Assembly (NCBI GenBank): GCA_004796425.1 | Contig: QZLB01000280.1 | Coordinates: 1-42,377, forward strand | From: Desulfobulbaceae bacterium | GTDB taxonomy: Bacteria; Desulfobacterota; Desulfobulbia; Desulfobulbales; Desulfocapsaceae | DNA length: 42,377 nucleotides | Reading direction: 5' to 3' | In this document: in pieces, positions 1-42,377 of the stretch | Layout: every line of letters starts with the position of its first letter | Position numbering within the stretch: the first letter of the stretch is position 1 | Notes under the pieces: model-generated | Told to the model about the DNA's origin: nothing | What the model saw: the letters and a program-made list of their open reading frames with translations, nothing else | Database searches by the model: none | Program-made: the position numbers and the translations under genes

Positions 1-27
1 AATATATGACCTGTTGGTATGGATTGG

Positions 28-1305
28 TCAGAGATTTTTCGGTGCTGCGGAGTTGGATTCAACCTCCTGCTTTGAAAACTTGACCACCAGGGTTGATACT
101 GATAAACCCTGGATAAGAATGGAAAATGCCATTATGCAATAGGTAATAGTCACGATCAAATCACGCTCTGGCCCCTGGGGTAATGACAAGGCAAGGGCAA
201 CCGATATCCCTCCTCTTAAACCTGCCCAGCAGAGAATTCTTATCGCTCCTTTAGGAAAAATGGTGAATCTTCTAGCAAGACCAATAATTGATCCGATACT
301 GATAAAACGTGCAACCAACACCCAAGGAATCATCATGATGCCCACCATAATCATGTCCATTTTGTGACTGATGACCAGGATTTCCAAGCCGATCAAGACA
401 AACAATACTGCATTAAGTATTTCGTCAATGAGTTCCCAAAAGTTGTCGAGACGTTCCCGGGTGAGATCCGACATGCCAAAATACCGCCCATGATTGCCGA
501 TCATCAGTCCGGCGACAACGATGGCCAATGGTGCTGAAACATGAATCGTTTCTGCGAAACGATATCCTCCCATTACCGTTGCCAAAGTGATCAAAACTTC
601 CACATGATAATTGTCAATCTTCTTAATAAGCGTATAAGACAGATATCCTAGGCCAATGCCATAGAGAATCCCGCCTCCCGCCTCGACAACCAACAATTTA
701 ACGACTGAAAAATGATCGGAGCTATGACTGCTCCCGGTGGCTACCGATAAGATGGTTATGAAAACTACCACACCGATTCCGTCGTTAAAGAGCGATTCAC
801 CGGTAATAAGTGTTTTCAGTTTCTTTGGAGCACCAGCTTTTTTTAGAATTCCAAGTACTGCGATGGGATCGGTGGGTGAAATAAGTGCCCCGAAAAGGAG
901 ACAGTAAATAAAAGGAATCTCTATATTCAGCAGTATGAAAAGAGTCCATGACAGTAGACCAACCAAAATGGTAGAAACAAGTACACCAAAAGTTGCCATG
1001 ATACCTATCACTACACCCTGTTCACGTAGATCATCAAGATTTACATGTAAGGCTCCGGCAAAGAGCAGAAAACCCAACATGCCGTGCATCAGTGTGTCGT
1101 AGAAGTCCACTCCGGAAAGCAATCGAACAAGTTGCTCATCGAGGGTGAAAAACTCGACAGACCCCAGAGATATAAGGACAAAGGAAACCACCAGTGAAAG
1201 GGCCATTAACCCAATTGTGCGCGGCAACTTTATATATCGATGGTTTATATAGGAAAAAAGTGCCGCAACCGTAACGAGGATCGCTATGATATCATATATT
1301 CCCAT
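28..1305 (-). CDS. Na+(K+)/H+ antiporter, CPA1/NhaP type
   Basis: A 425-residue polytopic inner-membrane protein with about 12 hydrophobic segments. It carries the CPA1 antiporter signatures: the SPTDPIAVLGIL segment (about residues 142-153) and the GESLFNDGIGVVVF segment, whose Asn-Asp pair is the ion-binding site in NhaP/NHE-type exchangers. It would exchange cytoplasmic Na+ or K+ for protons in pH and salt homeostasis. There is no C-terminal TrkA_C/RCK or cNMP regulatory domain, so this is the short form. The gene follows the small membrane-protein gene at 1627-1340 by 34 bases on the same strand and is probably co-transcribed with it. The start has only a weak ribosome-binding site. Family assignment is firm; ion preference cannot be read from sequence. 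Confidence 0.93.
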   Translation of the reverse strand: MGIYDIIAILVTVAALFSYINHRYIKLPRTIGLMALSLVVSFVLISLGSVEFFTLDEQLVRLLSGVDFYDTLMHGMLGFLLFAGALHVNLDDLREQGVVIGIMATFGVLVSTILVGLLSWTLFILLNIEIPFIYCLLFGALISPTDPIAVLGILKKAGAPKKLKTLITGESLFNDGIGVVVFITILSVATGSSHSSDHFSVVKLLVVEAGGGILYGIGLGYLSYTLIKKIDNYHVEVLITLATVMGGYRFAETIHVSAPLAIVVAGLMIGNHGRYFGMSDLTRERLDNFWELIDEILNAVLFVLIGLEILVISHKMDMIMVGIMMIPWVLVARFISIGSIIGLARRFTIFPKGAIRILCWAGLRGGISVALALSLPQGPERDLIVTITYCIMAFSILIQGLSVSTLVVKFSKQEVESNSAAPKNL

Positions 1306-1339
1306 TTCGTCGAAACGTGTTGCTCAGAAAATCGTAACC

Positions 1340-1627
1340 CTATTGGGGCCAGAGTGAATAACCTTTAAAGATAAAAAGCGCGCACATAAAGACACAAGAC
1401 ACAACCACAGCCGCCTGCTTTGAGAATCTGTTAACCTCAGGAAAATGTTTGTAGCCAAGAAATGCACCAATAGCCGTTACCACCGCACCAAATTCGCAAA
1501 CAAGCAACAACGTCAGGAGTGGGAGCAATGTACTACCCGTTTCGTTGACCTCACTCCCTTTCAAGGCAACCACCATCAGCAATGCACCGAGCCCTGCAGC
1601 AATATAGGAAAAATTGTTTTTGTTCAT
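1340..1627 (-). CDS. small membrane protein of unknown function
   Basis: A 95-residue protein with about three hydrophobic segments (roughly residues 7-23, 33-55 and 72-88) and a short basic loop (GYKHFPEVNRFSK). I do not recognise the family. It sits directly upstream of the CPA1 antiporter on the same strand with a 34-base gap, so it is probably first in a two-gene transcript and may act with the antiporter; that link is inference from position only. A possible AAGGA lies 13 bases before the ATG, which is distant, so the start is not certain. The opposite-strand frame across it has no recognisable protein and is disregarded. Confidence 0.6.
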   Translation of the reverse strand: MNKNNFSYIAAGLGALLMVVALKGSEVNETGSTLLPLLTLLLVCEFGAVVTAIGAFLGYKHFPEVNRFSKQAAVVVSCVFMCALFIFKGYSLWPQ

Positions 1628-1784
1628 AATAACTTCGCAGTCCTTGATAAAATGAGCGAGATGACACTCGTTTCGCTTAAACAGATCTCATGGAGATAAC
1701 CATGATAAAACTATAGCACATTTGATCAATATATTCCTTAAGGTAACGTGATATCAACTCTGACGGCTCAGCGTTTGCCAGATG

Positions 1785-1824
1785 AAAAAAAAAGAGGTTA
1801 TAATCTAAAAAGACCATAACCTCT
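1785..1824 (-). terminator. rho-independent terminator of tRNA-Thr
   Basis: On the minus strand the 9-bp stem AGAGGTTAT / ATAACCTCT (plus coordinates 1816-1824 and 1793-1801) with a 14-base loop is followed immediately by a run of at least eight T. It lies just after the tRNA-Thr CCA end, in the right orientation to end that transcript. Confidence 0.85.
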
Positions 1825-1831
1825 CTATTGA

Positions 1832-1907
1832 TGGAGCCACTGGGCGGAGTTGAACCGCCGACCTACGGGTTACGAATCCGTTGCTCTACCACCTGAGCTA
1901 CAGTGGC
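1832..1907 (-). tRNA. tRNA-Thr, anticodon CGT
   Basis: The minus strand folds into a 76-nt cloverleaf: acceptor GCCACTG/CAGTGGC, D stem GCTC/GAGC, anticodon loop TTCGTAA (anticodon CGT, reading ACG), T stem GGCGG/CCGCC with loop TTCAACT, and an encoded CCA tail. The anticodon stem ACGGA/CCCGT has an A-C mismatch at the pair next to the loop, and the discriminator base is T. It is a single gene with its own promoter (1923-1951) and terminator (1785-1824). Confidence 0.96.
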
Positions 1908-1922
1908 GTGTATTCGTGCGTG

Positions 1923-1951
1923 TTTATAGCAGGTACCAACGCAAAATTCAA
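1923..1951 (-). promoter_or_regulatory. sigma70-type promoter of tRNA-Thr
   Basis: On the minus strand TTGAAT (1951-1946), a 17-base spacer and TATAAA (1928-1923) form a near-consensus -35/-10 pair. The predicted start, near 1916, is about 8 bases before the mature tRNA 5' end. Confidence 0.75.
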
Positions 1952-2033
1952 CTCTCAAAGCAAAACAGCAGAGATGTTATTACACGATAAGGAAAGCAGT
2001 GAAGAGATGACTTTTTTGTAAGAGCCTCTTCCC

Positions 2034-2113
2034 CCCTCAATATTGAGGGATAGGCAGGTTCCGAACCTGATAGTGTTTGTTGAGCTGTGGGAAAACTTAT
2101 ATTGACTCAACAA
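2034..2113. promoter_or_regulatory. three consecutive inverted repeats upstream of the cytochrome gene
   Basis: The 1908-2249 spacer holds the tRNA promoter and then three inverted repeats in 80 bases. They are a perfect 16-bp palindrome CCCTCAATATTGAGGG (2034-2049), CAGGTTC-C-GAACCTG (2055-2069), and TTGTTGAG/CTCAACAA (2077-2084 and 2106-2113). The first two have no real loop, which suits dimeric protein binding better than an RNA hairpin. No T-run follows, so a terminator is unlikely. The binding protein is unknown. Confidence 0.5.
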
Positions 2114-2201
2114 TCTCTGCCCCGCATATCCAACTCATATTCAGAACACATGTTAAGGCGGTTTAATCATGCCAAGCTATTGGTACTGAACGTAAATAAT
2201 A

Positions 2202-2230
2202 TTGAGACTATACTGATTGCATATTGTATA
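2202..2230 (+). promoter_or_regulatory. possible promoter of the cytochrome gene
   Basis: TTGAGA (2202-2207), 17 bases, then TGTATA (2225-2230). The pair overlaps a further inverted repeat ACTATAC/GTATAGT (2207-2213, 2226-2232) that could be an operator. If correct, transcription starts near 2237, which favours the cytochrome start at 2280 over 2250. Confidence 0.35.
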
Positions 2231-2249
2231 GTTTGTCAGCATTTGATGA

Positions 2250-3782
2250 TTGCCAATGATCATTACCAACTTCAATTCAATGTTAGCTATTTTGCGCCCT
2301 GTCCATATCTCCAGCCTTCTCTACTTTTTCTTTCTAGCTTTGTGTCTATGTTTCGTTGGTTGTGAGCAGCTGGAAGAGCCACAAAAGAACACCCACATTA
2401 CGACAGCTGGAGCCGGTTGCAACAGTTGCCATGAAAAGGATAATGATCCAAATCACGATTTTGGTTGTCAGGTCTGTCACGGAGGAAACGTCGCCGGGCA
2501 ATCTGCAGAAGCATCACATCAAGGCATGATCGCATCACCAACTCATCCAGACCATGCACCGCTTAAATGCGGAGGCTGTCATGCAGACATGATTGGTACC
2601 GCCTCCCAATCCAGTCACTATCGAATGCCCAGCCATCTCGCCATGGTTTTTCACTCCTTTGCTGGTCGCGAAATACCCATTCCTGATATTACGGCACTTA
2701 AAGCCTTTGACACTCCTGAGACTGAACTTCAACTGGTAGAAGATCTCTTGGTGCGAAGATGCCTGCGATGTCATGTCTACACTGCTGGTGATTCCTTTCC
2801 AGCCACCCGCAGGGCTCTTGGATGCGGAGCATGCCACCTGGAATATAAAGATCAGCAGTTGGTCAGCCACGTGTTTATCCAACCCTCTGATCAACAATGT
2901 CTTTCCTGTCATTATGGAAATCATGTTGGAGCCGATTACTACGGAAGGTTCGAGCAAGATTTCAACGAGGAGTATCGTACCCCCTACACCACCACTGCAG
3001 ATTATTTCAGGCCATACGGGGTGGAATATCACCAGTTGGCAACTGACATTCATCACACAGCTGGTCTGGTCTGTATAGATTGCCATCAAAAGAATGAATT
3101 AATGGGAACTGATCAGATCAGCCTGACTTGTGAGAACTGCCATGATCAAAAGGCTTTACAAGAATCAACCGCTGCTGATATTTCATTTCAGAATGGTGAG
3201 TTCCTGTTTCATTCTCGATCCACTGGTAAAACTCACCGACTTCCTCTTATGCAAAACCCTGCTCATGTCCGTTATGCCGATACAGTTGGGTGCCATGTTT
3301 GTCATGCGCAGTGGATTTTTAATGATAGAGAAACCCATCTGCTCAGAGTTGATCATGAAGAACTAGAGCCCTGGGAGAAACTTACCCTGGATGGAAGTTC
3401 TGAAGTCCATCATATTCTGCAAAGTTATATTGCGTACGAACATGATACCATTGAACCTTCGATGTCCCATAAAGTCACCGGTCGTCAGCATGTTGGTCTG
3501 TGGATTAAAGGTTTTGTGGAGCGAAGATGGGAACGGTTTATCTATATCAGGGACGAACATGAAAAGGTACAGATAGGGAGAACATTACTGGATTTACATC
3601 TTTCTTATATAGACGAGAATGAAATGGTTATATTTGATACCATAGTGCCACAATCTGATGCGAGAGTGGTGACACCATACAGTCCTCACACCATTGGCAA
3701 GGCAGGAATATTTTACCACGCTAGAATAGAAGCTGCGCTTCGGTTACTATCTTCTACCCTTCAGCCAAGATATAGAGAATAG
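2250..3782 (+). CDS. nine-haem c-type cytochrome, putative lipoprotein
   Basis: The protein has nine CxxCH motifs between about residues 57 and 352 (CNSCH, CQVCH, CGGCH, CLRCH, CGACH, CLSCH, CIDCH, CENCH, CHVCH). An N-terminal hydrophobic segment ends in a lipobox-like FVGC, so it should be exported, lipid-anchored and loaded with c-haem outside the cytoplasm for electron transfer. The last 158 residues have no haem motif and are rich in aromatic and charged residues; I recognise no domain there. It does not match NrfA, Hmc, tetrahaem c3 or OmcS-type patterns that I can identify. The ATG at 2280 gives a neater signal peptide than the one at 2250; neither has a clear ribosome-binding site. The rlpA-like gene starts 4 bases after its stop, indicating co-transcription. 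Confidence 0.85.
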   Translation: MPMIITNFNSMLAILRPVHISSLLYFFFLALCLCFVGCEQLEEPQKNTHITTAGAGCNSCHEKDNDPNHDFGCQVCHGGNVAGQSAEASHQGMIASPTHPDHAPLKCGGCHADMIGTASQSSHYRMPSHLAMVFHSFAGREIPIPDITALKAFDTPETELQLVEDLLVRRCLRCHVYTAGDSFPATRRALGCGACHLEYKDQQLVSHVFIQPSDQQCLSCHYGNHVGADYYGRFEQDFNEEYRTPYTTTADYFRPYGVEYHQLATDIHHTAGLVCIDCHQKNELMGTDQISLTCENCHDQKALQESTAADISFQNGEFLFHSRSTGKTHRLPLMQNPAHVRYADTVGCHVCHAQWIFNDRETHLLRVDHEELEPWEKLTLDGSSEVHHILQSYIAYEHDTIEPSMSHKVTGRQHVGLWIKGFVERRWERFIYIRDEHEKVQIGRTLLDLHLSYIDENEMVIFDTIVPQSDARVVTPYSPHTIGKAGIFYHARIEAALRLLSSTLQPRYRE

Positions 3783-3786
3783 TATA

Positions 3787-4587
3787 ATGGGCCAAATGAA
3801 TCGACGAGTAATTTTCATTATCCAGAACAGCCATGGTACCCTGCGTGCACCATACCAGTGTGCAGCTCTCTGTGGGTCGCTCCTGTTGACTCTGTCATTC
3901 CTCCTGTTGCTATCTTCGTGCGGTCCTGCCTCATCTAAAACATATTCACACCCGACTCAGCGGCCTTATGTAATTAACAATCAAGTGTACTATCCCATCC
4001 CCTCGGCCTATGGTTTCACCCAGAAGGGCGTCGCCTCCTGGTACGGTCGTGACTTTCATGGGCGTTCCACATCAAATGGCGAAACGTATAACATGTACGA
4101 AATGACCGGTGCCCATAAAACCTTGCCGATGAATACCGTCTTGCTGGTCACCAATTTAGAAAATAATCGAGAGGTTGTGATACGAGTTAATGACCGTGGT
4201 CCGTTTGTGCGGGGGAGAATAATAGATCTGAGTTATACCGCCGCCAAAAAACTTGGCATTGTCAGGGCAGGAACGGCCCGTGTACGTATTACCGCCCTTG
4301 GAGATGCGCGAAAAGATCAAGCCCAGATTAAAAAGCTGGCTAAAAGTTTTTATACCGGCGAATTCTATGTGCAGATTGGTTCATTTACAAAACCGGCAAA
4401 TGCAACCAGGCTCAGAAACCGTTTCATTGAGGCTGGACATCAAACGATTATCAGGAAATACAAGATCAACGACGTTTTATACCATCGGGTGCATGTCTAT
4501 GTCGGCAAAACCCTTTCCGGGGCGCAGCAGGCAAGGAATATCCTCGAACAGCGTGGTTATAAAAACGCTTTTGTGATCGCAAAATAA
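3787..4587 (+). CDS. rlpA: RlpA-like septal lipoprotein with SPOR domain
   Basis: A 266-residue protein: hydrophobic leader ending in a lipobox (LLSSC, Cys45), a double-psi beta-barrel (about residues 78-170) with GVASWYG and the catalytic-type RVNDRGPF, and a C-terminal SPOR domain (about 190-266, starting FYVQIGSF). RlpA proteins are outer-membrane lipoproteins. In some species they are lytic transglycosylases acting on peptide-stripped glycan at the division site, with SPOR binding denuded peptidoglycan. All main family features are present at normal length. It follows the cytochrome gene by 4 bases and converges with trpF, leaving 28 bases with no obvious terminator. An internal Met4 is an alternative start. 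Confidence 0.9.
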   Translation: MGQMNRRVIFIIQNSHGTLRAPYQCAALCGSLLLTLSFLLLLSSCGPASSKTYSHPTQRPYVINNQVYYPIPSAYGFTQKGVASWYGRDFHGRSTSNGETYNMYEMTGAHKTLPMNTVLLVTNLENNREVVIRVNDRGPFVRGRIIDLSYTAAKKLGIVRAGTARVRITALGDARKDQAQIKKLAKSFYTGEFYVQIGSFTKPANATRLRNRFIEAGHQTIIRKYKINDVLYHRVHVYVGKTLSGAQQARNILEQRGYKNAFVIAK

Positions 4588-4615
4588 CGGCGACTCGCTG
4601 GTAACTTCCGTTTGA

Positions 4616-5278
4616 TCAGTTGTTCTTTTCCTGATCAGCTCGCCGCACTTCCTGAAGAAGTGTTGTAAGCTTTTTGTGGTCCTTGATACCAGGCGCTACT
4701 TCGATTCCTGAATTCACATCAACAGCGTATGGGGCAACGCTTTGAATGGCCTCCCGGACATTTTCTGCGGACAATCCGCCGGCAAGAATCAATGGCCTGT
4801 CGAGTTTGAGTCTGGCAATTAAATCCCAATCAAAGGTTTCCCCCGTACCACCATCTTGGCCCTTCACATAGGTATCCAGCAATACACTGTCTACAACGGG
4901 ACTATACGCACTAAAATCTATTGGGGGAGCTTCCACACCCACGCGAAAGGCCTTACAGATTGAAAAAATCTGGTTTGCCCTTCTTATCTCCATACATTTC
5001 TGCGGATTCTCATTACCATGTAATTGCACCTGATTGAGTCCGCAATAAGTGATGGTCTCAATGATATCTTTTGGTCTGCTGTCGACAAATACGCCAACCT
5101 TCGTGACGAATGGTGGGAGGATATCAATGATGGAGGCGGCATCATCGGGACTGATATAGCGGGGACTTTTCTTCACAAATATGAAGCCCAGGGCATCTAC
5201 CCCCGCTTCGACGGCAGCCATCGCATCTCGGGCACTGGTCGTGCCGCACATTTTAACACGAGTCCGCAACATATCCAT
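4616..5278 (-). CDS. trpF: phosphoribosylanthranilate isomerase
   Basis: A TIM-barrel enzyme of about 218-220 residues that converts N-(5-phosphoribosyl)anthranilate to CdRP in tryptophan synthesis. Visible signatures are RVKMCGTT near the N-terminus (catalytic Cys), VGVFVD, VQLHG, LLDT and the C-terminal LAGGLSAENV and VDVNSGIE phosphate-binding segments. It is the last gene of the trp operon, 3 bases after trpC. The AGGA overlapping the trpC stop is spaced correctly for the ATG at 5272 (third Met) and too close to 5278, so translation probably starts at 5272. No trpB or trpA follows; the next gene is convergent. Confidence 0.95.
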   Translation of the reverse strand: MDMLRTRVKMCGTTSARDAMAAVEAGVDALGFIFVKKSPRYISPDDAASIIDILPPFVTKVGVFVDSRPKDIIETITYCGLNQVQLHGNENPQKCMEIRRANQIFSICKAFRVGVEAPPIDFSAYSPVVDSVLLDTYVKGQDGGTGETFDWDLIARLKLDRPLILAGGLSAENVREAIQSVAPYAVDVNSGIEVAPGIKDHKKLTTLLQEVRRADQEKNN

Positions 5279-5281
5279 TTC

Positions 5282-6067
5282 CTAAAAATGCTTCACTTCC
5301 CGCAATTGTCTTAAAAAATCACTGTCAGCTCCTGCGCGCATCAGTGACTCACCAATGAGTGCTGCAGCTATGCCATGATCTCGAAGCATCTGTATCTCAT
5401 CTGCGGTTTTTATACCAGATTCGGCAACGACAGGAGTACCGGGAGGCATGAGTTTGTTGAGCCTGAAGGTCGTTTGCAGGTCGACACTGAAGTCATTCAA
5501 GTTTCGATTGTTCACGCCTATTAGCTGAGCATCGGCTGCCAGTGCTTTCTCCAACTCAGCTTCGTCATGGACCTCGACGAGACTATCGACATTTGCCTCG
5601 GATGCCTGTTGGGCGAAATCCCGGATCTGATAACTATCAAGAATCGCTGCAATCAACAAAATGGCATCAGCACCATGCACGCATGCCTCTTCTACCTGTA
5701 TTTCATGGATAATGAAATCCTTTCGTATAACCGGCAATTCGACCGTTTCTCTCGCCTGCATCATATAGAGAAGATCACCCTGGAAAAAGTCACGGTCGGT
5801 CAGGACGGAAAGAGCCTGAGCTCCATTTCTCTGATAATTTTCGGCAATCTGTGGAGGATCAAAATCTTTACAAATCACACCTTTTGACGGAGATGCCTTT
5901 TTAATTTCGGCAATGACAGCAACATCCGGATAATCAACCAGCGCACTTTTAAATCCTCTGGGGCGATCTATTTCATGATCACTCATCTGTTCAGGAAGGT
6001 GAATTCCCCTGTTAAGCAATTCACTGACTTCCTCTTTTTTCCTCTCAACTATTTTATCTAAAATCAT
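5282..6067 (-). CDS. trpC: indole-3-glycerol phosphate synthase
   Basis: A 261-residue TIM-barrel enzyme that closes CdRP to indole-3-glycerol phosphate. Recognisable motifs are VIAEIKKASPSKG (catalytic Lys), DPPQIAENYQRNGAQALSVLTD, FQGD, VIRKDFII (catalytic Lys), VGVNNRNL (read as LIGVNNRNLNDF), VAESGI and ALIGESLMR. The length is typical of the monofunctional enzyme, with trpF as a separate gene downstream. It follows trpD by 6 bases in the trpEGDCF transcript. Confidence 0.96.
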   Translation of the reverse strand: MILDKIVERKKEEVSELLNRGIHLPEQMSDHEIDRPRGFKSALVDYPDVAVIAEIKKASPSKGVICKDFDPPQIAENYQRNGAQALSVLTDRDFFQGDLLYMMQARETVELPVIRKDFIIHEIQVEEACVHGADAILLIAAILDSYQIRDFAQQASEANVDSLVEVHDEAELEKALAADAQLIGVNNRNLNDFSVDLQTTFRLNKLMPPGTPVVAESGIKTADEIQMLRDHGIAAALIGESLMRAGADSDFLRQLREVKHF

Positions 6068-6073
6068 AATCTC

Positions 6074-7114
6074 TTATGACCCTATTACGGTGCTAAAATT
6101 GATGAGCTCGGTCAGTTTTTCCATAGCCGCACCCGAGTCAATACAGTCCTGAGCCATGGTAACCCCAGATACCATATCAGTTACTTTTTCCGCCACTAAC
6201 AATGCAGCGGCACTATTGAGTAACACCATGTCTTTTCGTGCTCCCTCTTCCCCTGAAAGCACACTCTTGAAAATCTCGGCAGCCTCCATGGCATTGCTGC
6301 CCCCGGATAGTTCTGTCAATTCGTAACGACCTAAGCCAACCTCTTCTGGAGTTAGGGAATATGAGCTTATCTGACCATCACACAATTCAGAAATGGAGGT
6401 TTCTCCGGTGACCGTTAATTCATCGAGGTTACCTTCTCCATGAACTACCAGTGCCCGTCTCGAGCCAAGTTTGGCTAACACTTCGGCCAGTGGACGCGTG
6501 AGATCTTTTGAGAAAACCCCAAGTACCTGGGCATTTGCCCCGGCGGGATTGGTCAACGGACCGAGGATGTTGAATATGGTTCGAATCCCTAATTCCTTTC
6601 TCGGGCCAATCGCATGTTTCATGGCACCATGAAGTGCTGGTGCAAAAAGGAACCCGATACCGATCTTTTTGATGCATTCCCCAACCTGCTCGGCAGACAG
6701 CGCTAAATTTACCCCAAGCGCTTCAAGTACATCTGCAGAACCACACGTGCTGGAAACAGACCGATTGCCATGTTTAGCAACAACAACGCCGCAGCCGGCA
6801 GCAACAAATGAAGTTGCTGTTGAAACATTAAACGTGTTTGAGCCATCACCGCCGGTGCCGCAGGTATCAACCACGATTCCTCCAGATTCAGTATCGATTC
6901 CAGTCTCTATGGCGGTAACCTTTTCTCGCATTACTCTCACCGCGCCGGTAACTTCTTCGACTGTTTCCCCCTTCATTCTCAAACCGGTGAGAAATGAACC
7001 GATCTGGGCGGGTGTACATTCACCCGACATGATCTCATTCATTACCTCATACATCTGCTGTTCCTGGAGGTTATCTTTGTCAATTATTGCAGCAATTGCC
7101 TGTCTTATATTCAT
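6074..7114 (-). CDS. trpD: anthranilate phosphoribosyltransferase
   Basis: A 346-residue enzyme that joins anthranilate to PRPP. The family hallmarks are present: VDTCGTGGDGSNTFNVST (PRPP loop, about residues 86-103), AKHGNRSVSSTCGSADVLEALG (anthranilate site) and the LGPLTNPAG segment. Length and motif order are normal, with no fusion to TrpG; the amidotransferase is the separate gene just upstream, 14 bases away. It is part of the trpEGDCF operon. Confidence 0.96.
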   Translation of the reverse strand: MNIRQAIAAIIDKDNLQEQQMYEVMNEIMSGECTPAQIGSFLTGLRMKGETVEEVTGAVRVMREKVTAIETGIDTESGGIVVDTCGTGGDGSNTFNVSTATSFVAAGCGVVVAKHGNRSVSSTCGSADVLEALGVNLALSAEQVGECIKKIGIGFLFAPALHGAMKHAIGPRKELGIRTIFNILGPLTNPAGANAQVLGVFSKDLTRPLAEVLAKLGSRRALVVHGEGNLDELTVTGETSISELCDGQISSYSLTPEEVGLGRYELTELSGGSNAMEAAEIFKSVLSGEEGARKDMVLLNSAAALLVAEKVTDMVSGVTMAQDCIDSGAAMEKLTELINFSTVIGS

Positions 7115-7128
7115 CGGGACCTCTTTGG

Positions 7129-7746
7129 CTATGATTCTGACTCCAGGCCAAGCATGGAGAGGTAAGTAGGTGACATAAAATTCCGCAAGAGTTGTTTTCC
7201 AGCCGGTGTCATAATCGATTCTGGATGAAACTGGACTCCTTCTACGGGTAAACTCTGATGTCTCAGTCCCATCAATTCACCCTGATCGGTGCGGGCTGTA
7301 ACGATCAGAGATTCTGGCAAATTGGATTCCTCAACAACCAGGGAATGATATCTCATTCCTTCAAAAGGATTTTCGATCCCGGTAAAAACTCCTTGTCCGT
7401 CATGGCTGATAGGACTTGTCTTACCATGCATGATCCGTCCCGCTCGGACAACTTCACCACCAAATGCCTCGCCGATTGACTGATGCCCGAGACAAACTCC
7501 AAGGATCGGTATTTGTCCTGCCAATGTCCTGATAACATCAACGCTGATACCTGCCTCCGCAGGAGTACACGGTCCGGGTGAAATCAGAATTCGTCGCGGG
7601 TTCATTGCTGACAGTTGCTCAATTGATATTTTGTCGTTCCGGTAGACCTGCATCTCCTCGTCGATACCATCTTCTGTGAAATTATCGGCGATGGTCTGGA
7701 CAATATTATAGGTAAAGGAATCGTAATTATCGATGATCACAATCAT
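7129..7746 (-). CDS. trpG: anthranilate synthase, glutamine amidotransferase subunit
   Basis: A 205-residue class I glutamine amidotransferase that supplies ammonia to TrpE. It starts with the typical IDNYDSFTYN and has the oxyanion segment SPGPCTPAEAG, the nucleophile motif GVCLGHQ and the catalytic VQFHPES. The same family includes PabA, but the position 3 bases after trpE and ahead of trpD makes the tryptophan role the natural one; a shared role in folate synthesis remains possible. Confidence 0.94.
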   Translation of the reverse strand: MIVIIDNYDSFTYNIVQTIADNFTEDGIDEEMQVYRNDKISIEQLSAMNPRRILISPGPCTPAEAGISVDVIRTLAGQIPILGVCLGHQSIGEAFGGEVVRAGRIMHGKTSPISHDGQGVFTGIENPFEGMRYHSLVVEESNLPESLIVTARTDQGELMGLRHQSLPVEGVQFHPESIMTPAGKQLLRNFMSPTYLSMLGLESES

Positions 7747-7749
7747 ATT

Positions 7750-9255
7750 TTAAAACCTCGTTTCTGCCAGTTCTACTGCTCTTCTTAAGCCCATTGATTT
7801 ATTGACTGTCTCCTCAAACTCTTTTTGAGGATCCGAATCGGCAACAATACCTGCCCCCGCTTGTACCCACAGATCCTCTTTTATCATGGTAAAGGTACGG
7901 ATTGTGATACAAAAATCCATATTCCCTGAGAAGCCAAAGTATCCGACCGAGCCCGCATACGGCCCCCTGCGCTCTGGTTCAAGTTCTTCGATAATCTCCA
8001 TGGCTCTGATTTTTGGCGCACCGCTCACGGTACCTGCAGGAAAGCATGCTTTCACGACATCAAATTGATCATAATCCGGATGAATCTTACCGTTGACCCC
8101 GGATACGATATGCATCACATGACTGTATCGTTCAATCACCAGCAGGTCGGTTACTTCGACCGATCCACCGATTGAAACCCGACCGACATCATTCCTGCCT
8201 AAATCAACAAGCATCAAATGTTCTGCTCGTTCCTTGGGGTCTGCAAGTAGCTCTTTTTCCAGTTCAAGATCTTCTTCAGGTGTTTTACCACGAGGCCGGG
8301 TACCGGCAATTGGTCTGAGTTCAATTGTGTCTTCAGTTTTCCTCACTAAAATTTCAGGAGAGGAACCAATCTGGATTATTTCACCCAGTTTGATATAAAA
8401 CAGGTAGGGGCTTGGGTTGATATGTCTGAGCGCACGATAAATCGAGAGTGGTGGAATCTCGGTTCTGGTATGAAATCTTTGAGAAAGAACCACCTGAAAA
8501 ATATCACCAGCAAGAATATACTCTTTTGCTTTTTCCACCATCTGGTGATATTGCTCTGGTTCCATATTTGAAGTGAATGTAGAAACCGGTTCCACGTTGT
8601 CTGCACTTTTTTCCCAGAAGCCTGAAGGAACTGGCGATTCCAGTAACTGCTGCAGTTCCAACAGTTCATTTTGGGATTTTTGATATAGTGCTGAGAGGTC
8701 AGGGCAATCTTTTGTATCCACCCAACGGATAATAGTAACGGTCTGCCTGAAACTATCATGTACCATCACGACGCCCGGTATCATAAAGGATGAATCGGGC
8801 AAATCATGCTGCTCAAGAGAATCAGGTAACTCTTCCATAAAGCGAACCATGTCGTAACCGAGATACCCAACTGCACCTCCACAGAATCGCGGGAGTTCAG
8901 GGTCTTCAAAGGCATTCATACTCTCCACCAGCGTTCTTAGGTAGTGAAGCGGATCTCCACTAATTTTTTCGGTGGAGGTGGTTGATGCCTGCGTATTCCT
9001 GATCCAGATATCATTTCCCTTCGATTCAAAAACAGCCAGCGGGTTGAAGCCGATAAAAGAGTATCTTCCCCATTTTTCGCCACCTTCCATACTCTCAAAC
9101 AGGAAAACCTGTTCGTTGTCCTGGTAAATTTTACTGAACAGGGTCAGGGGGGTATCCAGATCAGCAATTACGTCAACACTTACTGGGATAAGCCGATTCT
9201 TACCCTGACGACGGCTGAATTCTTCAAAGTCCGGTGATACATTCATCGCTTTCAT
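7750..9255 (-). CDS. trpE: anthranilate synthase component I
   Basis: A 501-residue chorismate-utilising enzyme that makes anthranilate from chorismate with TrpG-derived ammonia. The C-terminal half has the chorismate-binding signatures RPIAGTRPRG, DLGRNDVGRV, HIVSGV, PAGTVSGAPKIRAMEII and AGAGIVADSDP. The N-terminal LFES segment corresponds to the LLES motif of the tryptophan feedback site, so allosteric inhibition is expected. It is first in the operon. Starts at 9255 and 9246 are both possible and neither has a strong ribosome-binding site. No tryptophan-rich leader was found between the promoter and the gene. Confidence 0.95.
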   Translation of the reverse strand: MKAMNVSPDFEEFSRRQGKNRLIPVSVDVIADLDTPLTLFSKIYQDNEQVFLFESMEGGEKWGRYSFIGFNPLAVFESKGNDIWIRNTQASTTSTEKISGDPLHYLRTLVESMNAFEDPELPRFCGGAVGYLGYDMVRFMEELPDSLEQHDLPDSSFMIPGVVMVHDSFRQTVTIIRWVDTKDCPDLSALYQKSQNELLELQQLLESPVPSGFWEKSADNVEPVSTFTSNMEPEQYHQMVEKAKEYILAGDIFQVVLSQRFHTRTEIPPLSIYRALRHINPSPYLFYIKLGEIIQIGSSPEILVRKTEDTIELRPIAGTRPRGKTPEEDLELEKELLADPKERAEHLMLVDLGRNDVGRVSIGGSVEVTDLLVIERYSHVMHIVSGVNGKIHPDYDQFDVVKACFPAGTVSGAPKIRAMEIIEELEPERRGPYAGSVGYFGFSGNMDFCITIRTFTMIKEDLWVQAGAGIVADSDPQKEFEETVNKSMGLRRAVELAETRF

Positions 9256-9307
9256 AATGGCATGGTTAATGTTTTGACTTAAGGATAATGAGAGTCAGGA
9301 AGACTAC

Positions 9308-9336
9308 CATATATATGAGTAATCGCACTATTACAA
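9308..9336 (-). promoter_or_regulatory. candidate trp operon promoter within an inverted repeat
   Basis: On the minus strand TTGTAA (9336-9331), 17 bases and TATATG (9313-9308) make a moderate -35/-10 pair about 45 bases before trpE. It is framed by ACCATAT/ATATGGT (9306-9312 and 9342-9348); one arm covers the -10 and the other lies just upstream of the -35, a layout that could serve a repressor. The rpsT terminator lies just upstream, so a dedicated trp promoter is needed here. Confidence 0.45.
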
Positions 9337-9348
9337 ATAGAATATGGT

Positions 9349-9382
9349 AAAAAAAAACCGCCTGATTCCTGGGAACCGGCGG
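9349..9382 (-). terminator. rho-independent terminator of rpsT
   Basis: On the minus strand CCGCC...GGCGG, with an inner TTCC/GGAA extension, is followed by nine consecutive T. It lies about 60 bases after the rpsT stop and separates rpsT from the trp operon. Confidence 0.85.
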
Positions 9383-9439
9383 CTTTTATCATACAGAGAT
9401 GTACCCCTGTATGTCTATTTCAGAGCAAGATCTCTTAGG

Positions 9440-9706
9440 TTAGGCCTCGAGACTGTTAACTCTTTTGGTAAGTCTGGAAATTTTTCGAGAAGCGGTTTTC
9501 CTGTGAATGGTTCCTTTTGAAGCGGTTTTTGCGATGACTGGTACCGCAACTTTCAAAGCCTCTTTGGCTTCATCTGCCGAGCCTGCTTCAATCGCTTCAT
9601 TCAGGGTACGAACTACCGTCTTCATTTTGGACTTATTCATCCGGTTTCTCAATCGCCTTACTTGTGCTTGCCGGTTTCTCTTTTCAGCTGATTTATGATT
9701 AGCCAC
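9440..9706 (-). CDS. rpsT: 30S ribosomal protein S20
   Basis: An 88-residue, very basic, helical protein. The N-terminus MANHKSAEKRNRQ and the C-terminal GTIHRKTASRKISRLTKRVN are diagnostic for bS20, which binds 16S rRNA during early 30S assembly. The start codon is GTG, preceded by a strong AGGAGG nine bases upstream. It is a single-gene unit with its own near-consensus promoter (9825-9853) and terminator. Use of a non-ATG start is also known for rpsT in other bacteria. Confidence 0.97.
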   Translation of the reverse strand: MANHKSAEKRNRQAQVRRLRNRMNKSKMKTVVRTLNEAIEAGSADEAKEALKVAVPVIAKTASKGTIHRKTASRKISRLTKRVNSLEA

Positions 9707-9824
9707 GAGTTACTTCCTCCTGTATCAAAACAGTGTATGTTTACGCCGCTGAGCGGTTTATGTTGTCTGGTATCTCTACTTTTTAAATGAGACACTAATT
9801 ATACGCTGAGTAAAAGACTGGTAT

Positions 9825-9853
9825 GTATAATGCAAAGAACAACGGTAGTCAAT
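9825..9853 (-). promoter_or_regulatory. sigma70-type promoter of rpsT
   Basis: On the minus strand TTGACT (9853-9848), exactly 17 bases, then TATACA (9830-9825). It is one of the best sigma70 matches in the window, about 110 bases upstream of the rpsT start. Confidence 0.75.
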
Positions 9854-9896
9854 AGTTATAATGATTATTAGATTTTTTTTCAAGCTCCCGGTTTAG

Positions 9897-9924
9897 TTGA
9901 CAGTACGCACTACTTTGATATAGG
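9897..9924 (+). promoter_or_regulatory. sigma70-type promoter of the CNB/PATAN gene
   Basis: A consensus TTGACA (9897-9902), 16 bases, then TATAGG (9919-9924), giving a start near 9931 and a leader of about 70 bases. The leader begins with a direct repeat CAGTGAC at 9940 and 9950, exactly ten bases apart. Confidence 0.6.
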
Positions 9925-9962
9925 CTTTAAGCTATCAGGCAGTGACGCTCAGTGACAAATTA

Positions 9963-9978
9963 GTCTCCACATGGAGAC
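9963..9978 (+). other. small hairpin in the leader of the CNB/PATAN gene
   Basis: GTCTCC-ACAT-GGAGAC is a perfect 6-bp stem with a 4-base loop, about 25 bases before the start codon. It lacks a T-run, so it is not a terminator; it could stabilise the leader or bind a protein. Confidence 0.35.
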
Positions 9979-10002
9979 AATAAATGACGTAAAAGGGTAA
10001 TT

Positions 10003-11100
10003 ATGGGTTTTCCTAAGATACTATTCAGGATAATTGAGAATAGAAGATGTCCGCTTTTTACTTATGGCGATGTCTTTAGTGTCACCGGTATTGCACTTTC
10101 CATTAACAACGAACAAGAAAACAATTTTATTACTACCGCGATCGTGAATTCCCCGGTTGCCAAGAAAAATTGCAAGATACTCAATGGAGATCTGACGAAG
10201 ATAATTATCCAGTATGAGCGGGGAGATAAAATCCCGGTCTGCATGATCTCTTGCAGTGGCTGTACCGGTTCGATCAAACTTGAGCACAGCAGAGATCAGG
10301 CCCTCGTCACCACAGAGAATGAGATCTATTCCAATGAAATTGGTTCGATGATGCACCTGCTCAGCGACTTTGCCTTTTTCAAGAACATTGATAACCATAA
10401 TCTGGAAAAAGTTGTCAAATTCTTCAAGCTGAACAAGTATGAAAAAGATGAAATTGTCATTAGAAAAGGCGAACCGGGCGGGAATTTCTTTATTATTGTG
10501 ACGGGAAGCGTAAACGTCATTAATGATTCCGGGATCACGATTTCAACGCTGAAGAAAGGTGATGTTTTTGGTGAGATGAGTTTAATCTGTAATGAACCGG
10601 TCAGCGCTACGATTCAGGTTCACGAAGAAACCTCGATCCTATACATAGACCAGAATAATTTCAGAAAAATTCTTGATCACTTTCCCGCCATACAGCTCTA
10701 TTTCTCACGGTTGATGGCCAGTCGACTGAATAAAGCTAACATGATTAAGCCTGAAGATATTACGGCAGGTATGATAGGGAACCTTTCCGAAATTCCTGCT
10801 GAGGCGCTCTTCCAGACGTTAAACATGAATAACAAAACTGGAATTCTGACCATTAATGAGCTTCCCCGGGGTACCGCCCGTTTTTCTTTCAGACAGGGTG
10901 CACTTATCAAGGCAAAGTATAATGATGATGTTGGCGAATCCGCATTCTACGAGATCCTGAAAGAACACAAGGGCAGATTCAGATTTACGCCGGGACTGCC
11001 TCCCGAAGACTTTGAGACCCCTGAAATTGGTTATTTCATGAAGCTATTGATGGAAGGAATGCGTAGGCTTGATGAAGGGAGGAGCAAAAGCACTAATTAG
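10003..11100 (+). CDS. cyclic-nucleotide-binding-fold / PATAN (DUF4388) regulatory protein
   Basis: A 365-residue soluble protein in three parts. Residues 1-115 are an unrecognised beta-rich domain with a CSGCTG motif (Cys84, Cys87). Residues about 120-245 form a cNMP-binding fold with GEPGGNFFIIVTGSV and DVFGEMSLICNEPVSATI. Residues about 258-355 form a DUF4388/PATAN domain of the kind found in two-component and c-di-GMP regulators of Desulfobacterota and Myxococcota. The Arg that normally contacts the cyclic phosphate (PRSAT pattern) is Val200 (PVSAT), so classical cAMP/cGMP binding is doubtful. There is no DNA-binding domain, so it is not a CRP-type transcription factor. An AGGG ribosome-binding site precedes the ATG. 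It converges with the U32 gene, 7 bases apart. Confidence 0.85.
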   Translation: MGFPKILFRIIENRRCPLFTYGDVFSVTGIALSINNEQENNFITTAIVNSPVAKKNCKILNGDLTKIIIQYERGDKIPVCMISCSGCTGSIKLEHSRDQALVTTENEIYSNEIGSMMHLLSDFAFFKNIDNHNLEKVVKFFKLNKYEKDEIVIRKGEPGGNFFIIVTGSVNVINDSGITISTLKKGDVFGEMSLICNEPVSATIQVHEETSILYIDQNNFRKILDHFPAIQLYFSRLMASRLNKANMIKPEDITAGMIGNLSEIPAEALFQTLNMNNKTGILTINELPRGTARFSFRQGALIKAKYNDDVGESAFYEILKEHKGRFRFTPGLPPEDFETPEIGYFMKLLMEGMRRLDEGRSKSTN

Positions 11101-11107
11101 AGATCCA

Positions 11108-13315
11108 TCATTTGAGCGTACCAAGGTAATTGAAGGTCGGCAGTTTCCCCAACTTTGTCTTGCCGACCAATCGTTCCTTGAGCTCTTTGAGTTCTTTATT
11201 GGTAGTTTTTCGGCCAGTCATATCAATTATGAAATAAGAAAGCCCCATCGCTTGCATTTCACCCAGGTAAGGGAGGGTTGAGAACGGCCGAGTGGATCGC
11301 GTCAAGGTAATGCCTTCCCTGTTTTCAACGGAGAAACTCTCCCCTTTTGGACTCACCACCGTTTTATTTTTGATTTTTCGATCAGCACCGGCACGCGAGA
11401 CAAAAAGGGGGGGGGAGCCAAAAACGGTAATTCCGAGTTGAAAACTCGGGTCAATTCTTCCCTGGTAATCGTTTTTTTGCTTTTGCAGTAATTTGAAATG
11501 TTCAAGTGTAGTTAACAGATTGTTTTTATCTGTTTCTATCGCCAATTGGGTTCCCTGTAATCCCATCTCAGCAGTCATCATAAGGGCCTGACTGTTTAGC
11601 AGGTTTAACGAATAATCGCCGAAGAGTCTAACCGAATCATTTTCAAAAAGGATATGTTGTGACAGGTGAGCTATTTGGAAACTGCGATATCCCGAACGCA
11701 ACAAAATCCTGATTCTCTTTTTCAACAGCACCATATCCCGATCATGACTCACCATAGGCAGCGCCCAAACTACCGAGCGCATATTCTGACCAAGGTACTT
11801 CTTAATCTGACCAGCTGCGCTCAAGGTCACTTTTGACATCGTGATCAGGTAACGTTCAGGTACAAAAACCGGCTTGCCAAAAATCGGTTCGGGCTGATCT
11901 ATCTTAAGCCAGATTTGACTTTGTTTGTTTTTCGCTGCTCTCCGACCTCTCCCTCGTTTAATGCTTTGGCTTGGGGTTTGATCCTGTTTTACCGGCGCAG
12001 GGATACATCGAGCTGTTATGTATCGGCTATCTTTTTCAATCTGGTGCCATTCCGGTTTCGACAAATTCCGCACTGCTTTTTTGACCGAAACATTGTGGCC
12101 CTGGTTATCTGCACTATCAACTTTGTAAAGATGAATTGTTCCCTTTCGAGAAAATTCCCCTGAGTCGCTTGATAGATGAACTTCTACAAACTCACCCGCT
12201 TGGCCATGATCTACCGTTTTCTCGTTAATCATCATGGTCCGAAGCGTGAAAGACTCACGATTTCCGCTTCCTTCAAAATGAACCCTGACTCGATCTCCGA
12301 CACGACAGTCAGACTTCAATCTTATACGCAGTATATGACGACTCCCCGTCGACTTTAGGCTGTTGGCTTTCCCAAGGTGTATACCGGTATTACCTGAATG
12401 GCTTCGAGAGATCAGTGAGTCATAGGAAGCGTGGTGAAAAAAACCTGTTGAGGACTTTCTGCCCATTGCAGACAAGAGCATTTCACGTGCTGCATCAATT
12501 GCTTCTTGGAGGTCATTCTGGTTGCTGTCAATAACGGTCCGATATGCTTTTATAACATTATACACATAAGCTCTGCTGCGTAACCGCCCTTCAACCTTGA
12601 GTGATTTGACCCCTCCGATTTTTAATTCATTTACAAAATCCAGCCCACTTAAGTCGTCCATCGAAAAATAATAACCGGCCCCGGAAGTTTGATGTTTTTT
12701 CTGACCGGACCTTCCAGACAGTGTGTACTTGCGTCGGCAGGGTTGAACACAATTTCCTCTCAAACCGCTCATTCCGCCCTGTGATGATGAAAAAAGACAA
12801 AGACCGGAATAGGAATAGCACATCGCGCCATGAATAAAGACCTCAATTTCTAATTTGCTTTTTTGAGTAAGGAAACAGATTTCATCAAGAGTCAGCTCTC
12901 GTCCGACAACAACTCTTGAAAAGGAGAGACTTTCGCAGAATTCAACACTTTCAATGTTATGACAGCCAAAAAGTGTCGAGGCATGCAGGGTTACCTCCGG
13001 AAAAAAATGATGGAGAATCCTTGTAATCGCAAGGTCCTGAACAATAAAGGCATCCGGTTGTACGGTATGAAAAAAGGCCAGAGACTTGATCAGATCTTTC
13101 AGATCTTTTTCCCGAATGAGGCTGTTCAACGCAATGAAGATTTTTTTATCAAGCGAGTGAGCCTTCTCAATCATCCATGCGATTGTCTCCAGACTCAACT
13201 CCTTACTGATATTGCGGGCGTTTAATCCGGGAGCACCAACATATAGCGCGTCTGCACCTGCATCAATTGCCGCGTGAAAATTCTCAAGATTTCCAGCGGG
13301 GGCAAGAAGTTCCAT
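11108..13315 (-). CDS. U32-family peptidase / RlhA-like tRNA or rRNA hydroxylation protein
   Basis: A 735-residue U32-family protein. The N-terminal TIM-barrel-like part starts MELLAPAGNLENF and has DALYVG. The U32 cysteine signature follows (HGAMCYSYSGLC, then RGNCVQPCRRKY, about residues 160-215), whose Cys residues are thought to hold an Fe-S cluster in the RlhA/TrhP branch. A long C-terminal DUF3656-like region (about 370 on) resembles the layout of E. coli RlhA, which hydroxylates 23S rRNA C2501. Despite the name, proteolysis is not established for this branch. It is the last gene of the hslR-purH-purN-pyrR transcript, 9 bases after pyrR. Family is sure; the exact RNA target is inference. 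Confidence 0.85.
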   Translation of the reverse strand: MELLAPAGNLENFHAAIDAGADALYVGAPGLNARNISKELSLETIAWMIEKAHSLDKKIFIALNSLIREKDLKDLIKSLAFFHTVQPDAFIVQDLAITRILHHFFPEVTLHASTLFGCHNIESVEFCESLSFSRVVVGRELTLDEICFLTQKSKLEIEVFIHGAMCYSYSGLCLFSSSQGGMSGLRGNCVQPCRRKYTLSGRSGQKKHQTSGAGYYFSMDDLSGLDFVNELKIGGVKSLKVEGRLRSRAYVYNVIKAYRTVIDSNQNDLQEAIDAAREMLLSAMGRKSSTGFFHHASYDSLISRSHSGNTGIHLGKANSLKSTGSRHILRIRLKSDCRVGDRVRVHFEGSGNRESFTLRTMMINEKTVDHGQAGEFVEVHLSSDSGEFSRKGTIHLYKVDSADNQGHNVSVKKAVRNLSKPEWHQIEKDSRYITARCIPAPVKQDQTPSQSIKRGRGRRAAKNKQSQIWLKIDQPEPIFGKPVFVPERYLITMSKVTLSAAGQIKKYLGQNMRSVVWALPMVSHDRDMVLLKKRIRILLRSGYRSFQIAHLSQHILFENDSVRLFGDYSLNLLNSQALMMTAEMGLQGTQLAIETDKNNLLTTLEHFKLLQKQKNDYQGRIDPSFQLGITVFGSPPLFVSRAGADRKIKNKTVVSPKGESFSVENREGITLTRSTRPFSTLPYLGEMQAMGLSYFIIDMTGRKTTNKELKELKERLVGKTKLGKLPTFNYLGTLK

Positions 13316-13324
13316 GATGTATTT

Positions 13325-13879
13325 CTAGTCCTCGATCACAACCTGATCTGCGAGGCCCTGCTCAGCCAACTCAACCTTTATTCGTTCATTCTCGCGGACC
13401 GTGATCGTCATCCCTACGTAATCAGGTTGAATAGGAAGTTGTCGACCACCTCGGTCTATTAATGTGGCGAGTTGGATTGCTTCTGGTCGACCATAATCCA
13501 TCAAGGCGTCCATTGCCGCCCGTATAGTTCGACCGGTATAGACGACATCATCCACGAGAATTACCTTCATTCCTTCGATATCAAATCCAATGTCTGTTGT
13601 CTTTACCAATGGGTTCTGGGATGCAAGGCTCCAGTCATCACGATAGAGGGTGATGTCCAGAGTACCCCATTCCAATTTCACCCCAGAGTTTTTTTTCAAG
13701 ATTCCCGCAAGTCGTTCGGCGAGAAAGACCCCGCATGTATGAATACCTACTAGAGCAATTGTTTCCTCTCCCTGATTCCTTTCAAGAATTTGCAATACTG
13801 TTCTTTGCAGCGAAAGCTCGATATCCCGTCTATTCATTATCACATGTGTTGATCGGCTCATGACGCAACCCTGTCCCAA
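13325..13879 (-). CDS. pyrR: PyrR: pyrimidine regulator / uracil phosphoribosyltransferase
   Basis: A 184-residue type I phosphoribosyltransferase fold with the PRPP-binding loop VILVDDVVYTGRTIRAAMDAL (about residues 102-121), plus VGIHTCGVFLAERLA and the C-terminal YVGMTI. These match PyrR, which converts uracil and PRPP to UMP and in Firmicutes binds pyr mRNA to cause attenuation. No pyr biosynthetic gene or anti-antiterminator-like leader is visible here, so RNA regulation cannot be supported and salvage is the safer role. The gene begins inside purN (22-bp overlap), implying coupled translation. Confidence 0.9.
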   Translation of the reverse strand: MGQGCVMSRSTHVIMNRRDIELSLQRTVLQILERNQGEETIALVGIHTCGVFLAERLAGILKKNSGVKLEWGTLDITLYRDDWSLASQNPLVKTTDIGFDIEGMKVILVDDVVYTGRTIRAAMDALMDYGRPEAIQLATLIDRGGRQLPIQPDYVGMTITVRENERIKVELAEQGLADQVVIED

Positions 13880-14439
13880 AAGAAATCAATACCTTTATCA
13901 TCAACAAGATTTATTGCTTCTGGAAAAGCCTCACATTCTATATCAAAGACTTTTGAGGCGATATCATCGACACTGTCTTCATAGTCCAGAGAAACAGATT
14001 TTTGCAAAATGATCGGGCCATCATCATAGATTTCATTGGCGAAATGAACCGTACATCCGGAAACCATGCACCCTCTTTGTTTTATCGAGCTGTGAACTTT
14101 GTGACCATAAAAGCCCTCCCCGCAAAACATTGGTATCAGAGATGGATGAATATTTATCACCGCCTTCTTCAGATTTTCAGGGGGTGTGTACAATTTCAAA
14201 TAGCCAGCCAGACATATCAGGTCAATATCATAGTTCTGCAAAATTGCATTCGTTGCATCACTGTCTCTGGCGACAAGTGCGGGATACCCATAATCTTCTG
14301 CTTTTTTCAGACCAAGAACTCCTTCAACATTGGCAATCACGACTTCTATTTGAGCCTTGAGGGACCCGTCTTTGATTCTCTCGTGAAAGTTATCCAACGT
14401 CCTACCACTACCTGAGAGCAACACTGCTAGTTTCTGCAT
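13858..14439 (-). CDS. purN: phosphoribosylglycinamide formyltransferase
   Basis: A 193-residue formyltransferase that transfers a formyl group from 10-formyl-THF to GAR in purine synthesis. It shows LLSGSGRTLDNF (phosphate loop), the catalytic segment INIHPSLIPMF with G.GFYG, VSGCTVHFANEIYDDGPII and the Asp of the folate-binding loop. The usual GSGSNLQ is replaced by GSGRTLD, within the range of the family. It is 2 bases after the purH-like gene and overlaps pyrR by 22 bp. Confidence 0.93.
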   Translation of the reverse strand: MQKLAVLLSGSGRTLDNFHERIKDGSLKAQIEVVIANVEGVLGLKKAEDYGYPALVARDSDATNAILQNYDIDLICLAGYLKLYTPPENLKKAVINIHPSLIPMFCGEGFYGHKVHSSIKQRGCMVSGCTVHFANEIYDDGPIILQKSVSLDYEDSVDDIASKVFDIECEAFPEAINLVDDKGIDFFWDRVAS

Positions 14440-14441
14440 AA

Positions 14442-15068
14442 TTACACCCCTGAGAAATAGTTGTCGGAATCAGGATCGATCTTATTCAGCCATTCTGCAA
14501 TGGTCGTATCATATCCGGCGGTGAGATTAAAAACTTTAACCGCCAGTCGAAACCTGGTTTTTACTGTGGTGTTGCCAAAAGTCTGAATCTCATTCAGTAT
14601 CAAATCATAATCATCAGGGTCGACAACAACCGTTACATCCTGAAAATTTTTGGCCGCCGCACGAAGCATGGTTGGTCCACCAATATCGATATTTTCAATG
14701 GCCTCTTCAAGGGAGCATGAAGGGTCTGCCACTGTTTTTTCGAAGGCGTATAAATTGACGGCTATCAGATCGATCGGTTCGATCCCATGCTGCCCACACT
14801 GTTTCTGGTGACTCTCATTATTTCGCTGGTGCAGGATACCTCCATGAACTTTGGGATGAAGTGTCTTCACCCTGCCGTCCAGCATCTCGGGAAATCCGGT
14901 GTAATCTGAAACGTCGACTACCTCGACACCCGCATCTCGCATTTTTTTGGCAGTACCTCCGGTGGATAGGATCTCTATGCCGAATCCTGATAATTTTGAG
15001 GCAAATGTTTCAATTCCACTTTTATCGGTAAGGCTGATCAGCGCCCTTTTCATGTTGTGCAATTCCAA
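14442..15068 (-). CDS. purH: stand-alone IMP cyclohydrolase (PurH N-terminal domain only)
   Basis: A 208-residue protein matching only the N-terminal MGS-like IMP cyclohydrolase half of bifunctional PurH (usually about 510-530 residues). Motifs include [66 protein letters not shown] and [17 protein letters not shown]. It would close FAICAR to IMP, the last purine step. The AICAR formyltransferase half is absent, with no remnant after the stop codon; purN begins almost at once. A separate formyltransferase (PurH C-terminal type or PurP) must exist elsewhere. Stand-alone cyclohydrolases occur in other sulfate reducers, so this is probably a real arrangement rather than decay. Confidence 0.9.
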
Positions 15069-15072
15069 CCTC

Positions 15073-15459
15073 CTATTGTTTCCTTATAAAATCTCTTATT
15101 TTTCTTCGCTCGCGTTTGTCAGGTTTACCGGCAGGAGGCATATGAGAAGCACGAACCATCCGCTTCATTTCTCGTGTTTCTTCACGTTCCCGGATACTCT
15201 CCTCAGACTCTTCATAAAGCAGTCGTGCCTCTACTGCGGGCCTTCGATACCTGGAGATGGCTCTTATCACGATATGAAATTTCAGATCTCCCTTGGTAAC
15301 TTCAAGTTTGTCACCTTTCGCAACCGATCGGGCAGGCTTTACCCGGGACCCGTTCAAGTGGACTTTTCCACCTTGCACTGCCCGCGCAGCCAGAGATCTT
15401 GTTTTGAAGAAACGTGCAGCCCACAGCCATTTATCAATTCGAACACTTTCTTCAGCCAT
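15073..15459 (-). CDS. hslR: S4-domain RNA-binding protein, Hsp15/HslR family
   Basis: A 128-residue basic protein with an S4 RNA-binding domain in the first 65 residues ([25 protein letters not shown]) and a charged, Arg/Lys/Glu-rich tail. This is the Hsp15 layout; E. coli Hsp15 binds free 50S subunits carrying nascent chains and helps recycle stalled ribosomes. GAGGTGG lies 5 bases before the ATG. It is the first gene of the minus-strand operon leading to purH, purN, pyrR and the U32 gene. Confidence 0.9.
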
Positions 15460-15548
15460 TCATACCACCTCAGATACCTTTGATTTCGTTCCAGAGCAGT
15501 AAAATCTACACTGATTATGCGTTGAGTGCATTTAAAAATGATTATTAT

Positions 15549-15585
15549 GGTAAGGGTGTACAAAAAATAGTAATACCTTGTTACC
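15549..15585. other. inverted repeat in the hslR-folE2 divergent spacer
   Basis: GGTAAGG (15549-15555) faces CCTTGTTACC (15576-15585), pairing fully apart from a bulge. It lies about 70 bases before folE2 and about 90 before hslR. It could be an operator for either gene; no known riboswitch was recognised in this 195-base spacer. Confidence 0.3.
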
Positions 15586-15654
15586 GTAAGAAACGGACTG
15601 GAATTATTCTATCGATGAATACCGGATAACTTAAAAGATAACGCGTCCCCAGTA

Positions 15655-16413
15655 ATGATGTCCATAAACACCGCCGGTTTGAAAAATATAAAGTTGCCGA
15701 TCCGTGTTATGCAAAGAGACGGCAAAATTCAGGATACCGTGGCTACCATTTTTCTGCAGGCTGGTCTATCCAATGCACTCGAACCAAATGCCGTCACTTC
15801 ATTTACTACTATTCTCAACCGATACTCAACGCAAATCAGTGTTGAGTCGTTCCCTGACCTTCTCAAGGAAATCGTTGAATCCTTTAATGCAGTTAGTGCT
15901 GAAATTGAAATGAGTTTTCCGTATTACCTTGAAAAAAGTGCGCCTGTAACCGGGACCAAAAGTCTCATGGAATATCGCTGCACGTTTACCGGCAGCCTTG
16001 GAGACAAAGAAGGTTTTCTACTCACGGTCTCTGTTCCGGTAACCACCTTGTGTCCCTGTTCCAAGGAGATCAGCAGCGAGGGTGCCCACAATCAGCGGGC
16101 TGAGGTCACATTAAGTGTAAGGTTCAACAAAATGATCTGGGCAGAGGATGTAATAGAGCTGATCGAAAAAAGCGCCTCATGTGAGCTTTTCGCTTTATTG
16201 AAGCGCCCTGATGAAAAATATGTCACAGAAAAAGCGTTTGCCAACCCGATGTTTGTTGAAGACGTGGTCAGGAAGGTGGCTGTGCTTGCCCTTGAACATC
16301 CTGATATCATCTGGTTTTCGGCCAGTGTAGAGAGTTTCGAATCAATCCATAAGCATAGTGCGTACGCTTATGTAGACAGTGGTGACATTCAAGAAAAGAG
16401 TGAGTTGAGATAA
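15655..16413 (+). CDS. folE2: GTP cyclohydrolase I type 2 (FolE2)
   Basis: A 252-residue tunnelling-fold enzyme of the FolE2/MptA family, which opens GTP to dihydroneopterin triphosphate for folate (or queuosine) synthesis. Diagnostic features are VPVTTLCPCSKEIS with the active-site Cys, GAHNQRAEVTL, and a C-terminal HKHSAYAYVDS. FolE2 can work with metals other than zinc, and in many bacteria it is the zinc-limitation paralogue of FolE; no Zur box is obvious upstream. Tandem ATGs at 15655 and 15658 leave the exact start open. It stands alone and converges on the 69-aa gene. Confidence 0.94.
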   Translation: MMSINTAGLKNIKLPIRVMQRDGKIQDTVATIFLQAGLSNALEPNAVTSFTTILNRYSTQISVESFPDLLKEIVESFNAVSAEIEMSFPYYLEKSAPVTGTKSLMEYRCTFTGSLGDKEGFLLTVSVPVTTLCPCSKEISSEGAHNQRAEVTLSVRFNKMIWAEDVIELIEKSASCELFALLKRPDEKYVTEKAFANPMFVEDVVRKVAVLALEHPDIIWFSASVESFESIHKHSAYAYVDSGDIQEKSELR

Positions 16414-16428
16414 CCTCTCAGTTACTCA
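16401..16428 (-). terminator. hairpin terminator of the 69-aa membrane-protein gene
   Basis: On the minus strand TGAGT-(AAC)-TGAGA-GGTTA-TCTCA-ACTCA forms a bulged 10-bp stem that includes the stop codon region, followed by the T-rich CTCTTTTCTT. It would end a short monocistronic transcript. It also lies at the end of folE2 on the plus strand but has no T-run in that direction. Confidence 0.55.
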
Positions 16429-16631
16429 TTCACGACCTGAAAAAGAACCCGTTGATGATCGCGTTCTACTAACTGAGAAAGTGAATACCCCTCTATTATC
16501 AAGAAAGAAAGCAATAGAAAAATGGTAATACTGAGGAAACTGATCAGTATGGGACCAAGCAATCGACCAAGCCCACTCCACCTGATAACCTGCGATCGAT
16601 ACCTGAACGTTGAGTTTGATAGTAATTCCAT
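16422..16631 (-). CDS. 69-residue single-span membrane protein, putative GlrR/sigma54 target
   Basis: The ATG is preceded by AAAGGTGG six bases upstream, a good ribosome-binding site. The protein has a basic N-terminus (RYRSQVIRWSGLGR), one strongly hydrophobic span (about residues 25-46, ILISFLSITIFLLLSFLII) and a short charged tail (QLVERDHQRVLF), so it is probably an inner-membrane protein with the N-terminus inside. I do not recognise the family. It is a complete unit: -24/-12 promoter at 16677-16691, three GlrR-like palindromes upstream and a terminator overlapping its stop. A GTG-started frame (16426-16641) overlaps it but lacks these features. A role in the envelope response sensed by GlrK is inference. 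Confidence 0.65.
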   Translation of the reverse strand: MELLSNSTFRYRSQVIRWSGLGRLLGPILISFLSITIFLLLSFLIIEGYSLSQLVERDHQRVLFQVVNE

Positions 16632-16676
16632 ATTTTCCCACCTTTAAAAGATTTCAGGAAGCACAAACTCAGACTT

Positions 16677-16691
16677 GCAGATTGGATGCCA
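16677..16691 (-). promoter_or_regulatory. sigma54 (-24/-12) promoter of the 69-aa gene
   Basis: The minus strand reads TGGCATCCAATCTGCAA. The invariant GG and GC are separated by exactly 10 bases, and TGGCA and TGCA match the sigma54 consensus TGGCAC-N5-TTGCA. The predicted start near 16665 gives a leader of about 33 bases ending in the ribosome-binding site of the 69-aa gene. Confidence 0.65.
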
Positions 16692-16761
16692 GAAAGTAAA
16701 TATCTTTGCGACCTGCCATGGATCAAAGTCGTATCAATCTGGTATTACACGCTTTATTTAG

Positions 16762-16778
16762 TGTCCGATTTCGTGACA
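16762..16778. promoter_or_regulatory. GlrR-like activator site, TGTC-N9-GACA
   Basis: TGTCCGATTTCGTGACA: palindromic TGTC/GACA half-sites with a 9-base spacer, one base shorter than the enterobacterial GlrR motif TGTC-N10-GACA. Its centre is about 105 bases upstream of the predicted sigma54 start, a normal distance for an enhancer site. Confidence 0.45.
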
Positions 16779-16811
16779 GGGAAAATCCTGAACGTTTAAG
16801 GAACCTTCACT

Positions 16812-16829
16812 GGTCTCTTGCAGGAGACA
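16812..16829. promoter_or_regulatory. GlrR-like activator site, GGTC-N10-GACA
   Basis: GGTCTCTTGCAGGAGACA: seven of eight bases of TGTC-N10-GACA with the exact 10-base spacer; the core GTCTC/GAGAC is itself palindromic. It is centred about 155 bases upstream of the predicted sigma54 start. Confidence 0.45.
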
Positions 16830-16887
16830 ACTCAACCACTGAGAGATGATTTGGTCGGTGAAATACAGAAATGATGGGCCCTTTGCA

Positions 16888-16905
16888 TGTCGCTCAAGTA
16901 CGACA
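16888..16905. promoter_or_regulatory. GlrR-like activator site, TGTC-N10-GACA
   Basis: TGTCGCTCAAGTACGACA: an exact match to TGTC-N10-GACA, the motif bound by GlrR upstream of glmY in enterobacteria. It lies just after the glrR stop region and about 230 bases upstream of the predicted sigma54 start. Nothing else was seen in the spacer between glrR and the 69-aa gene. Confidence 0.5.
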
Positions 16906-16933
16906 GATAAAGATAAGCGAACAAATGTATGCG

Positions 16934-18274
16934 TTAACCTTTAAATATTGCAGGGGCAATATGGTGCCGATTGAGAATTTTGTAAAAATCGGTCCGATTT
17001 CTTCCTGCCAGGCGGGCTGCCTGTGCTACATTACCACCTGTTGTTTGCAGAAGTTTTACCAGATAACGCTGGCCAAATTCAAAGCGAGCCTCATCAAAGG
17101 TGAGAATCTTTACGTTCTCTTCCTTTAACGCTGCAGATACCAGATTAACGGGTATAAGTTCTGTGGTTGAGAGAGCGGCAGCCTGTTCGACAGCATTTTG
17201 CAACTGTCTAATATTCCCCGGCCACGGCGCTTCTAGAAGAACGGTCATAGCGTCTGGGGAGAATCCCACTACCTTTCGTTCATTCTGGGAATTGATAATC
17301 TCCAGGAAATGTTCGACAAGCATTGGAATATCTTCGCTTCTTTCTTTGAGTGGTGGTACTTCAAGCGTTACGACATTGAGGCGATAATAAAGGTCTTCTC
17401 GAAACGTTTTTTCTTCCACACTTTTCTCAAGATTCTGATGAGTAGCAGACACGATCCTGACATCAACATCAATGGAAACCGTATCTCCCACCGGCCGTAC
17501 CTGACGCTCTTGTAGCACGCGCAACAGTTTCACCTGCAGGTGAAGAGGCATGTCACCTATTTCATCGAGAAACAACGTTCCTTTATCGGCAGCTCTGAAC
17601 AACCCGTCATAGGCTCTATCAGCTCCTGAAAAAGAACCTTTCGCATGACCAAAAAGCTCCGACTCCAGTAATGCTTCAGGTATTGCGCTACAGTTTACCG
17701 GTATAAATGGGCCATCAGCCCTATCGCTGGCTTTATGCAACGCTTTTGCCAACAGCTCCTTGCCAGTTCCGCTCTGACCTCTTATTAAAATGGATGAATT
17801 GCTTCGCGCTACCAAACGAACCTTATCGAGCAATTGTTCCATTATTGCACTGCGAGAAACAATTTCACGACGCCACTCAGCGATGTCGTGATCATCGCTT
17901 GAAACTGACGCCGCTTTTAAAGCTCGCTCGATCTCTTTTAGGAATAGTTTGCCATCGATTGGTTTTGTGAGAAAGGAATACACACCTTTTTTCGTTGCCT
18001 GTACAGCCTCTGGAATTGACCCATGGGCAGTAATAATGAGAACCGGAATCGAGGTATTTACTTTTCGAATTGCATCATAGAGGCTTAAGCCATCCATTTT
18101 GCCCATTCTCAAATCGGTTACAACCAGTTGAGGAGCAGAGGCGGTAAACGTTGCCATGGCCTCCTCGCCGCTTTTTGCAGTTATTACCTTATAGCCTGCA
18201 CTTTCCAGGCGGAGCGTCCAGAGACTCAGAAGATCGTCTTCGTCATCAACTAAAAGAATCGTTGGCTTGGTCAT
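16934..18274 (-). CDS. glrR: sigma54-dependent response regulator GlrR (QseF)
   Basis: A 446-residue NtrC-class activator. It has a receiver domain with phospho-acceptor Asp54 (VVTDLRMGKMDG), an AAA+ domain with Walker A GQSGTGKE (about 166-173) and Walker B GTLFLDEIGD (232-241), and a Fis-type HTH at the end (NVAQAARLAGRNRTDFYK). Long stretches match E. coli GlrR, including HGSIP.AV.AT..GV.SFLTKP and the C-terminal AGRNRT.FYK. The sigma54-contacting loop reads GSFSGA (213-218) instead of GAFTGA, so the key Thr is Ser; Ser is the mildest replacement and may keep function. It is third in the glrK operon, 12 bases after the qseG-like gene, and its likely binding sites follow directly downstream. 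Confidence 0.92.
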   Translation of the reverse strand: MTKPTILLVDDEDDLLSLWTLRLESAGYKVITAKSGEEAMATFTASAPQLVVTDLRMGKMDGLSLYDAIRKVNTSIPVLIITAHGSIPEAVQATKKGVYSFLTKPIDGKLFLKEIERALKAASVSSDDHDIAEWRREIVSRSAIMEQLLDKVRLVARSNSSILIRGQSGTGKELLAKALHKASDRADGPFIPVNCSAIPEALLESELFGHAKGSFSGADRAYDGLFRAADKGTLFLDEIGDMPLHLQVKLLRVLQERQVRPVGDTVSIDVDVRIVSATHQNLEKSVEEKTFREDLYYRLNVVTLEVPPLKERSEDIPMLVEHFLEIINSQNERKVVGFSPDAMTVLLEAPWPGNIRQLQNAVEQAAALSTTELIPVNLVSAALKEENVKILTFDEARFEFGQRYLVKLLQTTGGNVAQAARLAGRNRTDFYKILNRHHIAPAIFKG

Positions 18275-18286
18275 ATTGGTTCCGTT

Positions 18287-18877
18287 CTATCGTTTTTTTG
18301 GATGCAAGAGCAATTCAACTTCCTTCAAATTTTCAATTTTCTTCTCAAGAGATTTAATTTCTTGATTTTTCTCATCAATTTCTGCCTGCTTTTTTTGCTG
18401 AGCAATCTGGAACTGGGCAGTCTTTTCTTCGTTTCGATCCTGTAGTCTTTTAATCTGCGCCTCGTGTTCCTCTATCGTATTCAGCAATTTGACCTTATGT
18501 TGAAGTATTTCAGTAAAGCCAATTGCCCCCTTGCCATGTCTTGGACGTACTTTATGGATCTTTTTTAGCATTACGATGGTTTCAGCGATTTGGATTAAAT
18601 CAGCGTTTTCATCCATTGCCAGACAGGCAAGTTTCCCCCAGTTCTCGGTCTCGATGTTTGCTTCAATCTTTTTTATTTCGTCCCGGTATTCTTTCTTGAG
18701 ATTTTTGCTCGGCCTGTTTTTGCGCTCTACAATACAAAAGACCGCAGCCTCAACCGGTGCCATCTTGTAGACCGTAATCGGGTCAAGATCAAACTCATCA
18801 AAATGCAATTTACCCTGTTCCAGGTGACAGCTGGAAAGTGTGAAAAGCATTGTAATTAGCACAATTTTTCTTAACAT
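18287..18877 (-). CDS. qseG: QseG-like outer-membrane lipoprotein
   Basis: A 196-residue protein with a signal peptide and lipobox (LSSC, Cys17), a central domain with conserved Cys-type residues (AVFCIVERKNRP, LACLAMDEN), and a long C-terminal coiled coil (about residues 125-190, EKKIENLKEVELLL). Overall sequence similarity to E. coli QseG is low, but length, lipobox, coiled-coil end and position between the GlrK and GlrR genes all agree. In enterobacteria QseG binds the periplasmic part of GlrK and stimulates it, so this protein is probably the envelope sensor partner. AGGA overlapping the glrK end serves as the ribosome-binding site. Confidence 0.75.
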   Translation of the reverse strand: MLRKIVLITMLFTLSSCHLEQGKLHFDEFDLDPITVYKMAPVEAAVFCIVERKNRPSKNLKKEYRDEIKKIEANIETENWGKLACLAMDENADLIQIAETIVMLKKIHKVRPRHGKGAIGFTEILQHKVKLLNTIEEHEAQIKRLQDRNEEKTAQFQIAQQKKQAEIDEKNQEIKSLEKKIENLKEVELLLHPKKR

Positions 18878-18881
18878 AGCA

Positions 18882-20372
18882 TCAATCCTGCTGAGTTGCG
18901 AACTCGTTTACCTTAATACCCTCGGGTTTACCTAATGGGAGTGTCACACCAAAACGCGCACCTTTTTCGCCAGGGTTCAGTAACGTAATATTTCCCTGGT
19001 GATGCTTTACATATTCTTTGACTATTGCCAAACCAAGACCACTGCCTTTGATAACCGAATGTGCCTCAGTTTCTACCTGGTAAAATGGTTGGAATATTTT
19101 ATCCTGTTCATCAACGGTGATACCCGGCCCCGAATCATAAATAATACAGGCTGCACGACGAGAATCTGCCGTCAAACGACAACCTACGGTCCCTCCAGAT
19201 GGGGAAAATTTTACCGCATTGGAAAAGAGATTTTCAAAAATTGTTTCAAGTTCTTTACGATCTCCTGTGACCGTAACATCTTCCATTTTAATATCCAGTG
19301 TAATATTGCGCCCCAGTAAATTTGTGCGTTGAGAATTGGCCACTTTCTCTAATAATTCTTTAAGGTTTACATTTTCTGGTTTGCGTGACTTCTGGCCAGC
19401 CTGAGCCATATTAAAATTGATAATATTTTCGATTAATTCCTGCAACAACACACTATTGTTGACCAGAATCGATGTTACATCCTGCTGGCGATCATTTAGA
19501 TCGCCAACCAACCCCTCACTGAGCAAGGCGGCACCTTCTCTTATAGAGGCGAGTGGTGTTTTTAATTCATGAGAAATATGAGCAAGAAATTTTGATTTTT
19601 CCTGTTCAAGCGCATCGAGACGTTTTCTTAACCAGTCAAGTTTCTCACCGACCGCTTCAACATCAAGAGGCCCGGTTACCATCACCGGTGTTTTAAAATC
19701 TCCATTACCCATACGCTCGACACTTTTGTTTAACTGCCTGATCGGCCAGGAGAGCAAAAACGCCATCACTCCAATCAGGAAGATGGTAAGCAGGATAAAG
19801 GCACCGGTTTGTGATACGAGAGCACTTTGTGTCTCAGCCGTCGTTGTCTGGAGCCCCTCAACCTCATCCTTCATCATTTCCTGGATGCCCTTTTTTATCA
19901 GCTGAGCGTGTTCGTGCTGAATTGAAAATGAATTTATGGCAGCCTGTATGGTAACGGCAGGATCGCCCTGCAAGGTGCCATTTTTGGCTGAAATGATCGT
20001 GGTCCTAAGCAGATTCCTGGAATTCCTCATCAATTCCAATCTCTGTCGAACATTATGTTGAAGCGGTAAACCAAGTAATTCAAAAAGTAACGAATCGATC
20101 CGATTATGATACTGCTCGGTTTGCTTGATATATTCCGATCCATTGGTAATCGCATATAATCGCAGTGTTCGCTCCTCACTACGCAATAATTCACCGAGGA
20201 TCTCACTGTCTCTGGTACCACTAACTGCATGATCGACGACTTCAATCCCTGTTCCGGTTACACGTTCGATATATGTTAAGGTGGTCCACAGACCAACCCC
20301 CAGGGGCAATGATACCGTGATAAAACCAAGAACTACGAGATTGAGAAATGAGCGAGGTCGTAATATTTTCAT
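18882..20372 (-). CDS. glrK: sensor histidine kinase GlrK (QseE)
   Basis: A 496-residue membrane kinase. It has TM1 (about 10-32), a helical periplasmic domain of about 155 residues, TM2 (189-210), HAMP, HisKA with phospho-acceptor His268 (HISHELKTPLASIREGAALL) and a HATPase with N box ENLFSNAVKFS, DSGPGI and GSGLGLAIVKEY. The region around the His and the following EG.VG.L...Q..V.SIL closely resembles E. coli GlrK. It should phosphorylate GlrR in response to envelope stress, helped by the downstream lipoprotein. It is first in the operon; the 335-base spacer upstream (20373-20707) should hold its promoter. Confidence 0.9.
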   Translation of the reverse strand: MKILRPRSFLNLVVLGFITVSLPLGVGLWTTLTYIERVTGTGIEVVDHAVSGTRDSEILGELLRSEERTLRLYAITNGSEYIKQTEQYHNRIDSLLFELLGLPLQHNVRQRLELMRNSRNLLRTTIISAKNGTLQGDPAVTIQAAINSFSIQHEHAQLIKKGIQEMMKDEVEGLQTTTAETQSALVSQTGAFILLTIFLIGVMAFLLSWPIRQLNKSVERMGNGDFKTPVMVTGPLDVEAVGEKLDWLRKRLDALEQEKSKFLAHISHELKTPLASIREGAALLSEGLVGDLNDRQQDVTSILVNNSVLLQELIENIINFNMAQAGQKSRKPENVNLKELLEKVANSQRTNLLGRNITLDIKMEDVTVTGDRKELETIFENLFSNAVKFSPSGGTVGCRLTADSRRAACIIYDSGPGITVDEQDKIFQPFYQVETEAHSVIKGSGLGLAIVKEYVKHHQGNITLLNPGEKGARFGVTLPLGKPEGIKVNEFATQQD

Positions 20373-20707
20373 CAGTTATAATACACGTACTATTTGTCTA
20401 CCGCCAGCATCCGGAACCTAATGCAATAAATGAACCTGTTTTTTCTCACTATAATGTTTTTAAGGTATTCGTAGAAAGTTCCTGATTCTGTATGGTTTTC
20501 CGCCAACTGACAAATTCTGCCGAGTAACGTGTCCACTTTTGGGAACCTATGAGTGACATTGATTGTCTCACCCTGCTGCCTGCAAGACGCTATATGGCGA
20601 CAAACCCCTTACAATGATTCTATTCGTATCCATAAAAATATGGGAAACAGACATATCCTAAGACTGGTGGAACAAAATTATTAGATAAGCATTCAAAATC
20701 GCGCCCG
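20373..20707. other. spacer upstream of glrK
   Basis: This 335-base stretch separates the aminotransferase end from glrK, both on the minus strand. It contains a possible -10 (TATAGT on the minus strand near 20450) but no convincing -35. I found no -24/-12 element, no TGTC-N10-GACA site, no terminator with a T-run and no coding frame. Confidence 0.4.
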
Positions 20708-21910
20708 TCAGAGGATTTCATTTATGGCACCGGCAAGACGATAAATTCCCTCTCTACCAAGCTCTTCCTCAACGCATGAAAAGTTGAGTCGAAACGATGA
20801 TGATTCTTTTTCAACAGTATAGAAAGGCTCCCCGGGAACAAAGATAACTTTTTTATCTATTGCCCGTTCGAAAAGGTTCATCGAACGAGCACCTTCAGGA
20901 AGTTTGCCCCATAAAAACATCCCTCCATCAGGTCTTGTACAGACAACTTCTTTGGGGAAAAACTCATCAATTGCCTCCAACATCGCTCGACATTGATTGC
21001 CATATGCTTTGGTGATCAGTTCAATGTGATGATCCAATTCTATGGATTTGAGAAACTCATAGATAATATATTGGGTAAAGTTCGAGGTGTGGAGATCTGA
21101 GGCTTGCTTTGCAATCAGTAATTTTTCCATGATACGATCAGGAGCGGCAACCCAGCCCAGCCTAAAACCGGGTACTACCGTCTTGGAAAAAGAGCCAAGC
21201 AGAATGGTGTGCTCCGGAATCATCTCGTAAAATGAAGTGAGCCTTTCACCACGAAACCTTAAGTCACCATACGGATCATCTTCGATCACCAACAGATGTT
21301 TGGTATTCACAACCCTGGCAAGTTCTGCTCTATTTTCATTTGAATATGAAATACCTGCAGGGTTTTGAAAATTCGGCACGGTATACATGAGTTTGGGCTG
21401 GTTTTGCTTCAAACATGTTTCCAACGCTTCAATATCCATCCCATGATCTGAAACCTTCACCGGAAGATACCGGGGTTTATAGAGAGACAGTGCCTGTATT
21501 GCACCAAGATAGCCCGGTTCTTCGATGATAACTTGATCACCATCGTTAATCATTACCTTGGCAATCAGATCAAGCGCCTGCTGAGATCCATTGGTTATCA
21601 AGATATGATCAGGATCGATGTTGATCCCCTGTTTCTGTTTGTATCTCTCAGAAATATATCGCCTCAACTCAATCAATCCTTCGGAATTGCTATACTGAAG
21701 GCAACTGGTACCATGGATCTCAAACACGCGTTCTGTTGCTTCCCGTAACTCATCAACAGGAAAAAATTTCCGGTTCGGTAAGCCACCGGCAAATGAAATC
21801 ATTTCAGCATCGAGTGATGCCTTGAGTATTTCTCTGATGAATGATCGTGGAACATCATGGATTCTGTCAGAAAATATTGCATCCATTGACTTGCGTGCTA
21901 ACTGGCTCAT
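20708..21910 (-). CDS. PLP-dependent aminotransferase, LysN/AroT-like class I
   Basis: A fold-type I aminotransferase of about 400 residues. Visible features are ISFAGGLPN at the N-terminus, SNSEGLIELR, ITNGSQQALDLI, VPNFQNPAG, the Asp-Pro-Tyr (DDPYGDL) and the PLP lysine in GSFSKTVVPGFRLGW, plus a C-terminal RLNFS with the carboxylate-binding Arg. This is the 2-aminoadipate/aromatic/branched-chain aminotransferase group related to MocR C-terminal domains; there is no GntR domain. Substrate cannot be fixed. I prefer the ATG at 21910: AGGA is nine bases before it but only three before the upstream TTG at 21916. It is last in the gpmI-darP-VOC-aminotransferase operon. Confidence 0.9.
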   Translation of the reverse strand: MSQLARKSMDAIFSDRIHDVPRSFIREILKASLDAEMISFAGGLPNRKFFPVDELREATERVFEIHGTSCLQYSNSEGLIELRRYISERYKQKQGINIDPDHILITNGSQQALDLIAKVMINDGDQVIIEEPGYLGAIQALSLYKPRYLPVKVSDHGMDIEALETCLKQNQPKLMYTVPNFQNPAGISYSNENRAELARVVNTKHLLVIEDDPYGDLRFRGERLTSFYEMIPEHTILLGSFSKTVVPGFRLGWVAAPDRIMEKLLIAKQASDLHTSNFTQYIIYEFLKSIELDHHIELITKAYGNQCRAMLEAIDEFFPKEVVCTRPDGGMFLWGKLPEGARSMNLFERAIDKKVIFVPGEPFYTVEKESSSFRLNFSCVEEELGREGIYRLAGAINEIL

Positions 21911-21932
21911 TACCAAATTTCCTAATATGTGT

Positions 21933-22325
21933 TTAACGCTTCATGGCGCGTGATAGTTCAACTAAGTTACCATCAGGATCTCTTACGTATATCGATTCGA
22001 TAGGACCAGACGATCCGGTTCGAGCAACGGGCCCTTCTATTATCTCTACCTCTATTTCATGACACCGCTCAATAAGTTTTTCAAGTGGTATCGTGACAAT
22101 AAAGCAAAAATCAGCGGATCCAGATATGGGGTTTCGTGCACAGGGTGAAAAAGGTTTTTCTGCTTTATGAAGGTTTATTTTGCCATTTGTGTGATGTAGT
22201 GAAACCCTATTCTCATCGGAGATAACGACCGTAAAACCAAGCAATGATCGATAGAATTCACTTGCCGTTTCAATACTTTCTACATAGAGCACAAAGTGAT
22301 CTACCGCTCCTACCAGACAACTCAT
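21933..22325 (-). CDS. VOC (glyoxalase/dioxygenase) superfamily protein
   Basis: A 130-residue vicinal-oxygen-chelate protein with two beta-alpha-beta-beta-beta modules: VDHFVLYVESIETASEFYRSLLGF at the start and YVRDPDGNLVELS at the end. The metal-binding positions of the fold (His10 and the final Glu) are present. Small single-domain VOC proteins of this type act as dioxygenases, fosfomycin-type thiol transferases or lyases; nothing here decides. It overlaps darP by 4 bp (ATGA), so it is translated with it. Confidence 0.88.
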   Translation of the reverse strand: MSCLVGAVDHFVLYVESIETASEFYRSLLGFTVVISDENRVSLHHTNGKINLHKAEKPFSPCARNPISGSADFCFIVTIPLEKLIERCHEIEVEIIEGPVARTGSSGPIESIYVRDPDGNLVELSRAMKR

Positions 22326-22870
22326 TTCAGCTCCTGTTTGAGTCGCTGCTTCTCGATGGCAGCTTTGATAATCCGGAACAACTCCCGGTAATGATTGCGA
22401 TGCCGATTCCTACTATACTGGTAGGCGCTCTTTCTAACTTCATTGGTGTCGATATCAGGATAATCATCCACGAGTGAAGGAATCTCATTACTCGGATAAT
22501 CAGGTATAAAAGCAAGTCCTTCGGCGCGATACTCTTCTGCAATTGTAAGTGCTTCATTTATTACCGCATCACGAAGTCTTTCAGCTTCATGGTGCAATTG
22601 ATTTTCAAGTATCTTTGATCCTCGATTCTTTTGCAGAAATGCCATGATTTCATCAATTGGTTCATCCTGTAAAAGCTTGGCAATGTACTTTATCTGCCGT
22701 TTTCGCGCTCCTGCTGATGATTTTCTTGCCAGTGCAATCTCCTCCCGCAGGTCATCTGAGATTACCATTTTGCCTAATTGCGGATCTTTAAGCTCTACGA
22801 TTTCCTTGGCAATCGTCTCGATCTGCTTGAATCTTCTTTTGATTTCTGACCTGCTTAGTTTCTGTGTCAT
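22322..22870 (-). CDS. darP: ribosome biogenesis factor DarP/YjgA (DUF615)
   Basis: A 182-residue, highly charged helical protein matching the DUF615/YjgA family: SRSEIKRRFKQIE near the start, a central ARKRQIKYIAKLL and a C-terminal YQYSRNRHRNHYRELFRIIK. E. coli DarP associates with late 50S assembly intermediates. The family is best known from beta- and gamma-proteobacteria. It lies between gpmI and the VOC gene and overlaps the latter by 4 bp. Confidence 0.88.
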   Translation of the reverse strand: MTQKLSRSEIKRRFKQIETIAKEIVELKDPQLGKMVISDDLREEIALARKSSAGARKRQIKYIAKLLQDEPIDEIMAFLQKNRGSKILENQLHHEAERLRDAVINEALTIAEEYRAEGLAFIPDYPSNEIPSLVDDYPDIDTNEVRKSAYQYSRNRHRNHYRELFRIIKAAIEKQRLKQELK

Positions 22871-22888
22871 CAGCTCTTCCTAAAGTTT

Positions 22889-24523
22889 TCATCGATCCTC
22901 ATTGTGTTGTACCAGTGCCGGTTCATATCCGTGAGGAGGAATAAATCCAAGCAGCACGCACAGTGTTGCCGCGATATTCGCCAGTCCCGGAGCTGAAAGA
23001 TCAGTCATATTGTACGTATTTTTTCCGGCAAAATCTTTTATTACGAATGGTACAGGATTTTTCGTGTGAGCAACCATTGGGGTCCGTATCCCATTTTTCT
23101 CGATGAACATCTGGTCTGCATTTCCATGGTCTGCAGTAATCACGGCAATACCACCCGCTTTTTCGATCGTTCGAAGCAGTCTGCCAAGGCACAGATCCAC
23201 CGTTTCAACAGCAATCCTGATGGACTCAGGATTACCGGTATGCCCAACCATGTCACCATTTGCATAATTTGCCCGCAGAAACTGGTATTCACCACACTCA
23301 ATGGCCTCAATCAGGTTATCGGTGATTTCAGCAGCTTTCATCCATGGTCTTTTATCAAACGTTACCCGGTCAGATTCAATTTCAATATACGTTTCTAGGT
23401 CTTGATTTATATAGCCTGATTTATTGCCGTTCCAGAAGTAGGTTACATGACCATATTTCTGAGTCTCGGAGATGGCAAACGTCTTTAAACCTGAAGCGCA
23501 AAAGAACTCGCTCACCGTGCCGCTGATTGAGGGAGGCTCGACCAGAAAATGAGCAGGTATCTGTGCATCTCCATCATATTGCATCATTCCCGCATAGAAC
23601 ACTTCTGGGAACCGTTGTCTTTCAAACTTGTTAAAATTCTCCTGCTCAAATGCCAGAGAAAGCTCAATGGCACGGTCTCCTCTAAAATTAAAGAGGACAA
23701 CACTGTCGCCATCATTAATGGTACCAATCGGTCCTTTTTCATCGCTGACAACGAAACTATCAAGATATTGATCTGTTATTTCAGGATCCTCGTCATAAAA
23801 CGTTTGGATTGCTTCTATTGCCGAGCCAAACGTTCGCGCTTGCCCAAGAACATGAGCCTGCCACCCTTTTTTAACAATTGACCAGTCTGCTTCATAGCGG
23901 TCCATGGTGGTTACCATCCGACCACCGCCTGAGGCGACACAATAATTATATCCGTCCTGCTGATAATCTCGGCAGGCAGACTCAAGCGGGCCAAAATAGT
24001 TCAGTGCACTTTTTGGTTCAACATCTCGGCCATCAAGCAGGCCGTGGATTCTGACCTCCCTGAAACCTTCGGTCCTGCACTGAGCCAGAATTTTATAAAG
24101 ATGATCAATATGGGAGTGAACATTGCCATCTGACACAAGCCCTATCAGATGAAAAACACCCCCTGCAGCACAGCGCTGTTGAATTGTTCGCCAACTATTG
24201 CCGTTAAAAATATCTCCATTCTCCAGCGCCTCATTGACCAGTTTGGCACCCTGGGAGAAAATCCGCCCCGCACCAATGGCGTTATGACCCACCTCTGAAT
24301 TGCCCATATCACCATCTGATGGTAACCCTACAGCCACACCATGAGCCTTCAACCGCGTGCTCAGCCCTTCACGGAAAAGCTTGTCCATAACGGGTGTGTG
24401 GGCAACCGCAACGCCATCACTCTCGTCACCTGCCCCATATCCAATACCGTCGAGTATGATGAGTGCAATTGGCCCCTGTCCTGTGGCATGGGCATTATCT
24501 GGTTCAAGTTTAGCAACAGTCAT
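22889..24523 (-). CDS. gpmI: 2,3-bisphosphoglycerate-independent phosphoglycerate mutase
   Basis: A 544-residue alkaline-phosphatase-superfamily enzyme that interconverts 3- and 2-phosphoglycerate in glycolysis and gluconeogenesis. It has the N-terminal metal site LIILDGIGYG, the nucleophilic Ser in GDMGNSEVGHNAIGAGR, HLIGLVSDGNVHSHIDH, HGLLDGRD, NFRGDRAIEL, ANYANGDMVGHTGN and the second metal site ITADHGNADQM. Length is slightly above the usual 510-515, mostly from an N-terminal extension and a longer tail. GGAGG lies nine bases before the ATG. It is first in a four-gene operon and divergent from the Mo/W operon. Confidence 0.96.
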   Translation of the reverse strand: MTVAKLEPDNAHATGQGPIALIILDGIGYGAGDESDGVAVAHTPVMDKLFREGLSTRLKAHGVAVGLPSDGDMGNSEVGHNAIGAGRIFSQGAKLVNEALENGDIFNGNSWRTIQQRCAAGGVFHLIGLVSDGNVHSHIDHLYKILAQCRTEGFREVRIHGLLDGRDVEPKSALNYFGPLESACRDYQQDGYNYCVASGGGRMVTTMDRYEADWSIVKKGWQAHVLGQARTFGSAIEAIQTFYDEDPEITDQYLDSFVVSDEKGPIGTINDGDSVVLFNFRGDRAIELSLAFEQENFNKFERQRFPEVFYAGMMQYDGDAQIPAHFLVEPPSISGTVSEFFCASGLKTFAISETQKYGHVTYFWNGNKSGYINQDLETYIEIESDRVTFDKRPWMKAAEITDNLIEAIECGEYQFLRANYANGDMVGHTGNPESIRIAVETVDLCLGRLLRTIEKAGGIAVITADHGNADQMFIEKNGIRTPMVAHTKNPVPFVIKDFAGKNTYNMTDLSAPGLANIAATLCVLLGFIPPHGYEPALVQHNEDR

Positions 24524-24687
24524 AAACAGTATCCTCCAGGAAAATAAAAAAAATGTGCACCCTTAGGTATTCTTTTGCTATTGAAAAAGTATTCATTTAG
24601 AATATGTGGAACGATCTCATGAGTGACACAAGAGTCTAGCTCATTCCAAACGAAGGTGCAATATTCCACTCACCAGAATGTCTCGTT

Positions 24688-25299
24688 ATGCAAATTGATT
24701 TGACCCAGACTGGAAAACTCACGTGTCAAATGAATCCCGAAAGTCTGCACCGTTTTACTACGCTGCTTCAATCCGGATTTTATACCAAGTCGACGAGCAA
24801 TCGCACTCTGATTGAGTTTCTCTTAGACCTCCCTGGCTTTGACAAGGATTATGTGAACAACCGGCTGCAAACGATTTTTTATAACGGAGATGCCATCGAT
24901 GATACCAGCATTACTCTTTCAGGGGGCGAGGTAACACTTGCCCTCTCTGCCGCTATGCCAGGACTTGCCGGTGCTATTTTTCGCAAGAACAGTCCCCATG
25001 CAGGACTGAGAAAAAGTGCACCGGAAATGGCTGATGATCAACAAGATAAACCGATCATGATCAGGGTAAAATTGTTCAATGCCGTTGCACCCGAACGCGG
25101 GCTCGATCTACTGCGTCAAGGAGTTATACTGAAATCAAGAGATTTGCATAACTTTCTTGAACTTAGGCCATCACTGCGTGAAGCGATGAATTCTATTCAG
25201 CTTGACACCATACCATCAACACCTGAAGACGTTCTAACTGCCTGCGATCGCTTTCCCTATATCTCAACCACCATTTTTTCAACTAATGACACCAACTGA
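24688..25299 (+). CDS. unknown protein, first gene of the AOR/MoeA operon
   Basis: A 203-residue soluble protein that I do not recognise. Residues about 40-95 contain FLLDLPGFDKDYVNNRLQ and then a segment with the pattern Y-N-G-x-x-I-D-D ... L-x-G-G-x-V-x-L ... P-G-L-A-G-A, loosely like the end of a MoaD/ThiS beta-grasp domain, but with no terminal Gly-Gly. A polar linker follows, and the C-terminal half (PIMIRVKLFNAVAPERGLDLLRQGV) may be a second small domain. It overlaps moeA by 14 bp, so it is part of the operon and may have a role in Mo/W cofactor supply or AOR maturation (inference). No clear ribosome-binding site precedes the ATG. Confidence 0.75.
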   Translation: MQIDLTQTGKLTCQMNPESLHRFTTLLQSGFYTKSTSNRTLIEFLLDLPGFDKDYVNNRLQTIFYNGDAIDDTSITLSGGEVTLALSAAMPGLAGAIFRKNSPHAGLRKSAPEMADDQQDKPIMIRVKLFNAVAPERGLDLLRQGVILKSRDLHNFLELRPSLREAMNSIQLDTIPSTPEDVLTACDRFPYISTTIFSTNDTN

Positions 25300-26557
25300 T
25301 CCGATTAAAGATATGCTGGGCAGAGAGCAGTTACGCTCTGTTTCAGATGCGCGAAACCTTTTATTCTCTGAATTAGCTAACCTTTCAATTCAAACCGAAA
25401 CCATACCGCTTGAGCATGGCTTGGGAAGAATCAGCGGTTCTGAAATTTATTCTCCAGAGGATCTTCCTCGGCAAAACCGTTCTACTATGGATGGGTATGC
25501 GGTTGTTTCTGCCGACACTTTCGGCGCTACCGAATCAATGCCGGGATACCTGGAAATTTCCGGTGAAGTCAAAATGGGCGCAAACCCGCATGGTACCGTG
25601 ACCAGGGGACAATGTTTCAAAATTCCCACAGGAGGCATTCTACCTGAGGGTGCAGATGCGGTGGTCATGTTTGAACACACCGTTCTTGTCGATGACAAAA
25701 TGATCGAGGTGGTGAAAAGTGTCGGCTCGGGCGGTAATGTCATCAAAAAAGGAGAGGATATAAAAAAATCCGCTCAAGCAATACCAAAGAATAAGAAGTT
25801 GAGTGCCTATGACCTTGGTCTTCTTGCCGGACTCGGCATTGTAGAAATCGAAGTTTATAAAAAGGTGTCCGTAGGAATCATCTCAACCGGCGATGAGGTT
25901 GCCCCTTATGATCAGCCTTTGCCACCGGGTAAAATCCGTAATATAAATTCCATGGTGCTCCGCAATCTATCCTATGATTGTGGAGTCGACGTCATCGATT
26001 ATGGAATTGTTGCCGACACCGAGGAAATGTTTTTTTCCACGGTGCAAAAAGCAGTAGAGGAAACTGACCTGGTACTTTTTTCCGGAGGGAGCTCTGTTGG
26101 TGTCAGCGATCTCGGAGAACAGGCAATAGCCAGAGCCGGAGACCCTGGCGTGCTGATCCACGGAGTAAAACTAAAACCAGGAAAACCCGTAATCATTGGA
26201 TTTTGCAATCAGGTACCGGTGTTTGGCCTACCCGGTCACCCAGTTTCCGCTGCCATCTGTTTTGATCTTTTTGTCAAGCCAACCATCCAGAGAATTTCCG
26301 GAAAACTGGCTGATCATATCAATCGAGAACTCACCATATCTGCCATACTGAAGAGAAGCATTAATTCGGCGGCGGGACGCCTCGATATTGTGAGAGTTTC
26401 AGTGGAACAGACAGATGAAGGTTATGAGGCTCATCCTGTCCTGGGGAAATCTGGCTCGATTTCCTCTTTAGCAAAAGCTGACGGGTTTTTCATCATCGAG
26501 GAACCTATTCAAGGACTACCAGAAAACTCCACTGTTGAGGTTTTTATATATAAATGA
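25286..26557 (+). CDS. moeA: molybdopterin molybdenumtransferase MoeA
   Basis: A 423-residue MoeA of normal length, which inserts molybdate (or tungstate) into adenylylated molybdopterin. Signatures are complete: NRSTMDGYAV, KIPTGGILPEGADAVVMFE, IISTGDEV, FSGGSSVGVSDL, KPGKPVIIG and GLPGHPVSAA. It overlaps the upstream unknown gene by 14 bp and the following moeA-PBP gene by 4 bp (ATGA), so the three are translationally linked. An in-frame ATG at 25313 is an alternative start. As the conventional copy of a pair, it may serve one metal while the downstream fusion serves the other. Confidence 0.95.
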   Translation: MTPTDPIKDMLGREQLRSVSDARNLLFSELANLSIQTETIPLEHGLGRISGSEIYSPEDLPRQNRSTMDGYAVVSADTFGATESMPGYLEISGEVKMGANPHGTVTRGQCFKIPTGGILPEGADAVVMFEHTVLVDDKMIEVVKSVGSGGNVIKKGEDIKKSAQAIPKNKKLSAYDLGLLAGLGIVEIEVYKKVSVGIISTGDEVAPYDQPLPPGKIRNINSMVLRNLSYDCGVDVIDYGIVADTEEMFFSTVQKAVEETDLVLFSGGSSVGVSDLGEQAIARAGDPGVLIHGVKLKPGKPVIIGFCNQVPVFGLPGHPVSAAICFDLFVKPTIQRISGKLADHINRELTISAILKRSINSAAGRLDIVRVSVEQTDEGYEAHPVLGKSGSISSLAKADGFFIIEEPIQGLPENSTVEVFIYK

Positions 26558-28479
26558 AAAAAGACACCGTTTTTATACAGAATACTCCACTCACCGTGGT
26601 CCAGGAACAATGGCTTGCTGAACTGGAGCAGGCCGGTTTTATCAATGGCTGCGAACATGCAAGCATACCGGTAGATGAGGCGGTGGGTAGAATCACCGCC
26701 GCTCCGGTTTTTGCTCACCAGTCTTCGCCAAGCTACAACGCTGCGGCGATGGACGGTATTGCCGTCAGATTTCAAGATCTGCTTGGGGCCAGCGAAGGCG
26801 AACCGATTATCCTAGAATCAACCAAGTTTGCTCGGGTTAATACCGGTAACGCCATCGATGACATCTTCAATGCAGTCGTAATGATCGAAGATGTTCATTA
26901 TCATTCCGATGGCTCAGCCGAACTGATCAGCCCGGCAACACCATGGCAACATATCCGTAACGTTGGTGAGGATATTGTCGCCACTGAGCTGATCGTTCCG
27001 GAAAAGCACCTGATCAGGCCGATCGATCAGGGGGCATTGCTTGCGGCAGGCATAACATTGGTAGATGTATTGGTTGCCCCAAAAGTTGTGGTGATCCCCA
27101 CGGGTAGCGAGCTGGTTGAACCTGGAACGCAAAATAAGCCAGGGCAAATCATTGAATTTAATTCACGAATTTTATCAGGCTATCTCAAGGGATGGGGGGC
27201 TGACGTCACCGTCTACAAGCACATTCCCGATGACCCGGAGCTTCTTGAAGCGGCCATCATTCAAGCCATAGAAGAGGCCGATATCGTCGTCACCAACGCT
27301 GGTGCGTCAGCCGGCACCAAAGATTTTTCAGCAGGGATCCTAGAATCGGTTGGTAAAATTATAACGCACGGAGTTGCCATTAAACCAGGAAAGCCGGTCA
27401 TTCTTGGACTGGCCCGCAATACACCCATTATCGGTTTACCTGGATATCCGATTTCAGCTGTGCTCACTCTCAAACTTTTTGGTCGTCCACTGATTTACTC
27501 ATTCCTGGGCCTTGAACCACCTGCCCCCCAAACGACAACCGCACTCATGTCCCGACCTGTTCACTCCTCAATGGGCGTTGACCACTTCGTCCGGGTCACC
27601 CTGGGCAGAGTCCATGATGAGCTTATCGCAACTCCTTCAGGCAAAGGGGCTGGAGCGGTTATGTCTCTGGTCAGGGCTGATGGTCTTTTGACTATCCCTT
27701 CTGGAAATGAGGGAGTGGGTGCAGGGGAACGTGTCACCATCGAGTTATTGCGAGACCACAAAGAGGTGGATGCAACATTGGTGATCACCGGCAGTCACGA
27801 CAATATTATAGATACCATGGCTAACCAACTCCACCTTGCAAAACCGCGGGTCAGAGTTTCTTCCGCTCATGTTGGCTCAATGGGCGGCATCATGGCAATC
27901 AAGCGAGGTGAAGCGCATATGGCTGGAAGCCACCTGCTTGACGAAGAGACAGGAGAGTACAACATCTCGTTTATCAAACGGTTTCTCTCCAATCTGTCTC
28001 TTGATTTAATCACTCTCTGTTATCGCGAACAGGGACTTATCGTGCCGAAGGGAAACCCGAAAAATATCCAAAGTTTCAGTGATATGATTGCGGGAGAAAT
28101 GATATTTATTAACCGTCAAAAAGGTGCCGGTACCAGACTTCTTACTGATAACTTATTAAAGCAGCAGAAGATCGACTCTGCCCAACTCCATGGTTATGAC
28201 CATGAGGAGTATACCCATATGAATATTGCTGCAGCGGTAGCCGGAGGGCATGCAGATGCAGGAATGGGTATCCGGGCGGCGGCAAATGCCTTGGGACTCG
28301 ACTTTATACCGGTCACCGAGGAACGTTACGACCTTATTATACCGAAAGCATTGCAAACCGATTTCAGAGTTGATGCAGTGCTTAATATGATGAGGAAAAA
28401 AAGTTCGTTTCATGATAAGGTAACATCGCTGGGAGGGTACGACCTCAGAGATTGTGGGGCGGTGGTCTATAGCCAGTAA
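26554..28479 (+). CDS. MoeA-like protein fused to a periplasmic-binding-protein-like domain
   Basis: A 641-residue fusion. Residues about 1-400 are MoeA-like but diverged: AAMDGIAV, VNTGNAIDDIFNAVVMIED for the usual PTGA..P.GAD, IPTGSELV for TGDE, NAGASAGTKDF for SGG.SVG, and GLPGYPISA. Residues about 408-640 are a PBP-like (LysR-substrate/PF12727-type) domain with LVITGSHDN, GSMGGIMAIKRGEAHMAGSHLLD, QKGAGTRLLTD and AGMGIRAAANALGLDF. There is no signal peptide, so the binding domain is cytoplasmic and may present oxyanion or sense cofactor. Such fusions are common in archaea and anaerobes that use tungsten enzymes. Confidence 0.92.
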   Translation: MKKDTVFIQNTPLTVVQEQWLAELEQAGFINGCEHASIPVDEAVGRITAAPVFAHQSSPSYNAAAMDGIAVRFQDLLGASEGEPIILESTKFARVNTGNAIDDIFNAVVMIEDVHYHSDGSAELISPATPWQHIRNVGEDIVATELIVPEKHLIRPIDQGALLAAGITLVDVLVAPKVVVIPTGSELVEPGTQNKPGQIIEFNSRILSGYLKGWGADVTVYKHIPDDPELLEAAIIQAIEEADIVVTNAGASAGTKDFSAGILESVGKIITHGVAIKPGKPVILGLARNTPIIGLPGYPISAVLTLKLFGRPLIYSFLGLEPPAPQTTTALMSRPVHSSMGVDHFVRVTLGRVHDELIATPSGKGAGAVMSLVRADGLLTIPSGNEGVGAGERVTIELLRDHKEVDATLVITGSHDNIIDTMANQLHLAKPRVRVSSAHVGSMGGIMAIKRGEAHMAGSHLLDEETGEYNISFIKRFLSNLSLDLITLCYREQGLIVPKGNPKNIQSFSDMIAGEMIFINRQKGAGTRLLTDNLLKQQKIDSAQLHGYDHEEYTHMNIAAAVAGGHADAGMGIRAAANALGLDFIPVTEERYDLIIPKALQTDFRVDAVLNMMRKKSSFHDKVTSLGGYDLRDCGAVVYSQ

Positions 28480-28548
28480 ACGGGAATGGAACAGCCGCTC
28501 AATAGCGTTTCCATCTTTAAGATTAAAAATAAAAGAGGAGATTCAACC

Positions 28549-30276
28549 ATGGCAGACAAAATTTTCCGTGTAAACATGACAGATCTCACCACCAGTATAG
28601 ATGATGTTCCGGAGGCATGGGCCGGACATGGTGGACGTGGTCTGACTTCAACAATCGTCTCCGAGGAAGTAGATCCTACCTGCCATCCACTTGGACCTCG
28701 GAACAAACTGGTTTTTGCACCGGGCCTGCTTTCGGGGACAGTCGCAGCTAACTCCGGTAGACTTTCTGCCGGTGCCAAGAGCCCGCTGACTAACACCATC
28801 AAAGAAACGAATGCAGGGGGTACCGCTGCTCAGCTTATGGCTCGCTGTGGTTGCAAGGCTTTGATCATTGAAGGCCAACCCAAAGATGACAAATGGTACG
28901 CCATTTCGATGACTCCCGACTCGATCACTATTGCAGAAGAAACAGATCTAGTTGGTAAAGGGAATTATACGGTTGTTAAGGAATTGAAAGAGAAGTTAGA
29001 AGGTAAGCAGGCCGTCATCACCATCGGTCCTGCCGGTGAAATGAAAATGACCGCAGCCAATATTTCCGTCATGGATCCTGATGGTAATCTGCGATCAAAT
29101 GGGAGAGGCGGCCTGGGTGCCGTAATGGGTTCCAAAAAGATAAAATTTATAACGGTCGACCCCAAAGATGGCAAAGTTGAAATCGCCAAGCCAGATGAGT
29201 TTAAAGCAGCCAACCGAGCCTTTGGTAAGGCACTGGTGGACAACCAGATCAGCCAGGCACTCGCCACGTATGGTACCAATGTTCTCGTTAATGTTATTAA
29301 CGAAGCTGGTGCTCTGCCAACCAAGAACTTCACGCTAGGTCAGTTTGAAGCACATGACAAGATTTCTGGCGAAACCATGCATGATCTTATCAATGAGCGT
29401 GGTGGCAAGCCGAAACATAATTGCCATGCTGGCTGTGTCATCCAGTGTTCGCAGATCTTTAACGACAAAGACAAAAACTACAAAACCGCAGGATTCGAAT
29501 ATGAGTCGATCTGGGCCATGGGCGCCGACTGCTGTGTTGAAAGCCTCGATGATATAGCCGAAGCTGATCAGATTATGGATGACCTCGGACTTGATACCAT
29601 TGAAACTTCGGTAGCTATTGGCGTCGCAATGGAGGCCGGCGTACTGGAATTTGGCGATGGACCAGGAGCCTGCAAACTGCTCCGTGACGAAGTGGGTAAA
29701 GGTACCCCGCTTGGCAGAATTATTGGCAACGGTGCAGGATCTGTCGGACTCGCATTTGGTGTCACGAGAGTTCCCGTCGTAAAGAATCAAGCGATCCCTG
29801 CATATGATCCCCGGGCGGTAAAAGGTATGGCAATTACCTACGCAACAACCACCATGGGAGCTGATCATACCTCAGGATATGCGGTTGCTACTAATATTCT
29901 TGGTGTAGGAGGCACTGTAGACCCACTCTCCAAAGAAGGACAGATTGAACTTTCCAGAAACCTGCAGATTGCCACCGCGGCAATCGATTCTACCGGGATG
30001 TGCCTGTTTATAGCCTTTGCTGCACTGGATGACCCGGATTGTCTGCCAGCCCTGATTGATCTGATCAATGCCCGGTATGGCTTGAGTCTGACCGGCGACG
30101 ATGTTACCAACCTGGGTAAGTCGATTCTTAAGACCGAACGGGCCTTTAATCAGGCCGCCGGATTCGGTCCCGCAGATGATCGCCTGCCAGAGTTCTTCTA
30201 TGATGAACCACTGCCACCACATAATACGGTTGTAGATTTTACTCCGGAAGAAATTGATTCTTTCTGGAATTTTTAG
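28549..30276 (+). CDS. aor: aldehyde:ferredoxin oxidoreductase (Mo/W-bis-pterin enzyme)
   Basis: A 575-residue AOR-family enzyme that would oxidise aldehydes to acids (or reduce acids) with ferredoxin, using a tungsten or molybdenum bis-pterin and one [4Fe-4S] cluster in the cytoplasm. The N-terminal domain shows LVFAPGLLSGT, SGRLSAGAKSPLT and GRGGLGAVMGSKK. Cluster ligands are Cys292, Cys296, Cys300 and probably Cys485 (STGMCLF). The first spacing is CX3CX3C, not the CX2CX3C of the Pyrococcus enzyme. I chose the ATG at 28549 because GAGGAG is eight bases before it; the upstream frame back to 28486 lacks such a site and adds 21 non-conserved residues. moaD starts on the next base after its stop. 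Confidence 0.93.
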   Translation: MADKIFRVNMTDLTTSIDDVPEAWAGHGGRGLTSTIVSEEVDPTCHPLGPRNKLVFAPGLLSGTVAANSGRLSAGAKSPLTNTIKETNAGGTAAQLMARCGCKALIIEGQPKDDKWYAISMTPDSITIAEETDLVGKGNYTVVKELKEKLEGKQAVITIGPAGEMKMTAANISVMDPDGNLRSNGRGGLGAVMGSKKIKFITVDPKDGKVEIAKPDEFKAANRAFGKALVDNQISQALATYGTNVLVNVINEAGALPTKNFTLGQFEAHDKISGETMHDLINERGGKPKHNCHAGCVIQCSQIFNDKDKNYKTAGFEYESIWAMGADCCVESLDDIAEADQIMDDLGLDTIETSVAIGVAMEAGVLEFGDGPGACKLLRDEVGKGTPLGRIIGNGAGSVGLAFGVTRVPVVKNQAIPAYDPRAVKGMAITYATTTMGADHTSGYAVATNILGVGGTVDPLSKEGQIELSRNLQIATAAIDSTGMCLFIAFAALDDPDCLPALIDLINARYGLSLTGDDVTNLGKSILKTERAFNQAAGFGPADDRLPEFFYDEPLPPHNTVVDFTPEEIDSFWNF

Positions 30277-30501
30277 ATGAAACTCACCGTTAAATTGTTT
30301 GCCTACTTCCGCGACGACAGGTTCGTCGCGGAAGTACTCGATTTACCTCCTGATACTTCTATCCAAGACATTGCAGTAAAGCTCGATATCGATCCGGATG
30401 AAGTCGGAATTCTGATGATTAATTCCCGCCAGTCCAACCTGCAGGCAAAGCCATCCGAGGGTGATACCGTCGCAATTTTTCCGAAGGTTGGTGGTGGCTG
30501 A
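30277..30501 (+). CDS. moaD: MoaD/ThiS-family sulfur carrier linked to AOR
   Basis: A 74-residue beta-grasp protein with the hydrophobic LKVKLFAYF-type first strand (MKLTVKLFAYFRDD), GDTVAIFPKVGGG at the end and the exposed C-terminal Gly-Gly used for adenylation and thiocarboxylation. MoaD supplies sulfur for the molybdopterin dithiolene with MoaE. It begins on the base after the aor stop, typical of AOR-linked MoaD genes, and is last in the operon. The very end is Gly-Gly-Gly. Confidence 0.92.
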   Translation: MKLTVKLFAYFRDDRFVAEVLDLPPDTSIQDIAVKLDIDPDEVGILMINSRQSNLQAKPSEGDTVAIFPKVGGG

Positions 30502-30548
30502 AGCAACAGCGATCACCTGACTGTTTCATTTCCGTTTTACTTATCCCA

Positions 30549-30576
30549 TTGAAAAATCATTCTTATCTGGTATTCT
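30549..30576 (+). promoter_or_regulatory. candidate promoter of the GGDEF-PilZ gene
   Basis: TTGAAA (30549-30554), 16 bases, TATTCT (30571-30576), about 45 bases before the start codon, in the 119-base gap after moaD. It supports separate transcription of the downstream gene. Confidence 0.5.
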
Positions 30577-30620
30577 GTGCCAGAAATTGAATAGGTGAAT
30601 TCACTGGTGGAGAATAGTCT

Positions 30621-31772
30621 ATGGACAATCTCAGGAAACAATTAGGTGAGCAATTTAAAAACAGGCGTGACGACGATTCTTTTGTAGAGCAGGTAGCGCA
30701 ACTCGCCAAACTTTCTGGCGACCAGGTCTATCAAAGCACTCTCTCCCTCCTCACCAGTCTTGATCTGCCACCTACCACCTCACGCCGCTACTGGTTTGAG
30801 GCGCTGGAACATCAGAAGCTCATGACCCGGGCTCTCAAGCGAAGCGTCACACTGATTACCGCCATTGCCGACTACATTGACAAAACACACGTTTTACCGT
30901 TTGAGCCACATCTTATTGACAGTAACGCTTTCGATAAAATCGTGTCTGAAACTACCAAGGACAGTTTAACCGGACTTCATAATCGGTCATTTTTTACTGA
31001 AGTTTTTGAGCAGCAGATTTCCATATCAAAAAGATACAACACTGAATTATCACTGCTTTTTCTCGATATTGATAATTTTAAGGAAATAAATGACATATAC
31101 GGGCATCCCGTTGGTGATATTATTCTGAAAAAGATAGCATTAGCAATCAACAGCGTTAAGCGAGAAAGTGACATTGCGGTGCGTTATGGTGGAGAGGAGT
31201 TCGTATTACTGATGCCCTTCACCAACAACACCAACGGTATGAAAGTAGGCGAACGGATCAGGAAAGTCATTTCAGAGACCACGTTTGCAGCCGAAAATCA
31301 CCGTCTCAGTATTACGGTATCCGGGGGCTTATCCACCTTCCCGTCAAATGGTGCAACGACTCATACACTTCTAAAGATCGCCGACCAGGCACTATATCAA
31401 GCGAAAGGTGCAGGGAAAAATATCATCTCTCATTTTAAACCGGATAAAAGAAGGTATATGAGAGTCAAATATCGTAATCCAGTGATTGTCCGAGAACTGG
31501 GAATTGATGACAACACCTGCCATTACGGTATTGGAAAAGACATTTGCATCGGCGGCCTGTTGTTCAAAAACGAACACCCCTTCTCTCTTGGTTCGAGAAT
31601 TCAGGTTCATACAAATGTCAAAGAAGATACCTCTCTGTTACTCATTGGCAAGGTAATCAGGGTGGAGTCATATGAACCTGATCATTATGATATAGGGGTG
31701 TCACTTTCGTTTGGCGAAATGGAAAAAATTGCCCGGGAAGAAATATCGGGTTTACTTAAAACCCCGCATTAA
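30621..31772 (+). CDS. diguanylate cyclase with C-terminal PilZ domain
   Basis: A 383-residue cytoplasmic protein. Residues about 1-100 are an unrecognised helical input domain. Residues about 105-270 form a GGDEF domain with DSLTGLHNR, FLDIDNFKEIND and active-site GGEEF (190-194), so cyclase activity is expected. An intact inhibitory I-site RESD (181-184) lies five residues before it. Residues about 275-378 form a PilZ domain (RRYMRVKYRNP with RxxxR, then DICIGGLLF in place of D/NxSxxG). The protein could therefore make c-di-GMP and bind it in the same chain. GGAG lies 8 bases before the ATG. No phospho-acceptor or membrane segment is visible. Confidence 0.93.
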   Translation: MDNLRKQLGEQFKNRRDDDSFVEQVAQLAKLSGDQVYQSTLSLLTSLDLPPTTSRRYWFEALEHQKLMTRALKRSVTLITAIADYIDKTHVLPFEPHLIDSNAFDKIVSETTKDSLTGLHNRSFFTEVFEQQISISKRYNTELSLLFLDIDNFKEINDIYGHPVGDIILKKIALAINSVKRESDIAVRYGGEEFVLLMPFTNNTNGMKVGERIRKVISETTFAAENHRLSITVSGGLSTFPSNGATTHTLLKIADQALYQAKGAGKNIISHFKPDKRRYMRVKYRNPVIVRELGIDDNTCHYGIGKDICIGGLLFKNEHPFSLGSRIQVHTNVKEDTSLLLIGKVIRVESYEPDHYDIGVSLSFGEMEKIAREEISGLLKTPH

Positions 31773-31804
31773 CGAGCGCTCATTTATCGCTCAATCTCTA
31801 AGTT

Positions 31805-32083
31805 ATGGCTATTATCACCTATCATGCGACCGTTTCAGGACGTGTTCAGGGCGTGTTTTTTCGGGACTGTACCAGGAAAAAGGCGTGGGAATTAGAACTC
31901 ACCGGCTGGGTCAAAAACCTGCCGAACGGCAACGTTGAAACAGTCTTCTCAGGGCCAGCAGATTCAGTGGAAAAGATGAAGGAATGGCTCCACGAAGGTT
32001 CACCGCACGCTCGTGTCGATGAGGTGACGTTTGACAAAGTCAATGAGCCGACACCATTCAGTTATTTCGAGATCGTTTATTAA
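31805..32083 (+). CDS. acyP: acylphosphatase
   Basis: A 92-residue alpha/beta protein that hydrolyses carboxyl-phosphate bonds. The signature GRVQGVFFRDCTRKKA contains the catalytic Arg, and GWVKNLPNGNVETVFSG contains the catalytic Asn. Length is standard. It lies 32 bases after the GGDEF-PilZ gene and 38 before the ABC ATPase gene, on the same strand, so the three may share a transcript. Confidence 0.95.
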   Translation: MAIITYHATVSGRVQGVFFRDCTRKKAWELELTGWVKNLPNGNVETVFSGPADSVEKMKEWLHEGSPHARVDEVTFDKVNEPTPFSYFEIVY

Positions 32084-32121
32084 TTCATCGAGTTTACACC
32101 CATTTTAAGAAGAAGACCTGA

Positions 32122-33738
32122 ATGCTTACGATTGAACAGCTCGATGCGCAAATTGAGACAGCAGATGGCTCTGCATCCTCTTCACTTCCCAGAAAACTAC
32201 TTCAAAATATTAATCTTCATATAAACCAATCCGAAATCGTTGCCCTGGTTGGAGAATCGGGTTCAGGCAAATCCCTTACTGCTCATTCAATTTTGCGACT
32301 ACTCGAAGACGTCAGCCCCATAACACTCTCAGGCTCGATTATATTTAAAGAATCGGAAATTTTAGCACTCCCGGTCAACTCACTTCGAAAAATCAGAGGG
32401 AACCGCATCTCAATGATATTCCAGGAGCCGATGTCCTCTTTGAACCCTGTCTATACGATTGGCAATCAAATCATGGAATCGCTCACACTGCATCAGAACC
32501 TTTCTGGTACACGAGGTCACGAAGAAGCGGTGAATCTTCTTTTTAAAGTTGGCATTTCTGAGCCTGAGTTACGCATGAAGGTCTATCCACATCAATTATC
32601 CGGTGGTCAGCGACAACGAGTTATGATTGCGATGGCTCTGGCCTGCAAGCCTGACCTTTTGATTGCCGATGAACCAACAACTGCGCTCGATGTAACCATC
32701 CAGGCAAGTATCCTTAAATTGATTAAGGACCTCCAGACTGAAACCGGAATGTCCGTTTTGTTGATATCCCATGATTTGAACCTAGTTAAACATTTTGCAG
32801 ATCGAATCTATATCCTGCAAAACGGCAGGATTGTTGAGTCAGGTTCGTGTCAGACGCTTTTTGACAACCCTACACACCCATATACCAGAAAACTTCTTGC
32901 TTCGTTACCGCCTAAAATCAACCAGATTGAAATCGCCAAGCAACCCGTTCTTATTCATTCTGATGACCTGAATTGCACCTTTAAACTTTTCAAGGGATGG
33001 AAGCACCCGTTCAAGCGCTCCTACCAACTCATTAAAGCGGTTGATCACGTAAAATTTTCAATTCATCGTGGGACCACATGCGGCATCATAGGCGAGTCCG
33101 GTTCTGGAAAATCAACACTCGCATTCGCACTTTTGAAATTGGTTCCAAGCAGCGGATCAATCTACTACCAAAAAGACGATCTTAATGGTATGAGCAGAAA
33201 AGCGGTCAGGAAACTGAGAAAAGAACTTCAAATCGTTTTTCAAGACCCTTTTTCTTCATTATCACCGCGAATGTCTATACGTGAAATCGTTTCAGAAGGG
33301 CTCACCGTGCATTTCCCCGAATTATCAGAGGCAGAGCGCGTAACAAGAGTAAATGAGGTTCTGGCAGACGTTGGCCTAGATTCCCAGGTTGGTGATCGCT
33401 ATCCGCATGAGTTTTCCGGTGGTCAACGTCAGCGTATTGCGATAGCCCGCGCACTTATTTTACGCCCCGAACTATTGATTTTAGACGAACCTACCTCGGC
33501 ACTGGATATGACTATTCAAACACAGATCATTGAACTGCTTCTTGGGTTGCAGCTCAAATATCAACTCACTTATATTTTTATCTCCCACGACCTGAAAGTG
33601 ATCCGGGCGATTGCCGATACGGTTCTGGTTATGCGGGACGGAAAAATTGTCGAATCAGGATCACCTGAGAAGATTTTCCACAATCCCGTTGAAGAATACA
33701 CTCGAACACTGATCCGCTCTTCCTATCTCTCAAATTGA
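32122..33738 (+). CDS. double ABC ATPase of the oligopeptide/YejF type
   Basis: A 538-residue protein with two complete ABC domains. The first has Walker A GESGSGKS, signature LSGGQRQR and Walker [13 protein letters not shown]; the second has [16 protein letters not shown] and [12 protein letters not shown]. Each is followed by the oligopeptide-family C-terminal region ([11 protein letters not shown] and [11 protein letters not shown]). This is the DppD-DppF fusion layout of YejF-type peptide/microcin C importers. The binding protein and two permeases usual for such systems are not in this window; the next gene is convergent, so the ATPase must work with components encoded elsewhere. Confidence 0.93.
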
Positions 33739-33800
33739 GCAGATTTCTTTACGAATGTACCAGATGAAAACACTACCTGCCCTATCGGGTGCTCTAAAGA

Positions 33801-35657
33801 TTAACTTCGGGGAATCTCTGCAAGTCCAATAAAAATATAAGAGTAGAAGGCCAGCACGAGAAAGTGCGCAATCAGAAGGTGAAAAAGTTTCTTCTGAAAA
33901 ATTGTCCTGCTTCGGGCGAGCAAGACGCCAAGCATCATAAACACAGGAAATAGATACCTGCCCTGTGGTTGAAAATCTTTTGTCCAGGAATGGTTTAGCG
34001 ATACCCCAATAAGTGCAACAGAAAGCATCATAACCATCAACAAATAGATCCTGTCATCAAAATCACCACGAAATGTAATCATAACAAGCAGATAGCACAT
34101 CCCGATAATCGATAGATATTTAACCAGGTTGTAGAACTCCTCTGAAGCTGAGATGGTGAAATACCCATAGACACCGAAGGCAGAATTGAAGGTTTTCGTG
34201 AACCATTGATTATGGAAAGCGACCTGCTCTAAGGAGATCCCTCGCGCCTTTTTGTATAGTGATACATGTTTTTTATGGAGTTCGGTGCTGGGTTTGTACC
34301 AGCGATGAGCGGTCTCTTCCTGCATTGCCGCAATTTTTTCCGCTCGCTCAGGCCCATTTACCAGGTAGTCAAGCCCATATCTCCCTGTAAAAATAGAAAT
34401 ACCAATAATGGAGATAAGCGCCACGTTTATCAGGGTAACCTTGTTATTGAAAATACCCTGCTTAAAAAGTTGATAAAAGATGGCAAAATAGAACAGTGCC
34501 ACCATCGGGTAATAATTTTTCTTCATTAACAACATCAGACCGACAAGGATACCCAGCCCGATAACGGTCAAACCAACCCTCATCCCTTCCCTTCTTGCCA
34601 ATAACTGGTTCAGTAAGCTCTTCGGATCAGCTATTTGAACTGCTGCGACAAAACAGAGAAAGATTGAGAACGCATCCGAGCCGCTGTAACTGAACACGTA
34701 CCAGATCTGTGGTGAGATAATCAGGGGTAATGCAACTATTCGGGCAGAAATTGATTGCATTGCATAGAACGTGATGAGAACAAAAAGAAAAACATTAAAA
34801 CTTCTTAGTGCCAACACACGATCAATATTCATGGATTGAAAAATTTTGGAGAATTTCCCGGCAAAAAGATAGTAGATCTCGCCGTTGTTAAGTCGGGAAA
34901 AACCATACACACTATAAGTATAACGTATCTCTTCGGATTCCACTTCTGGTGGCAACCAATTTTGCTGATAGTACTCTGTTGCCTGTAGATGTACATACTC
35001 ATCAGGGTGCGCATTACGTTTTGAATTGCCTGACATGGCAATGATCAGAACAAGAATCGCTGCCATTATTATCGGGACATAACGAAATTCTTTACCCAAG
35101 GGTTTAGTGACAGTTACTGCCAGGAAAATTAAGAAAATCAGAAATAAAGACACCCCAACCGTTAAAAGGTAGTCCTTATGATCAGGTATAATGGTTGGAA
35201 TGTACGTGTAATATGGGTCATTATTGTCTGATATGAGTGAAAGTGTCTGGTCTTCAACCGTAGTGTTTACAATGCCATTCTCTGCGACCAGTTCTGTCAG
35301 ATTAATACTGATTGTTTGAAAACCCTGCTGAGAAATAGTGAGCTCTGATAAGTGTGCCTCACCTGCGTATTGCATAGGGTCAATGCGCAAGCTGGCAACA
35401 TTTGCGAGATCTGTGAGGTGGAACTGATACCTTGTCTTGCCAGGTTTAATTCGAACAACCGCTCGCTGCTTTTCTGAGAATGGTTTGTTGCTTTCTGCCC
35501 AATACAGTTTAAAGAGCGTTTCCTTGACCACCTTGATTTCAAGCGTCACCGACGCGCGATTAACCATAAAATGGTGATAATAGAAAATGCTCAGTGCACA
35601 AACGAGTATCAGGAACACCCGCTCCGAGGCAGTTGATCCCTTCCAGAAACCCATCAA
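33801..35657 (-). CDS. DUF2142-family polytopic membrane protein
   Basis: A 618-residue protein with one N-terminal span, a periplasmic beta-rich domain (about residues 35-155) and about 11 further spans. HPDEYVHLQATEYY and the C-terminal FQPQGRYLFPVFMM are typical of DUF2142, a group related to GT-C glycosyltransferases that is common in polysaccharide clusters; the acidic HPDE motif in a loop after the second span fits a GT-C active site. The N-terminal domain resembles the C-terminal domain of the glycosyltransferase at 41298-42377. It is last in the minus-strand polysaccharide operon and overlaps the 79-aa gene by 4 bp. Confidence 0.8.
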   Translation of the reverse strand: MMGFWKGSTASERVFLILVCALSIFYYHHFMVNRASVTLEIKVVKETLFKLYWAESNKPFSEKQRAVVRIKPGKTRYQFHLTDLANVASLRIDPMQYAGEAHLSELTISQQGFQTISINLTELVAENGIVNTTVEDQTLSLISDNNDPYYTYIPTIIPDHKDYLLTVGVSLFLIFLIFLAVTVTKPLGKEFRYVPIIMAAILVLIIAMSGNSKRNAHPDEYVHLQATEYYQQNWLPPEVESEEIRYTYSVYGFSRLNNGEIYYLFAGKFSKIFQSMNIDRVLALRSFNVFLFVLITFYAMQSISARIVALPLIISPQIWYVFSYSGSDAFSIFLCFVAAVQIADPKSLLNQLLARREGMRVGLTVIGLGILVGLMLLMKKNYYPMVALFYFAIFYQLFKQGIFNNKVTLINVALISIIGISIFTGRYGLDYLVNGPERAEKIAAMQEETAHRWYKPSTELHKKHVSLYKKARGISLEQVAFHNQWFTKTFNSAFGVYGYFTISASEEFYNLVKYLSIIGMCYLLVMITFRGDFDDRIYLLMVMMLSVALIGVSLNHSWTKDFQPQGRYLFPVFMMLGVLLARSRTIFQKKLFHLLIAHFLVLAFYSYIFIGLAEIPRS

Positions 35658-35893
35658 CTACTCCTTTTTTTTAGCCGTTGATAAATTCTATGAAGTTGCT
35701 GCTCATACTTGATTGTTACGCGAAATAGTGGTTTGCCGAGATAGTGCAGTAGCAAAAGTACAACGGCCGGTCTCATGCCAATTCCATGCTTGAAATTACC
35801 TATCGGTAAAACTTTGTTCAGCGCACAGAGTTTCACGACCCTGAGAAAGCTGTTACCGGCGATATCATATGTTTGGGTAAATAGTCGTTTCAT
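35654..35893 (-). CDS. 79-residue protein of unknown function
   Basis: A small basic protein (many Lys, Arg and His) with one moderately hydrophobic stretch (RPAVVLLLLHYLG). I do not recognise it. It begins on the base after the HAD gene stop and overlaps the DUF2142 gene by 4 bp (ATGA), so it is translated as part of the operon. It may be a complete small protein or the C-terminal relic of a longer glycosyltransferase; the sequence does not decide. Confidence 0.6.
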   Translation of the reverse strand: MKRLFTQTYDIAGNSFLRVVKLCALNKVLPIGNFKHGIGMRPAVVLLLLHYLGKPLFRVTIKYEQQLHRIYQRLKKRSS

Positions 35894-37948
35894 CTAATTT
35901 CGAACCACATCCTTGATATGACGCCAGAAAAATCGAATCCGCAAAAAAGGATTCAAACAGAGGTTTAATCGTGACGCATCCCATAGTTGACGTGGGGTTT
36001 TATGTTTTGCTCCATCAGGAGTATGTGCTCCGTGGAAATCATCCAGGTGATGCTTGTGTCTAATCGTTGCAACCTCACGACTGGTAGGAAAAGCGAGCTT
36101 TGTCGCAAGACAATAATTAAACCAGGGTCGATAATCAGCCATCGATCTACCTAACAGTGCACTCGCCGCTCCATATCGCTCGGCCGCGTCTATAATCCCT
36201 TCTTGAAGCGGGGCGAAATAATTATCTTGCTCCTTCTCTGCTTGACCTATTTCATCGCGCTCTGTCCTGAAGCGAAGTGAAAAACCATCTTCGGTGAGAT
36301 CGTAACCATTAAGCGTTGGATGAGGGGCTCTACAGGCCTCCTCAAAAACATCCCGGGCATATAATATCGTACTGGCGGCAAGATCAAACCTGTTCCGATC
36401 ATAGATTACACCGGATATATCGTTTTTGTTATCTGCAGGATACTCAACTCCTCGCGTTGCTGCAAATAGGTACCCGTGAAAAACCGGGCAGTCCTCACGA
36501 TGCTTCACGCTGTTGTAGAGAAATCGCTGAATCGTACCCAACCAGCCAATATCAATGATTCCAACCCGCTCATGCGAGAAAAAATCCACAGATTCAAGAT
36601 AATGCATCAGGGCACGATTGGCGGGTTCCGTCTGTACTTTTATTTCCTCCTGGAAGCTCTGATCGTCAAGCAGTTCCATCAGCTGAAGCTGATGCTGCTT
36701 ATTAAACCCGGTGTGTCGTGGGGTCAGGCAGGTATCAGGGTAAAGCTGATAGCGATCCAGGTGTGGGAGGAGTTTCTCGATGTCCAACTGAAATATGCGG
36801 GCAACATCCCTGAAATCACGATTACCAGGGGGGAGAAACGCAATGGAGATGTCCGATCTGGTCAAGCCTTCATGGGCGCAACTGGCGCCGGCAAGCGCCA
36901 TTCTGCTTACATAGAGATACTCTGTCTCGGGCAGTTCCTGGTCAGGAAATAATAACGGTGTGCTCTTTTCCCACACCTTTTTAAAAGTGTATCCTTCTCT
37001 TGAGAGAAAAAACAATTTGGTTATGTTCCGCTCCCGGCTCTGCTCGGCAATCTCCTGCACAAGACCGCCCATAAGCGGTCCGAGGAAATTATAGCCTTCC
37101 AGGTATAGTTCAGATCGCTCAACATTTTCACCTTCATGCGGCAACATCAGCTGTTGCAGGGCACGCCCCCGGTAAAAAGGCTTGCCTTTGGCATAATTGA
37201 TATACCGTTTCATGATCGCCTTGCGATGCTTTTCGCCCGGATCATGAATCACCAATGCATTCAAGCCTGCTTCATGGGCACGCAGTCCATCGGAAATCGG
37301 ATTGTCTCCGATATGTATCCAGCGATCTTTATCTAACTGAAATTTATCCTCCACCAGACGAAATCCTTCACCAGAAGCCTTGGCCAGATAGGTATCCGCT
37401 GAAGATATCAAGTCTTCTGCATATTTCTGAAAGCCTGCTCTTTCTGTCAGTCTCTTCAAATGTGCGGCGGGAAGATAGATATCTGATATGATGAGTATTC
37501 GTTTCCCTAAACCGTGCAATTCCTCAAGCCACTCTATCAAACGACTTCTTGGCACAAGCATGGCCTGTTCCATATCAAGTTCATAGGAGGTGACTTTTTC
37601 CAGCAGATTCGGGTCGTAGGCGGAGCTGAATAGTTCACGCAGTAAACGCTCCATAAAAACAGGATAACAGGCTTCGTGATCTGCAAATTTCTGCGCAGTT
37701 TCCATACGCTGATGCTGCTCAATCTCATCTCTTCGTTTCTGTATAAATTCCCAAGACTTGCTGATACCATGCTGACGTGCAAGGTTTGCGATATATCGTG
37801 CAACAGGATGTTTTATTAGATCGGGATCATGTATCCGTCTGATGAACAGAGTATCAAAGAGGTCGAAGGAAAACACATCATACCGTTCCTGCAGGGACCT
37901 GCCTTTACTGATGAGTTTTTCCAATGAATAAATTTTTTCCCAACCCAT
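35894..37948 (-). CDS. HAD-superfamily protein of polysaccharide clusters (COG5610 type)
   Basis: A 684-residue soluble protein. Residues about 20-235 form a HAD domain: motif I SFDLFDTLF, motif II ILIISDIYLP and motif IV IHIGDNPISDGLRAHEAG. In motif I the residue two after the nucleophilic Asp is Phe, not the Asp acid of phosphatases, as in dehalogenase-like members. The remaining 450 residues include KLFFLSREGYTFKKVWE and GIIDIGWLGTIQRFLYN, typical of COG5610 proteins beside glycosyltransferases in O-antigen and capsule loci. The function is not established. It follows the GT2 gene by 8 bases and abuts the 79-aa gene. Confidence 0.82.
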   Translation of the reverse strand: MGWEKIYSLEKLISKGRSLQERYDVFSFDLFDTLFIRRIHDPDLIKHPVARYIANLARQHGISKSWEFIQKRRDEIEQHQRMETAQKFADHEACYPVFMERLLRELFSSAYDPNLLEKVTSYELDMEQAMLVPRSRLIEWLEELHGLGKRILIISDIYLPAAHLKRLTERAGFQKYAEDLISSADTYLAKASGEGFRLVEDKFQLDKDRWIHIGDNPISDGLRAHEAGLNALVIHDPGEKHRKAIMKRYINYAKGKPFYRGRALQQLMLPHEGENVERSELYLEGYNFLGPLMGGLVQEIAEQSRERNITKLFFLSREGYTFKKVWEKSTPLLFPDQELPETEYLYVSRMALAGASCAHEGLTRSDISIAFLPPGNRDFRDVARIFQLDIEKLLPHLDRYQLYPDTCLTPRHTGFNKQHQLQLMELLDDQSFQEEIKVQTEPANRALMHYLESVDFFSHERVGIIDIGWLGTIQRFLYNSVKHREDCPVFHGYLFAATRGVEYPADNKNDISGVIYDRNRFDLAASTILYARDVFEEACRAPHPTLNGYDLTEDGFSLRFRTERDEIGQAEKEQDNYFAPLQEGIIDAAERYGAASALLGRSMADYRPWFNYCLATKLAFPTSREVATIRHKHHLDDFHGAHTPDGAKHKTPRQLWDASRLNLCLNPFLRIRFFWRHIKDVVRN

Positions 37949-37956
37949 CGCTCGTC

Positions 37957-38877
37957 TTACTCCGTACCTTTCATCTGTTTGGCAAACCAGATTTTGGAAG
38001 AATTCAGAAGATTCTTTAGGGCATGCTTAACCCCCTGATTCTGTCCCTGATTCAATTGCCTCCTGACTTCAGCCAATTCTTGCTCAAGCTCAATTAGCCG
38101 ATCACTTGCTGCTTCAACATACGGATGACTCTCGCTGGCAATTTTTCTCAACAAATATTTTCTGATTAACTCCTGATCCTGGAGTCTCCCGGTAATTGCT
38201 GCTTCCCCCAGGGTATTACCCCCGTGAATTCTATATTTGACCAGTTGCTGGTCGTGGAGATAGCGCGTTTTCGCCGGGAATTTCTCGAGTACTCTGAAAA
38301 TGAAGTCATAATCATGTAAATACCTGAGCGAACTGAAAGGACCAACGGCCGCTGCCGCCTGGGCGGAGATAAAAAGATTCGAGGTCGTCACCATGAAGTT
38401 CCCTTTCAAAAACGCAATATAGAGGTCCGCACACTGGAAATAGAATGATCTGTTTTTCTGATGCCACACATTCCAGCCAAAATCAGGCTGATGATAGACA
38501 ACTCCTTGATCAGAGATCGGTATTACATCGGTAAATACACATTGCAGATTGTTCTGCTCACATTCGTTTACGAGTCGCTCAAGACGGTCTAACAGATACA
38601 CATCATCTGAGTTCAAGATCGAAATATACTTTCCCGACGCAAGATTGATGCCTCTATTAATCGTATTATATGCGTCCTGATTTTCCTGGTAATAATAGTT
38701 GAGCCGCTCGTCGCGATAACTTTGAACAATTTCCCCGGTCTTGTCGGTTGAACCATCGTCAACGACTATTAACTCAAAGTCTGAGAAAGTCTGGTTTAAG
38801 ACACTTTCAACGGCTTCACCGATGAAATTTTCATGATTGTAAGCCGGGATGACGACTGTGACGAGTGGTGTGCTCAT
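37957..38877 (-). CDS. GT2-family glycosyltransferase
   Basis: A 306-residue GT-A fold enzyme. VTVVIPAYNHENFIGEAVESVLNQTFSDFELIVVDDGSTD begins the domain, and ILNSDDVYLLDRL carries the metal-binding Asp pair (NSDD). The acceptor half has LRYLHDYDFIFRVLEKF, with the ED-like catalytic Asp. A charged coiled segment and a basic tail (about residues 245-306) may attach it to the membrane surface. Donor and acceptor sugars cannot be read. It lies in the middle of the polysaccharide operon, 114 bases after the 769-aa gene; that gap shows nothing notable. Confidence 0.92.
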   Translation of the reverse strand: MSTPLVTVVIPAYNHENFIGEAVESVLNQTFSDFELIVVDDGSTDKTGEIVQSYRDERLNYYYQENQDAYNTINRGINLASGKYISILNSDDVYLLDRLERLVNECEQNNLQCVFTDVIPISDQGVVYHQPDFGWNVWHQKNRSFYFQCADLYIAFLKGNFMVTTSNLFISAQAAAAVGPFSSLRYLHDYDFIFRVLEKFPAKTRYLHDQQLVKYRIHGGNTLGEAAITGRLQDQELIRKYLLRKIASESHPYVEAASDRLIELEQELAEVRRQLNQGQNQGVKHALKNLLNSSKIWFAKQMKGTE

Positions 38878-38991
38878 TTACTTACTTTCCTGCCTTATTT
38901 CTTTTCCAGATGAACAGATCCTATTCACCTCATGCATTTATCACATCAGAGCCGTGAAGTAACTACTGAAATATCAGCATCAAGTCAAGGA

Positions 38992-41301
38992 CTAGTTGGA
39001 ACTCCCTGCTGATATCCAGTGAGAGAATTTCGCCTGTTCAAAGCCATGATCTGCGAGCACCTCCGGGTTGTAATACGGGGGGCCATACTGCAAAAGGTTT
39101 TGATTTGAAGACTTGAATAAACCCATCTCCTGCCTCAAATCAGGTTGATTGCTACTCAACCATTCAGGTTCCATCTCCTGCTGCGCTTCTACAAGAGCAT
39201 CAGGGTGATATATGATCCTTTCTCCACTCTGTCTGAGACGGTTACAAAGATCGACAAGCCCGAAAAGCATTGGATAGCGTTCTGTATCAAAGCCTCCCAC
39301 CCGCAAATAGTTGCTTCTGCAAATCATTACATTATTCCAAGATGCAAACCCAACATCCTGCATAGAGTGCAAACCATTCAAATGGAGGGATCCATTGCAA
39401 AGAAAATAGAAAAAATGCAAAGGCGTCTCATCTTCTAAATCTGGCAATTTGTAGGACTTACCATCTGCTCCATCATAGGATATTCGTCCACAAGCAACCG
39501 CTACCTCTGGTTGTTCAGCATTGCCAGCCAGTGTATCGAGCCAGCGTGAACTACACGTTTGGATTGAGTCAGATAGTAAAACAACCAGTTCACGTTCCGA
39601 TTCATGAATCAGTCGATCCAACATACTGGTCAGACTGAGCTTCATCGGGCTTTCTTGACTGTTTAGGGAGAGGCTGATCCAATCGGCAAGGTACACAACT
39701 TCACCACCTTGTGAATCGATCAGATCCTGAAGCGGTAGAGCAATTTTTTTCGGTTGGTTAAAGTCCTGGGGCCAGATGCAGACCATAGGTCGTATCGGCT
39801 TTTTACACACTCTTTGGACGGTGTAGTTGTATTTAACCGGCCCATCTGCCACAATCGCGTCCGGTCCACTCCTGCTTAAATGATTTTCGAGTGCTCGCCT
39901 ACCAGCATCATGGGCATATTGCTTCTGATCGTGGTTAATACTGGTCGAGGTTTGGGACGCACGCCATAAATAAAGTGCACGAGGTATATGGCTGATATTT
40001 TTTGTCTGTTCGCTGAGCCGCAGCATCAGATCATAATCCTGGGCACCATCGTACTCAGTTCGTAATCCACCGGCACGTCTAATTTGGTGAGCCGAAACGA
40101 CCGTGAAATGAGTCATGTAATTATGAGACAGCAACAATCCATAATTATATTCTGGTTTCCTGAATTTTGAGTAATACCTGCCATCTTCTCCGATCAATAT
40201 TTCATCGGTATAAATCACTTCGGGCTGAACCTCGTTGATTGTTTCAGCAATCCGCTGGAGACAATCAACAGTAAGCTCATCATCATTGTCGAGGAACCCG
40301 ATATAGTTCCCCTCTGCTTCACTGATGCCTTGATTCGTCGCAACAGAAATTCCCCCATTGACTTCAAGATAACGCACCTTGATACGGTGATCCCTATTCC
40401 TCCATTCCTCCAGTACCACCCTCACCTGTTGATTGTCACTTCCATCGTCAATCAGGCATAGTTCCCAATGAGGATAACTCTGGTACAGTACGGATTCGAT
40501 ACAGTTCTGGAGTGAAGCAATCGTCGGGTTAAATACGGGTACTATTACAGAAATCAATGGCTTGCTGACAAGCTTACTGATTCGTGTCTGCGGGTAATGT
40601 TTTTTCTCAATACCACTCCCGAGATAATCTTCAAGCGGAGACCGATCATGTGCACTGTTTCCGTATTGCTCCCTGTAATACACCGGGTCAAAGTGAGGAA
40701 AGAGTGAAGATTTCTCCTCTTGATGCTCCAAGAGGTAAAGTGAAACCGGATCATTACCGTCAGCCAGAACAGCTGAATGATCATTACGGTAAGTACCCGC
40801 ATCCATCAGTGGATTGATTCTTTTCTGCTCCTGAATACCAAAAAGGCGATAGTGAAACAGAGGATCAAGACCGGCCCGAGCCAGAGACGGGGTCTGAGAT
40901 ACATACCAGGACGCGTTAAACAGAAGACCGGTACAGAGTCTATCTGATGGGGACGCCTCGTTATAGATCACGAGTGGGTTTTCGTCTGTGTCGCATCTAA
41001 ACCGACTCAAAAAAACAACCGGATCGAAGTAGGGCCCAGGTCTGTAGCCTTTCTTTATCCCTGTCTTCAAATAATGAGCAAACGGATGTTGGTTGTCTTC
41101 TGGGGACATGTATTTCCGTCGGTAATAGTAACTATCGAATAGCGGATGAGGATCTCTGATCCCCGCTATTGGAGAACCATGCAGGTAATATGAAGCGTCA
41201 ATGCTCTCAAGGTGGAAGATAAGTGGCAGCTCTGACCGTTTGGCAAGTGTTACCAGAAGAAGGAAAAATTGTTTGATCTTCTTGAGTTGCTGTACAATCA
41301 T
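38992..41301 (-). CDS. large GT2 glycosyltransferase with N-terminal repeats and second GT-like domain
   Basis: A 769-residue protein. Residues about 55-242 hold five degenerate repeats of some 37 residues with the pattern FDxxYYxxxY ... PLxHYLxxGIxxxxxPxPxFD. A full GT2 domain follows (about 246-500) with LISVIVPVFNP, LCLIDDGSDN and GFLDNDDELT (metal-binding DxD region) and the acceptor-side GAQDYDLMLRL. Residues about 510-769 look like a second, degenerate GT2 domain ending in YGPPYYNPEVL, without a clear metal motif. Such proteins assemble rhamnan and O-antigen chains. Its start overlaps the stop of the preceding glycosyltransferase by 4 bp. Confidence 0.9.
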   Translation of the reverse strand: MIVQQLKKIKQFFLLLVTLAKRSELPLIFHLESIDASYYLHGSPIAGIRDPHPLFDSYYYRRKYMSPEDNQHPFAHYLKTGIKKGYRPGPYFDPVVFLSRFRCDTDENPLVIYNEASPSDRLCTGLLFNASWYVSQTPSLARAGLDPLFHYRLFGIQEQKRINPLMDAGTYRNDHSAVLADGNDPVSLYLLEHQEEKSSLFPHFDPVYYREQYGNSAHDRSPLEDYLGSGIEKKHYPQTRISKLVSKPLISVIVPVFNPTIASLQNCIESVLYQSYPHWELCLIDDGSDNQQVRVVLEEWRNRDHRIKVRYLEVNGGISVATNQGISEAEGNYIGFLDNDDELTVDCLQRIAETINEVQPEVIYTDEILIGEDGRYYSKFRKPEYNYGLLLSHNYMTHFTVVSAHQIRRAGGLRTEYDGAQDYDLMLRLSEQTKNISHIPRALYLWRASQTSTSINHDQKQYAHDAGRRALENHLSRSGPDAIVADGPVKYNYTVQRVCKKPIRPMVCIWPQDFNQPKKIALPLQDLIDSQGGEVVYLADWISLSLNSQESPMKLSLTSMLDRLIHESERELVVLLSDSIQTCSSRWLDTLAGNAEQPEVAVACGRISYDGADGKSYKLPDLEDETPLHFFYFLCNGSLHLNGLHSMQDVGFASWNNVMICRSNYLRVGGFDTERYPMLFGLVDLCNRLRQSGERIIYHPDALVEAQQEMEPEWLSSNQPDLRQEMGLFKSSNQNLLQYGPPYYNPEVLADHGFEQAKFSHWISAGSSN

Positions 41302-42377
41302 TTCTGACCAGAAATTATTTTGCCTACCTTTCGTATCGCACCACTGATTCTCTGTTGTTTTTGACCGCTCGCCAAATAATCAACAATCTTCCGCAACGCC
41401 TCATTCCCAAAGCTGTGAAGTTCTATCTCGCAGCGCAATGTTGTAAATGATGCATGAGCAGCGTGCTTCACCATCTGGATATGCAGCTTAGGATCATGGT
41501 CTGAAAACATATAGCGGTTCCCATCGAGACAGACATGAGAACCTTTCAGAGAATTAACCGAAACCTCCGTATCACTCCCAGAGCCTTGCAGTACGATCTG
41601 GTGCACCGACAGGACCGCAGGACAATCAACCGGGTCGAGTCTGAATTTTACAATGTTTTGAAAGGAACTGATATCGAAGGTTAATATCTGGGTTCCTGGG
41701 ACAATTTTTCTTGTCAGTACCTGGGATTCAGTATACCCATCACCCGTGTCAATATAACATTTACAGGTGTGATATGGCTCCTTCACTTCAACCAACCGAT
41801 CAAGCCATATTTCTATGTTTTCCCGAAACAGGTCCTGATGCTTAAGGTAAATTTTCTTGAAACTCTCCACCTTTTGTGACTTATTCAAACTTCTTACCAT
41901 GGAATCCGCTGCAACCCGGTAATGAAAATGCTCATAGGGAAGCTGCAGAACACGTTTCCCCGACTTGATTATAGAGAGCCATAAATCATAGTCTTCCCAG
42001 CCATAAACCAACTCAGTATCATAACCACCTGCCTTTTTCCAGTCGGCCTTTCTGAATAGGGCTGAACAGAAAATCACATTATCGAGCAGCATTGATTCAA
42101 GTGAATAATTCGGCAATAGCCAAGAAGCGTTCACTGCCCCGAACAGACGTGCGTGGCTGTACACAATACCGATCTCGGGATCTTCATCCAGCAACGCAAC
42201 TGCGTTACTCAAATAATTTCCATCGATTTTATCATCGGCATCAAGCGGCAAAATAATGTCTCCTTTCGCCTCTTCAATCCCTCTGTTTCTGGCACCTGCA
42301 AGACCACGGTTTTTAATTGAGATGACCCGGGTTTTCTCCTTGTTTAAATGAGCAATGATATCGAGTGTCTGTGGATC
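41298..42377 (-). CDS. GT2-family glycosyltransferase, 5' end cut by the window
   Basis: The frame runs open to the last base of the window, so the N-terminus is missing; the TTG at 42251 is internal. Visible are the GT2 segments KNRGLAGARNRGIEEAKGD, LPLDADDKID (the DxD metal site) and the acceptor-side YGWEDYDLWLSI with the catalytic ED. A C-terminal beta-rich module follows (about 41397-41780), containing FDISSFQNIVKFRLDPVDC and DHDP; it resembles the N-terminal module of the DUF2142 protein. It is the first visible gene of the polysaccharide operon and overlaps the next gene by 4 bp. Confidence 0.88.
   Translation of the reverse strand, partial: DPQTLDIIAHLNKEKTRVISIKNRGLAGARNRGIEEAKGDIILPLDADDKIDGNYLSNAVALLDEDPEIGIVYSHARLFGAVNASWLLPNYSLESMLLDNVIFCSALFRKADWKKAGGYDTELVYGWEDYDLWLSIIKSGKRVLQLPYEHFHYRVAADSMVRSLNKSQKVESFKKIYLKHQDLFRENIEIWLDRLVEVKEPYHTCKCYIDTGDGYTESQVLTRKIVPGTQILTFDISSFQNIVKFRLDPVDCPAVLSVHQIVLQGSGSDTEVSVNSLKGSHVCLDGNRYMFSDHDPKLHIQMVKHAAHASFTTLRCEIELHSFGNEALRKIVDYLASGQKQQRISGAIRKVGKIISGQK

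Follow-up and report, generated by a model that had tools for sequence, protein, structure and literature searches.

The locus described here lies in a stretch of 42,377 nucleotides of DNA from a Desulfobulbaceae bacterium (contig QZLB01000280.1), analysed as a whole and referred to below as the window. Its minus strand carries glrK, the gene of a QseG-like lipoprotein and glrR, followed by two GlrR-type sites, a sigma-54 promoter and the gene of a 69-residue membrane protein, which occupies the slot between glrR and the convergent folE2. Coordinates and sequences of these features are collected in Table 1.

Table 1. Features of the glrK-glrR locus in the window, listed by position.
Feature	Positions	Strand	Remarks
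folE2	15655-16413		convergent to the 69-residue ORF
Gene of 69-residue single-span membrane protein	16422-16631	minus	orthologues in four species; purifying selection; one predicted helix
Ribosome-binding-site-like sequence, AAAGGTGGG	16637-16645	minus	purine-rich; similar before start codons of four orthologues
Sigma-54 -24/-12 promoter, CTGGCATCCAATCTGCA	16676-16692	minus	GG-N10-GC
N9 palindrome, TGTCACGAAATCGGACA	16762-16778	minus	probably not a site
GlrR-type site 2, TGTCTCCTGCAAGAGACC	16812-16829	minus	7/8 TGTC-N10-GACA; 76 bp from site 1
GlrR-type site 1 (upstream activating sequence), TGTCGTACTTGAGCGACA	16888-16905	minus	exact TGTC-N10-GACA
glrR, sigma-54 response regulator	16934-18274	minus	proposed activator; Pfam receiver and sigma-54 domains
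QseG-like lipoprotein gene	18287-18877	minus	by position; LSSC lipobox by eye
glrK, sensor histidine kinase	18882-20372	minus	Pfam HisKA and HATPase_c

The glrR product has GlrR as its best NCBIfam match (590 bits, under the equivalog cut-off of 763) and is 55% identical to E. coli GlrR over 440 residues, with the HTH residues RNRT(D/E)FYK common to both proteins. The sigma-54 contact loop reads GSFSGA in the window and GAFTGA, the usual form, in E. coli; despite this loop, the window's GlrR is expected to be active. GlrK is 27% identical to its E. coli counterpart over 480 residues (E = 4e-61), and a sequence comparison of the lipoprotein with E. coli QseG showed no significant similarity. 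The order of kinase, lipoprotein and regulator is repeated at L118-L120. At the g7 loci L121, L122 and L123, glrK-glrR is flanked by genes that appear, by eye, to be of the exosortase and PEP-CTERM types.

As a query against 58 genomes, its own and those of relatives, the 69-residue protein gave four matches besides itself (E values from 1.8e-7 to 1.6e-11), and in all four relatives the homologous ORF has the GlrR gene on one side and folE2 on the other. When the starts preceded by a ribosome-binding site are used, the five proteins are 69 to 71 residues long. The carriers are five species in four genera (three besides that of the window), all within one family; Desulfofustis glycolicus DSM 9705 is among them, and two others are metagenome-assembled genomes. 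A profile built on the core of the protein and run over 93 genomes of the family recovered the same five genomes with E < 1e-23. The runner-up (L014, at G025:C57:4079-4147; E = 4.5e-5) covers 23 positions and contains two in-frame TAG codons, and the profile match in a further member of the phylum, G582, spans 19 residues inside a 468-residue frame. GlrR itself has no close match in G025. Orthologues are known from the five carriers only, which limits the small protein to a single small clade.

Pairwise differences among the orthologues number 180, 109 and 308 at codon positions 1, 2 and 3, and mean pS is 0.84 against a pN of 0.31; synonymous sites are near saturation, so these values show constraint and not its exact ratio. 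The original prediction, which was made from the window's sequence alone, had described a single-span ORF and had proposed this comparison of synonymous with non-synonymous change. With its orthologues and its codon-level constraint, the re-read frame is a real gene under purifying selection. The ribosome-binding site claimed ahead of it was likewise found on re-reading, and the four orthologues have purine-rich sequences there too.

No Pfam or NCBIfam model matches the small protein above its cut-off. AlphaFold2 predicts one long helix, with a mean pLDDT of 73 and the best values over residues 21 to 50, and the conserved core has the consensus LSRLVxPxLISFVSISLFLFLSYMIIEGYSIVQM across the small proteins. 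All five orthologues have a net positive N-terminal tail, and in four of them the C-terminal tail is neutral or negative. These charges fit an N-in, C-out orientation and would suit a protein that crosses the inner membrane in that sense.

Three TGTC/GACA palindromes had been read upstream of the small gene. Across the five orthologous loci there are nine N10 palindromes with at most one mismatch, compared to a mean of 0.75 and a maximum of three in dinucleotide shuffles and to zero for a reversed-motif control, and each locus has at least one at 7/8 or better. The N9 and N11 spacings occur at chance level in the five loci (for N9, two observed versus 0.80 in shuffles), so that the N9 palindrome TGTCACGAAATCGGACA was rejected as a third GlrR site, while the exact and the 7/8 N10 palindromes stood. 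Four of the five loci have a pair of sites separated by 76 to 79 bp. At least two TGTC-N10-GACA sites, the number looked for in a GlrR/QseF-controlled sigma-54 unit, are present in the window (one exact, one 7/8), and G002, the weakest locus, has a lone 7/8 site upstream of its promoter.

The -24/-12 element, for which GG-N10-GC spacing had been claimed, was confirmed on re-reading and recurs in all five loci with a (C/T)TGGCAT...TGCA core. Elements of such quality are found in 0.2 to 1.7% of shuffled 120-bp upstream stretches; the G021 element lies just outside the 120 bp tested, and so G021 rests on direct reading of the locus rather than on the shuffles. Exact TGTC-N10-GACA palindromes occur 47 times in the window's genome and the reversed control 49 times, so that a lone palindrome means little, and it is the pair, the promoter and the conservation that count. 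A hairpin with a T-rich tail had also been described after the ORF; as a terminator it could not be upheld, since the folding z there is -0.97 and a search for a terminator-like site found none. The self-contained GlrR/sigma54-type unit first proposed thus keeps its promoter, two sites and small protein gene and loses the N9 site and the terminator. Absence of the palindromes, the -24/-12 element or the 69-residue frame from relatives had been named as grounds for giving it up; the suggested scan of relatives' glrR loci for N10 palindromes, a -24/-12 element and a small ORF found all of them kept in the five orthologous loci, and the claim survived.

Matches to the C-terminal part of GlrR are present in 73 of 258 genomes of the order, and the downstream stretches were read for most of these 73. 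In family f12, taken to be Desulfobulbaceae, 34 of the 37 genomes have N10 palindromes after glrR (61 observed versus 4.4 in shuffles), with 65 and 66 bp the commonest distances from site to site. The five g7 genomes and the three f4 genomes all have them after glrR as well; in f3 and f6 they are not above chance. Many g29 genomes have the palindromes, and the promoter scan saw no convincing -24/-12 element in them. Outside TGTC and GACA, the sites keep G or T at position 5, C at position 6, G at position 13 and C or A at position 14, giving the extended motif TGTCKC-N6-GMGACA, which is also that of the E. coli glmY sites. As a positive control, the region upstream of E. coli glmY yielded the sites TGTCTGTAAATCACGACA, TGTCGCTTTCTGGCGACA and TGTCTCTTTTTAGCGACA and the promoter TTGGCACAGTTACTGCA, with TGTCGCTTTCTGGCGACA and TGTCTCTTTTTAGCGACA 63 bp apart compared to the 65 to 66 bp of Desulfobulbaceae. 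In sequence, then, the control region matches that of E. coli glmY beyond TGTC and GACA, and with the identity between the two GlrR proteins this bears out the glmY-like promoter architecture that had been claimed.

Half-site sequences can be common to activators of the NtrC family, and the sites could serve autoregulation of glrR or another such activator, with a different regulator reading the small gene. We consider this improbable: the sites lie downstream of glrR and before a promoter directed away from it, their occurrence goes with that of glrR from family to family, and their likeness to the E. coli GlrR sites extends past the core.

The gene behind the sites is not the same everywhere. 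In 14 genomes, three of them from g7, what follows glrR is the gene of a protein that looks exported and bears a motif similar to WRANPxxDNVxGYRLYYG (L060, L062, L063, L069, L071, L074, L088, L091-L093 and L108; in g7, L047-L049); at these loci it comes immediately after glrR and the paired sites. For two examples of this protein, no Pfam or NCBIfam family scored above its cut-off. In G073, a g7 genome, a 36-residue membrane peptide with a ribosome-binding site lies between the promoter and the exported-looking protein; the small-protein profile gives no match to it at that locus, so we do not call it a homologue and regard it as a positional counterpart only. The wider feature is a putative GlrR output slot directly downstream of glrR, its gene content differing by lineage.

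A screen of the window's genome for further targets required a promoter score of at least 10 at 40 to 400 bp downstream of an exact palindrome. Five of the 47 exact palindromes have such a promoter, and three of these five have a second palindrome nearby, namely, the 69-residue unit, a unit on G000:C319 and a unit on G000:C94. On G000:C319 (L172:160-760), paired sites and the promoter CTGGCATCCTTTGTGCA precede about 300 nt without a good ORF and with a folding z of -5.9. The same layout stands before the same MBL-fold gene in G008 (L176:1212-1640). The site pairs of the L172 and G008 units are 78 and 76 bp apart, and both genomes have the same 19-nt loop, 88 to 89 nt after the promoter. G002, G005 and G021 have the orthologous MBL-fold gene and lack the RNA unit in front of it. 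The loop motif AACACTCGCACTGTATCCA has matches in ten genomes; in the contexts read, sites and promoter accompany it only in the window's genome and G008, and it was set aside. The L172 stretch is a candidate for a GlrR-controlled small RNA, in two genomes. On G000:C94 (L148:1-760, minus strand), a palindrome pair and the sigma-54 promoter TTGGCACTGATTGTGCA precede the gene of a 131-residue protein that is weakly PilZ-like (E = 0.03, below cut-off) and is divergent from a possible sensor gene. Given a slot that varies by lineage and these further candidate targets, GlrR probably has outputs besides the 69-residue unit.

Since the L172 unit, which has the same architecture, stands before an apparently non-coding stretch with strong folding, and since the neighbouring GlrR target in E. 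coli is the small RNA glmY, the transcript at the window locus might itself be a GlmY-like small RNA with the ORF secondary. This appears somewhat less probable even than a different regulator, as conservation tracks codons, ribosome-binding-site-like sequences stand before each start, and searches at this transcript found no Rfam family and no terminator. For the GlmY RNA family in particular, the whole window was searched at gathering scores and 16300-16930 at E values up to 5, both without a match.

The stop of the small ORF is only a few tens of bases from the 3' end of folE2 in all five loci, overlapping it in one, and, with a terminator sought and none found, the transcript could enter the convergent gene from its 3' end and lower its expression. 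Antisense control of this kind seems very unlikely, given that the protein frame itself is conserved and that different genes fill the slot in other lineages. A random ORF behind chance palindromes, an idea that draws on the single TGTC-N10-GACA being as common as its reversed control in the window's genome, can be dismissed on the conservation in four further species, the codon-level constraint and the shuffle controls.

The reading that we favor, with a probability of roughly 0.7, is that GlrK-QseG-GlrR controls the small gene directly and that the product of this gene acts as an inner-membrane stress effector or feedback peptide. An envelope signal would cause GlrK to phosphorylate GlrR, which would bind the two upstream TGTC-N10-GACA-type sites and render sigma-54 polymerase active at the -24/-12 element; the short mRNA would then be translated into a protein of 69 to 71 residues predicted to span the inner membrane once via the conserved core. 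Control of the small gene by GlrR and sigma-54, including binding and activation in vivo, is very likely from the layout of the conserved loci. On disturbance of the envelope the protein would accumulate in the inner membrane, and what it would do there is, above all, conjecture: it may be an envelope-stress effector, as the original prediction had suggested, or, with the same tentative standing, a peptide that feeds back on GlrK or another membrane partner. In the latter role it could tune GlrK as MgrB tunes PhoQ; the membrane or another partner could also be its point of action. Mimicry of the first helix of GlrK by the small-protein helix found no support when put to the test (p from 0.05 to 0.64, with unrelated helices scoring as high).

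These observations suggest that GlrR, in a small group of sulfate-reducing-type bacteria, has an output that is conserved but undescribed. The occurrence of a glmY-like control region so far from the enterobacteria, before an unnamed membrane protein, indicates that the switch reaches far beyond enterobacteria and that its outputs change. A more ambitious picture, and a doubtful one, would combine a GlrR slot of swapped content across the Desulfobulbales with a structured small RNA in the window's clade and feedback of the small protein on GlrK; if true, the GlrR switch would be common far beyond enterobacteria, with outputs that change. The role of the GlrR system could be tested on a short, well-delimited target in the cultured Desulfofustis glycolicus.

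The gene of a sigma-54 activator also adjoins a sigma-54-dependent envelope-stress gene in the Psp (PspF) and ZraSR-ZraP systems, which differ from the glrR unit in their regulators, target proteins and binding sites. Among the open-licence papers searched, none mentions GlrR together with a Desulfobulb- name, and the main text of the two sigma-54 regulon papers checked contains neither GlrR nor QseF. MgrB, the feedback peptide of PhoQ, resembles the product described here in being a small single-span membrane protein induced by a two-component system on which it may act (PMC2789325, PMC8404706), a likeness that for the 69-residue protein is predicted from sequence; the control of MgrB differs from the sigma-54 control proposed here, and a sequence relation is not claimed. 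The closest parallel is QseE-QseG-QseF (GlrK-QseG-GlrR) with glmY. In E. coli the kinase, stimulated by QseG, passes phosphate to the activator, which then binds upstream sites with the help of IHF and switches on sigma-54 polymerase; the targets named there for GlrR in Enterobacteriaceae are rpoE and the small RNA glmY, both activated in E. coli from sigma-54 promoters (PMC6075780). The consensus of the GlrR sites is TGTCN10GACA (cited in PMC8745638). The window's locus shares with this system the order of kinase, lipoprotein and regulator, a target gene that adjoins the system, and a sigma-54 promoter with TGTC-N10-GACA sites that have the same flanking bases. Unlike E. coli QseG, the QseG-like protein is recognized here by position alone, and the targeted gene, that of a small membrane protein, lies downstream of glrR, whereas in E. 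coli the target is the small RNA glmY, upstream of glrK.

Follow-up and report, generated by a model that had tools for sequence, protein, structure and literature searches.

What is the role of the 203-residue protein encoded at the head of an AOR operon in this Desulfobulbaceae genome? The window, by which we mean the whole stretch of 42,377 nucleotides that was analysed, carries the gene, orf203, at 24688–25299 on the + strand. It opens a run of + strand genes, as a sequence-only reading had proposed, the preceding long ORF (22889–24523) being divergent. Downstream on the same strand lie a moeA of the Mo/W insertase family (25286–26557), a PRK14498-like fusion of moeA to a PBP-like domain (26554–28479; both assigned with Pfam and NCBIfam), an aor gene of the short-AOR clade (28549–30276; 575 aa from the conserved start, in an ORF open from 28486) and a moaD-like gene (30277–30501), whose 74-aa product has GGG at its C-terminus and is possibly a sulfur carrier. 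The two insertases, one separate and one fused to the PBP-like domain, are paralogous. The divergent ORF resembles gpmI by eye, and a homologue of it is in view in 16 of the 26 loci of the family set. An Rfam search of 18–34 kb of the window yielded no element at the cut-off. One MoaE and two ThiF-type genes are present in the window's genome, the match to one of the latter being interrupted by a stop; the genome therefore seems equipped for ordinary pterin synthesis.

ORF203 represents, with high confidence, a real, AOR-associated family. The motifs on which the sequence-only reading had relied are present as YNGDAIDD, LSGGEVTL and PGLAGA and exceed chance expectation, and homologues at 23–44% identity keep the core. 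In an alignment of 26 sequences, collected without any motif requirement and hence free of motif selection bias, D71, P91, G92, L93 and G95 are among the invariant residues; a weak second match in one genome (L051 in G011, E 0.004) aligned poorly, appeared ACT-like by eye and was left out. Homologues were found in 25 of 58 relatives by a single-sequence search, and of 257 genomes searched in the class the family profile matched 92. Across the phylum, ORF203 occurs in 59 of 395 sampled genomes, one of them with a weak partial match. Many of the genomes searched are drafts, and the counts given here are of the matches listed. A scan of named contigs, seeded on [AG]AMPGL[AV]GA, retained 80 of 302 loci, and named carriers include Desulfofustis, Desulfopila, Desulforhopalus, Desulfoprunum, Desulfocapsa and uncultured Desulfobacterales.

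The protein was indeed unrecognised in the sense that no Pfam or NCBIfam family matched ORF203 at the cut-off, Pfam ThiS and NCBIfam moaD/thiS included. EF-hand_13 (E 0.025), peptidylprolyl isomerase A and Msr ABC-F all fell below the cut-off and were rejected. Dedicated molybdoenzyme chaperones include the TorD/NarJ, FdhD and XdhC types; none of these was among the Pfam and NCBIfam matches of ORF203. A search of PDB sequences with the family profile returned only unrelated proteins at E 0.07 and above, plasmids held no homologue at E 0.1, the 94 pattern matches in viral contigs included no relative, and a BFVD search with ORF203 gave noise. Thus neither profile nor structure searches produced a confident match to an unrelated known family. 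A description of ORF203 was likewise not found in the literature searched, mainly journals available without subscription.

The distribution of ORF203 follows that of the short AOR. The short-AOR orthologue group was delimited by a gap in scores, full-length matches reaching at least 963 bits and the next ones 838 and below. In the class, 80 genomes have both ORF203 and a short AOR, 12 have ORF203 only, 23 the AOR only and 142 neither. G075 was added by hand as positive for the short AOR though its place is unlisted (without it the table reads 79/13/23/142), and G153, G163 and G175 were counted as negative, their best match being below the score gap, or low and unlisted. Fisher's test gives p of about 1e-31 to 1e-32 for this co-occurrence, a value that ignores shared ancestry. 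An AFOR_C gene is present in 89 of the 92 ORF203 genomes versus 41 of the 165 others in the class. Across the phylum sample, each of the 59 genomes with ORF203 is also among the 310 with AFOR, the lists having been compared by eye, an overlap that says less because AFOR is common there.

Statistics of this kind are inflated by shared ancestry; a better argument for the link to AOR is that the neighbourhood has been rearranged repeatedly. Among the 102 ORF203 matches in the class, 59 lie on a short-AOR contig and 54 within 5 kb of the short AOR, 52 of these 54 on the same strand. A neighbourhood survey, which the sequence-only reading had called for, places homologues with enough flanking sequence mostly near AOR: for named loci flanked by 5 kb or more on each side, AOR is within 5 kb in 34 of 41 and on the same strand in 33. 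Among more distant members, 19 of the 25 loci from the phylum search, which were examined with 1.5-kb flanks, have aor immediately upstream of orf203 in the same orientation (gap 0–313 bp), as do all nine distant named loci (gap 1–562 bp), which makes 28 of 34 overall. The order orf203-moeA-moeA/PBP-aor-moaD is seen in 14 of 25 loci of the window's family, from which count L051 was left out. Other loci of this family read orf203-aor-moaD (L041, L047) or aor-orf203-moaD (L049, L050), neither arrangement including moeA, or place aor before orf203 (L042, L045); in L031 and L044 aor is not in view, and L048, L052 and L053 are cut by contig ends.

The partnership with moeA is looser. The gene follows orf203 in most loci of the window's family and is absent in others, and no moeA match was found in the nine distant named loci. 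The 14-bp overlap that had been taken to tie ORF203 translationally to MoeA is present in the window, given the called moeA start at 25286, but is not conserved: the junction in relatives ranges from an 8-bp overlap (L034) to a gap of about 130 bp (L040). Of the proposed tie to both MoeA and AOR, the AOR part therefore stands and the moeA part does not hold generally. ORF203 is tied to aor, a link that is well supported, more than to moeA, whose link is lineage-specific. In five further loci (L081, L085, L102, L103, L117) the order is aor-orf203 with one or both moeA copies out of view, which suggests that moeA was gained or lost in the orf203 operon.

The linkage has exceptions. In family f12, ORF203 is apart from AOR: the two are 8.5–9.2 kb away on opposite strands in three genomes (G104, G105, G112), 767 kb away in G119 and elsewhere on other contigs. 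Five Desulfobulbaceae loci that look f12-like (L098, L100, L118, L120, L126) have ORF203 adjoining a long gene, which in L118 encodes DHH, CBS and poly(A)-polymerase domains and in the others appears alike by eye; AOR is not in view in any of the five. Some of these loci also hold a Mem_trans permease, and infB- and nusA-like genes are near as judged by eye. Two named loci (L058, L089) keep orf203-moeA-moeA-moaD with aor not in view, 6 of the 25 phylum loci have no AOR within 1.5 kb, and 23 of the 103 short-AOR genomes lack an ORF203 match. In Desulfobulbus alkaliphilus a 600-aa ORF without a Pfam match (L101, 8647–10449) adjoins ORF203 and is followed by a CobT-type phosphoribosyltransferase (DBI_PRT).

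Such loci raise the alternative that ORF203 is a general helper of Mo/W cofactor insertion that works with MoeA for several enzymes, its linkage to AOR reflecting cofactor demand. The position of orf203 directly 5′ of moeA in most window-family loci, the two loci that retain orf203-moeA with no aor in view and the unlinked f12 copies would all fit. Against these stand the distant homologues that sit beside aor without moeA and the presence of ORF203 that tracks the short AOR, and we regard a general helper as distinctly improbable.

The main rival to a maturation role casts ORF203 as a stable subunit, structural or regulatory, of the short AOR; it might for instance form a ferredoxin- or substrate-side cap. 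The position of orf203 directly after aor in distant relatives is consistent with a subunit, as is one natural fusion, a single 444-aa ORF (L194, 2417–3751, − strand) in which an ORF203-like domain is linked to part of an AFOR_C region containing CxxCxxxC (AFOR_C E 1.2e-7); this is a single case, and its AOR part is incomplete. Moreover, no catalytic residues are suggested in ORF203, and the ORF203-linked AORs share a similar tail, their AFOR_C match extending to about 345 of 385 positions and that of other AORs to 385. Against a stable subunit speak the location of ORF203 away from AOR in f12 and some other genomes and its grouping with moeA and moaD in family f1. We consider this rival unlikely, and a further point against it comes from the proteins that occupy the same slot, described below. 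Apparent fusions in G295, G413 and G174 (frames of 458–1106 aa) were read as spurious frames that overlap; the AOR of G295 is encoded within the stretch of the long open frame but on the other strand.

The predicted structure offers a first indication of what kind of protein this is. An AlphaFold2 model of full-length ORF203, built with 26 homologues (pLDDT 91.5, pTM 0.87), consists of two related halves packed together. The N-half (residues 1–108; 24688–25011) is modelled as strand-helix-strand-helix-helix-strand-strand-strand, and the C-half (residues 118–203; 25039–25296) follows the same order except that a helix at 179–188 replaces the short strand before the last. The two halves also align in hhalign with a score of 24–28, which none of 100 column shuffles reached, so ORF203 looks like an internal duplication in which the C-half is a diverged repeat of the N-half. 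When the N-half was modelled alone with 113 homologues (pLDDT 87), the positions of the first two strands were without strands, which suggests that the halves depend on each other.

Foldseek with the N-half ranked a MoaD first (6jbz_B, probability 0.97, E 0.16), followed by 3rpf_C (MoaD of H. pylori), TtuB, TGS and SAMP1, all E-values being above 0.1. VIA gave ThiS (1zud_2) at Z 5.9, with 2.3 Å over 57 residues, and MoaD (6jc0_A/6jbz_B) at Z 5.0; all Z values are below 6 and thus below the clear range of the tool. Ubiquitin-like and S4/RluD-type chains score only 1–2 Z lower, and the β-grasp class is therefore better supported than the exact family. With the whole model, Foldseek gave no match at E 0.001, possibly an effect of having both halves in a single chain, and when chains from this search were passed to VIA only two rows reached Z of at least 2, both of them MoaD. 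Direct comparison of the N-half with the MoaD profile was non-significant, 5 of 100 shuffles scoring as high. Taken with the profile bridge described below, these models give fair support to ORF203 being a predicted β-grasp protein of MoaD derivation.

The sequence-only reading had called ORF203 MoaD-like but with the relevant segment internal, and both parts of this description are supported by the structural ranks of the N-half, by the profile bridge and by the position of the tail motif inside the chain. When the structures are superposed, ORF203 residues up to 93 meet the C-terminal end of the MoaD/ThiS chains, and P91-G92-L93 falls where those chains end; ORF203 reads A-M-P-G-L-A-G-A here and then continues. 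This stretch belongs to a conserved segment, identified by alignment and structural superposition, at residues 82–108 (24931–25011; VTLALSAAMPGLAGAIFRKNSPHAGLR). MPGLAGA is found in 141 of 170 ORF203-family ORFs, with a close variant in most others, in a set in which some genes are counted twice and many were found through the motif itself. Residues 82–99 form the most conserved stretch of the N-half in a larger alignment, with which the 26-sequence alignment agrees. Rows of the larger alignment were picked by a PG regular expression, four ORFs lacking it were dropped and near-copies were removed, so that the invariance of P91, G92 and G95 in it is partly by construction. Beyond the motif, L107 and R108 are invariant and R99 nearly so in the 26 sequences.

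Residues 91–120 are the least confident part of the full-length model (block means pLDDT 71–75), and residues 91–108 score about 89 in the N-half-only model. A stretch that is conserved yet modelled with low confidence points to the possibility that the segment around MPGLAGA may become ordered on a partner.

MoaD chemistry needs a free C-terminal glycine. As the diglycine of MoaD is replaced by an internal segment, ORF203 should not be adenylated or thiocarboxylated as MoaD is. It could still be a sulfur carrier or ubiquitin-like modifier if its C-terminus were exposed by cleavage after the PG motif, a scheme to which the MoaD/ThiS-like predicted fold, the E1-like genes in some short-AOR operons and the invariant glycines G92 and G95 would lend themselves. 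We think this very improbable: the position of the MoaD end holds MPGLAGA rather than GG in the motif-biased set above, the segment after the motif is also conserved and is followed by a second half, and the operon already has a GG-ending MoaD. A C-terminal GG occurs in 2 of the 170 family ORFs, away from the MPGLAGA motif. Electron transfer through an Fe-S cluster is unlikely too, since no Cys is widely conserved (at most 5 of 26 rows at every column of the 26-sequence alignment). With no free C-terminal glycine and no widely conserved Cys, protein–protein or cofactor binding remains.

Further evidence comes from a different protein found beside the same type of enzyme. In Acetoanaerobium noterae (Clostridia), the genes downstream of a short AOR 55.5% identical to that of the window encode a 110-aa protein and, after it, MoaD; this record has no ORF203 homologue, to which, as one record, we attach little weight by itself. 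The 110-aa protein passes Pfam ThiS (23.4 versus a cut-off of 22.5 bits), and its tail reads PPGCPGPYRIALGFYGKN... and is not diglycine. Used as a query, it has matches in 42 of 297 genomes of the window's phylum. All 13 matches with E <1e-9 contain GxPGP[YH]R, and we refer to these single-domain proteins of about 90–115 aa as PG proteins; two of three that were tested pass the Pfam ThiS cut-off. The weaker matches that were inspected are GG-ending MoaDs or another diglycine-less type. Three of the 13 PG loci (L253, L254, L259) hold a short-type AOR and MoaD, and the other ten (L247–L252, L255–L258) show no AOR in the stretch examined, some of these stretches being short. The 23 genomes with a short AOR and no ORF203 match provided 20 loci for examination, four of which (L260, L261, L263, L264) read AOR-MoaD-E1-PG. 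Most of the others read AOR-MoaD with or without E1, several being truncated at contig ends; L270 and L273 have moeA-moeA-aor with neither ORF203 nor PG. Over loci L028–L213 and the window, all matches to a PG profile were MoaDs.

A tree of 44 AORs, which has some long branches (other_L202, L205, PG_L214), groups the 20 ORF203-linked enzymes with the 8 PG-linked ones in a single clade of 100/100 support, apart from 16 others. The two kinds are interleaved within it, with at least three label changes, all forced by well-supported branches, and three changes may equal one gain and two losses. This interleaving within one clade indicates that ORF203 and PG stand in for each other. The replacement is thus a MoaD relative that is also found without AOR nearby, which is the further point against a stable AOR subunit. 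That PG proteins are MoaD relatives is supported by profile comparison (E 2.6e-11), and they supply the bridge to ORF203, whose N-half matches PG with a score of 29.5 (E 1e-4, probability 57%) against a shuffle maximum of 23.8 (n=100). The similarity is local, covering residues 36–86, and global mode fails (E 0.67); the C-half compares with PG no better than shuffles do, 30 of 100 scoring as high.

ORF203 is thus a variant of a known theme, that of MoaD-like proteins in AOR operons. It shares with the MoaD/ThiS sulfur carriers (PF02597) a predicted β-grasp core, a Mo/W context and the profile link through PG, but unlike them has two halves, an extra conserved segment and neither a C-terminal diglycine nor a Pfam match. 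PG proteins resemble it in sitting beside the same AOR clade with the diglycine replaced by a PG motif, and differ in being single-domain, in having GxPGP[YH]R instead of MPGLAGA and in often lacking a nearby AOR. MoaD genes linked to AOR were reported in 2006 (PMC1779556). The closest precedent is Aromatoleum, which like the window operon has MoaD-like genes beside aor, there as the pair aorD and aorE; both products are MoaD-like and were absent from the purified enzyme (PMC6365974). A further report gives AOR activities of 4.5 U/mg without aorDE, 16 with them and 85 with aorDE plus tungstate (PMC9295118). The corresponding W contents of 1.06, 0.39 and 1.52 count against the precedent in one respect, since aorDE without extra tungstate went together with less W despite the higher activity.

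We favour, with a probability of roughly 0.6, the reading that ORF203 is a dedicated tandem β-grasp accessory factor, not itself carrying sulfur, for AOR cofactor maturation. An AOR maturation factor was among the possibilities named by the sequence-only reading, which in this respect guessed well. By analogy, a slot-mate that is a MoaD relative, the MoaD and often MoeA of the operon, and the Aromatoleum MoaD-like pair with its higher AOR activity would together favour maturation, a role that we hold with moderate confidence. ORF203 would act beside the true MoaD of the operon, using its MPGLAGA-FRK-...-R segment to dock on apo-AOR, on the cofactor machinery (MoeA, MoaD/E1, MPT synthase) or on both, and would keep AOR ready for the bis-pterin W/Mo cofactor; or it may bridge apo-AOR to that machinery through the MPGLAGA-FRK part of the segment. 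Here we infer both the binding to AOR and the step assisted.

A bolder version is that the two halves hold the bis-pterin W/Mo cofactor between them, as the N-terminal module of AOR does, and pass it to apo-AOR. This module (PF02730) has two tandem β-grasp copies, perhaps descended from a precursor resembling MoaD, that bind metallopterin (PMC1949818), and ORF203 is like it in being tandem β-grasp by prediction, about 200 aa long and part of the same system. The profiles, in contrast, are unlike (score 14.6 versus a shuffled mean of 14.3), and descent of ORF203 from the module, whose AFOR_N profile is unmatched, was rejected for want of support from this comparison. Holding of the cofactor by analogy with the module seems to us an outside chance. 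If true, ORF203 would be a chaperone dedicated to cofactor delivery in the AOR family, and would belong with several other ubiquitin-like twins that lack the diglycine and are found alongside MoaD in AOR operons.

Little has been worked out about the way in which tungsten enzymes of the AOR family acquire their cofactor, and no description of a dedicated chaperone for them was found in the literature searched, except for the putative maturation factors AorD and AorE. A diglycine-less MoaD-like protein that accompanies one AOR clade and in other genomes is swapped for another such protein suggests that two ubiquitin-like proteins are at work in many AOR operons, one that carries sulfur and one that does not. 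The finding could help to make active AORs for acid-to-aldehyde biocatalysis.

The matches to the Acetoanaerobium protein also brought up, in another AOR group, a second diglycine-less type of the ThiS family, which follows MoaD and has a tail reading ...SMWPFQYRHG..., at L230 (1670–2053), on which Pfam was run, and also at L232, L234, L236, L240 and L243. It adjoins a GG-ending MoaD, and AOR is in view in five of the six loci.
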